The notes under the pieces: generated by a model
What the model saw: only the letters and a program-made list of their open reading frames with translations
Told to the model about the DNA's origin: nothing
The model's database searches: none
Shown here: positions 1-64,000 of the stretch, one piece after another
Position numbering within the stretch: the first letter of the stretch is position 1
Layout of the letters: each line of letters starts with the position of its first letter
From: Tetraselmis striata
Lineage: Eukaryota > Chlorophyta > Chlorodendrophyceae > Chlorodendrales > Chlorodendraceae
DNA length: 64,000 nucleotides
Direction: 5' to 3'
Assembly (NCBI GenBank): GCA_006384855.1
Contig: VCJN01000308.1
Coordinates: forward strand, 434,001-498,000
Position numbers and translations under genes: made by a program

Positions 1-1359
1 TCTCGAGCAATTACATCGATTTGTAGCTGTGTGGCGCAGATTCCAAGACGGGCACAGGCGAGCCAGGTGCAACATAGATGCCTTCTAAGATGACGTGTCC
101 GTATAATGCAATCAACTGAATGTGGCCGCCCCAGGAAAATTCTAGGCCGATTAAAATTTGTCTGAAGGGATAGGTGCCATAGGATAGACCGGCTAGCCTT
201 GGGCCCGGCACAGCATGACAGGAACACTTCGACGAGGGTACTCACTCGCGCTTTTGAGAGTTGCTGATTGAAGTACAGCCGGGGATGGATAGGAATTGGC
301 GACTCCGACGTTGGCAGGCTGCCGGAGATGCGCGAGAGGAGCGACCGCGAGCGAGGGCTCGTAGGCGGCTGCGTGCGGTCTGCATGGGAGGCAGACGGGG
401 ATGCCACGGTGCCAAGCGCCGCCGGCTCATTGCACGGTTCGGCTGTCTCCGCCAGCGGTCGCTGCCCCGAGGATTCTGCAATCGGTTGCACCGTTGAGGT
501 GGCAAACGAAAAGGATGTCTCAGCGCGCGGATCTCCGACCGACACCTCTATCGCCGCGGTGATGTCTTCGCCTCGCGTCGGCATGGAATCCTCCTTCTCG
601 GGGTCGCCGTCTTCTAACACAGATCGAGGGGATGCCGAGAGCTCGGTGGTTGCCTTGTCGGCCGCCCCGAGATTCGTTACGCTGTATTCACTCTCGTGTA
701 CACTTAGCGACCGGGACCCCTCTGCGTCGACAGGCGGAACTTCTGCCGTTCGCCACTGTTGGCGCGGGGACGGCATCAGCTGCCGCAGTCCACGTGTCAC
801 GCAGAGGCGGGTGAGATCGTCCACCAATTCCACCGGCTCGCCATCGTCACCTGCGCACCGGCACCAGCAGACACATATGTAATTACATACCACGTACTCG
901 GATACTCGCAGATTTAGCAGCGACAATACACATGGCATCATCATCACCATTACTGTTGTGTCGCAGAGAAAAAAACCACCCGTACCCACCTCCGTTGTCG
1001 TGACTGCCCATGCGCAGCCGGTTATACACCGCCTCTCGTGGCGGCTTGCCGGGCCCCATGAGCGGATTCCTCCACTCGGGGAACGAGGTTGCCAGACTCT
1101 CGATGCGGTGCGCGGGTTCGTACTCCGCCGGGGGTTGAGGTACCGGCCAACCGCGGGCCGGTGGGGGCGTTGGTCGCAGTGTGGCCGCGCCTGCTGCCGT
1201 GCCGACTCCCACCTGTAAAAGCGGGCATTTCCCGGGAGGCGGATGTCGGAAGAATTGAGACGGTCTCGCATTTTGATCACAATGAGAGAGGATTTTGCAG
1301 CTGATATGCATCTGTTGTATACATTTAATGAAATCACAGTCGAGCTACACTGTTAATAT
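1..1359. other. unassigned sequence, no gene recognised
   Basis: Several reading frames are open on both strands, the longest on the plus strand at 268-882. None shows a recognisable domain, and the composition (Ser, Arg, Pro, Glu) is what GC-rich DNA gives by chance. A low-complexity acidic/serine-rich exon of a gene running off the left edge is possible but I cannot support it. Sequence around 1310-1440 is AT-rich, like an intergenic or UTR stretch. Confidence 0.3.
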
Positions 1360-2764
1360 TCATCGAAATATAAATAATCGGACGTAATTATATATTGTGT
1401 CGCGACTATTTTTCGTTCTGAAACTCTGTTTCACGCTGACGACGACGCCACGTTCAGCAGAGCAGCCTCGGCATATGGCGCACCGATGACGAGTCAAACA
1501 GGCCGATGTACGTCCGCACAATGCCGCTCTTTGGACGAGCTTCCTCCTCAAAGCTGCGCTCGGCCTCTGACGGAGCTGGCGCGTCGGCCACAGGCTCCTC
1601 CGACTCGATCGGCTCCATCGCGGGCTCCTCATTCTGAGGTGTACACAATAGAGGCTCAGCTGGCGTGGGCGACGGAGCCGTCCCTTTCGGTGTGGAAAAC
1701 AACATCCGTATCCGTATCCGCAAGCAACAGCTGCTCCGGTCGCTACCTCACAAGCCGGTTCATCGCTTGGCGTCCCTTCCTCGGCTTCGACAAATTTCGG
1801 CTTTCTGCGCCGCCGCAGAATGCGGTGCCGTTCATCGAGCAGCTTGCCGCCGCGCGGCACCTTGCGCAGCAGTTTCCGCCGAGCCCTTGCTGGATCGTCG
1901 AGATCCACTCCGGCCGCCAGGCGCTGCCTGGTACCCGGAGTACCTCGACTGCTGCGACACCGCATCCCCGGCTCCTGCGTTTCGGGTTTTCAGTGGCGTT
2001 GATGGCCTCGCGTTACTTAGTGCTGTTACTTAGTCTGTGAATATGAACACACAGACTGTCGTCACGCTCGTACCATCCGAATTCAACATCGTTATCGCGC
2101 TTATTTCTCGTCATACTTTATCGTTTTATTTAGTATTGTAGTAGCAGTGTAGCACTTGACTGCCCAAGTCGAATTTCACAAACTGTCATTGTCGCCGACA
2201 TGTTACGACATATTGCGACGATTTACGAAAATAACATTTGAGAGTGTGAGGACAGAATGTCATCTACTTGCTCAGTGCTACATCGTTATAAACAAGTCCA
2301 CTCACTTGATGACCGCGCGACCCGGCTCGCCTTGCCATTGCCGATGTACCCGTACGACTTTCACATTGAACATGATATCATAGCTATCACAATCACGAGG
2401 GCGCGGATGTTGTCTGTCTTTGAACCTAGCAGCTGTAAGGCGGGTCTGCGCCAGCCGCAGTCGGGTTGTCACCATGACAGCACGGCCAGCAGCAGACGAC
2501 GTCACGCAGGCGCGTCTCCAGCTATCCCCGTTCCCCGCTGTTTCGCTGTCATCGCGGCCCCAGTCGCTGTCCGACTCCGGATCCCGATCGCTGAATTCGC
2601 TGCCAGGCGGCATCGCCGAGTTTAGCCGGACAGCTTCCAGCGCGCCCGAATCCAGCATGTCCATGCTGATCGCCTCGTACAGGCTGGCAGCACTGCTGCC
2701 AGACGCGCCGCTTTCGCCGGAATCCGACGAACCCTCCGCATCTGCAAATTCGGCAGGGGACAGG
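1360..2764 (-). CDS. possible coding exons, unidentified acidic/basic protein
   Basis: On the minus strand, about 2764-2460 reads as a Ser/Asp/Glu-rich segment (residues such as SDRDPESDSDWGRDDSE). About 1960-1745 reads as a basic segment (RARRKLLRKVPRGGKLLDE) ending at a GTAGCG donor-like site, and about 1723-1454 holds an acidic stretch. Alternation of charged low-complexity blocks suits exons of a nuclear scaffold-type protein, but no domain is visible and I cannot connect the blocks by confident splice sites. It may be one gene, parts of two genes, or chance open frames. Confidence is low. Confidence 0.25.
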
Positions 2765-3000
2765 TTTTGTATTCCGAGTCAGTCGGAATGTACATAGCAA
2801 ACAACACAGCAATGAATTTCTACCGAGTTGCTCAGAAGTTGTCGTCCTTGCATTGCCGTGCTGATGACCCTGATTCCCAGAAATTCGAAAACGACGACAA
2901 ATTCTGAGCAATGCTGTAGAAAGCACGAGGTAAAAAGGCACGTGAACTGGCGTGTACTTCCACTGCCGGGACGAGGAAATAAATGTGACAGCGACAGACT

Positions 3001-6000
3001 TCATTGGGCAGCCTCACCGCTTGAGAGGCCGCCGGTGGCGTCCGTCCAGGACCAGTCCGACCCAGCCGAAGCCTCGAACTTGAGCTCGTGCAACGGGATG
3101 GGGCTGACGTCCTTCAGGTCCGGCAGAATAAAGCGCTTAGCCATCGACGCGAGCGCATCGTAGCGCGCCACCTTTACCCAGAGCTCCTCCGCCGGCAGCG
3201 CGTCGCCGTACGCGGTGCGCAACGCGCGGCGGTGCTGCACGGAGGCTGCCACCGCCTCCGCGTCGTCGGCGTCGATGTCGTCAGGCACGTGCCAGCGGCT
3301 GTCGGGCTGATGCAGGAAGCACCGCACCTGCACTTCCACCTGCATGCGGCATGGTAATTGCGCGGAGCTCAGGCTTTTATCGATTCGACCCAACACCGGG
3401 ACGAGGGAAGCACCTGCAGCAGAGGCTGTGGAAACTACATGAGGGGGTGAAGAAGGGGGGTCACCTCGCCGCTGGTGGTTAGCCTGGCGTCAGGGGTCTC
3501 CCGCAGGAAGCCGGCAGCCGTCTCAAAGACGGTGACAACCACCTGGCAAGGGAGGCCATGCAGGGAGATGAAGGCGGGTGAGCCACCTCCCGATGTATTG
3601 GCAGCTATACCAGCAGGTCCACGGCAAGCATTCTATCTGAGCAGCCTCTGTTCAGTGGACGCGGCGGTTGCAGGATGAAAGTGGCTTCCAGCACGCAACT
3701 TTAATGCGCACAGCGGCACTTTTCACACTGAAACAGGGAGTTCTGCAAGCGGCGAAAGTAGCCATCGTTGCCTTGCGCAGCAGCATGACTGTGCATGCGG
3801 CATACCTCTCGTAGTGCGCAGCTGAATACTGCTACTTCTGCTACCACGTTTACGTGTGTCTGGAGCTCTGGGCCTGCAGCCCCCCCCCCCCCCCCCCCCC
3901 TCCCCCCCTGCATGCTGTGAGAGAAGCGATTCTCCAGCAGCACGCACCAAAGCTGACTGCGCCGTGCATGCCCCGACGGCTGACCGGAACAGTTTCTCAA
4001 GCAGATCTCCCCCCCCCCCCCCCCCCCACCCCCCGCCACACACAAACGGGAACAATTGCTAAATGACATATTGACATCGTGCAACAAAGCAGGCTATGGG
4101 CGCGCGCAGGTGGAGCTCTACATGAGGCAATGCGCGCGATGCGGTGACGGGTTGGGGCAGGGGGGGGGGAGCTCGTACCCGAAATTTGTCGTGCGCCATG
4201 CTGCGCAGCTTGAGTAGGCTGCCCGGATGCAGGTCCAGCTGCCTCTCAAGGGCGCTGTCACCCTGCAGGAAGTTGGCGATGATGCCCTGCTGCAGGTTGC
4301 TGCAGAGCGCCGTGATCAGGGCCGTGCGGCGCGAGGTGTACGACCCGGCGCCGCGCGTGATGGCGGCCGCGAGCGCCTCATCGTGCGCGGATCCGTGGCG
4401 CGGCCCGGCACCCACAAGGGAGGGGATGGCGGATGGGTCAGCCATTGCTCCGGGGCGAGACAGCTGCAGCACAGCGCCGTACTCGGGCGGAAGGTGGAGA
4501 GGGACCGCGCCGCGGTGCAGGATGACCTCCCCCCCGGGCGCCTCCAGTACTAGCTCGGCGCCCGCAAAGCCGGTTGCCCAGAGGCCCGGCGCCAGCAGCA
4601 CCATGGACGCCTGGATCTCGCTGAGCAGCACTTGCCGCGCTCGTACTTTTGGCAGCAGCCGCTTGGCGTGCACGTCGATGAAGGCGAGTGTGGCAGCTGC
4701 CACCTGGCGGTGCATCTTCTGGCTGTCTACCCCGCGCTTGGGCCGCTTAACGTCACGGTTGCTGTAAGTCTGTAGAAACAAAGAGGGCAGCCTCAGCAGA
4801 GACCCCATTTGGTTTCATTATAAACCCTGTCAAGTACATCTCAATCTGGAGGGCGACCGGTGGACACAGTGCCTCCGCCCAGTGGTTTATGGAGCACTAA
4901 ATGACTGACGTGGGCTGAATCTAATATCGGAGAGGAGCGACACAAATGATCAGGCATGGGAGGGGGTAAGTCGCAAGAGGCTTTGAGTGTATAACATCAT
5001 ACATGTATTAGTAGCGTGTAGATAACGTTTGGTGATCAATAAACGTGTGCACACTTAACCCCCCCCCCCCCCCCCCCCCTTGCTTATCCTAACATACACA
5101 CCGGTGTGTGAATACGCGGTGTTGTATCTATTTATTGATGTCAGCAATAGGGAAGAAGGGTAGTTGTGAGGTGGGGGGGGGGAGGACTGCATGGGAAGCG
5201 CCATACCTGGGCCGGCATGAGCTGCCAGTGGTGAGCTCCCGGGATGACAATGCAGGGGCGGAGATCCAGCGTGGCATCCACGCCATTGCAGGCCGCAAGG
5301 TGCGCGCACGACTCCATCAGGTGGAGGCAGACCCCGTAATGCGAGGCCTCCATGGCTGCAGGCAAGCCAAGGCACGGCCTGTGCGTCAGCAGTGGGCTAG
5401 CAATGAAGCCGCGCGCGATTCCAGCCTGGCCGCCAGCATTCGGAGCTGGCCCAGCCACCCTTGCCCATCGCATCACGCAGCACATGAAATTTCTCACATG
5501 CCGCCGCAGACAGCCAAAAGTAGAGGCCGTGACCTGAATGAGGGGAGAGAGGGAGGGAGGGAGGGGGCTCACCTAGAGCCATGCAGGAATGTGATGGGCG
5601 GCCGATGCTGAATGCCGCCCTGGGGAAAACACGCGGCGCCAGGAACATTGTCGCGCAGCAGGCGCCGGTCTCTGGCAGCGCCACGATGGCGGCCGCCAGG
5701 CTTTGGTCCTCCACGCCATGAGCCACAACAAGCACCTGCGGAGGCGGGGAAGGGGGTAGGGCAGGGGGGCAGAGGGCTGTGAGCGCATGCCCCACCTCTC
5801 AAGGGGACTGTTTCTCTCAGCATGCTGGCAAGTGGGCTGCGTATGCACCCCGCTCCAGCGTAGACGGCATTCATTTGCATCTGCTGTGTGGAGTCGCCAA
5901 TAAGACGGGCCGCACCCCTCACCAAGTGTTCGTCAGCCGCATCCTCCCCCTGCGCCCGTAGCCAGCCTGCGGCCGAGTGGCATGTCAGCAGGGAAAGCGA

Positions 6001-6745
6001 AGCCGTCAGCGTCGCCGGCAGGGATAGAAAGCCCCGGAGAGGAGAAGGTGATGGGGTGTGATAGTATTTACGGATGTGCAACCTAGCGTGGCGGCGGGGT
6101 TAGGGCTGGATGGGGGGAAGGCGCCCCGCACCCTCTTTCTCAGCCGTGTGCCTGGCTGAGTGCACGATCGTGCTGACGTTGTCCTTGCTAGCCTTGCGCT
6201 CCGGAGCGACGACAAAGACCTCGTGGTTGCGCGTGAATGTATCCAGGAGGCTGGCAAAGTCCTGAGGTCGCAACACGTGCCAGCAGCACGCCAAAGGGCA
6301 GCAGGGGCATGGGAAGGGGGACGGTGAGTCTAGATAAGAGCAGTTAGGCCCAGTTTCTCTACTGGCAGCTCTGAGAAGAGAGTGCGAGGGTCAGAGGCTG
6401 ATGTTTGTCTGACAACGTGGAAAGCTGCCCAGGGCGTCCAATGCATAAGGCAAGGGATCGTGTGCGGTGGCATCCGTGGCAGTGAGCCCCCGGCCGCACC
6501 TCATAAAACTCCGCACTGACGGGCCCGTCTCGCAAGATAATGACCAACGGGCGAATGACTGCAAGCGGATCTTTTGTCATGGGAGGCTTCCTCCTGGGCT
6601 GCCACACCGCCACGCCGCCGCCATCCAGGGAATCGCTGCAGAGGCGATTGCATGATGGCATTAGGGTAAATGTACCGCCTCGCTGTCGCGCCGCCTCGCC
6701 AACTGCTCGGCGGACCGTAGTCGTACCAGGTGCTGCAGCCCGTAT
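3001..6745 (-). CDS. unidentified multi-exon protein, at least eight exons with consistent phases
   Basis: I do not recognise this gene. Exons that join in frame on the minus strand are about 6745-6689, 6635-6500, 6261-6132, 5966-5923, 5735-5573, 5355-5207, 4769-4179, 3542-3465 and 3339-3001, each with AG acceptor and GT donor (GTACAT, GTGCGG, GTGAGG, GTGAGC, GTATGG, GTACGA, GTGACC). The 3' stop is at 3001-3003. The roughly 560-residue C-terminal part is globular and not repetitive. It includes segments such as HEVFVVAPERKASKDNV, LVVAHGVEDQSLAAAIVALP, CIVIPGAHHW and a long Ala/Leu-rich exon (4769-4179). Introns hold poly-C runs (3881-3907, 4011-4027, 5060-5080). Upstream exons near 6.8-7.3 kb are likely but unresolved, including a basic presequence-like frame at 7279-7100. 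Coding status is well supported by phase agreement; function is unknown. Confidence 0.7.
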
Positions 6746-7299
6746 TGCGGGTGCGGGTGAAGGGTGGTTGTTCGGGAAGGGGGGGGGGGACTTGGACTGC
6801 ACCAGCTTCGCTTGGCTCACCTCATGCTGCACCGACAGCGACTCCTTCCTCGCACTTGCCTGTTCGCCTCCCCACTCCAGTGCCTCGCCGCTCGTCCTTC
6901 CACGTCACGCAGAGCGCCCGCAGTCACGGCCTTGTCGTGCTGGCACTGGACGCAGGCGACCCGCGCCTCGCCCAGCGGGCCTCCCGACCTGTTTTTATTC
7001 ACGGGCAGCGCGGCGGCGATGTTCTCTCGCCGCGCCGCCTCCCCCGCCCTGTCGCTGACTGGCTGTGCTCGGTGTGCTTGCTGTAAAGGGAACCGGCAGA
7101 AGTCGTCCCGCCACCCAGGATGGCCAGCGGGCTATATCAGAAACGGCCTGGGGGCTGTCAGCGCGGAGACTACTGAAGCAGTCCGCACGGCATGCCGACC
7201 AGGCTGTGCGTGCAATCCTTCCGCGCGGCATGTACAGGGCGGACGACAGCCCAGCTCGGCTCGGCGAGGAACGAAGCAAAGTGCGTGGCGTGCGCGCCG

Positions 7300-8700
7300 C
7301 CCAGTAGTAGTACTGTAGTGCTGATGTCGTTATATTATATCCTGCTACTACGGGTATGTTTATTTAGTGGACGAGTATACCAGAACTACTGTCCCACCAT
7401 ACTATACCTACTGTGCGCAACTTCCCTGGCGGTCCTTCCGCCCCGACCTCTTGCTTTCTTCGTGGTCAATCCGTTCAGGCACTTCGAAACTTTGTCGCCA
7501 GCCAACCTGCAGAGATCCGCCGTAACCTGTCGCGCACACGGCGGGGGCTGTTGCAGCGGGTCTCGGCTTGCGTGCGTGGTACCCTGGGCGGCATTCTCTC
7601 TGCCGGTGTGCAGATGGCCAAGTCTGATGCGTGTGCTCGTGCCCACTCTGCGTCTTCTCATGTTACTGCTTCCACCCCGCAGTCGCTGTAGAGGACCTTT
7701 CTGATTGCCTTTTATTTTGGTGATTTCCGATATCGCCTTCTGCTGCTAGCTCATGAAAATACCTACTGTAAATATTTGTCCGCGCGATGACCACTACCAC
7801 TGCTGCTACCTATGTTGCGTGCTATAGCGTTCCTAACACCCGCGCGCCCGGATCGCGTCATGATGGATGGACCCGCCCAGGCTGGACAGAGTACCTTCAG
7901 GAACCGTGGAACATGCTGCTGCTGCTACTGAATCTCGCGTATACGAATATGTACCTAAAGTCCTATGCCCATCCTTATTTATCTAATATGCGCATCAAGA
8001 ATCCCCGAAACGCACGCGATGACGAGGGTGGTGATGCCGGTAACAGTGTAATTGCTGTAAATAATCCGCTGCCACTCAAATGCTGTTTGCCACTTTGCTC
8101 ATTGATGTGATGCGTGATGCATGCGCAGCGTCTCCCGTATGTGCAGCCACGACCCACTGCTGCTGAAGCGCCGAGGCCTAATCTACGGCAAGTATGATAC
8201 GAACGATGACCCATTCGGTACTGTTACGGGTGGCAGTGAGTGGCCTGGGAACACATACACACAGACAAAACAAACCCGGCGTCTAACCTTTATATTTACA
8301 ACAGGGGGGCAGACAGCATACATAGATCTGCAGATGCAGATAATGTGGCACGGGACATTTGTTTGCACTGCAACTTGGCAGGAGTTCACCTTCGGCAGAA
8401 CTGAGCATGGTGGCTCCTTTGTAGCAACATAAGCAGCGCATGCGCAGTGAACAAGCAGATAGCCAGCGGAGGCGCCCCAAATGCCATCTCCTTGATTTCT
8501 CCGTGCAATGTATATGGCGCATATATAATCAACAGAGGACACGGTGGTGGCCCTAAGGAGTGCCAACAAATGGGTGGGCCCAGGGGAAGGCGCAATGGCG
8601 GTCGCGGCCAGAGGGTGTTTCGCTGCAGCGCTGCATGGATGGCAGAGGCTGATTGGCAGATGTACACGATTGTTACACAACCCCCCGGGCAGCCCGTGGC
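7300..8700. other. intergenic, nothing recognised
   Basis: No frame resembles a known protein and no repeat or RNA gene is apparent. This lies upstream of the unidentified minus-strand gene and downstream of RPT6. A TGTAA, the usual green-algal polyadenylation signal, occurs on the minus strand near 8672-8676, about 55 bases past the RPT6 stop. Confidence 0.5.
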
Positions 8701-8728
8701 AGCCAGGCCCTGCAGCCGGCATGCGCGC

Positions 8729-11553
<2,825 letters not shown>

Positions 11554-11844
11554 CCTGACCGCTGTCTGTTGGCCTGGCCAAGATATCGGGGGAAACGGGG
11601 GTAGATTAGGGGCTGCTGGTGTTGCGTGACCCGGGGCTGCGGCCTGTGGCTGGAAGGATCTGCGTTATTGGTGGGGGTCAAGGAGGGACAGCGGATGAGG
11701 AGGCAGCAGACACAGGGCGCTCGGCCCGAGGAGAGCTTCAGTGTTGCTGCTTTGTGCACCGCGCGCGCGAGATTATGCGCCTAGGGGATGCGCGCGTCAC
11801 GCGCAAACGGCGCGCGTTGGATTCTGCTGGTGACTATAGGTATG

Positions 11845-11856
11845 ATTCTGCTGGCG
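11845..11856. repeat. target-site duplication, 3' side of LINE
   Basis: ATTCTGCTGGCG here is repeated exactly at 13314-13325 and flanks the LINE copy. An extra imperfect copy of the same words lies just outside at 11821-11830. Confidence 0.85.
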
Positions 11857-13313
11857 GTTTTTTTTCCCGCCCCCGGGATAGGACTGGCCCCAGTGAAACC
11901 CTTGCAGCGTCTCTACGACGGCCGGTATTTGGGCAGCGATCCAGTTACGGAAAGCCCTCGGTAGGCGACGCTCCGTTATAGTCACCAAGCAAATGGCCGA
12001 AGCATTCTGCAAGACTAATTAGAGGCCAGTGACAGAATTTCCAACACTTGGATCACCGTCCACTCTAAAACACTGCCATGAAAATACCCGGCACTGACCA
12101 CGAAAGGTCCGCCCTACCCGTTTGGGCGTCGGCCCATTCGAGTAATGCGAGTTGGGGCAAGCCCCAACCCGCGGAGCAAAACATTCCGGGAGTGCGATAC
12201 ATGTGCAACAAAAAAGGCAATGTGAGGGAGGGCCCGACGCCATAGCTGGTAAATTTTCCCATTCCCAATAAAATCCAGGGCGCCGTGAAGGGAGGGGGGG
12301 ACCCCGCCCTAAATAAAGGCAGTTAAGTCCTCAGGTGTTGACGCAATAACCCGACTACTAATAAAATCCCTGAACTCCGGAACTAACAACCCAAAATTAT
12401 GACGGTGATACCCCCACCGCGGGCACTCCACCAATATATGTTCGATAGTCTCAGATTCACCTCCGCCACATGCAGGGCTGTGTTCAAGGAACCGCTCAGG
12501 CATGGCATGAATCCGGGCCAATCGGCGGGCAGTGGGAAATACTCGGGTGCGTAATTGTATCATAATGTGCAACCCGGCCACAACCCCCCCGGGGACACCC
12601 ACATTGTACTGTGGCAACGGGTTTGACGCATAAGACGCCTGGACATATATACCCCATGTGTAATTGCGTGCTAACGATGCCGACGATTCGTAACGCGCCC
12701 ACACCGATGCCTTTACTAGTTTAGCGGCATCGCGCGCGGCTAGTGACCTCCACTCAAGTGGAAGGTGCGCGCCCTCAGCTAGCCCTACGTTCGCCCTAGC
12801 TAGTCGATCTAACCACCGCACAGTCCCTGACGTCCATATGTTAGGGCGCGCCCGACTTGGCTGATCTACTAAATGGGTTATACATGTATTCAAGTCGGAT
12901 GCTTTAAGGAACGCCCGAGCCCGTGCCGCAGCGGCCATGCGTAGCCTCTATGGGCGCAATATCCAATTCCCGCATCATCGGTGCAGTGGCCACCCCATGG
13001 GAGTTTTTATCTACCCCAATGAGGCACCGCAAGCACTGATTGAGTACGGTTTGTAATTTGTTTGCGCCGCTAGTTCTATCCATGCCCCATACTTCACACC
13101 CATAAGTTAAAACCGGCAGTACACAGGTTTTAAAAACCGACACACGCACATTAATAGGAATTATGTCCCGTCCACTGACTAGTACCGAATCGAGCGCCTC
13201 AATGGCGCTTTCTTCTATGGCGGTTCCCGCCTCTGGTGGCCCGAGCTGGATTACCTTCTGGAATGAATTTCTGTATGGAATTCTTGAATGTTGAACCTAG
13301 GACACGTAATCAC
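11857..13313 (-). mobile_element. 5'-truncated LINE retrotransposon (C-terminal RT region and 3' UTR, A tail)
   Basis: Reading the minus strand, the insertion starts at 13313 inside ORF2. A frame carries VFKTCVLPVLTYGCEVWGMD, the motif at the end of LINE reverse transcriptases, and a second frame (12938-12309) runs to a C-terminal zinc-knuckle-like motif, CGGGESETIEHILVEC, followed by the stop. About 450 bases of 3' UTR follow, ending in eight A residues (11865-11858 on the plus strand as T). Exact 12-bp target duplications flank it. ORF2 is split between two frames near 12.9 kb, so the copy is inactive. Upstream endonuclease and most of the RT are absent, the usual result of incomplete target-primed reverse transcription. 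The 3' UTR is shared with a second copy near 55.1 kb. Confidence 0.9.
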
Positions 13314-13325
13314 ATTCTGCTGGCG
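13314..13325. repeat. target-site duplication, 5' side of LINE
   Basis: Exact 12-bp partner of 11845-11856. Confidence 0.85.
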
Positions 13326-13451
13326 ACTCAAGATTACAGGGACGGTACACTACGCTTCAAAATAAATGGCAAACCCTAATTTGGATAGGGTCTGTGCTCA
13401 CTCGCAATCGAAGCGCGTGGCACCAATCCAAATATAGGGATATGTTGGGTA

Positions 13452-13506
13452 CCTGTACCAGGGGTAACCCCTGGCCTGTACCAGGGGTTACCCCTGCCTG
13501 TACCTG
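13452..13506. repeat. tandem palindromic unit (CCAGGGGT-A-ACCCCTGG)
   Basis: A 17-bp perfect inverted repeat at 13458-13474 is followed directly by a near copy of the same unit (ACCAGGGGTTACCCCTG), so the stretch can fold into two adjacent hairpins. Related words (CCAGGGGCAACCCCTGG near 47050, TTACCCCTGG near 47284) recur elsewhere. Function unknown. Confidence 0.7.
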
Positions 13507-13529
13507 TAAGAGTGCTGGCTACAACATGT

Positions 13530-14000
13530 TTTGGAGCTTGGTTTCGGAGATCGGCAATAAACGCTTTGATTTAAAATAAACGTGATTTTATATAATGTAT
13601 GGCATCGGTTAATGTTCAGTACTTTAGACGATGGTCGCATGTGCATCATGCATCGTCACGTGTGTGCATGCCACGCGCCCTGTTAGCTTTGTTATCTAGC
13701 CTATGCATGGCGTGCATCGTTTGAAGATTTGTTTGGACGGCCAGCATGTGCTAGTGGGCACTAACCGCAGTTAGCATTGTGTTGGATTTGCCGCATGTAA
13801 AGCCAGCTATGTCCTTATAGATATACCACTACAAGCGTTAGGGTGACCACCCCAAAGTATCCCTATCTCACGCTGCGCTACGCGCCGCTCAGCGTGAGTG
13901 CCGTATCTATCTATTGAATACATATATAGTAAGATGGCGCGGAGACCGCGGAGCAGCAAAGCTGATCGGGAAGCGGTGCCGGTACTAACACCCCCCTGAC
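13530..14000. other. intergenic, nothing recognised
   Basis: AT-richer sequence between the LINE insertion and the next plus-strand gene. No coding frame, RNA gene or repeat that I can support. Confidence 0.5.
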
Positions 14001-15574
14001 ATGCAGCCCCCTGATCTGGGTGCCATGGCCATGGCGGACACACAGCAGCAATCTGGCAGAGTTGACATTCAGCCGACAATGGCAACGGACCTGAGGCTGG
14101 CAAAAGGCGCTGCTGTGCAGCTCCAGCCGCAGCTGCTGAAACGTTGCACTGTGGAGCCCGCGCTAGAGAGTTTCATATGGAGTGGGGAGATGTTCCATCG
14201 CAAGTTTGCGGTCACCCATGGGCTAGGTGCTGACAGACGAGGTCGTAGCCTGGTAGCCATTCATGCTGATGGTGAATGGTTTCCCATTGGGTGTGATCCA
14301 CCTCAAAGGCCGCCATATCTTCAAGGCGGTCAAGGGGGGGGGGGGGGGGGGCTGGAGACAGTCTCCCGCGACCGCGATGGGCACCACCCCAACATGAACG
14401 CTGCCAAGATATACTTTTATCGTTTTCTCGTTCTGGCATATGCAACGGAAGACACCGTCCTTGCCGCAGAGCTAAAGGATTGCAACAGGAGCACTCTGAA
14501 GCAACTCAACTTGGAGCCAGTGGTCTATTCTGACAACAAACTGCCCCCTTATTCAACGAAGTCTCTCTATTTCTCATTGATGTGGAGCCACGCAGCCGCA
14601 GTGGTTTCTGAGAGGCGATGGCCAGAGTATGTTGTGACTATATCTCCATGTACCCACGCCACCGCGGTTCGGAAGCCTTGACCGGGCTCATGTGGGAGGA
14701 TCCAAACCCGGCCCTTCCTGCTTTTCTATGTGTGGGCTGCGAATTTTGCCTTATGCGCAAGCTTGCTGATCTGGGCGACATCAAATTGCTGCACCAAAAG
14801 GTCGACGGTCTGGACAAGAAGTTTGAAGAGATCGCACGCAAGCAGCTGGCCGCACTCTCGAGCATTCACATGAAGATTGACAAGACGCTGCCGAGTCTGC
14901 TGCACCTGCTCCCCAGCAAGCAGCCAACAACGGTGGCTGCCTCACTGGCTCGCGCGGCATCGTCACTGGTCATCATCAAGCTCAGGCTGTTCTTCGTCTG
15001 CCCTGTCTCGTGCAAGATAGCGCCTACCAATGACGGGGAGGGCTTTGAAGTACCAGTGACTCGCGAGTGCCTCATTGCCGCACCACCGTATCTGCGCATG
15101 GCACTGCAGGATGCAAGCGCGCTGTCCAAGTTCGCCAGGCTGGCAGGGCTCCCCATCCCGGACTTCGAGGTGATGGAGAAGAGCATGAGCGACTGGCTGG
15201 CAGGTCAACTGCAGGATCTGACCGGCCTGGACAGCGCCGACAGCGAGAGTGTGGCCAGCCTGCTGAGTGACTCGTTGATGGGCGCCACTAGTCATCTGGC
15301 CAGCATGGCGACCGACAGCCAGACGAACCTGGGCGAGCATGAGGCGAGCAAGCTGCGCCAGTCCTGTGAGGCGGTGGAGAGGCTGCTGGAGCGCACAGCA
15401 GGCACGGACTGGGCGAGGAAGTCGGGTCTTGTGCGGGTGGTGTCTGATGACGCTGCGCATGTTGCGTGGGTCATGCCTGGCGAGAGCGAGCTCCGCTTCA
15501 GGCGGCACGGCATCAAGGCGTTCGTGAAGCCTGCCCTAGATAGTGAAGGGGGCAGCAGCGCACGTGCCAGATGA
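14001..15574 (+). CDS. unidentified protein; coiled coil plus C-terminal module like that of algal/invertebrate ROCO-LRR proteins
   Basis: Two open stretches, 14001-14681 and 14618-15574, overlap in different frames, so at least one intron lies near 14.6 kb; a G run at 14334-14350 probably sits in another. The second part is convincing. A likely coiled coil (LLHQKVDGLDKKFEEIARKQ) is followed by LRLFFVCPVSCKIAP and a Gly-rich step, then an Ala/Leu-rich helical region ending at the TGA at 15572-15574. The order 'heptad helix, then LFxxCP with GxGFEV' recalls the C-terminal end of large LRR/ROCO or NACHT-type proteins; this is a resemblance from memory, not a match I can score. Exact start and exon borders are unresolved. 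Confidence 0.5.
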
Positions 15575-16577
15575 GCAGCTCCCAGCGCCGCCCGCAGATT
15601 TAAGGGCACACAGGGCCATGAGGCGGCGGGACGCCCCATTCCTTGGCGATGTGTCCCGCACGGGGCCTGGCGCTCCTGCTGATTCCCATGCAAAGGAACC
15701 CTTCCCCGGAATCGCTATCAACCATCTGACAACACTCCAAGGGCGGCCAACTCCCCCCATCGCCCCGCTCTGCATTGTCATGTTGTGTTCATCCAGAAGG
15801 AACATGTACTAGGTGGGAACTGCCAAGTCGGGGAGGTCGTAATTTATTTTCTATTTATCTATCTTCCGATGTCAGCTCGCCCTGCCCCCTTGAGCACTCC
15901 AGCCCTGCCAGGAAGTTGCATGGCATGGATGCTCAGGGGCCTGCTCCTGGTGCCGGTAGGGGCATCCGGCAGCAATGCCTGCCGGAAAGCAGGTCCAGGT
16001 CTATCCCGGTGACAGCCCTGTTAGACCTCGCCCGCCGCCGCACCACCAGCGGCCGGGCGCTATCTGCCCCGCGGAAAGTTGGCATTCCGCAGTTGGGCAG
16101 TGACGTGCCCTCTTACAGTACCCTGAAGCACCGGTGCGCAGATATGCTCCTGACATAATGTCCAGATGAGGATGCCGCCGCGCACTGTGGCGTTGGGGTA
16201 GGAGTGGGGATAGTAGAGATGCCGACACTGCACTAAGAACAGTGCGAATGAGAATCCGGGGCAGATGGCGCGGCACATCATACGACTGTGCACGGATGCA
16301 TCCGCTGCCAATTTGGCTGCTTCGCCCCCGCTATGCACACCTTTTGCACACAAGGAAGCGAGCTGCCGACCCGTATGATGTACTTGTACGCGCCAGTGTG
16401 AATACTTAACAAAGGCATGTTTACACATGCATACTCGGTTGCCATGCCCGAGGCGTTTGGAGGCAGAAACGTATCCACAGTGTGCTCGTGCATGCACTCA
16501 GCGGCGGTGCCCCAGCCGCGGCCCCACTGGCCACGGGGTGATTCCCCATGCGCACCCTTCACGCGCCGCTTCCTCGC
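15575..16577. other. intergenic between convergent genes, nothing recognised
   Basis: 3' flanks of the plus-strand gene ending at 15574 and the GNAT gene ending at 16578 on the other strand. No further feature seen. Confidence 0.5.
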
Positions 16578-18087
16578 TCACTGCTTGAGCCACCGGTCCT
16601 TCTTCAGCATGTTGCGCTCGATGGTGGAGGAGTGCGCCATGCAGGTGAGGCGGTCGTTGGCGGCCAGGCGAGCGACCAGGGTGCCCCAAAACACCTCGGG
16701 CTTCAGCGGCCGCGGCACCTCCTGCGGCATGCGCAGCCGCTGTGTTCAGAGTTCCGGGCGCAATGCACTAGCGAACCGCCCACTGATCGCTCCCAGGACC
16801 GGCATGCCCCCGACAGGCTGTGAATGCACCTCAGCGGGGATTTCCCGAAACCCGAGGCGCTCGTAGAACGGCACAGACGAGCCGATGGTGATGAGGCAGA
16901 GGTTCTTGCCCTCCGCCCTGCGGGTCAGCTCCCTCACAACCGCGCTGCAGCAGGCCAGCCGGCGGTCGGGGTCAGCCGCCGCGCGGGGTGGACAGCTCTG
17001 CAAGGCACCTCACGGGGCAGCGCACGAGTTCCCATAGAGCCACCGCCATCCTGGCACGTGCGCACCTACCCACCCCCTTTCCCCGCCACTCTTTGGCCAC
17101 AACGAGCGACCCGAGCTCCACCAGCTCGCCCTGCATAGTGAGCAGATGAGTCCGTGGTGATGAGTCGCCGGGTCAGGAACTGCCGCGGGAACCTACTGCG
17201 CCGTCCGCAAGGTCACCCGACATGTTGCCATCATACATTGCTAGGAGAGCGGTTTCCGGCAGAGTGTATGGTTCGAGTACGGCGGCAGCAGCCCAGCAGG
17301 CATGCGGTGACATGTTGCGGCGGTGCATCGGGTGGCGATTGCCCCACGCTGCGCACCTCCCAGTTTGGCACCAGGCCAGCGCTCCGCACCAGCTGCCCTC
17401 GTAGGTCCGGCTTGTCCGCGAGGCAGGGCCACTCCTTGAGCTGGCCGAAGCCCACCAACTCCCCTGTGGCCGCCTCCTCCGCCACCACAAAGCGCTCCAC
17501 TCGCAGCCCTGCGGAAGCGCCGGAGGAGCGCATTCTGGGCGTTGGCTGCCAAATCTCAAATGGGTAATGCATCCCGAGATTATACGCCTGCGAAGAATGC
17601 AGCACTTAATCCGCATAGAAATGGGAATATACCTATAAACAAAATACACACGTCTGTGTAAAGATAAAAGGGAGTATAAAGTCGATTAGCAATATATGTG
17701 GCCGCTCTGCTGTCGTTCGCGCCTCCCGCGCGGAGGCTCACCGAGGGGGTTCATCTTCTCGGAAAACACAGCGCCAGCAATGAGCCCGAGGTCCGGCTCC
17801 CGCCCAGGACGCAGCCGCACGCCCGCTGGAAGCTTCCCTCCCACCCGACCGTCGCCGCCATCAACTGCTCGCGGGATAACGCTGGCCCGCAGGTAGCCCG
17901 CTCGGGGCGCGCTGCACGGGCGCAGCACGCGCGGGGTCGCCTTCGCCACGCAGCTGGGCAGCCGAGCCAGATTTGTGGGGCGATGGGATGGGTGCAGCTG
18001 AGGTTGGGTCGCGAGGGTGCTCAGGTATGGCGCTCTGCCGACATACGTCCCGGGGTGGGTGGCCCCGATCAAGCCGGTGCGGGGCAT
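16578..18087 (-). CDS. GNAT-family N-acetyltransferase, probably plastid-targeted
   Basis: GNAT enzymes move an acetyl group from acetyl-CoA to an amine. Five minus-strand exons fit. 18087 to about 17746 is an Arg/Ser/Ala/Pro-rich, acid-poor N-terminus like a chloroplast transit peptide, ending MNPLG. The second runs from about 17589 to 17352. The third, about 17132-17066, holds ELGSLVVAKEWRGKGVG. Then 16944-16830 starts with SAVVRELTRRAEGKNLCL and holds SVPFYERLGFREIP, and 16721-16578 ends KKDRWLKQ. Joining the third and fourth gives RGKGVGSAVV, the RxxGxG/A acetyl-CoA loop (motif A), and YERLGF is the usual motif B end. Phases agree for the last three exons. Plants carry plastid GNATs that acetylate protein N-termini and lysines; membership in that set is inference. 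The substrate cannot be read from the sequence. Confidence 0.8.
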
Positions 18088-18372
18088 GCCGCTGCCGTAT
18101 GGCGGGCGGGGGCGGGGGCGGGGTGGAAAGGGGGGCGGTATTCGAGGCGAGTGAGGCTACGAGTCGTACCGCTCGGCAGGATACCGGCACCGGATAGGTT
18201 GATAGCGGAGTGCAGGGCGGCAGATGAAACAGAGGTCGGGGGGGGGGGGGCGGGGAATAGGGTACTGCCCTGTGCCCAGTGAGTTGCGGCGAGAGGGTCC
18301 TGCAAGCGGCGCTGCAGCAAACGACAGAGCAGTAATTATGGGCTTGGTCACACGGGGTAGAGTCGGGCGAAG

Positions 18373-18582
18373 GCAAGGCAGTACAGTAACAGTAAACTTC
18401 GCCCCGAGGCATCGGCCGAAGCCGCCCCAGCCCCAGCATTTGACCTCTTGCGCCAACTGCAGTCGTAGGTCCGGCGTGCCCGTATATCCGTACGCGAGAG
18501 GTCCCGATATCGATTCCGCCGATGTATTTTCGGCAATATCGTCCCGACGTGTCCTGGTTTACCCGGTTGATGCAAGGCAGTA
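18373..18582 (-). mobile_element. tRNA-derived SINE copy with inverted 5' half (twin-priming-like)
   Basis: The 3' half of the SINE seen at 35.7, 55.3 and 60.7 kb is present on the minus strand (18474-18384). It is joined head to head to its 5' half in plus orientation (18475-18571), and about 48 bases of the middle are lost at the join. An 11-bp duplication, GCAAGGCAGTA, flanks the whole (18373-18383 and 18572-18582), so the rearrangement arose during one insertion. A 5' inversion with a small internal deletion is the hallmark of twin priming by a LINE machinery. Confidence 0.85.
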
Positions 18583-19228
18583 ATCCTGCTTGTGCTCGTC
18601 CGATTTAATCTCCTGGTTTAGCTGCCGATTCCCCGGAAAATCGGGGGGAGGGGGGATTTTTATTCAGGGAACTTTTTTTCGGGAACGAAACAGTACATAA
18701 AGCGCAAGCTCACAACCGCACATGAGTAAACGCGCGACCACGCGCCCCTGCGCGCTGCCAAGCACGCACGCTATCATAAATTGTGCCCGCAGCAGCCGCC
18801 GTATCTCCCCCCTTATCCACCGCCCAACAGCCCCAGGCATCATCCCTGCCCCGTGATGGAGGACAACAACGAGGACGAGGCGAGGCCATCTTGGCGCCCC
18901 TCGCTGCCACAAGTCCGCATGGCCACTTTTGATCATCGTCTCAGTTAAGTGGGACGACGCATCCCTCGGCAAGGCTGTCGTGCTTGCCTTGACCCCCGAT
19001 CGGATGGAGCAGGACATGGGGCAAAGTGACAACGAGTGACCGCGACATCGAGTGACAGTGACGGCGAGATAGCAGTGACAACGAGCAACAAAGTGACATC
19101 GAGCAGTGACAACGAGCAACGAGCAACAAGTAAACTGTAGGTCGTGAGGGCGGCCGGGAAGGTTAGAGGCGTAGCCACATCAACACGTATACATGTATAT
19201 AGCATGTATATAATTATAATTGTGGTTT

Positions 19229-20160
19229 AGGCTACATTTCATTTTCGGCCGCGTACCCGCAATCACAAATTTTCGTACGGGTACTATAATTCCCGTAAGA
19301 ACCGCAAATTCGACATGTTTACGGTTGCGGCCGGCACCGTGAAATGCGACGTCCCAGTATCCGCCGCAACCGCAGACCTCGCCCTCCTCATCCCATTCGT
19401 CCTCGCCGCCGCCGTCCTCGTCCTCGTCCTCATCCTCATCCTCATCCTCGTGCTCCTCATCGTTGTCCTCGGTGCTCTCGCTCAATGTTGCCCCGCACAA
19501 CGCGGTCAGCTGACCCACCTCCAGGCCCAACTTGCTCTTTGTTCTCCTCGTCCACCCAGAAGTCGTCGTCATCCATGCCCGTAGCGACTGGAAGCGGGGC
19601 TTGCGGCCGCGGCGGCGCGGGCGGGGGGGGGGGGGGGGGGGGGGTTGGTGGCCATCGCGAACAATCGCTTGGGAGTGTTGTAGCCTGAGCACCCAACACG
19701 GCACGATGTGGGCTGACGGCTGGCAGAGGAGCCAAGCCAGTGACATTTGACCGCACCCCCTCAGTCATGTGAGTTCAAACGTTCAAACGGGCCCAGCATC
19801 AGCTCGCCATGGCGCCCGGCGGGCTGTTGCCGGGCCGAGCAGCAAGCAAGGCGCCGCTTGGCCCCCACAACCCTGTGCGGCCGGCATGTACATTGCACTG
19901 ACCATGTGTATTCTGCGTAAAGTATTACTTCGATTTACGGCTCAGTGAGCCAGATTTAGGGCGGTCGTAAATATTGCGATATTTGCGACCAGCGAGGCCA
20001 ACCGCAAATCCTGGAGCCGCAAATCCGCATGTTTACGGTTACGGCTCAATGATACAACTCCGTGTTAAGCGATTACGACTACTCGCGAGCCGCAACCGTA
20101 AATTCGTACCGGGTACCCCTACGATTATCTGCGATTACAGCCGAAAATGAAATGTAGCCT
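19229..20160. mobile_element. 932-bp element with 21-bp perfect terminal inverted repeats
   Basis: The ends are AGGCTACATTTCATTTTCGG plus one more base (19229-19249) and its exact reverse complement (20140-20160). Imperfect similarity continues inward, with words such as ACGGTTGCGG and CCGCAAATC recurring in both arms. The interior has a CTCATC-type trinucleotide tract (19428-19450), a G run (19621-19643) and a short acidic frame on the minus strand (MDDDDFWVDEENKEQVG), but no transposase. It looks like a non-autonomous inverted-repeat or foldback transposon. I see no target duplication at the outermost bases, so the exact ends may differ slightly. Confidence 0.75.
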
Positions 20161-20583
20161 TGCATGTTTGGCGCTCTAGATGGTCTGTTCTCATTGCACT
20201 GCACTCGTAGCTATAGCACTTGCAACAATCATGCGCAGGAGGCATTAACAAAGGAAACATGCTTAAATGTCCCATAGCAGTACTTTACACATTAGTGGAC
20301 TTCCCTAGCAAACAAAGTGCGCAAGCCGCAATATCATGGGGGGGGGGGGGGGGGGGAATCAGAAAATCACATCGGGAGAGCCTTACTGCAGGCGGTCCAG
20401 TTCAGTCTCACATAGCGTCAATATTCAAAATTTTCACATTCCGGAGATGAACTTTGCCACAGCCAACGCATCGTCAGCTCGAAGATGCTTGAGAGTACCG
20501 CTAACCCAATGTACCAATAGCGACTACGAGCATGGTACTACCTACGGATGCGAATAACAAAAAGGTCAAGAACAAATCCACCG

Positions 20584-21500
20584 CTAAAAACATGAAAGAT
20601 CAACACAAGCCTCATAAAAGCGGCCGCGGCATCCCGCACGAGGCGGGATGGATGAGTGACGTGCGCCATGTAGAGAGTCCGAGCCACGCGGGCACATGAT
20701 GCGTTGTGCAGCTTCGGCAACGGGATGGCGGGCGAATATGAGCCGTCTGATGAGGCAGCGAGCACGCTCTCGTCGAGCCGCCACCAAGCTTAGTTGCCCG
20801 AGATAATCTCTTGCGAGTAAGGCGTCTTGGTGAGCCCAGGTGGTGCACCGAGTGCCTCGCGATGAGAGCGCACCCCGATCCGCGGCCAAGCATGCGATAG
20901 CTCGCACCCTGTGGCGCACCCCCTTGCTCACCTCACCCAAAGTGCAGAAGACCATGCCCGTGTATATTCCGACATGTCTAGGATGTCTCGAAGTGGGCCC
21001 TTGTGTCCCGGCTCCGTGTTATGCCACGCCGCATCCCGCATTGTCACCCCCCGTTGCATGTCACCCAACAGGGAGTGCTCATATTGATCCACATCCGTGG
21101 CTCGGGGCACCACAGTGTAATTGACATTCCATCGCACTAACTCATGTAGCGTGGGTTTCAAGCTCCGGGAAACATAGCTCCCCGTCACGACGTTGACGGC
21201 CTAGAGGGAGAGCTCCGCCTCCGGCACCACGTCATTGAGTTCATCCATGGGTACGGTGTTGCCGAGAGGCACTGCGTGCCGAAACAAGTCATCCACCTTG
21301 CGGCGAATAGCTATGCCCATATCATGAACATAGTGATCGCAAAAGGCGTCAGCGATAGTATCGTCGGTGTTTGTACGCGCCAGTGAGCGTCTCCAAGTGC
21401 CGGCAGGTTCATTATATAGCGCGTCGCCATGGAGGTCGACAGTGACGGGGTTGTGCTCTGTCGAGGGTAGAGTGATTTGGCTCCAAACCACCGGGGCCAA
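20584..21500 (-). CDS. possible coding fragments, unidentified
   Basis: Two consecutive minus-strand frames, 21500-21201 and 21188-20928, look protein-like (RTNTDDTIADAFCDHYVHD; HELVRWNVNYTVVPRATDVD) and are followed by a weaker one (20955-20584). They stop next to the left end of the 12-kb inverted-repeat element. They could be the remains of a gene or of a retroelement into which that element inserted. No family is recognised. Confidence 0.3.
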
Positions 21501-21524
21501 TCAGCATGGGCTCAGCAGTAAGGA

Positions 21525-21558
21525 GTACAACAGTAATGCAACCTATTTTGCCCCGAGG
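21525..21558 (+). repeat. left terminal inverted repeat of the 12-kb element
   Basis: Starts GTACAACAGTAATGCAACC and matches the reverse complement of 33717-33750 at 30 of 34 positions. Just inside, GGGACAAAT (21681-21689) and GGGACAAAA (21760-21768) repeat a word found in the element's internal arrays. Confidence 0.85.
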
Positions 21559-21798
21559 CACGCGGTGCATTGTGGTTAGGTCTAAATTAGGGTTTGGGGG
21601 CAGCAGTGGGATTGCAAGCTAATATGAATGCCGGTTGGTTCATTTTGTGCCAAGTCGGGGAAACCAATTCCGTCCAAGCAGGGACAAATCAAAAGAGTGA
21701 AGGAAACGGGATGGTTACAAGTAGTTTGCGCCGTCGGGGGCTGAAACTCTGTCAAAGCCGGGACAAAACATATGAGCGGCTAATTTTGCGGAATTGTA

Positions 21799-24700
21799 CT
21801 ACGTATCATCATCTTCGATCACATAATCCCCTCGGCGCTCTGCCGCCTCTTGCCTCCTCTTCTCCGCCGCTACACGCTCTAACTGCTCCTCAAACTCGGT
21901 CATTGGATGGGGTAGACCCGGCCACTTCTCGAAGTCAGTTGGACGCAGTTGTTGAGTCTCGTCCCATGGCTTCTCTTTGAACCATGAGGTCATCCTGGAC
22001 TTCATCCCAGCGATTTGCGTCTTCTGGTTGTCAATGAGGATAATCTTCAAGTTCCTGTGTGTGAACGAGTAGGTATGATCCATATGGTCCCACCACACGG
22101 AAAAGGCCGCAGCGACCTGGAAAAGGCGTGGCAAACCGCACAACGCGTTAATTTTTTTTGTTGATCCCATTAAGACACTCACCCGGGTTGCACCCCTCAC
22201 GCACCGCGGTTGTCCCGGTTCCGGCTGTGACGTCGACGATTGTTGTCCCGTCTGTTGCCGCCATCTTAAGGTGCTTGGCGAAGAGAGCGATAGGCTTTTG
22301 GTACTTGTTCACCGTCTGTCTGTTCTCGTCCTTCAATTTCGAATTGTCTTTGAAGTGGCCCAATATGATGGATGTAGAGAACCTGGAAAGGCACAACCGG
22401 CTTAGCGAGTAAATAAATACAAGCCGGCTATTTTCCACGGATCAAATCTCACCTTCGGGGATCATCGAAACGGATGTTGTCAGCTATGATGCTTGGCGGG
22501 GGCTTCCTGACGTAGAGGTAGTACTCAGCGTCGTGACGCAGAGAGCTGCCCATCTTCATCCCGCAATCCTTGGCCCAAGTCAGGACGTGATAGATGAGGT
22601 CCTCAGCTTGTTTTTGAACGGTTGTGATTGCGGATCCAAGTTGCTGGTCCGAGAGGTGAATGAAGAAATGGCACCCATAGAGAGCAGTGTGGACGTCAGA
22701 AGATCCAGTCAGGATATTGAACTGCCTGCGCGGGGGAAAAATCGGGAATGAGATAAATGAAAGCACAGTCATCTACGCACCGGGGTTGTGGGGGTTGTCT
22801 TGCCTGGCGAAAGCAAACACGTCGTTGAAGTCGTCCGTGCCCCACGCAGCATCCTTCGAGTCCCATGTGTGCGAACCAGCTCCGGCAATGAACACTGTTG
22901 CCTTTCTGGCACGAATTGCCGACATGGCGTCCGCGACGAATTGTTTTGTCGCGGGAGCCTTAAAGTTCCCCTCCACAATGCAAGTCTTGCAAAGCTCCGT
23001 GTTCAACCACACCTTCTCATCCTTGTCGACCCCTTCTCTCTTGGGCATCACCGGAAGTTCCTCGGCCTGTGCGTATTAGAAAACAGATTTGGGTTAATGG
23101 CTCACAACGAAAATTCAGAAGAGCATTTGTGGTCGCACAAGATCTTAGTTACCTTCATCGATATCCACAGCTCATTAGAAACATTCGGAGCGGAAACCGC
23201 GATAAGCTCCGGCGCACATGCGAGAAGAGCAAACTCTATGAAGAAGGAGATGACCAAGTCCGGCATCTGATTCTTGATGCGATACGCCTCACTCTTGATG
23301 GTGGTGTTGGTGGCCGCGATATGCTCTCGAACCGGTAGTGGTGTGAGACAATCGGCGGATTTCATGTCCCCCCATCTGGCAGGAGGGGTCAGCAAGACCA
23401 TCAAAGGACCGGAGCGATGAGCACCTTTGAACAAATCCTGGAACTTTCTGGGGAAGCCTGTTGGGCCGAGGTCATCAACCTTGGCTCGGAACTTTGATGG
23501 CGTCAAGGCGAGCGGCCGCTTGGTCATCCGACACTTTGTCTTGCACATCCCAATCGATGATGTGGTCCGAGAGATATTTCCCCCAATTCCTGGCCGGTTC
23601 GTCCGGCGTCAGCAGTTGGATTGTCTCCCTGCCCTTTGCCGTGCCAATAGCATTCATGAGCTTGATGCTTGCTCGACGCAAGAGATCGCGAAACCTCCAG
23701 GTCTCAATCATCGCGAGCCACTCCGCGTTGGTGTGCGTGACAGCCATGGGGCCATCGTCGCCGGCATGCTTAATGTCATCCACCAGCTCGTAGAGGCTCG
23801 GGGTCACACTGTGCTCGCCTTGGATGAGCAGTCCAACCACCAGGTACATCTGGCCCACAGGGAGATCCGCGCTGTCGCTCTGCTTGGCAAGAGACGGCTC
23901 GTCTAGCCAGGGCGCATGGGGTCCAAAGCCAACATCCTGGGTCGAAAAACAAACTTCAGTACGGAGAAAGACATGTTAGTATTCCATGTGATTAAGACAC
24001 TGGGGTCGGTCACAACTTACCTCCATGAGTGCGACTCGGAAGTGAGCTCTGTCTTTGCCGAAGCCGTACTTCTTATTATCGAGGATTGCATTGATAGGCT
24101 TCCGAATTGCTTCGTAAACTTGCTCACTTCCTTCTGGGTGAGTTGCCTGCCGGAATTGAGGCGCTTGACTCTATCGAGTTCTTGCTTGTAGTACACAAAC
24201 AGGTCTCCGAGTTTGGTTATGGCTTCGTCCCATCCTCGAACCCCGAGGTCCACATGCCGGTAGGCTTCAGAAATCTGCTCAAGGGGCTCAAAAACACTGC
24301 GCAAATCATTTGTCAGAATCTAGCAGCATTAACAACACGATAAATTTTCATCATGTACGCAGCTCACCGTTGTGGGCGCGAACAGAGGTCAATCAAATTT
24401 GAGAACTCGCTGCTCTTCTCATCTTTGATGCCGATCTTCTCAAGTTCAACTTGAAGAACTTCAGACTTCTTGAACTCCTTCACTACCCTGATTTGCGGGA
24501 GTGCCCTAAAGCCGGGGCGATTTGCATCCTGTTCTGCATACCAGCTCTCGAAACATCTGCGAAGGTTCTGCAGAAACAATTGCACCGATTTCCAAATTCC
24601 GAACGATTTTACCTCGATGACAAACCGTTTCGTCCCGCTGATGACAGACCGTTTCGTCCCGCTGATGACAGACCGTTTCGTCCCACTGATGACAGACCGT

Positions 24701-27700
24701 TTCGTCCCACTGATGACAGACCGTTTCGTCCCGCTGATGACAAACCGTTTCGTCCCACTGATGATAGACCGTTTCGTCCCACTGATGACATACCGTTTCG
24801 TCCCGCTGATGACAAAACGTTTCGTCCCGCTGATGACAGACCGTTTCGTCCCACTGATGACAAACCGTTTCGTCCCACTGATGACAAACCGTTTTGTCCC
24901 ATTGATGACAGAACGTTTCGTCCCACTGATGACAAACCGTTTCGTCCCACTGATGACAAACCGTTTCGTCCCGCTGATGACAGACCGTTTCGTCCCACTG
25001 TGACATATGTTTAACCCGCTAACGAAGAACGACTTTTGTCACACTTTACGCCTATTTGCTGCCACGGTCAGCTTAATTATAATTTGGGAGAATGGGGCAC
25101 TCACCAGGAGTTTGTGCATCGACGTGTCTCCCACGACGGTGTGACCCGCCTCGTTGAGCTTCATAGACATGTAGCGGCAGACTTCCGGCGAGAGGCCGAT
25201 GTACATCTTAGCCGACGTGAGGTGGATGCCTTTGTTGGCTTTGTAGATTTCCGGGTAGTTTTCTTTCACCATGCGCTTCGCCTCCCGTCTGTGGCTGCCG
25301 TCGATGTTGGCTTGACGCGCATTGTAGTACCTAAGAAAATCGATGATGACGTCGATCTCTGGCTTGTAGGAACTTGAATCCGCCAACCTCGGGTTCTCCC
25401 CGCCTTCGTGTGCTGCGACTAGCTCCTTGAAGTTGGCCATGGTCTGAGCGAGGGGCTCGAACTCATCGGAGAAAAATCTTTCTTAGGGACTACAGGAAAG
25501 GACACCGAGAAATTCTCGGCGGACAGGGAAGGATTCCTCTGAATAACAAATGCAAGAAATGGATGTCAGTAAGTTGCATTGTGTATTGATTACCGGATAG
25601 GTACAACAGGTCGCGATAGGCTTTTACCTTGTAGCTTTGCGCCACCATATTGCAGTCTTGCAGCTTTGGGGAACGGAATTCAAATTCCGGCGGCGGAGCG
25701 ACGAACTTATCGGATATGAAGCTGAAAATGTGAGGCAGCCCCGTATCCTTGTCGACGAGGAGGTTGACTGTCGGCGTATAGCGTGTTGATGTCGCCACCG
25801 TGAGATGTCTTCACCTCTGGATCAGCAATCTCGACTCTGAGGTGGCCGTAAGAGATCCAGTCGACGGCACCGGTGTTGTGGAAGCCATTCAAGGCCGGCG
25901 GGACGGCCAACGTGTTGACGTATGGAAGCGCGTTCTTAAAATCCTTGTCAATGTTGGCCAAGTCATTGATGTAAATCTGACCAGACGCGAAACCTGTCAG
26001 CGCCTGAGCCAGCACATTGCGCTCGACCAAAGTCCATTCGTAGTAAGACTGGAACCGCGGCTGGAAGGAGAGTGGCGGTTGGATCGCGTGGAGTAGCAAC
26101 CTCTCAAAGCTGACATCGATCCTGAACTCCTTGTGCACTGTCAAGCGATAAGGTTCAAGGGAGATCTGCGGTAACAAGCATAAGAATATTAATACTTATT
26201 GAAACACGACATTGACACGAATTCAGACATCATGTAAGCTTTACTCACCTCGTAGTTTCCGGCCGAGTCCAGCTCGACGTCCTTGATCTTTCCGATACAC
26301 GCGAGAAGTGGCCCCTCCGGATCATCGAAAAAGTCCTTGCCAGTCAACAGGCTCGCCTTGTGCAATTCGATGTACAAATAGATCTCTACCTCAGCACTTG
26401 CGTTCTTGAACCAGTGGATAGTCCAGCTCCTTGAGGTAAAGTCGCTGTAGGAGTCATCTTCTTGGGACCCGTCCCTCTCGTCAAAGAAGTCGTCGTAAGA
26501 GGCGACCGTCATCAGCTTTGTCTTCCTCTCGGGTCCAGGAGTGTCGGTGATGTCGAGAGCTTGCTTACGCTTCTCTGCCGCCCGTTGCCTCTGTTCTTCC
26601 TCTGTGCCGAAGACCTCTTCATCCGTGCACATACTGAGGAATTCAGGAACCCTTCTCGGAGCCTCGGCAATAGGGGCTCGAGAACCAGAGGCTCCAGAAC
26701 CAGACGCTTGCCCGGTAGTCGGCGCTGGAGTCTCGAGCTCGGCCTCTGGCTCCGGGTCAAGCCGAGTGGGCTCGGGCTCCGGCTCGGGCTCCGGCTCCAT
26801 CTGAGTGGGCTCTGTTTCAGGCTCCGGCTCGGGCTCCGGCTCCGGCTCAGTGTGCTCTATTTCAGGCTCAGGCTCTGTTTCCGGTACTTGAGATGGGCCT
26901 TTAGACAAAGAAGAGCCTTGATTCGGGGAACCTGTAAAGAATGAGTAGAGAGTACTCAACACACCTCCAGTGGGCGTCACGATTAACTACTGAACGGTAT
27001 CGCCATACACCATCAAAGCCAAGCGTAATTTTTCTTACCTGGGGATCCCGATTTACCAGCTGCTTCCGACGCGGTTGCCTGCGCCAATTTACGACCTGTT
27101 GGAACGTCAGATAACTCATTGACGAGAAAGTAATCGAAGGGAGTGAGAAGGCAGGGATTGATACTTTCAGTCACAATTACCTGGAGTCACAATCGTCTCT
27201 GAAACCTTTTCTTTTCCCTTGGATTCCTTTGAAGCTTGAGTCGCTACTGGCTCATGTGCGCGTCCTTTCGAACCTGTCAACACACATGATTTCAAACAAT
27301 GTAAATATGACACAGTGCACTCACAAAGGCAGGGATTGATACTTTCAGTCACGATTACCTGGAGTCACAATCATCTCTGAAACCTTTTCTTTCCCCTTGG
27401 ATTCCTTTGAAGCTTTAGTCGGTACTGGCTCATGTGCGCGTCCTTTCGAACCTGTCAACACACATGATTTCAACCAATGTCAATATGATACAGTGCACTC
27501 ACAAAAATCATATGATTGGAGAGGCAAGGACCTGATTGATAGTAAGCTTGCATGAGTTTTTCGTAATCGATTAGCCTTCGCGCTGTCTGCATTTGAGCAT
27601 CTGAGAGGACTTGGCCGCTCTTGATTCGGGCCGTCAAAAGAGCGGCGGCCGATCTTTCTCCTTGCGAGTGCGTGCCGTAAATCGGCACTCTACCTCCTAA

Positions 27701-29018
27701 AAGGCTCGGTTTCCAGGGGTTACCTGATGCCTCAGCGCCGGCTCTAGCTTCAGAAGCTGAGGCTGCACGGCTCTTCTTCGCAGCCGGCTGCTCGGGCACG
27801 GAAGATGACGCCTTGTGTTTTCTCCCGACTAGCGCTCCGAGCGCATCGAATTCTTTTGCTTTCTCGGTAGGTTTTGGTGTCCGCTTGGACCTTCGACCTA
27901 TAAATATCATATCATGTCAGAGCGTTTCGTCCCACTGATGACAGACCGTTTCGTCCCACTGATGACAAACCGTTTCGTCCCACTGATGACAAACCGTTTC
28001 GTCCCACTGATGACAGACCGTTTCGTCCCGCTGATGACAAACCGTTTCGTCCCACTGATGACAGACCGTTTCGTCCAACTGATGACAGACCGTTTCGTCC
28101 CACTGATGACAGAACGTTTCGTCCCGCTGATGACAGAACGTTTCGTCCCACTGACGACAGACCGTTTCGTCCCGCTGATGACAGACCGTTTCGTCCCACT
28201 GATGACAGACCGTTTCGTCCCGCTGATGACAAACCGTTTCGTCCCGCTGATGACAGACCGTTTCGTCCCACTGATGACAGACCGTTTCGTCCCACTGATG
28301 ACAAACCGTTTCGTCCCACTGATGACATACCGTTTCGTCCCACTGATGACAAACCGTTTTGTCCCACTGATGACAGACCGTTTCGTCCCACTGATGACAG
28401 AGCGTTTCGTCCCACTGATGACAGACCGTTTCGTCCCACTGATGACATAACGTTTCGTCCCACTGATGACAAACCGTTTCGTCCCACTGATGACAAACCG
28501 TTTCGTCCCACTGATGACAAACCGTTTTGTCCCAGTGATGACAAACCGTTTCGTCCCACTGATGACAGACCGTTTTGTCCCACTGATGACAAAACTATTT
28601 TCAAAACATTATGTACTGCGGTTTAATAATGTAATGTCTGTAAGTACTGCGCTTCAAACCACTCCTTACGGCGGAGTACAGGCAGAGGTTCCCCCTGGCC
28701 GCTCTTCACCCCCACCCCCTCCCACCACCAATTAGCATCCTTACTGCTTGCCGCAGCTGCCTCGACGGGACGTAATACTACCCTGCAGGACCCTGATGCC
28801 GCTCGTCTCGTTTGGGTTTCTATTCCCACTCGTCTGCCTACACCTCGAGCGGTCCTAGATTACACCGCTTCTACAGGGAACCCTAACTGAACTCGCTAGA
28901 TCTGGCCGTATCACGCGTCCAGCAGGCAGACAGCTACTGTACGCGCGCGCAACTCACCTGGGGTGGCGTCGTCCTTGTCTTCCTTGTCCTTGGCAGGCTC
29001 GTTCTTCTTCGGCGCCAT
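21799..29018 (-). CDS. large element-encoded protein: basic N-terminus, acidic PE repeat, C-terminal DNA-methyltransferase-like domain
   Basis: The start is the ATG at 29018 (MAPKKNEPAKDKEDKDD; exon 1 29018-28958, donor GTGAGT). Exon 2 begins at 27897 in the right phase and adds basic, NLS-like sequence (KSRAASASEARAGAEASG). Two near-identical small exons follow (27.47-27.35 and 27.29-27.18 kb), then a Glu/Pro repeat (26.89-26.70 kb). A long globular middle runs 26.7-22.8 kb. The C-terminal 280 residues hold HVLTWAKDCGMKMG, EYYLYVRKPP, QKPIALFAKHL and VDVTAGTGTTAVAAAF (joined over the intron at about 22.2-22.1 kb), then IILIDNQ and the stop TAA/TGA at 21799-21801. The order 'W.K, hE..L..RK, KP..L, VLDPFAGSGTTxxA, G.D..' is that of beta-class DNA N6-adenine/N4-cytosine methyltransferases. 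The expected catalytic (D/N/S)PPY is not visible where it should lie. Exon borders in the middle are tentative. Confidence 0.6.
24610..25000. repeat. 24-bp tandem repeat array 1 (about 16 units), inside an intron
   Basis: The unit begins CCGTTTCGTCCCACTGATGA and adds four variable bases; units differ mostly at CAC/CGC and CAGA/CAAA. The array lies in the minus-strand gene's intron, between the GTGAGT donor near 25095 and the exon that ends near 24367. Repeat length is a multiple of three and five of six frames stay open through it, which creates long spurious frames such as repeats of MTDRFVPL. Confidence 0.95.
26690..26900 (-). repeat. Glu/Pro coding repeat in the element's minus-strand gene
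   Basis: GGCTC/CGGCTC codon repeats encode alternating Glu and Pro on the minus strand (EPEPEPEPEPE), an acidic, probably disordered linker. Length variation between copies would be expected. Confidence 0.85.
27150..27505 (-). repeat. 178-bp tandem duplication of an exon with its intron
   Basis: 27150-27327 and 27328-27505 are about 95% identical and each carries one exon plus flanking splice sites. Both exons encode SKGRAHEPV(A/P)T(Q/K)ASKESKGKEK and end in CCAG|GTAAT, phase 1 to phase 1, so the duplication keeps the frame and doubles a Lys/Glu-rich segment. Confidence 0.9.
27912..28600. repeat. 24-bp tandem repeat array 2 (about 28 units), inside intron 1 of the minus-strand gene
   Basis: Same unit and same genomic orientation as arrays 1 and 3. 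It sits between exon 1 (donor at 28957) and exon 2 (acceptor at 27898), so it would be removed by splicing. Units are highly uniform, indicating recent homogenisation. Confidence 0.95.
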
Positions 29019-29564
29019 TCTGGCGGTAGGTAGGTTGACGCGGTAGATGAGCGGGTTTCTTGGTGGGAAGCGGTGAGGGAGAGGTGGAAATGACGTGGTT
29101 TCTGTCTGCCGCCGCTCTGACCCCTGCTGGACCAACGGCGCGCGTGCGCACACTATAGTGTACCTCGTCGTCGTCATCAGGTTCATGTATTTTGCACCGC
29201 GACGAATATTCAAGGCTAACTACTGCGACTATATATTACTATTACTGGAAGATAAAATATTCCCTACTCGAGAGTCATAACGGTACGAGAGTACAGTGGC
29301 GTGCCAATAATATTCCTTCATGGGATGATATATTCCTTGGATAGGATTCGGGTGTTCTTACTAGTATAGAACTATTTCCGACATACGAAAGAAACATGAA
29401 ATAGCACGGTATTTGAGTCATCAATAATTTTGACCCGTAGCTGGATATTATGCCCCCCGGTCAACGGCCCGTCCGAGAACGGTCATCGGCTGTCACTCTT
29501 CCTCACCACAGATCACAGTCCTTCAACCCCCCCCCCCCCCCCACACCCACTCGCCCCGCGCTGC
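29019..29564. promoter_or_regulatory. divergent promoter interval of the 12-kb element (inferred)
   Basis: The two element genes start back to back at 29018 (minus) and 29565 (plus). The interval is AT-rich in its middle (29170-29430) and has a C run at 29528-29542 just before the plus-strand ATG. No specific promoter motif is identified. Confidence 0.5.
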
Positions 29565-32500
29565 ATGGCGGCGGTCGAAAGCATGGCCTCTTCTCCAGGA
29601 TCCGGCGCGTCGGACACTACAGTTACATTACCGCTGTGTTCGTGCCGCAGCGGGTACTCGTGTGATTGCGACGCGCGTGCGAGTGATCGTAAGGAGCATG
29701 AGAAAAGGAAGTACACGTGGGGCAAGGGCGATGAGGTCGCCGAAAGCGATAATGGCAAGGTCTCGTCTCTGATCAGCAAGCGCACCTCTCGCGATTGTAT
29801 CCGCCTCATGCTCGCCAAGGAGGCTAGCGAGCAGTCGCCATGCTGTTCGCGCAAGTGCGTGCACAAGCTATACACACAGTGCGGAGAGGCCCTCGTTGAT
29901 GCCGTGTTGGACCGTGCGTTGACCGTGTACTCTGGCAATCAGAACCGCTCCTTTGACCGGCTCGCTCAGGTTCTCAGGGGTGGCTACGAGTCGGCATCCG
30001 ACAAGTTCGATTACATGTTCAATCACGGTGGCTACTTGCGATCTTTCGATCATCGCGGCCCCATCTACACGTGTGGGCGTGCGTGGGAGGTCTTGCATCT
30101 GGTCTCGAAACACAGACGTCTCGTGATCCAGCGGTCGGTGGTGGATAACGAACCCACGTACATCAGGCAGCGCAAGCAATACGAGAGCAGACAAACGGGA
30201 CCGAGGGAGCATGTGCGCATGTTTCTCGAGCACTTCTTCTCGGATGACCTCGGTCACGTCGAGATCATGCCTTTTCATGACGGAAACAGCGAGACCTTCA
30301 AGAAGCACCTACCTCCCTGGATGACCAAGATTTGCGTCTACTACTACTACAAGTCGTGGGCCGAGGACGACAACGCCATTCTCCGTGGTGAGGCCCATTT
30401 TGTCCCACTGATGACATACCGTTTCGTCCCGCTGATGACAGACCGTTTCGTCCCGCTGATGACAAACCGTTTCGTCCCACTGAGGACAAACCGTTTTGTC
30501 CCGCTGATGACAGACCGTTTTGTCCCACTGATGACAGACCGTTTCGTCCCGCTATTTACACACCGTCTTTGTCCCGCTGATGACAAACCGTTTCGTCCCA
30601 CTGATGACAGACCGTTTCGTCCCACTGATGACAAACCGTTTCGTCCCACTGATGACGAACCGTTTCGTCCCACTGATGACAAACCGTTTCGTCCCACTGA
30701 TGACAGACCGTTTCGTCCCACTGATGACAAACCGTTTCATCCCGCCGATGACATACCGTTTTGTCCCGCTGATGACAAACCGTTTCGTCCCACTGATGAC
30801 AAACCGTTTCGTCCCGCTATCGCCAGAACGATTAGTCCCACCGACGCCGGACCGATTTCGTCCCACTGACGACAAAACGTTTCGCACCGCTCATGGCATA
30901 CCGTTTCGTCCCACCGACCACAAAAGTATTTGTCCCACATAATTAGCCGATATCGACCCACTGCAGAGAGAACGTCTTGTCCCGCTGCTGAGAGACGGTT
31001 TTGTCCCACTACTGACATACCGTTTCGTCACACTGATGACAGATTGTTTCGCCATGCTGATTACAGAATTATTCACCCACTACCGATATAATTATTTCGA
31101 CCACTTTAGACCGAACTTTTCTGTCTCGCATTATGAGACCATATTTGTATACCGACCTATTATGCCCCTGCCCCTTTGTAGATTTGGCTACCGAGAGCGA
31201 AGTGAAGCTCGCATCGTTCGACACTTTCCGCCGGACTTGGAAGGAAGACTTCCCGGATGTCACCACTCCGAAGGTGAAGCGATTCAGCCACTGTCCCATA
31301 TGCGCGGCGGGCAAAGCACTCAGAGACCAAGCTCGCGAGATTTGCACAAAGGACATGACGCCAGAGGAACGTCAAGTGCACCGTCAACATCAGCAGCTGG
31401 TGAGGCGTAAGGTCAGAGCTGAGCAGAAGGTACACCTCGAGAGAGTGCGCCAGGAACGAAGGGATCTGAACAACGCCGTCTTCCAGTCGCGCCTTGGCCA
31501 TGGAAACTTCTTCTTCTTCGAAATTGATAGCATGGACTCCGCGAAGACCCTGCTGCCTCACTGGGTTCGCATCCCCAAGACTGTGAAGCCCGACATGCTC
31601 CTCAAGTACCACCTCACCTGTGTGAAGTACGACGGATACCGCCCGGACGACATCTACTACTACACCAACACCATCCCCCACGATTCGTCCACGACGTGCA
31701 CTCTGATATGGATCACGATCATGAAGGTGAGCTCGTTAGCCTCCCGATAGGATCGCCGTGGTTGTCCGGTAGCCATGGACTGATGAAATCTGGTCTGCGA
31801 TGCAGGAAATTCAACACCGTGGTAGAAAGATTCCGTACATCAGAATCCAGATGGACAACACCGTCAGGGAGAACAAGAATAGGAACGTGGCGGCCCTCTG
31901 CAATTGGCTTGTGTCTATCGGCATCTGCGACGTCATTCATTTGGTCTTCTTGCCTGTCGGGCACACTCACGAACGGGTTGACCAAATCTTCAGCCGCATC
32001 AGTCTTGCGCTATCTCGCAGCTCCGCCTACACAATCGAGGCCATTCTTGACTTGGTGGCGAAGGCATTCTCGCCCACTCCGGAGATTGCTGAGCTCTCAT
32101 TCTCCCTCGACTTCTCTGAGTGGTTAAGGCCCCATTTCCAAGACCACATTCAGGACATCAGTAAGCCGCACAAATTCGAGTTCACCCGTGACGACGCCGC
32201 CGCGTCTGGCGGCTCGTTGCGCACCGCCTTGTGGTCCAACACACCGCTTTCTGAGCCCGTGCAGATCTTGAAGAGCGCGCCAACTGGGACGCCCGAGATT
32301 CGTGCGGGCCGGCCCCTTTTGTACGCTCTCTGCGACAAAAAGAAGCCCGACGCGGTGAAGGTCCAGAGGTACTTGGATGATTTCAAGAAGGTCAGGTCGT
32401 ACATCACGGACCTGGCGGTCCAGTGGCACTTCTCCCCAGTCGAGCGCGAGAGCTGGAAGCATCTGCTCGACGACTTGGATGAGATGCAAACTGCTCCTTC

Positions 32501-33453
32501 GGCAGCTTTCTCCGGGTTCTGGCCGCAACGGAAAGAGGAAGTTGACGACTTCTTGCGCGAGCACGGGCAGACCGCGCCTGCTAGGGCACGTCACACGATG
32601 GCTACCAACGCAGACCTCAACAATGCCGAAGCCGCTCGCGTTGAAGCCGAGGTTCGTGCTCAAGTGCTTCAAGATGACAGCGCCTTCCGGGGAGTTCACG
32701 CCGGCGCCAAGGAGAGGCTTCATGACAACACATCGCCCAGCGATGCAAAGGGCTCGAACCTCGTTGTCATCGACGTCTCCGATGTGAGTCCCATTGTTTG
32801 TCATTTTTGTCCTTTACGGGACAAAACAATTTTGTTCTTCTACCTTGCTTGTTATTTTGTCCCAGCTGGGACAAAAATGTCGTGGCGTCTCGCTCGGGAC
32901 TAACATAGCTCGCGGTATTGGTCATCGTTAGGTGCATGAGGAAGACAAGTGTCCTGAAACTCTTGGTGATTGGGAGTCGAGATTCGTCATCGGGCTTGTG
33001 AAGTCGCGCGAGACTACCGAAGACACGTTGACCGTGGCCGTATACGAGCCCTTCCATGCCGATGCAAAGGGCAAACCCCTCATGCCCCTATGGTTGTACG
33101 CGCAGACAAAAGGAGGGAAGAAGCCAGTTGACACAAGCTGGGAGAAGTGCCTGACGCTTCCTTGGAAGCTTGTTGAAGCCGTCCCCCTATCGTACGCGAA
33201 GGCCATCCACGACGCGTCGGGAAGTCGAGAGGTGTTCAACGAGGACGGCACCATGGTCAGAAAGAAGTGGTACGGTAAAAGCGTCCAAGTCGTGAAGACA
33301 TATGCGCAAACTGGGTGGCAAATCAGCCAGCCACGAAACAACTGCGTCCACGTCATGTCAACCACCCCAGCGCAACGCAAACCCGGCGGAGTCGTCAAGT
33401 TTAACGCAGCCAAGAAGAAGGACTTGCTTGAGTTGGGGATGCTCAACGAATAA
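29565..33453 (+). CDS. DUF7869-like RNase-H-fold protein, candidate transposase of the 12-kb element
   Basis: Four exons, 29565-30387, 31182-31726, 31806-32783 and 32932-33453, join with correct phases to an unbroken 955-residue protein. The N-terminus has Cys clusters (LCSCRSGYSCDC, CCSRKCVHK). Exon 2 has CPICAAGKALRDQ and FFFFEIDSMDSAKTLLPHW. Exon 3 has IQMDNTVRENKNRNV and FLPVGHTHERVDQIFSRIS. The set (I)D, QxDNxxxENKN and GHTHxxxD is that of the DUF7869-type proteins that occur as multicopy families in algae and oomycetes. The spacing suits an RNase-H fold, with acidic residues in the first strand, at DN and at the D after GHTH. Intron 1 (30388-31181) holds array 3 and intron 3 (32784-32931) holds a palindrome. 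Function as transposase is inference from fold, multicopy habit and position inside terminal inverted repeats. The ATG at 29565 is the first in frame; MASSPGSG at 29583 is an alternative start. Confidence 0.85.
30393..31060. repeat. 24-bp tandem repeat array 3 (about 27 units, degenerate at its right end)
   Basis: Same repeat as arrays 1 and 2, lying wholly within intron 1 of the plus-strand gene (donor 30388, acceptor 31181). Units right of about 30820 are increasingly diverged, as expected of the old edge of an array homogenised by unequal exchange. Confidence 0.93.
32805..32876. repeat. paired inverted repeats on the TTTTGTCCC word, in intron 3 of the transposase-like gene
   Basis: 32805-32826 pairs TTTTGTCC with GGACAAAA across a short loop. 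32855-32876 is a 22-bp perfect palindrome centred on GTCCCAGCTGGGAC. The arms are the same word found in the 24-bp arrays and near both element ends. Confidence 0.85.
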
Positions 33454-33529
33454 ACTATCAGCAACGTCTTTTGGCTAGCTAGCCGCGGGATGTAATAATC
33501 ATAATAAATATTGATTTCATTGCCTCATC

Positions 33530-33549
33530 TTGTCCCATTTTGGACAAAA
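33530..33549. repeat. TTGTCCC...GGACAAAA inverted repeat near the right end of the element
   Basis: About 170 bp inside the right terminal repeat and 80 bp past the stop of the transposase-like gene. It mirrors the GGGACAAA words at 21681 and 21760 near the left end. Confidence 0.7.
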
Positions 33550-33716
33550 TGCTCCAAAACCAACATTGGATATGCGTCGCGGCTGGCCTTCATGCTGTTG
33601 AATGCTGCACTGCACCCAAGGTCTACAAACCCAAGCTACATCACCAGTGAGTCTTAAGTACTGATAGTAAACCCGGGAACTAGGGTATAAACAAACCCTA
33701 CGGTGCAAAATGAATT

Positions 33717-33750
33717 CCACGGCGCAAAATAGGTTAAATTACTGTTGTAC
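33717..33750 (-). repeat. right terminal inverted repeat of the 12-kb element
   Basis: Its reverse complement starts GTACAACAGTAATTTAACC; partner of 21525-21558. Confidence 0.85.
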
Positions 33751-35650
33751 CCCGCACTAACGACCTCCCGTACCTTCTGCGGAGTCACGACCGTCCGTGG
33801 GGATGGCCACAATCCACATGCCCGACGAGGCGTAGAGCTTGCCGCGCAAGATCCATGCACGCCGACGGCCTCATGCGCACCACCGACCCCGTGCCGCCAC
33901 AACTACCTTCCCCAAGACTCGAACGACTCGTAAAATAGAGTTGACGCCCACAGCTGGCGTGCCGCGCCTCCCACATGTAACCCCAAAAATAGGCGAGGAT
34001 CTCGGCTTGCATGTCGCGGCTGGCCCATCACGCGCACGCGCGGGTGCCCTAGCAGGGTGCGGGAGAGGTCTGGCAATCACACCATGTCGAGACCGTTGGG
34101 TTGTCAACATGCGGTTTGAGTCGCGATGTAAAAAAATTGCGTTTGGGTCATGTAGTTCGACGGGATCGACGAGTTGAATCTAACTCATGGTACACGTGTA
34201 CAATTGCCTCCGATGTACGGTGTATAAATGTATAAGAAGGCCGCATCGTCCTCGCGAACGGAAGTTCGCGGTGAATGATGGCCCGTAGGTAGATTGTATT
34301 TTAACACCAAGGTCGTAGGTAGATTGCTCCGCTATAACGGGAATCTATTAGTCGGCAGTATATATGTATACTCTCGCACAATGTTTAGCCCTACGAATCT
34401 GCATGTGGACGCATTTTTGCGCACTATCATATAGCCAAAACATGTATAGTCATTTACTTATGCCGAAGCTTAGCTTCCATAACCTTGTTTGCAGCGCACC
34501 CTCCGAAACCTCGCGCTGATGCATTAGTTTCTGTAGTGATCTTTTGTCCGCTCACATTGAAAAATGCCGCTTTTCTATAGAAAATCGCACCATTGCGATT
34601 TTCTGTAATGCGATTGCACGTGTTTCAGCTTCATGGGGCTATGCATGCCCCCAAGCTTTTACAAATATGATAGTAAATGAATAAATTGTGGGAGTGTCGT
34701 GTCATTTGGGGGATGACGTGGCGTCGCAACCGTGGACGCGCCACTACCCCTACCGGTTTGACAATGCTCGAAAGGGCCTACAATTGCAGTCCATTGGTAG
34801 CGTATCACGCGACGCGCTATATGGTCCAAGCTTTACCATGTATTAGATAGCCCATATCAAAGCCCTTCCGATGAGCTACTGCCACGACGCAGCGCGGGAG
34901 GTGTTGGAGGAAGGATAGGCGTTGTGCCAAAGCACCGATTACTGCGAAATCACAGAAACTTCTACACATGGCTAGCAAAGAAATGTCTGCTGATTTGGGG
35001 AACCGCTATAATGAAAAGTTGTTTGTTTACTTGAGACCTATAGTGGGCTAGAGTCTGAGGCTCTACTATGGGTTGCACGCACCGAGGTGCCCGTTATGGG
35101 GCCTAACATGATGCATGGGGCTCGCAGATCCCCTAGAAGTTAGCAAATGGCAATTCTGAGTGCGAAAGTACGGGCACTACAAGTCCCCCGACTTATATGA
35201 AAGCGCTTTTGCCATGCGCTTTCCAACACGACCTCGTACGCCTCAATCCGACACCGTTTCACGGATGTGCCTCTTGACACACCTCCCAAAACCGCAATTG
35301 CAACAGTTTTTTCCAACACTGATGGCGCTCGGATTCATGTACCCTCTCGCGCGTAGAGACTAATTTTTACTCAATGAAAAACATGGAGTGGTCGCATGAC
35401 ACCACCATGTCGGCGAATTTGGAAGAAAATCGCACCTATATACTTGCCGAAACCATTACTTATATGCTCCGGGGAATCGCTTACAATACAAAAAATGGGG
35501 CACTATTGCGGCCGTTCTACCACTACTTCATCACACACTTCATCCGACCGTGCCAAAATAACCGACATTTTCCAATTCAAGACGACGCGCTCAGTAGCTA
35601 TTGAGTGCACTTTTTGTTGGTTGAATGGCGTCCAATCATGTTGCAATATA
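33751..35650. other. non-coding, old repeats; no gene recognised
   Basis: 33.76-34.15 kb has short minus-strand frames (RQALRLVGHVDCGHPHGR) that may be retroelement remains. 34.2-35.65 kb is AT-richer and shares short words with 36.4-36.7 kb (for example ATGGGGCAC followed by TGCGGCCGT at 35498 and 36660), suggesting diverged copies of a dispersed repeat. Confidence 0.4.
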
Positions 35651-35930
35651 CCGCGCAACATGTACATTCCTTGTCCCCTCGGTTGAGCGGTCGTCTCGTA
35701 TGCGAGAGGTCCCGGGATCGATTCCTGGCCGATGTATTTCGGCAATCTCGTCCCGGCGTGTCCTGGGTTTACCCCGTTGATGCATTAGTCCTTCGGGGCT
35801 CGAATTAGGCAATGGTCTACGGGCTATGCCAGACCTACGACTACAGTTGGCGCAAGAGGTCAAGTGATGGGGCGGCTTCGGCCAATGTCCCGGGGCGAAC
35901 TTTAATTTTACCCGCGCAACAGTGAATTCC
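35651..35930 (+). mobile_element. tRNA-derived SINE, full-length-like copy with target duplication
   Basis: The body is 35671-35911. The head has an A-box-like GGTTGAGCGGTCG and a B-box-like GGGATCGATTCC, i.e. a degenerate tRNA. A unique body (GGCAATGGTCTACGGGCTAT, GACTACAGTTGGCGCAAGAG) follows, then the 3' end CCCGGGGCGAACTTTAATTTT. CCGCGCAACA flanks it on both sides (35651-35660, 35912-35921), with diverged extension to ATTCC. Some divergence of the duplication implies moderate age. Confidence 0.85.
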
Positions 35931-35948
35931 CGCGTGTTGTGTGGTTTG

Positions 35949-36072
35949 GGGGGGGGGGGGGGGTGCGTGTGTGCGTGTGCGTGTGCGTGTGCGTGTGCGT
36001 GTGCGTGTGCGTGTGCGTGTGCGTGTGCGTGTGCGTGTGCGTGTGCGTGTGCGTGTGCGTGTGCGTGTGCGT

Positions 36073-36155
<83 letters not shown>
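35949..36155. repeat. microsatellite: G run, (GTGTGC)n, then (GT)n
   Basis: A run of 15 G is followed by about 20 GTGTGC units and about 35 GT units, closing with another short G run. It borders the SINE and the direct repeat at 36168. Confidence 0.98.
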
Positions 36156-36157
<2 letters not shown>

Positions 36158-36167
36158 GGGGGGAGGG

Positions 36168-36320
36168 GTAAGTATAGCGGCTTCGCCGCTTTATTGAGAA
36201 AAGGAGGCTGTGCCCTTATCTTGTATACCTTTCATTGATTCGCATATAGTCGCTATAATTGTTGTATGCTATTAATAGCCGTAAATATATTTCGTATGTG
36301 AATTTCGTACATGGATCGTT
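36168..36320 (+). repeat. direct repeat A, copy 1 (AGTATAGCGGCTTC...)
   Basis: About 140 bp matching 37968-38105 at roughly three quarters of positions, beginning AGTATAGCGGCTTCgCCGCT and continuing through CCCTTATCT, TATAC, TTCATtGATTCgCATATA. The pair brackets 1.8 kb. It could be terminal or internal repeats of an old element. Confidence 0.65.
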
Positions 36321-36389
36321 TCAATACCTGATAAGTATCACGTAACGTAAAGGGATAAGGGAACTCGTACGGCGACGAACAAGTACATG

Positions 36390-37700
36390 TATCACAACTA
36401 CACCTCTCCACATAAGTGTGGGGTTTGCGAATTTGATCCATATGCCCATGCGCGGCCACACCAAGACCGTGCGCACGTGCATGCATGTTACTCAGGGTCT
36501 TACGGCTGGGGGAAAATGCCGCGATAGTGCGATACACCCCGTATTGTCACGCGGTAGCTGTTGCCGTCAACACTTTCATTCAAACAACATCATGGCTTGT
36601 GGCGCTAGCGCTTCAAATAAAACCACAAATAATTGCGCCACCCGTGTGCATAAATAGGCATGGGGCACCACTGCGGCCGTACTCATACCACATCACTACC
36701 CTTGGTATGATAACTATCCACCTTGCACGTAGGGCATAGAAATTAGGTAATTCACGACCTGGACCAAGCCCTATGCGTCGATGACGATGGTTTATGGGCA
36801 AAATATGGGCAAAATGCGGCTTTGATTGTCGCACGCGCAGGCGGGAGAGGGTTCTCGCAGCCTTCATGCCGTAGTCCAAAGCTTTTCTATAGTAGTGCAT
36901 GGCCGCAGGCTCATCGCGCGCCATGGCGAGCCCAGTGGGGCGGCAATGGTGTGCACCTTAATGCTTCGATGTTGGTGGAAAAAAAATTGTGAAAGGGGGG
37001 ATCCGGCATGGCGGCCATGGGCATCGCCCAAGGGGGGAATGTGCCAAGTATGAGTGGTCCGTGCACAAGTACACACAACACACTGTCCCGCCACCGTGTA
37101 TCAGGTTTTGAGATCCACTTGGCGTAAAGTTTCACGCCAACGTGTCAATACGCTGGCACAAACGTCAGATTTCGACATCTTATTTTTTCAAAGTGCCTAA
37201 ATGGCCTCGAACGGCCGTGCTTCGACTGTGGAATTCGTAGTCGTGCTCGAGTATTTTTATTGGTATTTACATGAAAATTTTCGTCTGACGTTTCCTCGCA
37301 ACGCTCTGAGCGATACCGCGAGTTTGAGAGCTACACCACAAGACGGCACTACAGTGGCGATGGTATCACGCCATATCGTGCACGGACCACGCCACCATGG
37401 CCCCACCGCAACCAAAAGTACCCTAGCCTCTTTGCTGACATACGCATGTTTCCTTGCCCACCCATGGCCATCCAACCATGCAATGGTCTATGCATGCGCG
37501 GCGGGACGTGCGGCGCACCAACCCTCGTTGTTGTGGAGGTACTAAAAACGCTCAGTGCGTGTAGTGCAAGTGCCACCTGTGTAGGACAATTGTTAGAGCC
37601 AAAGGGCTTGCTTACACCCTATGTTGATAAAGGATGTGCAACATTCCAGGATTTCAAGTTGTAAACCTAGATTCAGCTGCCCTACTATTTGTAAGCTCGG
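36390..37700. repeat. dispersed repeat B, copy 1
   Basis: It shares ordered blocks with 53.6-54.95 kb: CTCCACATAAGT; GTGCCAAGT then GTGGTCCGTG and CACTTGGCG; and TTCCAGG(A/G)TTTCA near its right end. No open frame of note. Class unknown. Confidence 0.6.
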
Positions 37701-37967
37701 ATTCGGCGAGAAAGGGGCATGGGACTTATGTGGAGGGGTGTAGGTTCTGAATCAGTACGATGCATGCCACTCGTGCACCTGCAAGCAACGGGTCGCCTCG
37801 ACTCGCCCGCGACACTCCGACAGTGTGCGGTCGAGAGAAGTTGCTGCTTGTCAATGAAAAAATGCTTGGACGTCTCTCTGTACCACACCGTATTTATTTC
37901 TGTCCATACACCCGCACCTACCCCACTGCCCAATACGATTGCACAATTTTTTACATAATATACTAAA

Positions 37968-38105
37968 GTATAGCGGCTTCCCCGCTTTGAGATTAAGAGG
38001 CTGGACCCTTATCTATGTATACGGTTCATCGATTCACATATATTCTTGTATAAATACTAGTAGTTCGTATACACATTTCGATAGGTACATGCATCGTTAC
38101 AATAT
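37968..38105 (+). repeat. direct repeat A, copy 2
   Basis: Partner of 36168-36320 in the same orientation; starts AGTATAGCGGCTTCcCCGCT. Confidence 0.65.
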
Positions 38106-38399
38106 TGATTTAAACATGTTTATGGCGTTTCCCAACAATTTAGCTGTCCTAGTGCAACCCGTACGGTCTGTCGGTGGTTTTACCCGGGTAAGTTTCCGGT
38201 ACCATCGGGTTTCAATACGGGCTGCCCAATCGCCCGCGGGCCCTGCGCTCCCGGCCGGGGTGCTACTTAAAACAGCCACCTGCATCTCGCCTGCCATCTT
38301 CTAGCTCGCCGCCTTCGGCAGCGGCTTTGCGTACTTGCGCGCGCGAGGTAGGGTCGTAGAGGCTGATCAAATCCGCACCGAGGTTCCTTTTCCCGGTAG

Positions 38400-40600
38400 T
38401 GAGTCATCGTGCCACGCACATGCGTTACATCATCATCAACGATAGACATCCTCTCGGTAATGTGGGTTTCCCGACTCGTGCGCCGAAGTCGTTTTCCGTT
38501 TTTGCCCTGGCTTTGCAGCTGGGACGTTTTCGGGTGGCGATGCGCACGGTACGGAATTGGAGGTGGGGGGGTCCCCGTCCCGGGGGTTTAACCTCAACTC
38601 GCGAAGCCGAGTCGCAATACGGGCATTCGTGGGCTCCCGCAGTGGAGCACCCTCTCGCAGTAGTTAAGTCTTGAGGTCAAGTGAGGTGGACGCGCTCGGT
38701 ATCATGGCCGGTGCTCGTCAAGAAAGGCCGGTGCGCGGTAGGATGGACTCCACCGCTAGCCGGACAGCCTTGAGCTCCTTACATGTGATGTGTTGCCGCT
38801 CGTCCCCCGGCCTTCCAAAGGCTCGCGCCTCGAGGTGGTCGTTGAGCACCGCCCCGCCCCACCCGTAGCCCGATCGAGCTGTCGCAATGGATGTACGGCC
38901 GGTGGATGGGCTTGCCGTTGGGTTGAGGGGACATCTACATGCACGGCTGCATGTCCTGACGAAGCTGCGTCGTCATCCGGACGCGGCCGCCCCACTTGGA
39001 GTTCACAACGTCGTGGAGCTCCCGCAAAAAAATGCGTACGGCCGATATTGCCAAGTACATGTACCGCGCCCGGCCCGTCAGGGATTGCAACTTTGGGATG
39101 GGCAGCCATCGAGCGTTGCGGGCGGCCCCATGTAGCAGGTGCTTGGCATGTTGTGACAGCCTGGCCAGCTTGGCTTACATGGCATGAAATGGCCCGTTGC
39201 CGTGTCGATATCCACACCCGGGTGCTGCCCGTTATGGACGGGATCCCACAACCCCTTCGTGGGGATGCGTTGCAGCCTTAGGACGTCCAGCAGGTCGGCG
39301 ACGCGCTGGTGGAGCTCTAGCGCCTCCGGCTCCGACGAGTCGAACAACAAGAAGTCGTCCACGTACGGTATAATGCGTGCTCCCGGCCACCGCCTCCTAT
39401 GGAGCCAATGGAGCGAACTAGCGGGGCACGTTGCCAGCCGGCGTAGGGGTACCCGGGGAGCCTAGTTGCCGCACGAACGTCATGGGAAGGTGACGAAATA
39501 GTAAGAAAGGGCCCAACGACAACCCCATCAGTAGCCCGTACAGCCGGTACAATTCGCCGCGGATGTTGACCGTGAAGCAGTATCGATCGGAGGGCGCGAC
39601 ACCCAAGGCGTAGAAACCGTCTTGAACGTCGAAGGAGAACATGTAGTTCTCGTTACTGATGAGGTGGCGCACACCCATGAACGTCTTCATCCTGAGGCGC
39701 TTCCGAGCGCATTATATGTTGAGCACGCGTATGTCGATGATGAACCGCCCATGGTTGTCGCCGGGCTTCGGTACGAAGAAAACCGGTAAGAAGACAACCA
39801 CCACGCGCACGTCGACCGCTCCCACGCGCCCGCTGTCGTGAAGCAGTGTAGCTCGGAGTAAAAGAACTTGGGTTGGGTTGGGGTTGCGTCCTGGAAAGAG
39901 ACGCCTTGGTTGAATCTTGGGGGTGGCCGGCCGTTGTGGAAAGGAACTCGTACGCCCTCCCGCATCCGGCTTTACGCTTGCGCGCTCGCGCCGATGTCTC
40001 GCCATCGCCGCAAGCTCCGACGCACGCGATGTCGCATAACGTCGGAGCCGGGGCTGCAGCTGTCGGCACGGCGCGCCGCACCGTCACTCGTTGTCCTTCC
40101 CCTTGCCCTTGTCGTCCTTGGCGTTTAGGGTTTTAGGGTTTCTTGTTCTTGGTCTCCGCCTCACGGCGCTCCCGCTCACGCTTCTCGCGCGCCGTCCTTG
40201 ATCTTCCACGATGCAGCGGTGTCGGGGTCATATTCCCGCTCCTCCTTCTTGAACTGTGCCGCTGCCCGTGCCATGGCCGCAGTGGCGAGACCGACCTCGA
40301 GGCGCTTGTCTTCGCGGGCGGCGAGGAGGCCGGTGACGACGTTGGCGGAGTGCTCGTGCTCGGCGGGGTCGAGGATTTCGAAGGAGTAGATGAGGCGCTC
40401 CGCGACTTGCTCTTCGCCGGTGACTGCCTCCTTCGCCTCGAAGCAGCGTAGGTAGATGACCCGGGCCTCGTGCGCGTCGCCCACTGCCGCAAACGTGCGA
40501 AGCGCGGTGTCGAGTAAGTTGAGGGCGTCATTCTCGGTGTGGGTGGCGGCGCTGGGCATATTCAAAGGACTCATTCAATGGGCGGGGGTAATAATGAAGA
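38400..40600 (-). mobile_element. retroelement fossil with reverse transcriptase (Ngaro/DIRS-like), broken
   Basis: On the minus strand an RT domain spans about 39.85-39.08 kb. It has FSFDVQDGFYALGV, LYRLYGLLMGLSLGPF and an MDDFLLF active-site region, the pattern of tyrosine-recombinase retrotransposon RTs rather than LINE RTs. A ribonuclease-H-like stretch may follow near 38.9 kb, and a short upstream frame (40574-40179) could be the first ORF. The reading frame is broken in several places, so it is an old, inactive copy. No recombinase or complete terminal repeats are identified; direct repeat A (36.2 and 38.0 kb) might belong to it. Family assignment is tentative. Confidence 0.65.
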
Positions 40601-40609
40601 ATTTGAAAT

Positions 40610-41919
40610 GGAATGATTCAAGAGAAAAGGCGGTTCTTTTCTCATTTAAAGAGAGAAAACAAGTGGTGGAGGGAAATGAAAACGAGAAATTCAAAGTGCC
40701 GAAAGCGTTGCCATAGCCGTTGTTGCCGCCGACTCCGCGGCCTTGTGGAAAGGTTATTATGGCACAAACGTGTTGGTATGTACTCGTCCCGGGATGCCGT
40801 CTTGTTCGCGTCCGTGAGGTAGAGGTCCGCCTCGTCGCGCCGGGGCTTGAAAAGGCTGGGGCGTCGCACGCCCAAAGGGGGGAGGATGTCGTGGTAAGCG
40901 CGGGGTAGGTCATCTACCCAATCGCGGCGGGGTCGATGAATTCGCCGTAGTCGTCGCCATCGTCTTCGTCCGTCGCAGCTGTTGCCCGGGCGTCGTGCAC
41001 CGGGTCGTTACTACCCTTATCCTCGTCGTCGTTGGTCACGGGATTGGCACGTTGCTAGTTGATATCCTCCTATATTTCTAGCCGGGTCACTCGATAGCTA
41101 GGCTGTCGAACTGCATTTCAAGTAACGCTCGCGGAATCGAAAGCTTTACTTGCCTCCGCGGTCGTTTGCTGCATCACCGGCTCCCTTGTCTTCTCAGATG
41201 ATCTCTCCGCCCGCCTTCATACCGCCCGCCATCGTAGAAGGTGTAGGGAGTGGATGAGTCGGTCGGTACCGTACACTCGCGAGGAGTCACACCGTGCGCC
41301 CTGACGAGAGAGAGGCGATGCCGTCGCGCAAGCTGTCAAGCTGGCAGAATGTTGACTCCCGTCGCTACTCCGGTGCGTCATACAGCATGGCTGACTGGGG
41401 TTGGCGCATGCGCCGCTGGTCATCGGCGTTGCCTAGACATAGGGGTGTTGCTTGCGGAATACGAAGCGGCGGCGGCGGTGTAATTCAAACCTCCATATTA
41501 CCAATATGACTACAGTATTTACCCACATTTTATTTTCGTGGTGTACGACTATAAAAGGTGTGCGACTGCCGTGCCGAAATCGTTCATTTAAAACAAGGTT
41601 ACCTGTAGTAGCACGTGCTGAGAATAATCGGGCCATATCCGCTTCTCGTGTCGAGTTGGGTACAGGGATAGCTCCTTGCAGCTAGTTCCTGAAGGTTAAA
41701 AGGTTACAGGGATAGGGTCAATAAAACGCAAGGAAAGTACTGTAGGTCGATACCTGGGAAGGAGAAAGCGTAATCAGGTCGCTACCTCGTTGCCTCATCA
41801 TCCCGTCGCCTCGTCGCTGTCAATCGCCGCGCGATATCGGAGAGCACAGTCGGGGTGTCAGTGGGGAGGGGCGGAGTACCAGCACTGCGACTAGCACGCC
41901 ACGCCTGATACGGACGTAC
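40610..41919. other. intergenic, nothing recognised
   Basis: No supported gene. It provides the 5' flank of the exostosin-like gene; the last 300 bases are GC-rich. Confidence 0.45.
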
Positions 41920-43197
41920 ATGGTGAGCGCGATGGTCGGGAAGAGAGCCGAGGAGCGTCGGCCGGCGCTGTCGCAACTGCTGGTGGTGGTGCTGACGCTG
42001 TGGGGTTCAGTCGAAGTTGCGGCGGAGACCGGGCCCGCAGCGACGAGCGCGTGGCAGCGAGCAAGCCCGCCCTCCCAGCCCGACTTGCCACCCAAGTATC
42101 ACCTCTACGACCCGAACAGCCTCACAGCGTACACAAAGTGCCGGCCGCCGACCGATGGCTATCTCAAGCACAACGTGGACGCCTTGTTCGTGGCGCAGCT
42201 GCTTCGGGAGCATGGGAGCGTGCCGCCAGAGGAGGCGGACGTGTTTGTGGTCCCCGCACTGCTGTCACAGGCGGCGCGGGGGCGGTGCGGGAATCACAGG
42301 ACGCTGTACATGGGCCTGCGAGCCTTTCTCGGGGCGAGCCCCTGGTTCCAGCGGAGCAATGGCACGGATCATTTCCTGGTGCGTGGTCACTTTGCCCCTG
42401 GCATGCCTGGACTGCCTGGGCAGATTGTTATTGGCCGGTTCGAAGCCAATCCACACCTGCTGAACACGTGGCCGGGGCACCCAATCATCTCCGTGGGCTA
42501 CAGCACAGCGATGGGGATGAAGACCTTTGTTGCAGCGCAAGCGGGTGCCGACGATGCGCAGCTCGCTGCCCTATCCGCGCGGCGCATCAAGCCATTCCCG
42601 GACCGCACCTACGACTTCAGCTTTGTGGGGCAGGCAGACACGCGCGCCGCCTATCTGCACCGGCGGCAGCTGGGCTGCTCCATGCTGCTGGGACCCGCGG
42701 CCAATACCAGCCGCGGCCTGGTGCATCTCTCCACGAAACACGGGGCCATCAACTGTGGTCGAGCCAACACCGCACTCCTGCCCAGGATTAAAACTGACCT
42801 CGACGTCCTGGCGGACTCCAGGTTTGTCGTGACGCTGACGGGCGACACCCCGACGACAGACCGTCTGTGCAACATGTTTGACACCGTCACAGTGCCGATT
42901 GCACTAGCCAGCAAGCTGCCGGCCATCATGTCCGTCGTGCCTTTCCGGGAAGTCATCCCCTGGCAGGAAATCTTTGCGACTGTGAGCGATGCGGCGTGGA
43001 AGGTGGATGCGGTGCAGAGTGTGCTGGACGTGATTGACTCCCTGACGCCGGCGGAGGTGCAGCGCCGGGAGCATCTTATGATGCAGCACGCGGATGACAT
43101 ATCATTTGCCAGCCCGGCCACCACCAGGGCGCACACCAACCTGATCAACGCGGCGTGGGCCGCAATGCAGCCGCAGCTTGCGAAGAAAGGGCCTTAG
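41920..43197 (+). CDS. exostosin-like glycosyltransferase (GT47 family), secretory pathway
   Basis: Exostosin-family proteins are Golgi/ER type II or secreted glycosyltransferases building wall or glycoprotein glycans; algae have many paralogues. This is an uninterrupted 425-residue frame. It has an N-terminal hydrophobic segment (ALSQLLVVVLTLWGSVEVAA, residues about 16-35) serving as signal or anchor, then YHLYDPNSL and the family landmarks EEADVFVVPALL, RTYDFSFVGQ and DSRFVVTLTGDTPTTDRLCNMF with VPIALASKLP. The last is the typical 'F.L.P.GDt.ts.R..da...GciPV' region, here a little divergent. A single exon of this size stands out among the intron-rich neighbours and may mean retroposition or a young paralogue. 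The ATG at 41920 is the first in frame, with another at 41932. The donor and acceptor sugars are not predictable. Confidence 0.88.
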   Translation: MVSAMVGKRAEERRPALSQLLVVVLTLWGSVEVAAETGPAATSAWQRASPPSQPDLPPKYHLYDPNSLTAYTKCRPPTDGYLKHNVDALFVAQLLREHGSVPPEEADVFVVPALLSQAARGRCGNHRTLYMGLRAFLGASPWFQRSNGTDHFLVRGHFAPGMPGLPGQIVIGRFEANPHLLNTWPGHPIISVGYSTAMGMKTFVAAQAGADDAQLAALSARRIKPFPDRTYDFSFVGQADTRAAYLHRRQLGCSMLLGPAANTSRGLVHLSTKHGAINCGRANTALLPRIKTDLDVLADSRFVVTLTGDTPTTDRLCNMFDTVTVPIALASKLPAIMSVVPFREVIPWQEIFATVSDAAWKVDAVQSVLDVIDSLTPAEVQRREHLMMQHADDISFASPATTRAHTNLINAAWAAMQPQLAKKGP

Positions 43198-44880
43198 GTG
43201 GGTGCGGCAGTGATGAAGGTGCTCCATGCAACGCAGAGGGCATCTGAATGTACACCAGGTAAGCGTGCATACATGTGAACATTGAATCACGCCCTGGAAA
43301 GTTGACAGCGGGGTTGCAATCCTGCCCGTCTATCCATCCCTATACATGTAGCATCAGCTAGGTACAGTAGGCCTTCACGGAAACAGTAGGGTCGGCACTG
43401 TGCTGGGGATGCGGTCGAACACTGTGAAAAAAACCCACATTGCCGTCCAATGGCGCTGCCATCATACTGTTGCACACCGCGTGCCATTACGACCGGCGTG
43501 TCTGCTGCCATGCAGCTGCGTAATTAACAGCAAAGACAATACATTATGGGCTGTATGGGACCCCATGCAAGCAGTTGTGCAGGAGATTTTTATGAGTGCT
43601 ATGCTCTGAGCCCGTGCTGGCAAACACCGGGTACTCTCAACAGCGCGGCTGCCTATGGCTGATCCTGTTGGATGTGGAGTATAGCAGGAAGATGGGGAGG
43701 GTCACGGGGCAGGCGCCCCCTAACACTGCCATTCCATGAAGGGAATTCGAAGGGGTGGCTCTGCATGGCATTGGGGGCCATGATCCAGGACTGTAATTGC
43801 CTACCCCCTTAGCTCATATTAGAGTCGGCAAGGCCTGCCATTGACCCTTGGGGGACTTGCTAGGTAGCGCAGATAAGTTTATGTTGCATGCTTTACCGAC
43901 TCTTGAGGGCAGCAATGGGGTTCTCATTGAGTCGTACGTTTTCTCATGGGTCACTCAGAGAAAGTGACAAACGTTGGGATGCACATCAGATATGATACAT
44001 TCCGTTTTCAGTAATCCTCACTTGCATCAGAAATATGCGCTGGGCTGCTGGTGTAACGCCCGCAGCGTGATACTCCTAGTAATGTGCAATGACCGCACCC
44101 TGATGTGTGCAGCAAGTCCTTCCATGATATCCCTATGCTCGCGGTCGCAGTCATCCGCGATTGACGTCGCTTATGTAATTTTCGATTTCTCTGTCGCAGC
44201 TGGCTGATACAAATATGATACCCCATGCGCCGTGTGTAATGCCTGTGATTAACCGATGTGCATGTCCCCAATGACGTAGGTGCCCCGGCACCTTTTTTTT
44301 TTCTCAAGGGTTGTTTGCTTGGGCATCACTGTGAGAATAGCATGGTCTCACATACAATTCTCTCGCATCTGACTTTGACATCTCCAGCACTCCAGCCTAG
44401 CCTTGTGGCATACAGCTTTTGCCCATCCTTTCACAGTTATACCCTGCCCACATTCAGCATCCTGTTAACCTCTTTATCCATTTACGCATCGAAGACCAGT
44501 GCACGTCTGCACTTGACAAGCTGCCGACTGGTAACAAGGCTACGTGGTGAAATCACTGCAGTGCCTGACATGTGCAGGACAACGGCGCACGCCGTACCCA
44601 CGGTTGTTTATGCTATTTGTTTCAGACCTGGCCAAAGAGAGGAAAGTCTACATTCATCTATCTGGTTTATGTGTTTCCAGCGGGAAGTATGTGGATACTA
44701 GGGACTATGAGCGCATCAATCAGTGCAAAGCTAATACAGTGATGCGGCGGAGCCAGCGTCTCGGTAGATGTGCAAAGAGGAAAGGTTCGCTAATTAGTAA
44801 ATTTCATGTTTGTGGCAGCTAGTATCAGCATGCCGGCCTGGTGCACATGCACCTCGTCAACGTTACTTATTGATCCTACT
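43198..44880. other. intergenic between convergent genes, nothing recognised
   Basis: A few short open frames but no domain, repeat or RNA gene that I can support. Confidence 0.45.
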
Positions 44881-44884
44881 TAGC

Positions 44885-45914
44885 TTAGACCAAAAGCGCC
44901 ACAAAAGCGCACAGCACAGCGATGGCGGTGGCCAGCAGGCTGGTGCTTGAGGCGCCGGAGTCCGGGATCGCAGTCGGAGTCGGCATGTCCTCCATCATCA
45001 TGGCCTTCTCCACGTTGATGGTGATGCGCTGCCCGAACTCGCAGTGCGACTGCACTTCGCAGACAATATTGTGGAGGCCGGTAGTGGTGGGCGTCCAGAT
45101 GAATGTTGTGTTGTCCACAAAGTTGTCCTTTGAGTACAGCTCCGCCTCCTCGTGCGCAGAAATGGTGTTTGCCACGCCATTCATCATCTGGCCACAGCAG
45201 TCCCACTCGGTCGAGGGGCCACACGTGTCCTTCAACAGCACCACATCATGGTACCCAACACTGTCGGACACAAACTTCACAGAGTCGCCCAGCTTGATGG
45301 TCATCGGCTCATATGCCACCACCACGGTCCAGAAGGGCCCCGGAGCGCCCATGACGGTGACGTCCTCGCCAGCGGCGCCCTCAGCAACCGTGACCGCAAA
45401 CTTCTGCCCCGCCTGACAGTGCCCGCCCCCTCCGACGGTACAAACAAAGTAGTACTCACCGGTTTCCTGTGTATACATAGCCACAAAAGGGGTCAGAAAA
45501 GTCAGTGCAGACACAGGCAGCAAGGAAGGAGGGCGAGACATGTGGAGCGCATACCGTGGGAGTCCAGCTGAGCACGTAGAAGAAGCCCTCCTCGGTGACG
45601 CTGGTGGAGTTCCCCACGAAGTCGGGCTGGATGACGCCGCCCTGGTCCATGACTACGGTCGCATTGCTCACGTCGCAGGAGTCCATCTCTGAGCGAGTTG
45701 GCACCAGCGCGATATCATGGAAGCCCTGAGGGGAACGGAAGATGATGGTGGTGCCTACGGTAACCTCAAGGTCGTCGTAAGGCATCAGGCCCCAGATGTT
45801 GGTGCTCTCGGGGGTGGGCGTCACGTCGTGCGTCTTCGGGCCTCCGCTGTGGTGGTCAGCCGAGGCGCACGCCAGCAGGGTGGCCAGAGCCAGGATAGCA
45901 GCAAAGCGTCGCAT
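44885..45914 (-). CDS. two-domain stellacyanin-like cupredoxin, secreted and probably GPI-anchored
   Basis: Phytocyanin-type blue copper proteins sit on the outer cell surface and carry electrons or bind small redox partners. Two exons, 45914-45555 and 45466-44885, join in phase to 313 residues. A signal peptide (RRFAAILALATLLACASA) is followed by domain 1, with GFHDIAL (first His ligand) and, across the intron, EYYFVCTVGGGGHCQAGQKF (Cys, His, and Gln in the axial place). Domain 2 has GYHDVVL and HNIVCEVQSHCEFGQRI. A Ser/Ala linker then leads to a hydrophobic tail (SLLATAIAVLCAFVALLV) like a GPI signal. Gln where plastocyanin has Met is the stellacyanin pattern, and both domains keep the full set, so both may bind copper. 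The intron begins GTATGC. A G run (45980-46002) lies in the 5' flank. Confidence 0.9.
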
Positions 45915-45979
45915 TGCTGCTGAAGTGGGAGATGAGTGAAGAAGCGAGGGATATACCTGCAGACGACGGATAGAGCACA

Positions 45980-48400
45980 TGGGGGGGGGGGGGGGGGGGG
46001 GGTTCACTTCGCGCTTCCACTCCAAATTGCGTCGCGCGAGACCCTTCGGAGATTCGAAAAAAGACGACGGTCCTGACGATTTTAGGCCGGAAGTAGGCCG
46101 TCCAGGCGAACGTGCAGTCCCCCGCGCGGCTTCGCTATGGAATCGAAGGCAAATTAAAGGTGCTACGGCGGGCTACCCCCTCGTGTGTACAGTACAGCCG
46201 CCCAGATGGAGGAGCGGGAAGGGGGGAGGGGGGGGGGGGGGGGGTTCTGTCGGGTTGGGCGACGCGCTGTACGTCCTCGAATTCGGTGAGACAGCAGCGG
46301 GGAGGAGCGTGATAGCGACAGCGGAAAGTGAGCGCGCGATAACCACACAGAGAAAGCCAGCATCAACCAGAGGCACAGTTTATTGAAGATGGTCCGCAAC
46401 GGTAGAGTGAGTGGGGTCCAGGGTGAGACGAATCTGAGGGAATAGGGCTCGGGGAGGCGAGGTGGTAGGTAGCGTGAGAGCGCGGACAATATACCATCGC
46501 ATTGCGAAGCTGGAGATCTCTAATTTCTGGACGTAGAGCGACGCTACACCAAGGAGGGAGAAAGGGAGGGGGAGCTTACAACAGCGTGCAGTTGATACCG
46601 GTGCAAGATAACGGAAGTGGTGAAATAACTCGTAATTGGTGCCGAGACGGCGGGCGAAACTTCCTTTTATATTGATGGGTGTTGATGGCAGACGATCGTG
46701 CAGCACTCCCCGCCTCCGCCTGTGGCAGCATCCTGGTACCCCTACCTGGTAGCACTAAGGATTACGCGGGCATGCCTATCAATGCCTGCGCGCCCAGACA
46801 TCAAAGGCTTTACATGTCCTAGAGCGCACTATAACAGATCTATAGCATACATGTCTTATGTCGAGACGACATACGACAGTATGTGCATCGCGTGTTCGGG
46901 TATAATACAGAAAAAAACCGGAAACAAATAGTCGCTCCTGGTAAAGGGTTCTAAAGTCATGGCCCTGATGCCTGTACTAGTACCTCACGCCCTATGGTCG
47001 CTAGCGACCATATGTGCTCCTCATTCCTCCGCTGTGCTACCAGCCTACCGGGCCAGGGGCAACCCCTGGTACCAACTACTACGGATACGGTTGTCGCTAT
47101 TACTGGTACTGTACGTAATATAAATAATGCTACAGGTACCACTGGAACCGTTACCACTGAACCTTCGTCGCTATCTTCATGCGACTACCCTGTATCCCTG
47201 GCGTCCTGGCGACGGGCGTTACAGGTATAGGTACGGTTACCGTACAATATACCCTGTAGCTGCTGTGACTAGATAGATGGTATTACCCCTGGTATCACTT
47301 TGAATTCGAGTATATTATGCTGCTACTCGTACCCGTACGCATATGCCCATCGTGGCAACTACCAGCAGTAACCGTAAGGGGTGTTTTAAAAGGAACCATA
47401 TACGCCTGCTGTAGTAGGGATGTAGTCTGTGTTGTTTCGGGCAAGATACAGCAGCACCGGCAGAGACTAAGGATCCTTAGATGAATTGTCATTATTTAGC
47501 TGGCGCTCCGCGCGCTCGAGTGCGCGTGCACAGTTGTTTGTGGCCGTCCATTCGGCCAGCGCAACTGTGATTTTTTGGGTGATATACTAGTATCATGAGA
47601 ATACAGTACTGGCACAGTATCAGGGACTATTGTAAAGGGATTAATTCATATTCGATACAGGTTCAGACCGGCACAGGACGAGGAGCGACAATCATATCGA
47701 GGGCGGTGTGATTTGAGAAGATAATTACACCGACAGCGCATCGCGCTGGTCAGCTCATGGCGTAACCTCTCCCTTGAGGTTACGCCTGGTGATGGAACGA
47801 CCGCACGCGCCGGTGCGCTACCAGTAGCTAGTCGCTACCTCCGTACCGTATGCTGTACCTTTTTATTTATTTCGTATAATATATCCGCCGGGCATTAAAA
47901 ATACTAATGAGCAAATACTGTAAGCCAACAAATACTAATAAGAAGCCCGCAGCAGTCATCATCAGTACGAAGTGCTACTGTGCTGAGCGGCCTGCGCCAG
48001 GTGTACAGGGTAAACTAAGTCGTAGTCGCGACAGACGCGTTACAGGGTAGTACCGGGCGGTAGTATTTTAAACTGCGTCTAGCTCATGTAATCATCATTT
48101 TAAACTGAAATATTCGCGCAGCATTAATATATTCGCTATAGAATATAGCGACCAATCAAGCAACAATACGATATCCACAGCTAACTACTGGGCCTCAAAA
48201 ACCTTCAAAGATTGACACGCCAGGCCGCCATGGCATGCGTACGCTTAGGGTGCCATCATAGATCATCCTTAGGGGTAACTTAGGACCTAAGGCACCTCCG
48301 TGCCGGGCCGTACGGTCCCTGAGTCAGTCAGCGCCTACCCTGGAGGCGGGCCGCGGAAGGCAGGTCACATGCCGCGAAACCCGTTTAACACCACCATGTA
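45980..48400. other. intergenic, no gene recognised
   Basis: G runs at 45980-46002 and 46219-46243. AT-rich or palindrome-bearing sequence from 46.7 to 48.2 kb includes CCAGGGGCAACCCCTGG near 47050, like the palindrome at 13458. No open frame with protein-like composition. Confidence 0.45.
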
Positions 48401-48427
48401 ACAAAGCAATTCAACCTACCTCGTCTC

Positions 48428-49589
48428 TTGGCCGCCCTGCACGCGTCAGCCATAGGAAGAGGCAGCAAGCCCCGCCTTAGGGAGGCTGTCGATGGCCGTC
48501 GTGGCGCGGGAGGTCGCTTTGGCGCGTCAGCGCAGCCGTCAGTACTGGCGGCGGCGGGCCAGCCGGGCATGCCATCCGTACAGCCGCCGCCGCCACCACC
48601 ACCACAGCAAGCGACCCACCAACGTTCTGCCCGAGATGAAAGTCTCATTACGAGCCTTCAGAACGCTGGTATATCCTCTTGTGAGACGCTGAAGAATGCG
48701 AAGGAGGCGTGGAGGCTGGATAAGGCTATGTTGCTGGACGAGGCAACCGACGCGAGGCAGCAGCATAGTCGGGTTGTTGCACAGATGCGTACATAAATAA
48801 AGCAGCAAGGCGACTTACTCCGGAGCCACAGGCAGCGCTAGCAAGCAGTCTCACATATCAAGAATCACGCAGGTAACTTCGTACAAGAAAGGAAATAGAA
48901 GGTGTGTCCCGCTGCTGTGCCATTCACATGCATGTATGCAATAATATATGTCTATCACAGCATGCTCTGATATGATGTTAACCTTTGCTGTCATGATGTG
49001 CAGAGAGCCCGGGGCCCATACAAGACTCCCATACCTGTGTGGCCTGCAAAGGAAACCATCAAGGAGCATGAGAGGAGCAGATGCATGCAGATTGGGATCG
49101 AGGAGTCAGAGGATGGCATGTCTGCCGTGGTCACTGTTTTTGAGGCAGCGCTCAGGAGAAGGCTTGAGCAGGTCCAGCTGGCAGCGCTTCCCGGGGACTT
49201 TGTCATCAGACTGCAGGTCCTGGCAGATGCCACTATGATTTACAAGAAGGGGGAGGTATAGATTACCGTGGTCGTGATCAAGGCAATCATAGAGCGCAGG
49301 AGTGCACATGCATGGGAAAGGGATGGATGACTGGTCCATCAATTGCCACAACAATTGCAGTAAAGTGTGCTTGTATGAAGGTGCGATAATTGCATGTAAT
49401 GCAGATTGTGGTTTGAAATTTGGTGGGCATCAGTGCAACATTACTTACAATTGCATTCCTGATGCTATATCTATGTTTGGCATGCGCGAAGGTGGTGACA
49501 GCTACACGGACTTTAGTGCCAAGGAGGGAGGCGTGATCTAGCAAATCTGAAAGCTGCAGAGGGATGGCATTCAGCTGCGCGGCAAGTAG
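48428..49589 (+). CDS. unidentified gene, partial model
   Basis: The strongest exon is 49003-49255: it follows a TGTGCAG acceptor, reads ARGPYKTPIPVWPAKETIKE and later VFEAALRRRLEQVQLAALPG, and ends KKGE before a GTATAG donor. It can join in phase to 49560-49589 (RDGIQLRGK, stop TAG). An upstream frame, 48428-48796, has a Pro run and then a protein-like helix (LQNAGISSCETLKNAKEAWRLDKAM), but its connection is uncertain. No known family is recognised. Confidence 0.4.
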
Positions 49590-49599
49590 TTCTCCGTGC

Positions 49600-50340
49600 T
49601 GCTGCGGCTTGGATCCGGGAGCATGGCTGCATCAGCAAATATTTTTGCCATCAGGGATTGGAGCACAGTCACATCGCAGTCAAGGATGTAGCGAGGCGTC
49701 GCTGCAACAAGCACAAGAAGGGCGACAGAGCAGGAAGTGGATCGTAACGGGTAAGGCCGACACTGCGGGGAACATTCACGCCAAGGCCGATGCCGTGCTG
49801 GGGGTCGGGCTGGCACATATTCAGCGTCAGAGCATAGGGCGCAACGGCGAAAGCAACCAGACAGCTAGATCTTTAGTCAATACAAGTTTGCAGCACATCC
49901 ATGTAATTCAAACATGATCCCGTTCCATACTGCCCCATGCATAGTGCCGCACACATCATTGCAGCGATGCAGTCCCAAAGAGCGAGCGATCATAGGCAAA
50001 GTAAATGAATTACACGCCGGTCCAGTCCTGTGCCGCGGCACAAGCCAGGTCTACAGAATGGTCAAAAACTAGTTGACTGTCAATGTCTCTCCCATTCCTG
50101 ATCCTTTGCTGCACATGAGGCATGACATGGTTTTCTATCGCATTCGCGCATGTTGGTGTTTCACGCCAGCGCGACTTGTCGTCCACACCAGGGCAAGCAG
50201 CCAGAAGCTCTATCTTTGCACCTCATACTTCAGACAGAGAGACAACACTGAGCATAACGATAACTTCCTGCCTAACCCACATCGCAACATGCTCATCCAC
50301 ACCACCCAGTCGCCGCTCAACAATGGCGGGACAGGGATAG
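49600..50340. other. intergenic, nothing recognised
   Basis: No protein-like frame or repeat that I can support. Confidence 0.4.
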
Positions 50341-50345
50341 CCATA

Positions 50346-50758
50346 TCACCCGTAGGGAAGCATTTTATATTCCACCAAGTTGGTGGCTTGCCCTCCCCCC
50401 TCTAACCTTTGGAACTGGCACATATCCTCTAGGGATGTTAAATCCTCAGTCCAGAAGGCAGTGCGCCTATTACCTCGGATCTGCCGTGTAGGGAAGTGCT
50501 TCCACCTGGAGTCCTCTGCGAAGGTCTGGTGGAAGGAGAAGTAGAGCATGGGCACCGTCCAGCGCGTCACTCCCAACGCGCTCGGCGCCCTCAACTTCCG
50601 GTGAATAACGTAGGCAAGCTCCGCTCTGCACACCGCTCGTCGCTCAGGACGGTCCGGACACTTAGGGGGGTGTCGCAGGCCGTGCATCGGCCGTGCGCGG
50701 GGGGTAGGTCGCTGAGTCGCTCAGCGGCGCAACGCACGCATCGCCAAGAACCAGACAT
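50346..50758 (-). CDS. small zinc-ribbon-like protein, possible frame shift in a C run
   Basis: From the ATG at 50758 the frame reads SGSWRCVRCAAERL and GRCTACDTPLS, a CxxC...CxxC zinc-ribbon-like pair. Just after it, a second frame takes over with better protein character (RRAVCRAELAYVIHRKL, TVPMLYFSFHQTFAED, RRTAFWTEDLTSLED) down to about 50346. The switch coincides with a run of six G on the plus strand (50665-50670), so a one-base length change in the genome or assembly, or a very small intron, would explain it. The 3' end is unresolved. No specific family is recognised. Confidence 0.4.
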
Positions 50759-51289
50759 AATGCATATGCACACAACAACATATATGCACACACCACAGGT
50801 CACACAGGGGGTCGACACATATTCTGACCGGCAGAAACTTTGATATGGTTCTAAACTGCCGGATTCTGAAGTTTGACTAGGGCGGGTGCCGGATCGGGTC
50901 CAGGGATCACTTTGACAGCGAGGGGAGGAGGATCGCGGTTAGGCAGAAAGTCAAGTGCGCACTGTGACTCGCCCGCGCTCACCTGACAAGCTTCGGCCGT
51001 GATCCGCCTGGATGATGGCGACAACCACCGTGGTGGCAGGCTTTAGTGTCCTCGAGACGGTGTGCCGGGCCTTGAGTGACCGGACCAAGTATGGTCGCCC
51101 CACGAGCGGCGGGCGTGGGCGGGGTGGTGATGGCCAACTGACTGTTCCGGGCGCGTCGCGTAAGCATACAGTTATGCGGGCCGCGGCGAGGGCTCTAATG
51201 TGCCGATACCGGTACCTGCAGTTAGCTGTGTCGCGCTAGCTAGGGATAACATTCCGGCACCGTGTTACCTGTATCAGTACCGCCACTCC

Positions 51290-51624
51290 GCCAGTGTAAG
51301 GATACTGCGCAAAACGCACCAGGCACTGGGTACCCACATGGGGATTTGTGTGGTACATATCCTTACACTTCACCCCCCCCCCCCCCCCCCCCCCCCATAG
51401 GATGGAGGACCTCCTCCAGCAACGTTTCGGCTTGGATTCGGTAGCGATCCGCGTTGGCCGGGTCGTCCAACATTGCGGGATATCAAATCATATTTTATGG
51501 TTCTCCGCGAGATCGAACCCGGATCCGCGTGCGTAGAAGCACCAACTGTAAGGATACTGCGCAAAACGCACCAGGCACTGGGTACCCACATGGGGATTTG
51601 TGTGGTACATATCCTTACAGCCAG
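51290..51624 (-). mobile_element. TRIM-like miniature LTR retrotransposon (325 bp, identical 73-bp terminal repeats, 5-bp target duplication)
   Basis: Two identical 73-bp direct repeats, 51295-51367 and 51547-51619, begin TGTAAGGATA and end TATCCTTACA, the TG...CA rule of LTRs. GCCAG duplicates on both outer sides (51290-51294, 51620-51624). Read on the minus strand, the 179-bp interior starts two bases after the first repeat with TGGTGCTTCTACGC, a primer-binding-site position beginning TGG. It ends directly against the second repeat with a G run plus TGAAG, a polypurine tract. There is no coding sequence. These are the defining parts of a TRIM (terminal-repeat retrotransposon in miniature). 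It looks whole for its class and must be recent because the repeats do not differ. Confidence 0.85.
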
Positions 51625-52328
51625 TGATGAGAACTTCCGATATATTGGCCAGCAGCTGCTGACGACGAGCGTTTTCAGGTACCGTGGATGTAGCTGTACT
51701 GGTACGCAGCGTAGCTTGCGCGCGGATGAGTATATCTGCTGCTAGAAATGACACGTGTATAAAATTGCCGGTTTTCCGAGCCGTGCCCGCCCGTACAAAA
51801 GGCGGCAATACATACTGAGACAAACACTAGTATGTAGCCTCAGTGTGCAACCGGAGGGTTGGTCAGCGCCTGGGTGTTGCTTACACGAAATCAATGCGCC
51901 CAATGCCGATTGACTGCTGCTTCTATGCAATCATACATATCATCTCTAGGCCAAAAGCCAAGGATGAAAGAATGAAAACATGAGATGAATCAGAGTCAGC
52001 TAGCCACATGGGCTTCATTAACCGAGTATAGGGTGAGGGTCCGGTTCGGACACGGGCTGCTCATCCCGCCGGTGAGCTGCCATGGTCCTTTGTGCGAAGG
52101 CCACCGAAAGGTAAGTTCTCAGAGCGTTGGCTGGTCCAACGAAAGGCGCCCCGCCCCATCATCACTCACGCTCACCTTCGCGCCCGCGCTCACGGCCACC
52201 ATCGCGCCCACGCCCACGCCCACGACCTGCGAGTGTCGCATGCACGCCAGCGATAGCTGTGGCCTTGGAACCGCTAGCGACCGTCGCCTCGAAGACGCAG
52301 CGTACGTGGTCGCCGAAGACCACTGAGC

Positions 52329-52760
52329 CTAGGTGCTCCGCTGCGGGCTGGAAATGTTGAGCCCGCAACACGTCCAACATTCCATGTTACTTCGCCGTGG
52401 ACACGCCTGATCTCGTTCAGCCTCCCGAGGTCTAAGGAAGGCTACATGAAAACGGAACGCCTTTTCGATGTCCTCGGCGTTGTTGCGAGCACGCGCGAGG
52501 TAAGGGGTGAAGTCTAGGTTGGAAAGCGGAACGTAGGGCAGCAAGAGTTCTTCGAGAGCCACGAAAAGAGCGGCGGTGTGAGCCCCAAAGCACGTCATCC
52601 ACATGTACTCCTCTTGGGCCGGCAGTCGCCCGTCATACCGCTTGAGGTAGTCGTTTGTCAAGCAATCGGTACGTAGCAGTTGGAACAACCCGGGCACCCG
52701 ATGTCGGGTTGAATGTCCTCGTAACAAAGCTCATCTCTACGCCGGCTTTGGCACCGCGAG
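52329..52760 (-). CDS. protein-like open frame, unidentified
   Basis: The minus-strand frame to 52329 has clear protein composition (DYLKRYDGRLPAQEEYMWM, LFVALEELLLPYVPLSNLD, ARARNNAEDIEKAFRFHVAF). No start or family is recognised; it could be an exon of a host gene or a first-ORF remnant of a retroelement like that at 38-40 kb. Confidence 0.35.
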
Positions 52761-53599
52761 GTAGTTATTTTCATCAATCGCGGATTATGAACCGACACGG
52801 CCGCTTTGGGCGGGCTCAAGCAAGTCGGGCTCTATAAGTGTGGCTCTCCTGCCGCCCATTGGATGCCCCGCACCGCGCTGCCCAGAGCGATAGCCATGTG
52901 CCCCGTCTCCAACGAAGTTGCGTTCCCGAGCCGTCAACTGAGCCAGCGGCGAAGTGAGCCCCAGCAGCAACGTGGACTGAGTGGGCGTGCATGCCGGCTT
53001 GAAGCAACTCGAGCTTGGGCTCGGCGACGGGGTCTTCTTCATCTGCATGGTAACGCACGGACATACACACGAGACGAATATCACACTCGGATGGTGAGCC
53101 GAGTCCGGTCTTTAAATAACATGTGACCTTGCCCACAACATGTTACATGATAGCTTATCGCTATGTGGAACACAACGAAACTGGAAGATGGCATGCTCAA
53201 TTGTTATGGCTGCTTTTATGTCTGCTCGTGCTATACATGCAGGGGCGCAGCGACGAGTGAATAGCGCGAGGTACCAGCACTATTTGTACCAGCGAGCAGG
53301 CACAAATAGGTACCCCGAGAACCCCCTCCGCGCCGCCAAATTATTACAAATCACCGCGCGGCACAGAGTACCCTCTGTCTAGGCGTACAAACCCGCAAGG
53401 ATAGGGTACAAGTGCGGCCGGAAAATGCAAGGTTTTGGTACGCGCAGCGCGCGTTTTGGTACGCGCGTACCAAAAGGAGGGAGGGAAGACGAGCGCTGAC
53501 GCAACTCCGTGTGGATGCTCTATGCATATTCATATACATTGTGCGCGCACGAAACCGGAATTTCTCTGGTCCTAAAGTACTATAGGAAACTCCATAGTT

Positions 53600-54950
53600 T
53601 CGGTGCAGCACGAGCTTGCCAGCGGAGCTACACCCCTCCACATAAGTCCGGGTTTTGCATTTTCGATCGCAAAGCGCATGCATGGGCGAGGATAACGCCG
53701 GCTGCATGTGCATACATGCTAACTACAGTGGGAATAGTTCGGGCGAACGCCTATTGTGCGCTTTATACCCACCCGCGCGACAACACGACCATTTGTGGGC
53801 GCCCTTTCAAAAACGCGAAATCAGTGCATGATGCGTTGGCGCCTGAAAGTTGTGGGTTGCGCCAACCGTCCAAACCTATGGAAATAGCGGCACTCGTCGC
53901 ACCAAACTCGGTGGATACGGCCCTTGGCATAAGTTGCACACACCGTGCGTGTAGGGCACTGAAAGCATGTCGATATAGGCACGACATGACACCCCAACGA
54001 CAAGTTGGCCACTGTGGGGAGCAGTTTTGGGGTGAAAATGCTGTTGTTTCTGTGGCGAACGCACGTAGGAGAGGCGCTCGATGGCCCCCTTAGCGTAGGG
54101 CAATGCTCTACTATGGGCGGGGGCGCGTGGCGGAATGCCAGTTGCACCGTTTCGTGGGCGGGGTGGCGCGCTCGGTAGGGGCGTGGATTTTGATTAATAT
54201 GAAATTCCTTGAAAAATGCTCTGGAAAATGGCATTTTGGCTAGTAGATGTGTGTATCGCTAGGAGGCGGCACGTGCCAAGTGTTGGTGGTCCGTGGTCAT
54301 CCACATACAGAACGCTCTCGCGCATCTGAGTATGGGGCTTAGACACGCACTTGGCGCAAAGCCACGCGCCCGATATGGGTGGGCACATGAGGCAGTGAGG
54401 GGCAACTTGGGTGATCATCTTTGGGGATTTTTTTCCGGGGACCAAAAAAACCAAATTTTGAATTTTGGAAGATTGTTTCGACGCAAATTTGAACGAGGAA
54501 TCGCTTGGTATTTTTAAAAAGTTTTTCTGAGCAAATCCTGAGAAGTTATCGCGTTTTAAAGCCAAGGGGGTGTTGCTGCGACACTGATGCCACGCCAGTA
54601 TCGCAACGCGACATGTACTGGCCGCCGCCCACACGGCTGCACCCCAACCAAATGCACCCGAGCCCCTCGCCAATGTGATTCCTCACGCGTTCACGGCCAT
54701 CCCGCTGTTTGGTTGTCTATTCACGCGCGTCGGCGTGTGCGTGATACCGAGCCCGGCCGGTTGTGGTGCGGTTGCAGGCGACGCCCATCCACACACCAAG
54801 TGCATCGTGATTCCCTAGTCAAAGGTCTTTAAGCTTGATTCGGTTTGAGCCACTTGTCATGCAGGTTTTATAAAACCCTCTGAGATTCCAGGGTTTCATC
54901 TCATATGCCCTACGTTCAGGTACCCTAGACTTATGAAGTCTTGAGACTGC
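53600..54950. repeat. dispersed repeat B, copy 2
   Basis: Matches 36.39-37.7 kb in the same orientation through ordered blocks (CTCCACATAAGT; GTGCCAAGT/GTGGTCCGTG; CACTTGGCG; TTCCAGG). Diverged and without coding capacity. Confidence 0.6.
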
Positions 54951-55072
54951 CGAAAAGGGACCCCAAACTTATGTGTAGATGGGCATGACAAGCTACGGAC
55001 AATAACGAGACTTGAAAGATGCGGGCGAGCAATACCTCTACACTGAACGGAGGACGGCTTGGGAGAATGCCA

Positions 55073-55284
55073 AGTGGCAGTGTTTTAGACGGTGATCCAA
55101 CAATGTTGGAAATTTCGTCATTGGCCTCTAATTAGCCTTGCAGAATGCTTCGGCAATTTGCGTAATGACTATAACGGAGCGTCGCCTACCCAGGGCTTTC
55201 CGTCACTGGATTGCTGCCAAACCGGCCGTCGTAAAGACGCTACAAGGGTTTCACTGGTGCCAGTCATGTCCTGGAGGTGGAAAA
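55073..55284 (+). mobile_element. 3' end of a LINE, second copy of the family at 11.9-13.3 kb
   Basis: About 200 bp match the reverse complement of 12.07-11.86 kb at close to 90%, including GGCAGTGTTTTAGA, CTAATTAGNCTTGCAGAATG and GACTATAACGGAGCGTCGCC. It ends in a run of ten A residues (55279-55288). Only the 3' tail is present, so it is a severely 5'-truncated insertion. Confidence 0.85.
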
Positions 55285-55328
55285 AAAAAAGCCGTCAGTG
55301 GCACGGGATGGGAGTCCGTAGCCTTGAC

Positions 55329-55547
55329 ACGCCAAGATTCCTGGGTTCGATTCCTGGCCGATGTATTTCGGCAATATTCGCCCGGCGTGTCCCGGGTTTA
55401 CTCGGTTGATACATTAGCCCTTCGGGGTTGGAATGAGGCAATGGTCTACGGGCTATGCCAGACCTACGACTGCAGCACTACGAGGTCAAGTGCTGGGGCG
55501 GCTTCGGCCGATGTCCCGGGGCGAACTTTACTTGAACGCCAAGATTC
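55329..55547 (+). mobile_element. tRNA-derived SINE, 5'-truncated, with exact 12-bp target duplication
   Basis: The body is 55341-55535. It begins at the B-box region (GGGTTCGATTCCTGG), so the first 40 or so bases of the tRNA-like head are missing, and runs to CCCGGGGCGAACTTTACTTG. ACGCCAAGATTC lies on both sides (55329-55340 and 55536-55547). It sits only 40 bp after the A tail of the LINE fragment. Confidence 0.9.
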
Positions 55548-56157
55548 GTACGAGTCAAGTCAGCTGTTGTTCAACAAAACTATCATGCATCCGTTACTTT
55601 CGTCACCAGGCGCCGCCTGCAAAATCTGACGATGCACCCGACGTAATAATCCTCGAAATCCTTCGGGATTAGCGACTATTTGAAGCTGCTTTTCGAATAT
55701 CTGTTTATTAGCGCTACTGAAACCCGACTGGGAAAGGCAGGGGGGGGGGAGAACTGCTGAAAAAGGCAGCACAGAGTGACACAGTTGACCGCTGATTGTC
55801 AGCTGAGTTCGATCGCTCGGCCGCCAGCCTCTGCCCGTTGCCACAGGGCTTGCGGCCTGCTCGCAGCGCTTTCCCGCTTGCGATTCCGGTGCAAGTGCGC
55901 TGCGCGCCCCATGAGGCGGGCGAGCTCCTCCGGCCGGCACGCAGCATGAGCTCGTCCGCGCGCCGCTCCCGGTCCGTTCTAACCCGACTGCCCATTCGGC
56001 ACCTGTGGCAAGGGGTAGCCTGCAGTAGCTGCTGACGCTTGCCTGCTCCCCCCCCCCCCCCCCCCCCCCCCCCGACTGGTCCCCACTCCCCTTGTGAAAT
56101 CCGTCCAGTCTCCAGGCTGCCGCGAGTCTGCGGGCGCTCTGCGGCATCGCGCGAACC
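55548..56157. other. 5' flank of the chaperonin-like gene, nothing else recognised
   Basis: Holds a C run (56050-56073) near the start codon at 56158. No separate gene supported. Confidence 0.45.
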
Positions 56158-56337
56158 ATGCTTGCCTCCTCCCCGGCGCACAAGCAGCTGCTGGACGCCG
56201 CCAACCCAACCAACTCAGTCATCACTACCTCGATAGCTAGCCTGCTGCTGCATATACGGTTGCGCGCCGACCCGGTGGTGTCCATCCTGGAGGATGCTGT
56301 GGCTGCGCAGGTAAGCTGCAGGACTGGCTACAGGGCA

Positions 56338-56368
<31 letters not shown>

Positions 56369-59300
56369 CTATGCCCTTGTGCCCTTGCATGTCATGTCTA
56401 TGTGCCCTTGCTGCACGACCCTAGCCTAGGCGATGCCCTCATGCTGTTCTTGCCATGTCCGTATGCCCATGCTGCATGAGGCCAGGCCATGGATCTATGT
56501 TGGTGCTGTCATATCTGAGTGGCCAGGGTGCACCAGCTAAGCCATGCGCTCATGCTGGTCGTGTGATGTCCATGGGCCCATGCTGCGTGAGGGCAGGTAA
56601 TGCATTAATGCGGCTTTATTTTTGTCGTGTCCATGCCCTCATGTGTGCTGGGGGGTGGCTTGCAGGAGTCCGCGGCCGGTGGCGGGTGCGTCTGGATGGT
56701 GGTGCTGGCGGGGCTGCTGGCGGGCGCCGCAGACGCACTTCAGCGCGAAGGCATGCCGCTGGGCATGATCATGCGCCTGCTTGGCGAGGCGATGGGTGTG
56801 GCAAAGCAGGTGGGTAGTCGCGACGGAGTGTGGCTGCACCTGGGGCATCAGCATGCGGAATCAGCAGCTGGGTTGAGGCAACCCCGTCCCCTTTCTCTCC
56901 CGCTCTGCCCCTGTCTTACAGGTGTTGCTGGGCTGCGCTGATGTGCGGTTGGAAGATTTGCCAGCTGATTATCGCAGCGCGGAGATGCGGCAGGCCGCCC
57001 GCGTGCGCACCATGGCAGATGTTCCGGCGGCAGAGGGTAGGGGAGGCCAGGGCAAGGAGGATGGAGAAGATGGGGAGGAGGACGAGGAAGAGGAGGACGA
57101 GTTTGCATGGTTCCTGGGGGATGCAGCGCCCGGGGGTGCTTCCGCCGGGGCAGCTGGCTCGCCGGGGTCAGACGTAGCGGCGACATGGAGCGCCAGCGTG
57201 GCATCATCCACCACCGCTGTGAACAACACAGGCGAGCAGGCAGCAGCGGATTGTGCGGCGGTGCTGGCGGCCGGCTTTTTGGGGGAATCCCGGCTGGAGG
57301 CAGAGCTGGCGCTGGCGGCGGTGCTGGAGGCCCAGCGAACCGGTGTGCCCCTGCCACTCGCCCTTCGGCTCAGGCTATCATGAGCCCTCCGATGGCCAGC
57401 TGGGGGCCGACGCTCAGCAACCTGCGCTCCTGCATCTTCCCCCATCTGCATCTGGATCCAACCACACTCCCCCCCCCCCCTCTCCCCCCCCCCCCCCCCC
57501 CCCAACCCCACCCCCTTTCCCCACCCATCGCTCCCTCAAAAACTCCGACAGGGCCTCTGCTGCTGGACCGCATTTGCATATACGAGCAGCTGGGCATGCC
57601 GGCCAAGCGCAGTGCTGCCTTCTGCGGCGTGGCGCTGCCGCTGGACCCCGCGGCGCCCTCCACTAGCCAGCTCCGCGCGCTGGTGGGCGGCTCGCCACGC
57701 GCGGGGCTCGCCGCGGCCCTGGTACAGGGCCACATTGAGGACGCGCCGGCGCCAGAGAACCGGCACTTTGTCATGACGGGCGATGACAGCCTGCGAACCG
57801 GCGTGGGGGAGCTGCACCAGGGGATGGAGGCGACGCTGAGGGTGAGGAAGATGCAAAGGGGGGAAGGGGTAGGCTGCTCCATACCTACATCCTATGTGCA
57901 ATCTTTTGGTTTTTATATCGGAGAAGGGGGTTGGTGGGGGGGGGGGGGGGGGGGGGCACATGTGCCCTACAAGCGGTCAGTAGCAGCTTCATGTTAGCAG
58001 AGCCTCAATGTTAGACGTGTTGGCAGCGCATCCATAAGGTCCCCATGGCAACGCACGGCAAGGTAGCGAAGACTGCACTCTTTTGGGTACTCCTTGCATT
58101 GATCCAGCTCCGTCAGTACTGCTGCACCCGCTCGGAAGGTCGGAGGTCAGGTGGATCATCCATGGCGTCAGTGGCATGATGTTGCAGCGCATCGGGATGT
58201 TGCACATCCTTCCAGAGGGCATCAGCATGCCAGTGAATCACCCCCCTCCCCTCTGCCCAGCACCACCTCCACTGCCACAACACATGCGCGCAACCCCTTG
58301 ACGTCTCCCCCTTGTTTTGGTTTCCCGAGGATCTCCAGCGGCGCGGGGTGCAGGTTGTGCTGGTGGAGGGCGCCGTAGAAGGGTGGGCGCGGGACTGGCT
58401 GGAGGCGCAGCGCATCGCGGTGGTGCCGGGCCTGGGACTGCGCCGCCTGCAGCAGCTGGGCGCTCTGCTGGGCGCGGAACCGGCGGTGCTGGACGCCCCT
58501 GCGCGCGCGGCAGCAATGGGGCGCGCGTGTGTGTGCCAGGGCGTGGGGCTCAGGCTGCTGGAGGTGTGCCGGCTGCCTGCGTCCTGCCCAGCGCCAAGGC
58601 GTGCGTGACGGATAAGGCAGCCCCAAACGCCATCACTCTGCCCTCAAGAGGGTTGGCAATCATCTGCCCCTACCTGACGGTAGCAAGTAGGGAAAACATC
58701 ACCATGGTGTGTTCTCAATGTGGGTGCAAGAACGCCGCCTTTGCTAACAAAGTCAGACATATGGCGCGGTGCTTCATTCGTCATAATACCACCGGAACTG
58801 TAATGCTACTATCTACTACGAGGACAAATAAAGCCCTCAGCGCAACTGGGAGGCTCAGACACTCAAGAGTGGGCGCTCCCTCGCTGCATCCCGACGCAAC
58901 AGGGCGGCACCATCGATCCCGAGCAGCTCCCGAGGAGGCCCAAGCACGAGGCCACGAGCGGCACGGCGCCTCCTGCACTGCCCGCCTGCCTGCTGCTCAT
59001 CACCGGCCAGGGTGAGGCTGCAGCTGCTGCCGTGCGCCGTCCCCTCCGTGTGGAGTCCCAGCCGCTGGCTGGCCCCGTCACGGTGCTGGTGTGCGCGCCA
59101 GTGGCGGCTCTGCTGGCGGCTGCAGCGCACTCTGTGCGCGAGCGGGTGGCACACCTGGTGAATGCGCTTCAGTGTGGGTGCCCCCTTCCCCTTCGCCCCC
59201 CACCCTGTTCAGTGACGCTGCCTTGCCCTAGAGGGCATCACGAGCAAACATCCCAGACAAATCTATGTGCCCTGCCCCCTATCGCGAGAGTTCCAACCGA

Positions 59301-60613
59301 CTCTTGCCATCGCATGTGTACACCATCCTTTAAGGAATACCCTGCAGCACCACAACAGATGGCTGCCTGCGGCGTCATCACCACGCTTTACTGCCGCGGG
59401 TGCAGCTGCGCCACCTCCTCCCACCTTGAGGCTGCTTTGCTGTTCCGGCTCGATCACCCCCCCCCCCCCCCTCCTGAGGCATGCATACCCCGCTGCGCCG
59501 TGCACAGGCGGCGCGGTGACGTATGGCGGCGGCGGCTTTGAGGTGCTCGCTGCGGCCAGTCTCCGGCAGAGTGCGGCAGTGGCGGAGGTGCACGCGGCCG
59601 AGCTGCTGGGGGCGTGTGCCACCGCAGGTGGTACTGAGCACCCAGGTTCGAATGGCCTGACTGCCCTTCCACGATGCCCGCATCTACAATCTGCCTGCAA
59701 GGATGTGCATCAGGATCGGCATGACGGATACCCTTTGTGTGTCTGTCTGCCCGCGTGTTTGCGGTGTGTGTGCGTGTCTGTCAATCTGTCTTTGTATGAC
59801 AGAGATAGAAATAGACCGGCACATCCCTGACAATCCTTTTGTTACTTGCAACACCACAGGAAGTCTACATTCTGATGACAGCCCCACGTTCACATACATA
59901 TCTACCTACATGTATAGTGATATGCCTTAAAATAGGAGTGGCCGCTGGTCCTCCAGATATTCTACCTGTGGAAGACCTGGATTAGCTGCATGTTCACTCT
60001 CATACCCAACTGGTTAATACCTGGGCGTGTGACAGCGCAATAGAATGGGGTGGAGCTGCGGGCGGTGTGGCTTGCAGGCAGAGCATTCAGTCTGCCGCTG
60101 ACCGTTCCTTGCCTGTTCGTCACAGATGTCGCAGTTGCCCAGCGACAAGGGGCGGCAGCCAGCAGCAGCGTCCCCGCGCTGAACGGCGCCCTGCGCTTCG
60201 AGCTCGCGGCCCTCAAGCCGGCCGTCCTCCGCGCGGTGGCCAAGTGCTTCGACGACATCGCGCTCATCCGCGCGCAGAACGACGGCGCCTCGTTTGGCGC
60301 CGCAGCCCAGGCGCTCGTAGCCTGCCACACGTGGCTGCGGGAGCAGGGCCTGCGGTGGGGAGATGAGCCCATTGCCCCGCTGCCGCTGGCTGTTAGCAAA
60401 GAGCTGCTGCGCCGCCCGCCGGCGCGCCCGGAGCTGTGGTGTGAGGAGGCCGGCGCTGACCATGACGAAAGCCGAAGCGCAAGTTGCCTGGCGGATGTGA
60501 CGATGATGCGGCACGGGCTGGAGCAAGCGGAGCGCATCGTGCGCCTTGTGATGAACAGCGCTTGCGTCCTCATGAACCAGCGCGGGCCATCCGAGCCGTC
60601 GCCTGCTGGCTGA
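56158..60613 (+). CDS. chaperonin-like protein of the Bardet-Biedl type (BBS10/BBS12-like)
   Basis: BBS6/10/12 are divergent relatives of CCT chaperonins that help assemble the BBSome for ciliary trafficking. Eight exons join with correct phases: 56158-56310, 56666-56809, 56922-57342, 57552-57841, 58330-58600, 58859-59173, 59508-59627 and 60126-60613, giving 733 residues, near the size of BBS10 and BBS12 and longer than BBS6. Exons 1-2 follow the chaperonin equatorial start (VSILEDAVAAQ, then VVLAGLLAGAADALQREGMP, corresponding to 'GDGTT...vLAgeLL..a..Li..G'). Exon 5 has GVQVVLVEGAVEGWARDWL and IAVVPGLGLRRLQQLGALLG, the apical 'vll.e..i...a...l...gI..v' region. Exon 7 has GGAVTYGGGGFEVLAAASL, the 'PGGGa.E' motif. 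The end has RHGLEQAERIVRLVMNSA. The ATP motif GDGTT is replaced by AAGGGCVW, as in non-ATPase BBS chaperonins. An acidic insert (EDGEEDEEEEDE) lies in exon 3. Choice between BBS10 and BBS12 is not possible here. Confidence 0.8.
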
Positions 60614-60621
60614 TGCCCAAC

Positions 60622-60903
60622 AACATGGAGCGCCTCGTTTTTACAGGCCTGGTTGTCTGTCAGCTCGGTCGAGCGGTGGTCCCTTGTATGAGAGGTCCCG
60701 GGCTCGATTCCTGGTTCTCCCACTGAGGGCTGCGTGTCCCGGGTTTACCTGGTCGATGCGTTAGCCCTTTGGGGTTAAATCGAGGCGATGGTCAAATGGC
60801 TATGCCAGACCTATGACTGCAGTTGGCGCAAGAGGCCAAGTGCTGGGGCGGCTTCTGCAGATGACCCGGGGCGCACTTTACTTTTACCTGTAACATGGAG
60901 CGC
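60622..60903 (+). mobile_element. tRNA-derived SINE inserted in the 3' UTR of the chaperonin-like gene
   Basis: The body is 60634-60891, flanked by AACATGGAGCGC on both sides (60622-60633, 60892-60903), nine bases after the stop codon at 60611-60613. The head has CGGTCGAGCGGTGG and GGGCTCGATTCCTGG, and the body and 3' end match the copies at 35.7 and 55.3 kb. In sense orientation it may supply part of the mature 3' UTR. Confidence 0.9.
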
Positions 60904-62080
60904 AAGCCTCGTGTAGGATGGGACTTTTCATCTAGCGTGCAACAGAGTGCAGATACTTACAATAATCGTGCAAATGTGAATAAATGTAACAGTACGTGGG
61001 AGGCGCACTACGGCATGGACGATTCGGGTTTTCTAAGCTTACATTGACAGGACAAGCCATGTTGTCACGCGCTGCTTCATATTTTGGCACGTGGAACAAG
61101 TAGGGATCATAAGTGCGGCGGGGTGAGGGGTGTGGGCGCGTGAGAGTGCTGACGTGCACAAGTGGAGGCGGATGCAAGACTGAGCTCACCCGCACGGGAT
61201 CAAGCTGCAAGCGCCACCCCTACCTATGAAGATGCGCGAGTGCTTGGAGCGTAGAATTACAAGATATGTGGGCTAAGAAATCAACAGGGGTGCAGGGTGG
61301 AAATTGGGCGATAGGTGGGGCCGGATTAAAGAGGGCGCGCCGTGTAATGTACTCGTATGAGTCCTAAGCACTGGCGATGGCAGCTATGCCCCACAGATGT
61401 CGAAGCGACCAGCGAAGGTATAATGGATACTATATATCCACACATCTACGTATGTTTAAAATTATGTGGACGTGGGTGCGGGGGACTGTGGGTGTGGGTG
61501 TGTATGGTGGCACTTCCTCGATTCTGGAATAAATTGTACATACTAGCTGATGTTAGCCACATACCCACATGGCGCTGCGAGTCGAGGCACAATCACTGGC
61601 ACGCAGTCCTGACAATTCTTTGTTGCGTTTGTTGCGCTGGAGGCGGGGCCGACGATGATTATCACGCGAAATGGATATTGTTTGTGGCTTAAAATATGTG
61701 CGTCGTTTCGAGTAGGAGTAGCAGCATGATATGATGTCGTCGTTGTCACTCGCGCCTATCATTGAATCAAGGATTATATGTGATGAGGATAGCTTAGTCG
61801 ATGGGAACAAGGGCAATTATTGAGTCAAAATGGGCACATTTCTGGACTCAAAATTGCACCGCCCCCCTTAACTCAAAATTGTATCCCTTTTGGGGGGTGC
61901 AAATTTGAGTTACGCCTAATACTGTACGAATGTACTGTGAAACTGGGCTTTGACAAGTTCCTCTTCTTGCCAACACCGTACGCGATACTATTCACCTAGC
62001 TAGTGAAATGAACCCGCACTATGTACTACACGCCTGTCCACCGCCCTTTGACTAGATGCGTCGCTACCCTTCCATGCTAA
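60904..62080. other. intergenic with a hairpin-forming inverted repeat
   Basis: No gene seen. 61846-61867 (ACTCAAAATTGCACCgCCCCCC) pairs with 61892-61912 across a 24-base loop that itself contains ACTCAAAATTG; a small foldback element is possible. Confidence 0.6.
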
Positions 62081-62089
62081 CCGTTTTTC

Positions 62090-63826
62090 TTGCCTCGAAT
62101 GCCACGCCGCCACTGTGCTTTTCACTCGTCTACCACTCGTAGGCTCCCACGCGCTTGTGTTCTTTCAAGCATGTTAACGCTTCTCGGTGCACAAAAGCAT
62201 GGCAGACCGTCCTCGCAGAGCAAGACGCACCTCTGCCCGCTTGCACAGTCATGTGCGCGGCATCTGCGGCTGCACTTGGTTTTGAACCAACGAGGGCTCT
62301 CGACACACTCGTAGTGACCCCCATCGCTCAAGATTCTCCGCAGATGCACTTGCGTTCGGGCAGGAGGGCGTCCCAGGCGCCAGTACCCACGACTCAACCC
62401 ATCAGGCCCTTGCAGCCGAGCGGTGGGCAACATCGAAGCGGACCGCTATGGCCCGGGGCCGGAGATTCGCAGCCTTCGCCTCACCGCGAGCCTCAGCCTG
62501 ACCCCCAAAGCCTCAAGGTGTGTCACCTTTGGACCCTCTCCCATGAGCGACTCCAACGGTACGCGAACTCGCATCTTCCCTCGCATATTTCATCAGGGCG
62601 CCGTGGGTTGCGTTAAGCGCACCTCGCCGTCGCGCATCTCGACATGAGTGGTGACACCCGCCACGTTCCCCACCCGTTTCGTGTTTTCGTCCTTGTCTGC
62701 CAACGACCTCTAACACCTCATGCACGATCCGCAGTACACGATGACCTCAGACTGCAGGGGAGGGGCAGGGACGAGAGCACGGTGAACATGCGGGCCTTCT
62801 TGGCCTCTGAAGACCACCGGCTTTTGTACAACGAGCTGCGGGGGATTTGCAACGAGTATGTCCAAGAAGCTCACCGATAGATGCGAATCTCGTCCCCTGG
62901 TAAACTGGCCCGGCAAAAACCCTCGTCATGGCAGATCCGGACTGCGGCTCGGATCCTGCCCATGTCGACGGCGTGGCCGGGGGGGGCGGGGGGGGGGGGG
63001 AGGGGGGGGGGGCTGCTCCTCATCATCTTTCTCAATTGCTGCGCGCCACTCACTGCCGTCGGTAGGGGGCGAGATGTGACAATTGTCGACGCCTTGAAGT
63101 TGGTTGTCGGACGAGCTAGGTGTCTCTCGGAGCACCTCGGCAAGCAACGTGGGTTCGTGTATGCGAGACAGCGAGAACCATGGCAGCGGCGAGAGATGCG
63201 GCACTGGAACCTGGAGGCCCACATTGGGGACGACGGGTACGTCCTCGCGGACGTCCATGCAGCGGTGGCTGAGGCCACCGCTGGCACGACATCCGAGCAA
63301 GAGATGCGGAGGGTGGAGAGATCGAATTGACCGTAAAGGGTTGGATTACCCGCATCTCCGCAGTGGGTGCATATGAACGGCCGCATTTCTCGCGTATAAA
63401 CCCGTCTACTGTCGCTCCTAGCTCTTGTAACGCTGCCCTAGGCAGGGATCCCTTTGTCGTTGTCACGTCGCCTTGGTTCACTCACCTGAATTTGCTCCTA
63501 CCGCTGCTGACGGCCTCCAAGGCGGAAATTTGTTGCGCGCAGATTCCGAGCACCTACTTGGCACAAGGCCCCCTCCCGCAAATGGACTACCTCCACAGTC
63601 TGTTGACAGCGGGTCGTGTACTTCTCATCGCGTCAAAGCACCCAAGAAACCCCGACACCAAGAGACACGCCTTGTGGTTGGTCGTCGGAAGAGATTCGGC
63701 GACTTTAAGGGCGCATCTCTCGGAGCACCTCGGCAAGCAACGACGTGGGTTCGTGTATGGTCCGTGACAGGGGATTCATGCAGCTTGAACTTCGCTGCCA
63801 TAGCTCCCTGGGCAATACCTCATTAA
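62090..63826 (+). CDS. unassigned open frames with an internal duplication
   Basis: Protein-like pieces on the plus strand include NMRAFLASEDHRLLYNELRG and ICNEYVQEAHR (to 62880), DALKLVVGRARCLSEHLGKQ (63073-63330) and HALWLVVGRD/LRAHLSEHLGKQRRGFVYG (to 63767). The last two are diverged copies of one segment. Frames shift between pieces and no family is recognised; opposite-strand frames are also open. A G run lies at 62989-63012. Confidence 0.3.
63091..63168 (+). repeat. direct repeat C, copy 1
   Basis: TCTCTCGGAGCACCTCGGCA and following bases to TGGGTTCGTGTATG match 63714-63758, the second copy having a 3-base insertion. Upstream GCCTTG..GTTGGT(T/C)GTCGG also matches. Confidence 0.85.
63670..63762 (+). 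repeat. direct repeat C, copy 2
   Basis: Partner of 63091-63168, about 590 bp downstream in the same orientation. Confidence 0.85.
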
Positions 63827-63926
63827 TCACAATCAACGATCATATAACAAATCATTCTCGACCGCAGATAAGAGTTAAATCGACTCATGTCCGACGATTT
63901 CACAAACCGCACATCCTTTGCTAGCG

Positions 63927-64000
63927 CGGCCGGGGCAGCGGGGCGGCAACGCGCGGCGGCCGGCGCAGCGGGGCGGCAACGCGTGGCGGCTGGGGCATGT
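63927..64000. repeat. 30-bp GC-rich tandem repeat running off the right edge
   Basis: About 2.5 units of GCAGCGGGGCGGCAACGCG plus flanking CGGC bases, period 30. It continues past the window. Confidence 0.85.

Follow-up and report, generated by a model that had tools for sequence, protein, structure and literature searches.

The window, which refers to the whole stretch of 64,000 bp from Tetraselmis striata analysed here, contained a complete transposon of 12,218 bp (21529..33746), bordered by a 4-bp target duplication GTAC on its left (21525..21528) and right (33747..33750) sides. Two divergent genes with introns were recovered in it as spliced models, one on the plus strand with four exons, whose product matched the DUF7869 domain, and another on the minus strand with 15 exons (21799..29018), which was methyltransferase-like at its C-terminus and frameshifted in this copy. 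Three satellite arrays with a 24-bp unit all lay within introns of these genes. Outside the element, a frame matching exostosin GT47 (41746-43197, plus strand) and a frame matching an AAA ATPase (8806-9708, minus strand) were probably host genes, and a nearly perfect array of the hexamer GTGTGC with about 31 copies was observed at 35969-36153.

Inverted-repeat arms with 83% complementarity (21517-21558 and 33717-33758) were separated by 12.2 kb in the window. The true terminal inverted repeat was 30 bp long and started with AACAGTAAT. The left repeat, of GC type (21529..21558, plus strand), was obtained from the inverted-repeat search and the end-pattern listings, and was identical to the right repeat, of TT type (33717..33746, minus strand), at 26/30 positions as counted by eye. 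The four letters preceding AACAGTAAT differed among copies and, in paired ends, were the reverse complement of each other, which makes them target sequence outside the element. Since the target GTAC in the window is a palindrome, it had been mistaken for four extra bases of the inverted repeat; of the 34-bp terminal repeats claimed in a preliminary description of the locus, the inverted ends 12.2 kb apart were confirmed, while the first four bases belonged to the target duplication. A 7-bp imperfect duplication (GCAGTAA/GCACTAA), suspected by eye, was ruled out, because the copies and the empty sites showed 4 bp.

The terminal pattern was searched in the genome (224 Mb, 2,903 contigs) with up to three mismatches, and 324 matches (167 + 157) were revealed, far more than expected by chance, with none for the reversed control. 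The same ends recurred in many copies with different flanking DNA, and many copies were 93-97% identical over long stretches. Perfect 4-bp duplications were found at the common ends of all 11 paired copies, the window copy and ten others, which were chosen after matching pairs had been seen in the terminal-pattern search; the ten were taken from 19 noted pairs besides the window, and C140, read in part, was not counted. In a duplication-blind test the end pattern plus eight flanking bases gave 258 ends (control 0). Among the 100 ends listed, 14 convergent pairs lay no more than 35 kb apart, and ten of them had identical 4-mers, never longer, where chance would give identity in roughly one pair out of 256. 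C483 and C613, both among the ten, had both flanks in common and could be the haplotype copies of a single insertion; the four pairs without matching 4-mers were C58, C226, C436 and C914. Identical 8-bp flanks on two contigs, observed for C483/C613 (both ends), C363/C643, C381/C408 and C419/C848, were probably due to uncollapsed haplotypes or duplications. The listed ends also revealed a target preference, with G at -6 in 55/100 and C at -5 in 47/100, which is a palindromic GC-N4-GC just outside the duplication. The insertion site in the window followed this preference at -6, with G on either side, and not at -5, where C was missing.

Empty sites were provided by the DNA around the element. 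The joined window flanks matched 38 further places across the junction with about 79-81% identity, when 40 of 1,562 candidates were scored (two of the 40 being the window's own flanks), so the insertion sits within a copy of another repeat family. This dispersed repeat, for which no fewer than 38 other matches of about 80% were counted, occupied 21229-21528 and 33751-34050 of the window, and a Pfam scan of two long frames in one of its copies (L055) gave no match. A single GTAC was present in all eight paralogous empty sites read. The target duplication, which had been thought not to be visible, was thus read both from paired copies and from empty sites, and the proposal of a mobile DNA transposon was borne out. 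Some copies were reduced: C70 had lost most of the second gene and C470 most of both genes. The latter (L044, L045) was a derivative that still had matching ends and the duplication; most of both genes had given way to a repeated insert, about 1.5 kb long and present about three times, and to satellite arrays, retained in both orientations.

The plus-strand gene of the window copy had an intact frame encoding 955 aa in four exons (29565..30387, 31182..31726, 31806..32783 and 32932..33453, with the stop codon at the end of exon 4). Its product matched DUF7869 (PF25273), which is named by Pfam as a domain of unknown function, at 149.4 bits against a gathering cut-off of 26, and nothing besides it was found in the Pfam scan with E up to 1. 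An alignment of relatives showed candidates for a conserved acidic triad, namely D390/D393 in exon 2, and D473 and E512/D515 in exon 3. At the third position D was present in 13/14 and the neighbouring E in 13/14 proteins with a letter there, and in a set of six proteins D was retained and E was not; the triad could be either D-D-D or D-D-E, both candidates being equally conserved in the 14 proteins. A low-confidence model predicted an integrase/mariner-like fold for the core, among the fold matches listed, and a comparison of the sequence profile with solved structures gave two matches (E 1.1 and 1.8), which were taken as chance. The frame was free of stops and gaps in 6/10 copies, and the gene was under purifying selection across copies (C470 left out). 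Near-identical copies have intact transposase frames, and the element is therefore a candidate active element.

Of three deeper protein searches, one gave 68 proteins, with 63 labelled Tetstr1 and five metagenomic at 23-36% identity; another gave 82, all labelled Tetstr1 except P0102; the third gave 68, all Tetstr1 but P0148, a metagenomic protein with 93% identity over 24% of the query. The best 8,000 candidates were scored in each of the latter two. No relative was confirmed in viral contigs, and the prokaryote genomes searched contained one related locus, in a metagenome-assembled genome, which was possibly a eukaryotic contaminant. Among the papers searched, none using the name DUF7869 was found. 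In one public Tetraselmis gene model (P0059) a DUF7869 fragment was fused to phage-integrase SAM-like domains, possibly as a nested element or an annotation fusion.

The second gene comprised 15 exons and encoded 1,555 aa in an intact copy, from which the exons were projected onto the window; the splice sites were chosen by the analyst, and by eye three junctions in the C-terminal part agreed with the public model P0103 while one differed. The C-terminus was encoded by exons 12-15 (21799..23066, minus strand), with the methylase Pfam match falling in exons 13-15 and the segment presumed to be catalytic in exon 12. In the intact relative it matched the N6_N4 DNA methylase family (PF01555) marginally, at 27.8 bits against a gathering cut-off of 26.7, and it also matched phage DNA methyltransferases (1.1e-8) and, weakly, CcrM. 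These matches gave marginal support to the methyltransferase-like character that had been suggested for this protein. The protein contained VDVTAGTGTTAVAA, which we take to be a SAM-binding-type motif. The catalytic motif of N6/N4 DNA methylases is [DNS]PP[YFW]; at the expected position, placed by eye, DALF was found in the relatives covering it, and the window copy was devoid of those four residues. Median pN/pS was 0.42 (range 0.32-0.65) in 36 pairs from nine full-length copies, C470 and C70 being left out. Besides the reference copy, C154 and C54 were without a stop and had indels only in multiples of three. The product was broken in the window copy, since net deletions, not multiples of three, existed in several exons. 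Adjacent public gene numbers, TSEL_021407 for the second gene and TSEL_021408 for the transposase, were consistent with both genes travelling together.

The satellite arrays were situated in intron 8 (24616..25005) and intron 1 (27914..28591) of the second gene and in intron 1 of the transposase gene (30398..31041), all in plus orientation though the two genes are divergent. Similar arrays were seen in other copies, among the rows listed. The satellite core GGGACAAA also occurred outside the arrays at 21681, 21760, 32818 and 32868, the right-hand sites being about 900 bp from the element end, and the core (GTTTYGTCCC or GGGACAAA) was absent from the rest of the window on both strands. It was one candidate for the word that had been said to be shared near both ends. 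One guess is that the satellites could be extra binding sites for the transposase.

A second group of DUF7869 proteins in Tetraselmis, 36-39% identical to the first, was itself multicopy. Its right end, AACATTCGTTCATT..., emerged when four copies were compared, and the left end, AACATTGGTTCAAA..., with 117 genome matches, was located in one copy via a matching 4-mer; the other copy read had no candidate for it. Identical 4-mers, never longer, were present in 21/26 end pairs, a few of which had a flank in common and may not be independent. For the pairing, all of the 72 right ends but one, whose start was mismatched, were taken (71), together with 30 left ends that were chosen by eye, from 100 listed out of 117, as those on contigs with right ends. 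The termini were AACA in this family also, and the targets were GC-N4-GC-like, with C at -5 in 42/71 and G at -6 in 30/71. In the one copy searched for it, of 8,511 bp and with other tandem arrays, nothing recognisable as the second gene was found. On the evidence of this copy, the length of the duplication, the AACA termini and the choice of target thus track DUF7869 and not the second gene, which for the same reason is probably not a general part of DUF7869 elements.

The exact ends, the 4-bp duplication, the empty sites and the recent spread are those of a DNA transposon that was active recently and moved most likely by cut-and-paste, with DUF7869 as transposase and the second protein as a methyltransferase-like or SAM-binding accessory, and a probability of about 0.91 was assigned to this reading. 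The role of DUF7869 as transposase, proposed in the preliminary description, and its placement in the integrase/RNase-H-fold kind (DDD or DDE) were supported because two families with only 36-39% identity agree in the length of the duplication, in AACA termini and in the targets preferred; the Pfam match, the candidate triad and the low-confidence model pointed the same way. The transposase would bind the terminal repeats, cut at AACA/TGTT, and insert the element at GC-N4-GC-like targets by joining reactions staggered by 4 bp, while possible roles of the accessory protein are to modify the DNA of the element, to mask it, or to act against silencing by the host. The ends, duplications, empty sites and two families thus suggest a likely function for DUF7869 from genomic evidence, and if it is true, many DUF7869 'genes' in annotated genomes would probably be transposase copies.

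Other explanations differed in their weight. Some flanks were present twice, suggesting uncollapsed haplotypes or duplications, and might hint that the 12 kb arose by misassembly or segmental duplication and not by transposition; since the copies differ in their flanks and show both 4-bp duplications and empty sites, the last of which already refuted it, this has a negligible chance of being right. It is highly improbable, too, that DUF7869 is a passenger and the larger second protein the real transposase. Both genes are retained in full-length copies and are under purifying selection, as such a role would allow, but one second-family copy lacks a counterpart of the second gene and yet has the same duplication length and termini, and the integrase-type fold of the low-confidence model belongs to DUF7869.

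The relation to Sola carried more weight. The element could be an ordinary member of this superfamily with an acquired passenger gene, and the odds for that are slightly below even. The 4-bp duplication was found in 10/14 pairs of the first family and 21/26 of the second; a DDD triad, which is how Sola transposases are described in PMC10741241, is possible in DUF7869; and Sola2 elements carry passenger (Fanzor) genes according to the relevant part of PMC3627910. Against this, the likeness is one of description, the triad may be DDE and not DDD, and the duplications of Sola2 are AT-rich in the account of PMC3627910, which those here are not. A more speculative and rather doubtful proposal is that DUF7869 forms its own eukaryotic transposase superfamily, marked by AACA termini, a 4-bp duplication, GC-N4-GC targets and a triad spaced as D-x82-D-x41-D or D-x82-D-x38-E. 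In one of its branches a large methyltransferase-like protein would have been acquired, and the altered catalytic segment of that protein would have made it a SAM- or DNA-binding regulator of the element.

For classification, inverted ends, a target duplication of fixed length and empty sites, by which TIR DNA transposons are recognised, were all found. The element was filed outside Ginger, Zisupton and Tc1/mariner because each fails a defining feature. Ginger has a retroviral-type integrase core as a sequence family, and was ruled out since the Pfam scan (E up to 1) gave DUF7869 only. Zisupton (KDZ), with an 8-bp target duplication as stated in the section concerned of PMC12730594, was ruled out by duplications of 4 bp and never longer in either family, and Tc1/mariner, given a TA duplication in PMC10741241, by the 4-bp duplications, the likeness being one of predicted fold only. 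The element had been said to fit no transposon type, and this was not supported, since the pairing of a DDD transposase with a 4-bp duplication has been published for Sola, whose elements reach more than 15 kb as described in that part of PMC10741241. Compared by published description only, the two are alike in the 4-bp duplication, in size and possibly in the DDD triad, and passenger genes are known in Sola as a second gene is found here, whereas Sola2 duplications are AT-rich and the preference here is for GC-N4-GC targets. The element was filed among integrase-fold DNA transposons as one working like Sola, compared with it by description and not counted as a member.

It is also a further case of a DNA transposon with a DNA-modification-type enzyme, and whether such genes help elements to evade silencing becomes testable. 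The algal-virus mariners Mariner-2_PGv and Mariner-1_OLpv, which encode a methyltransferase according to their description in PMC3627910, are likewise integrase-fold transposons with a DNA-methyltransferase-like gene, but differ in the TA duplication, another transposase family and an added endonuclease. Fungal DNA transposons carrying TET/JBP, as reported in the passage on them in PMC12730594, likewise have a DNA-modification enzyme as a recurrent accessory gene, though it is a dioxygenase instead of a methyltransferase, and they belong to other superfamilies with other duplication lengths.
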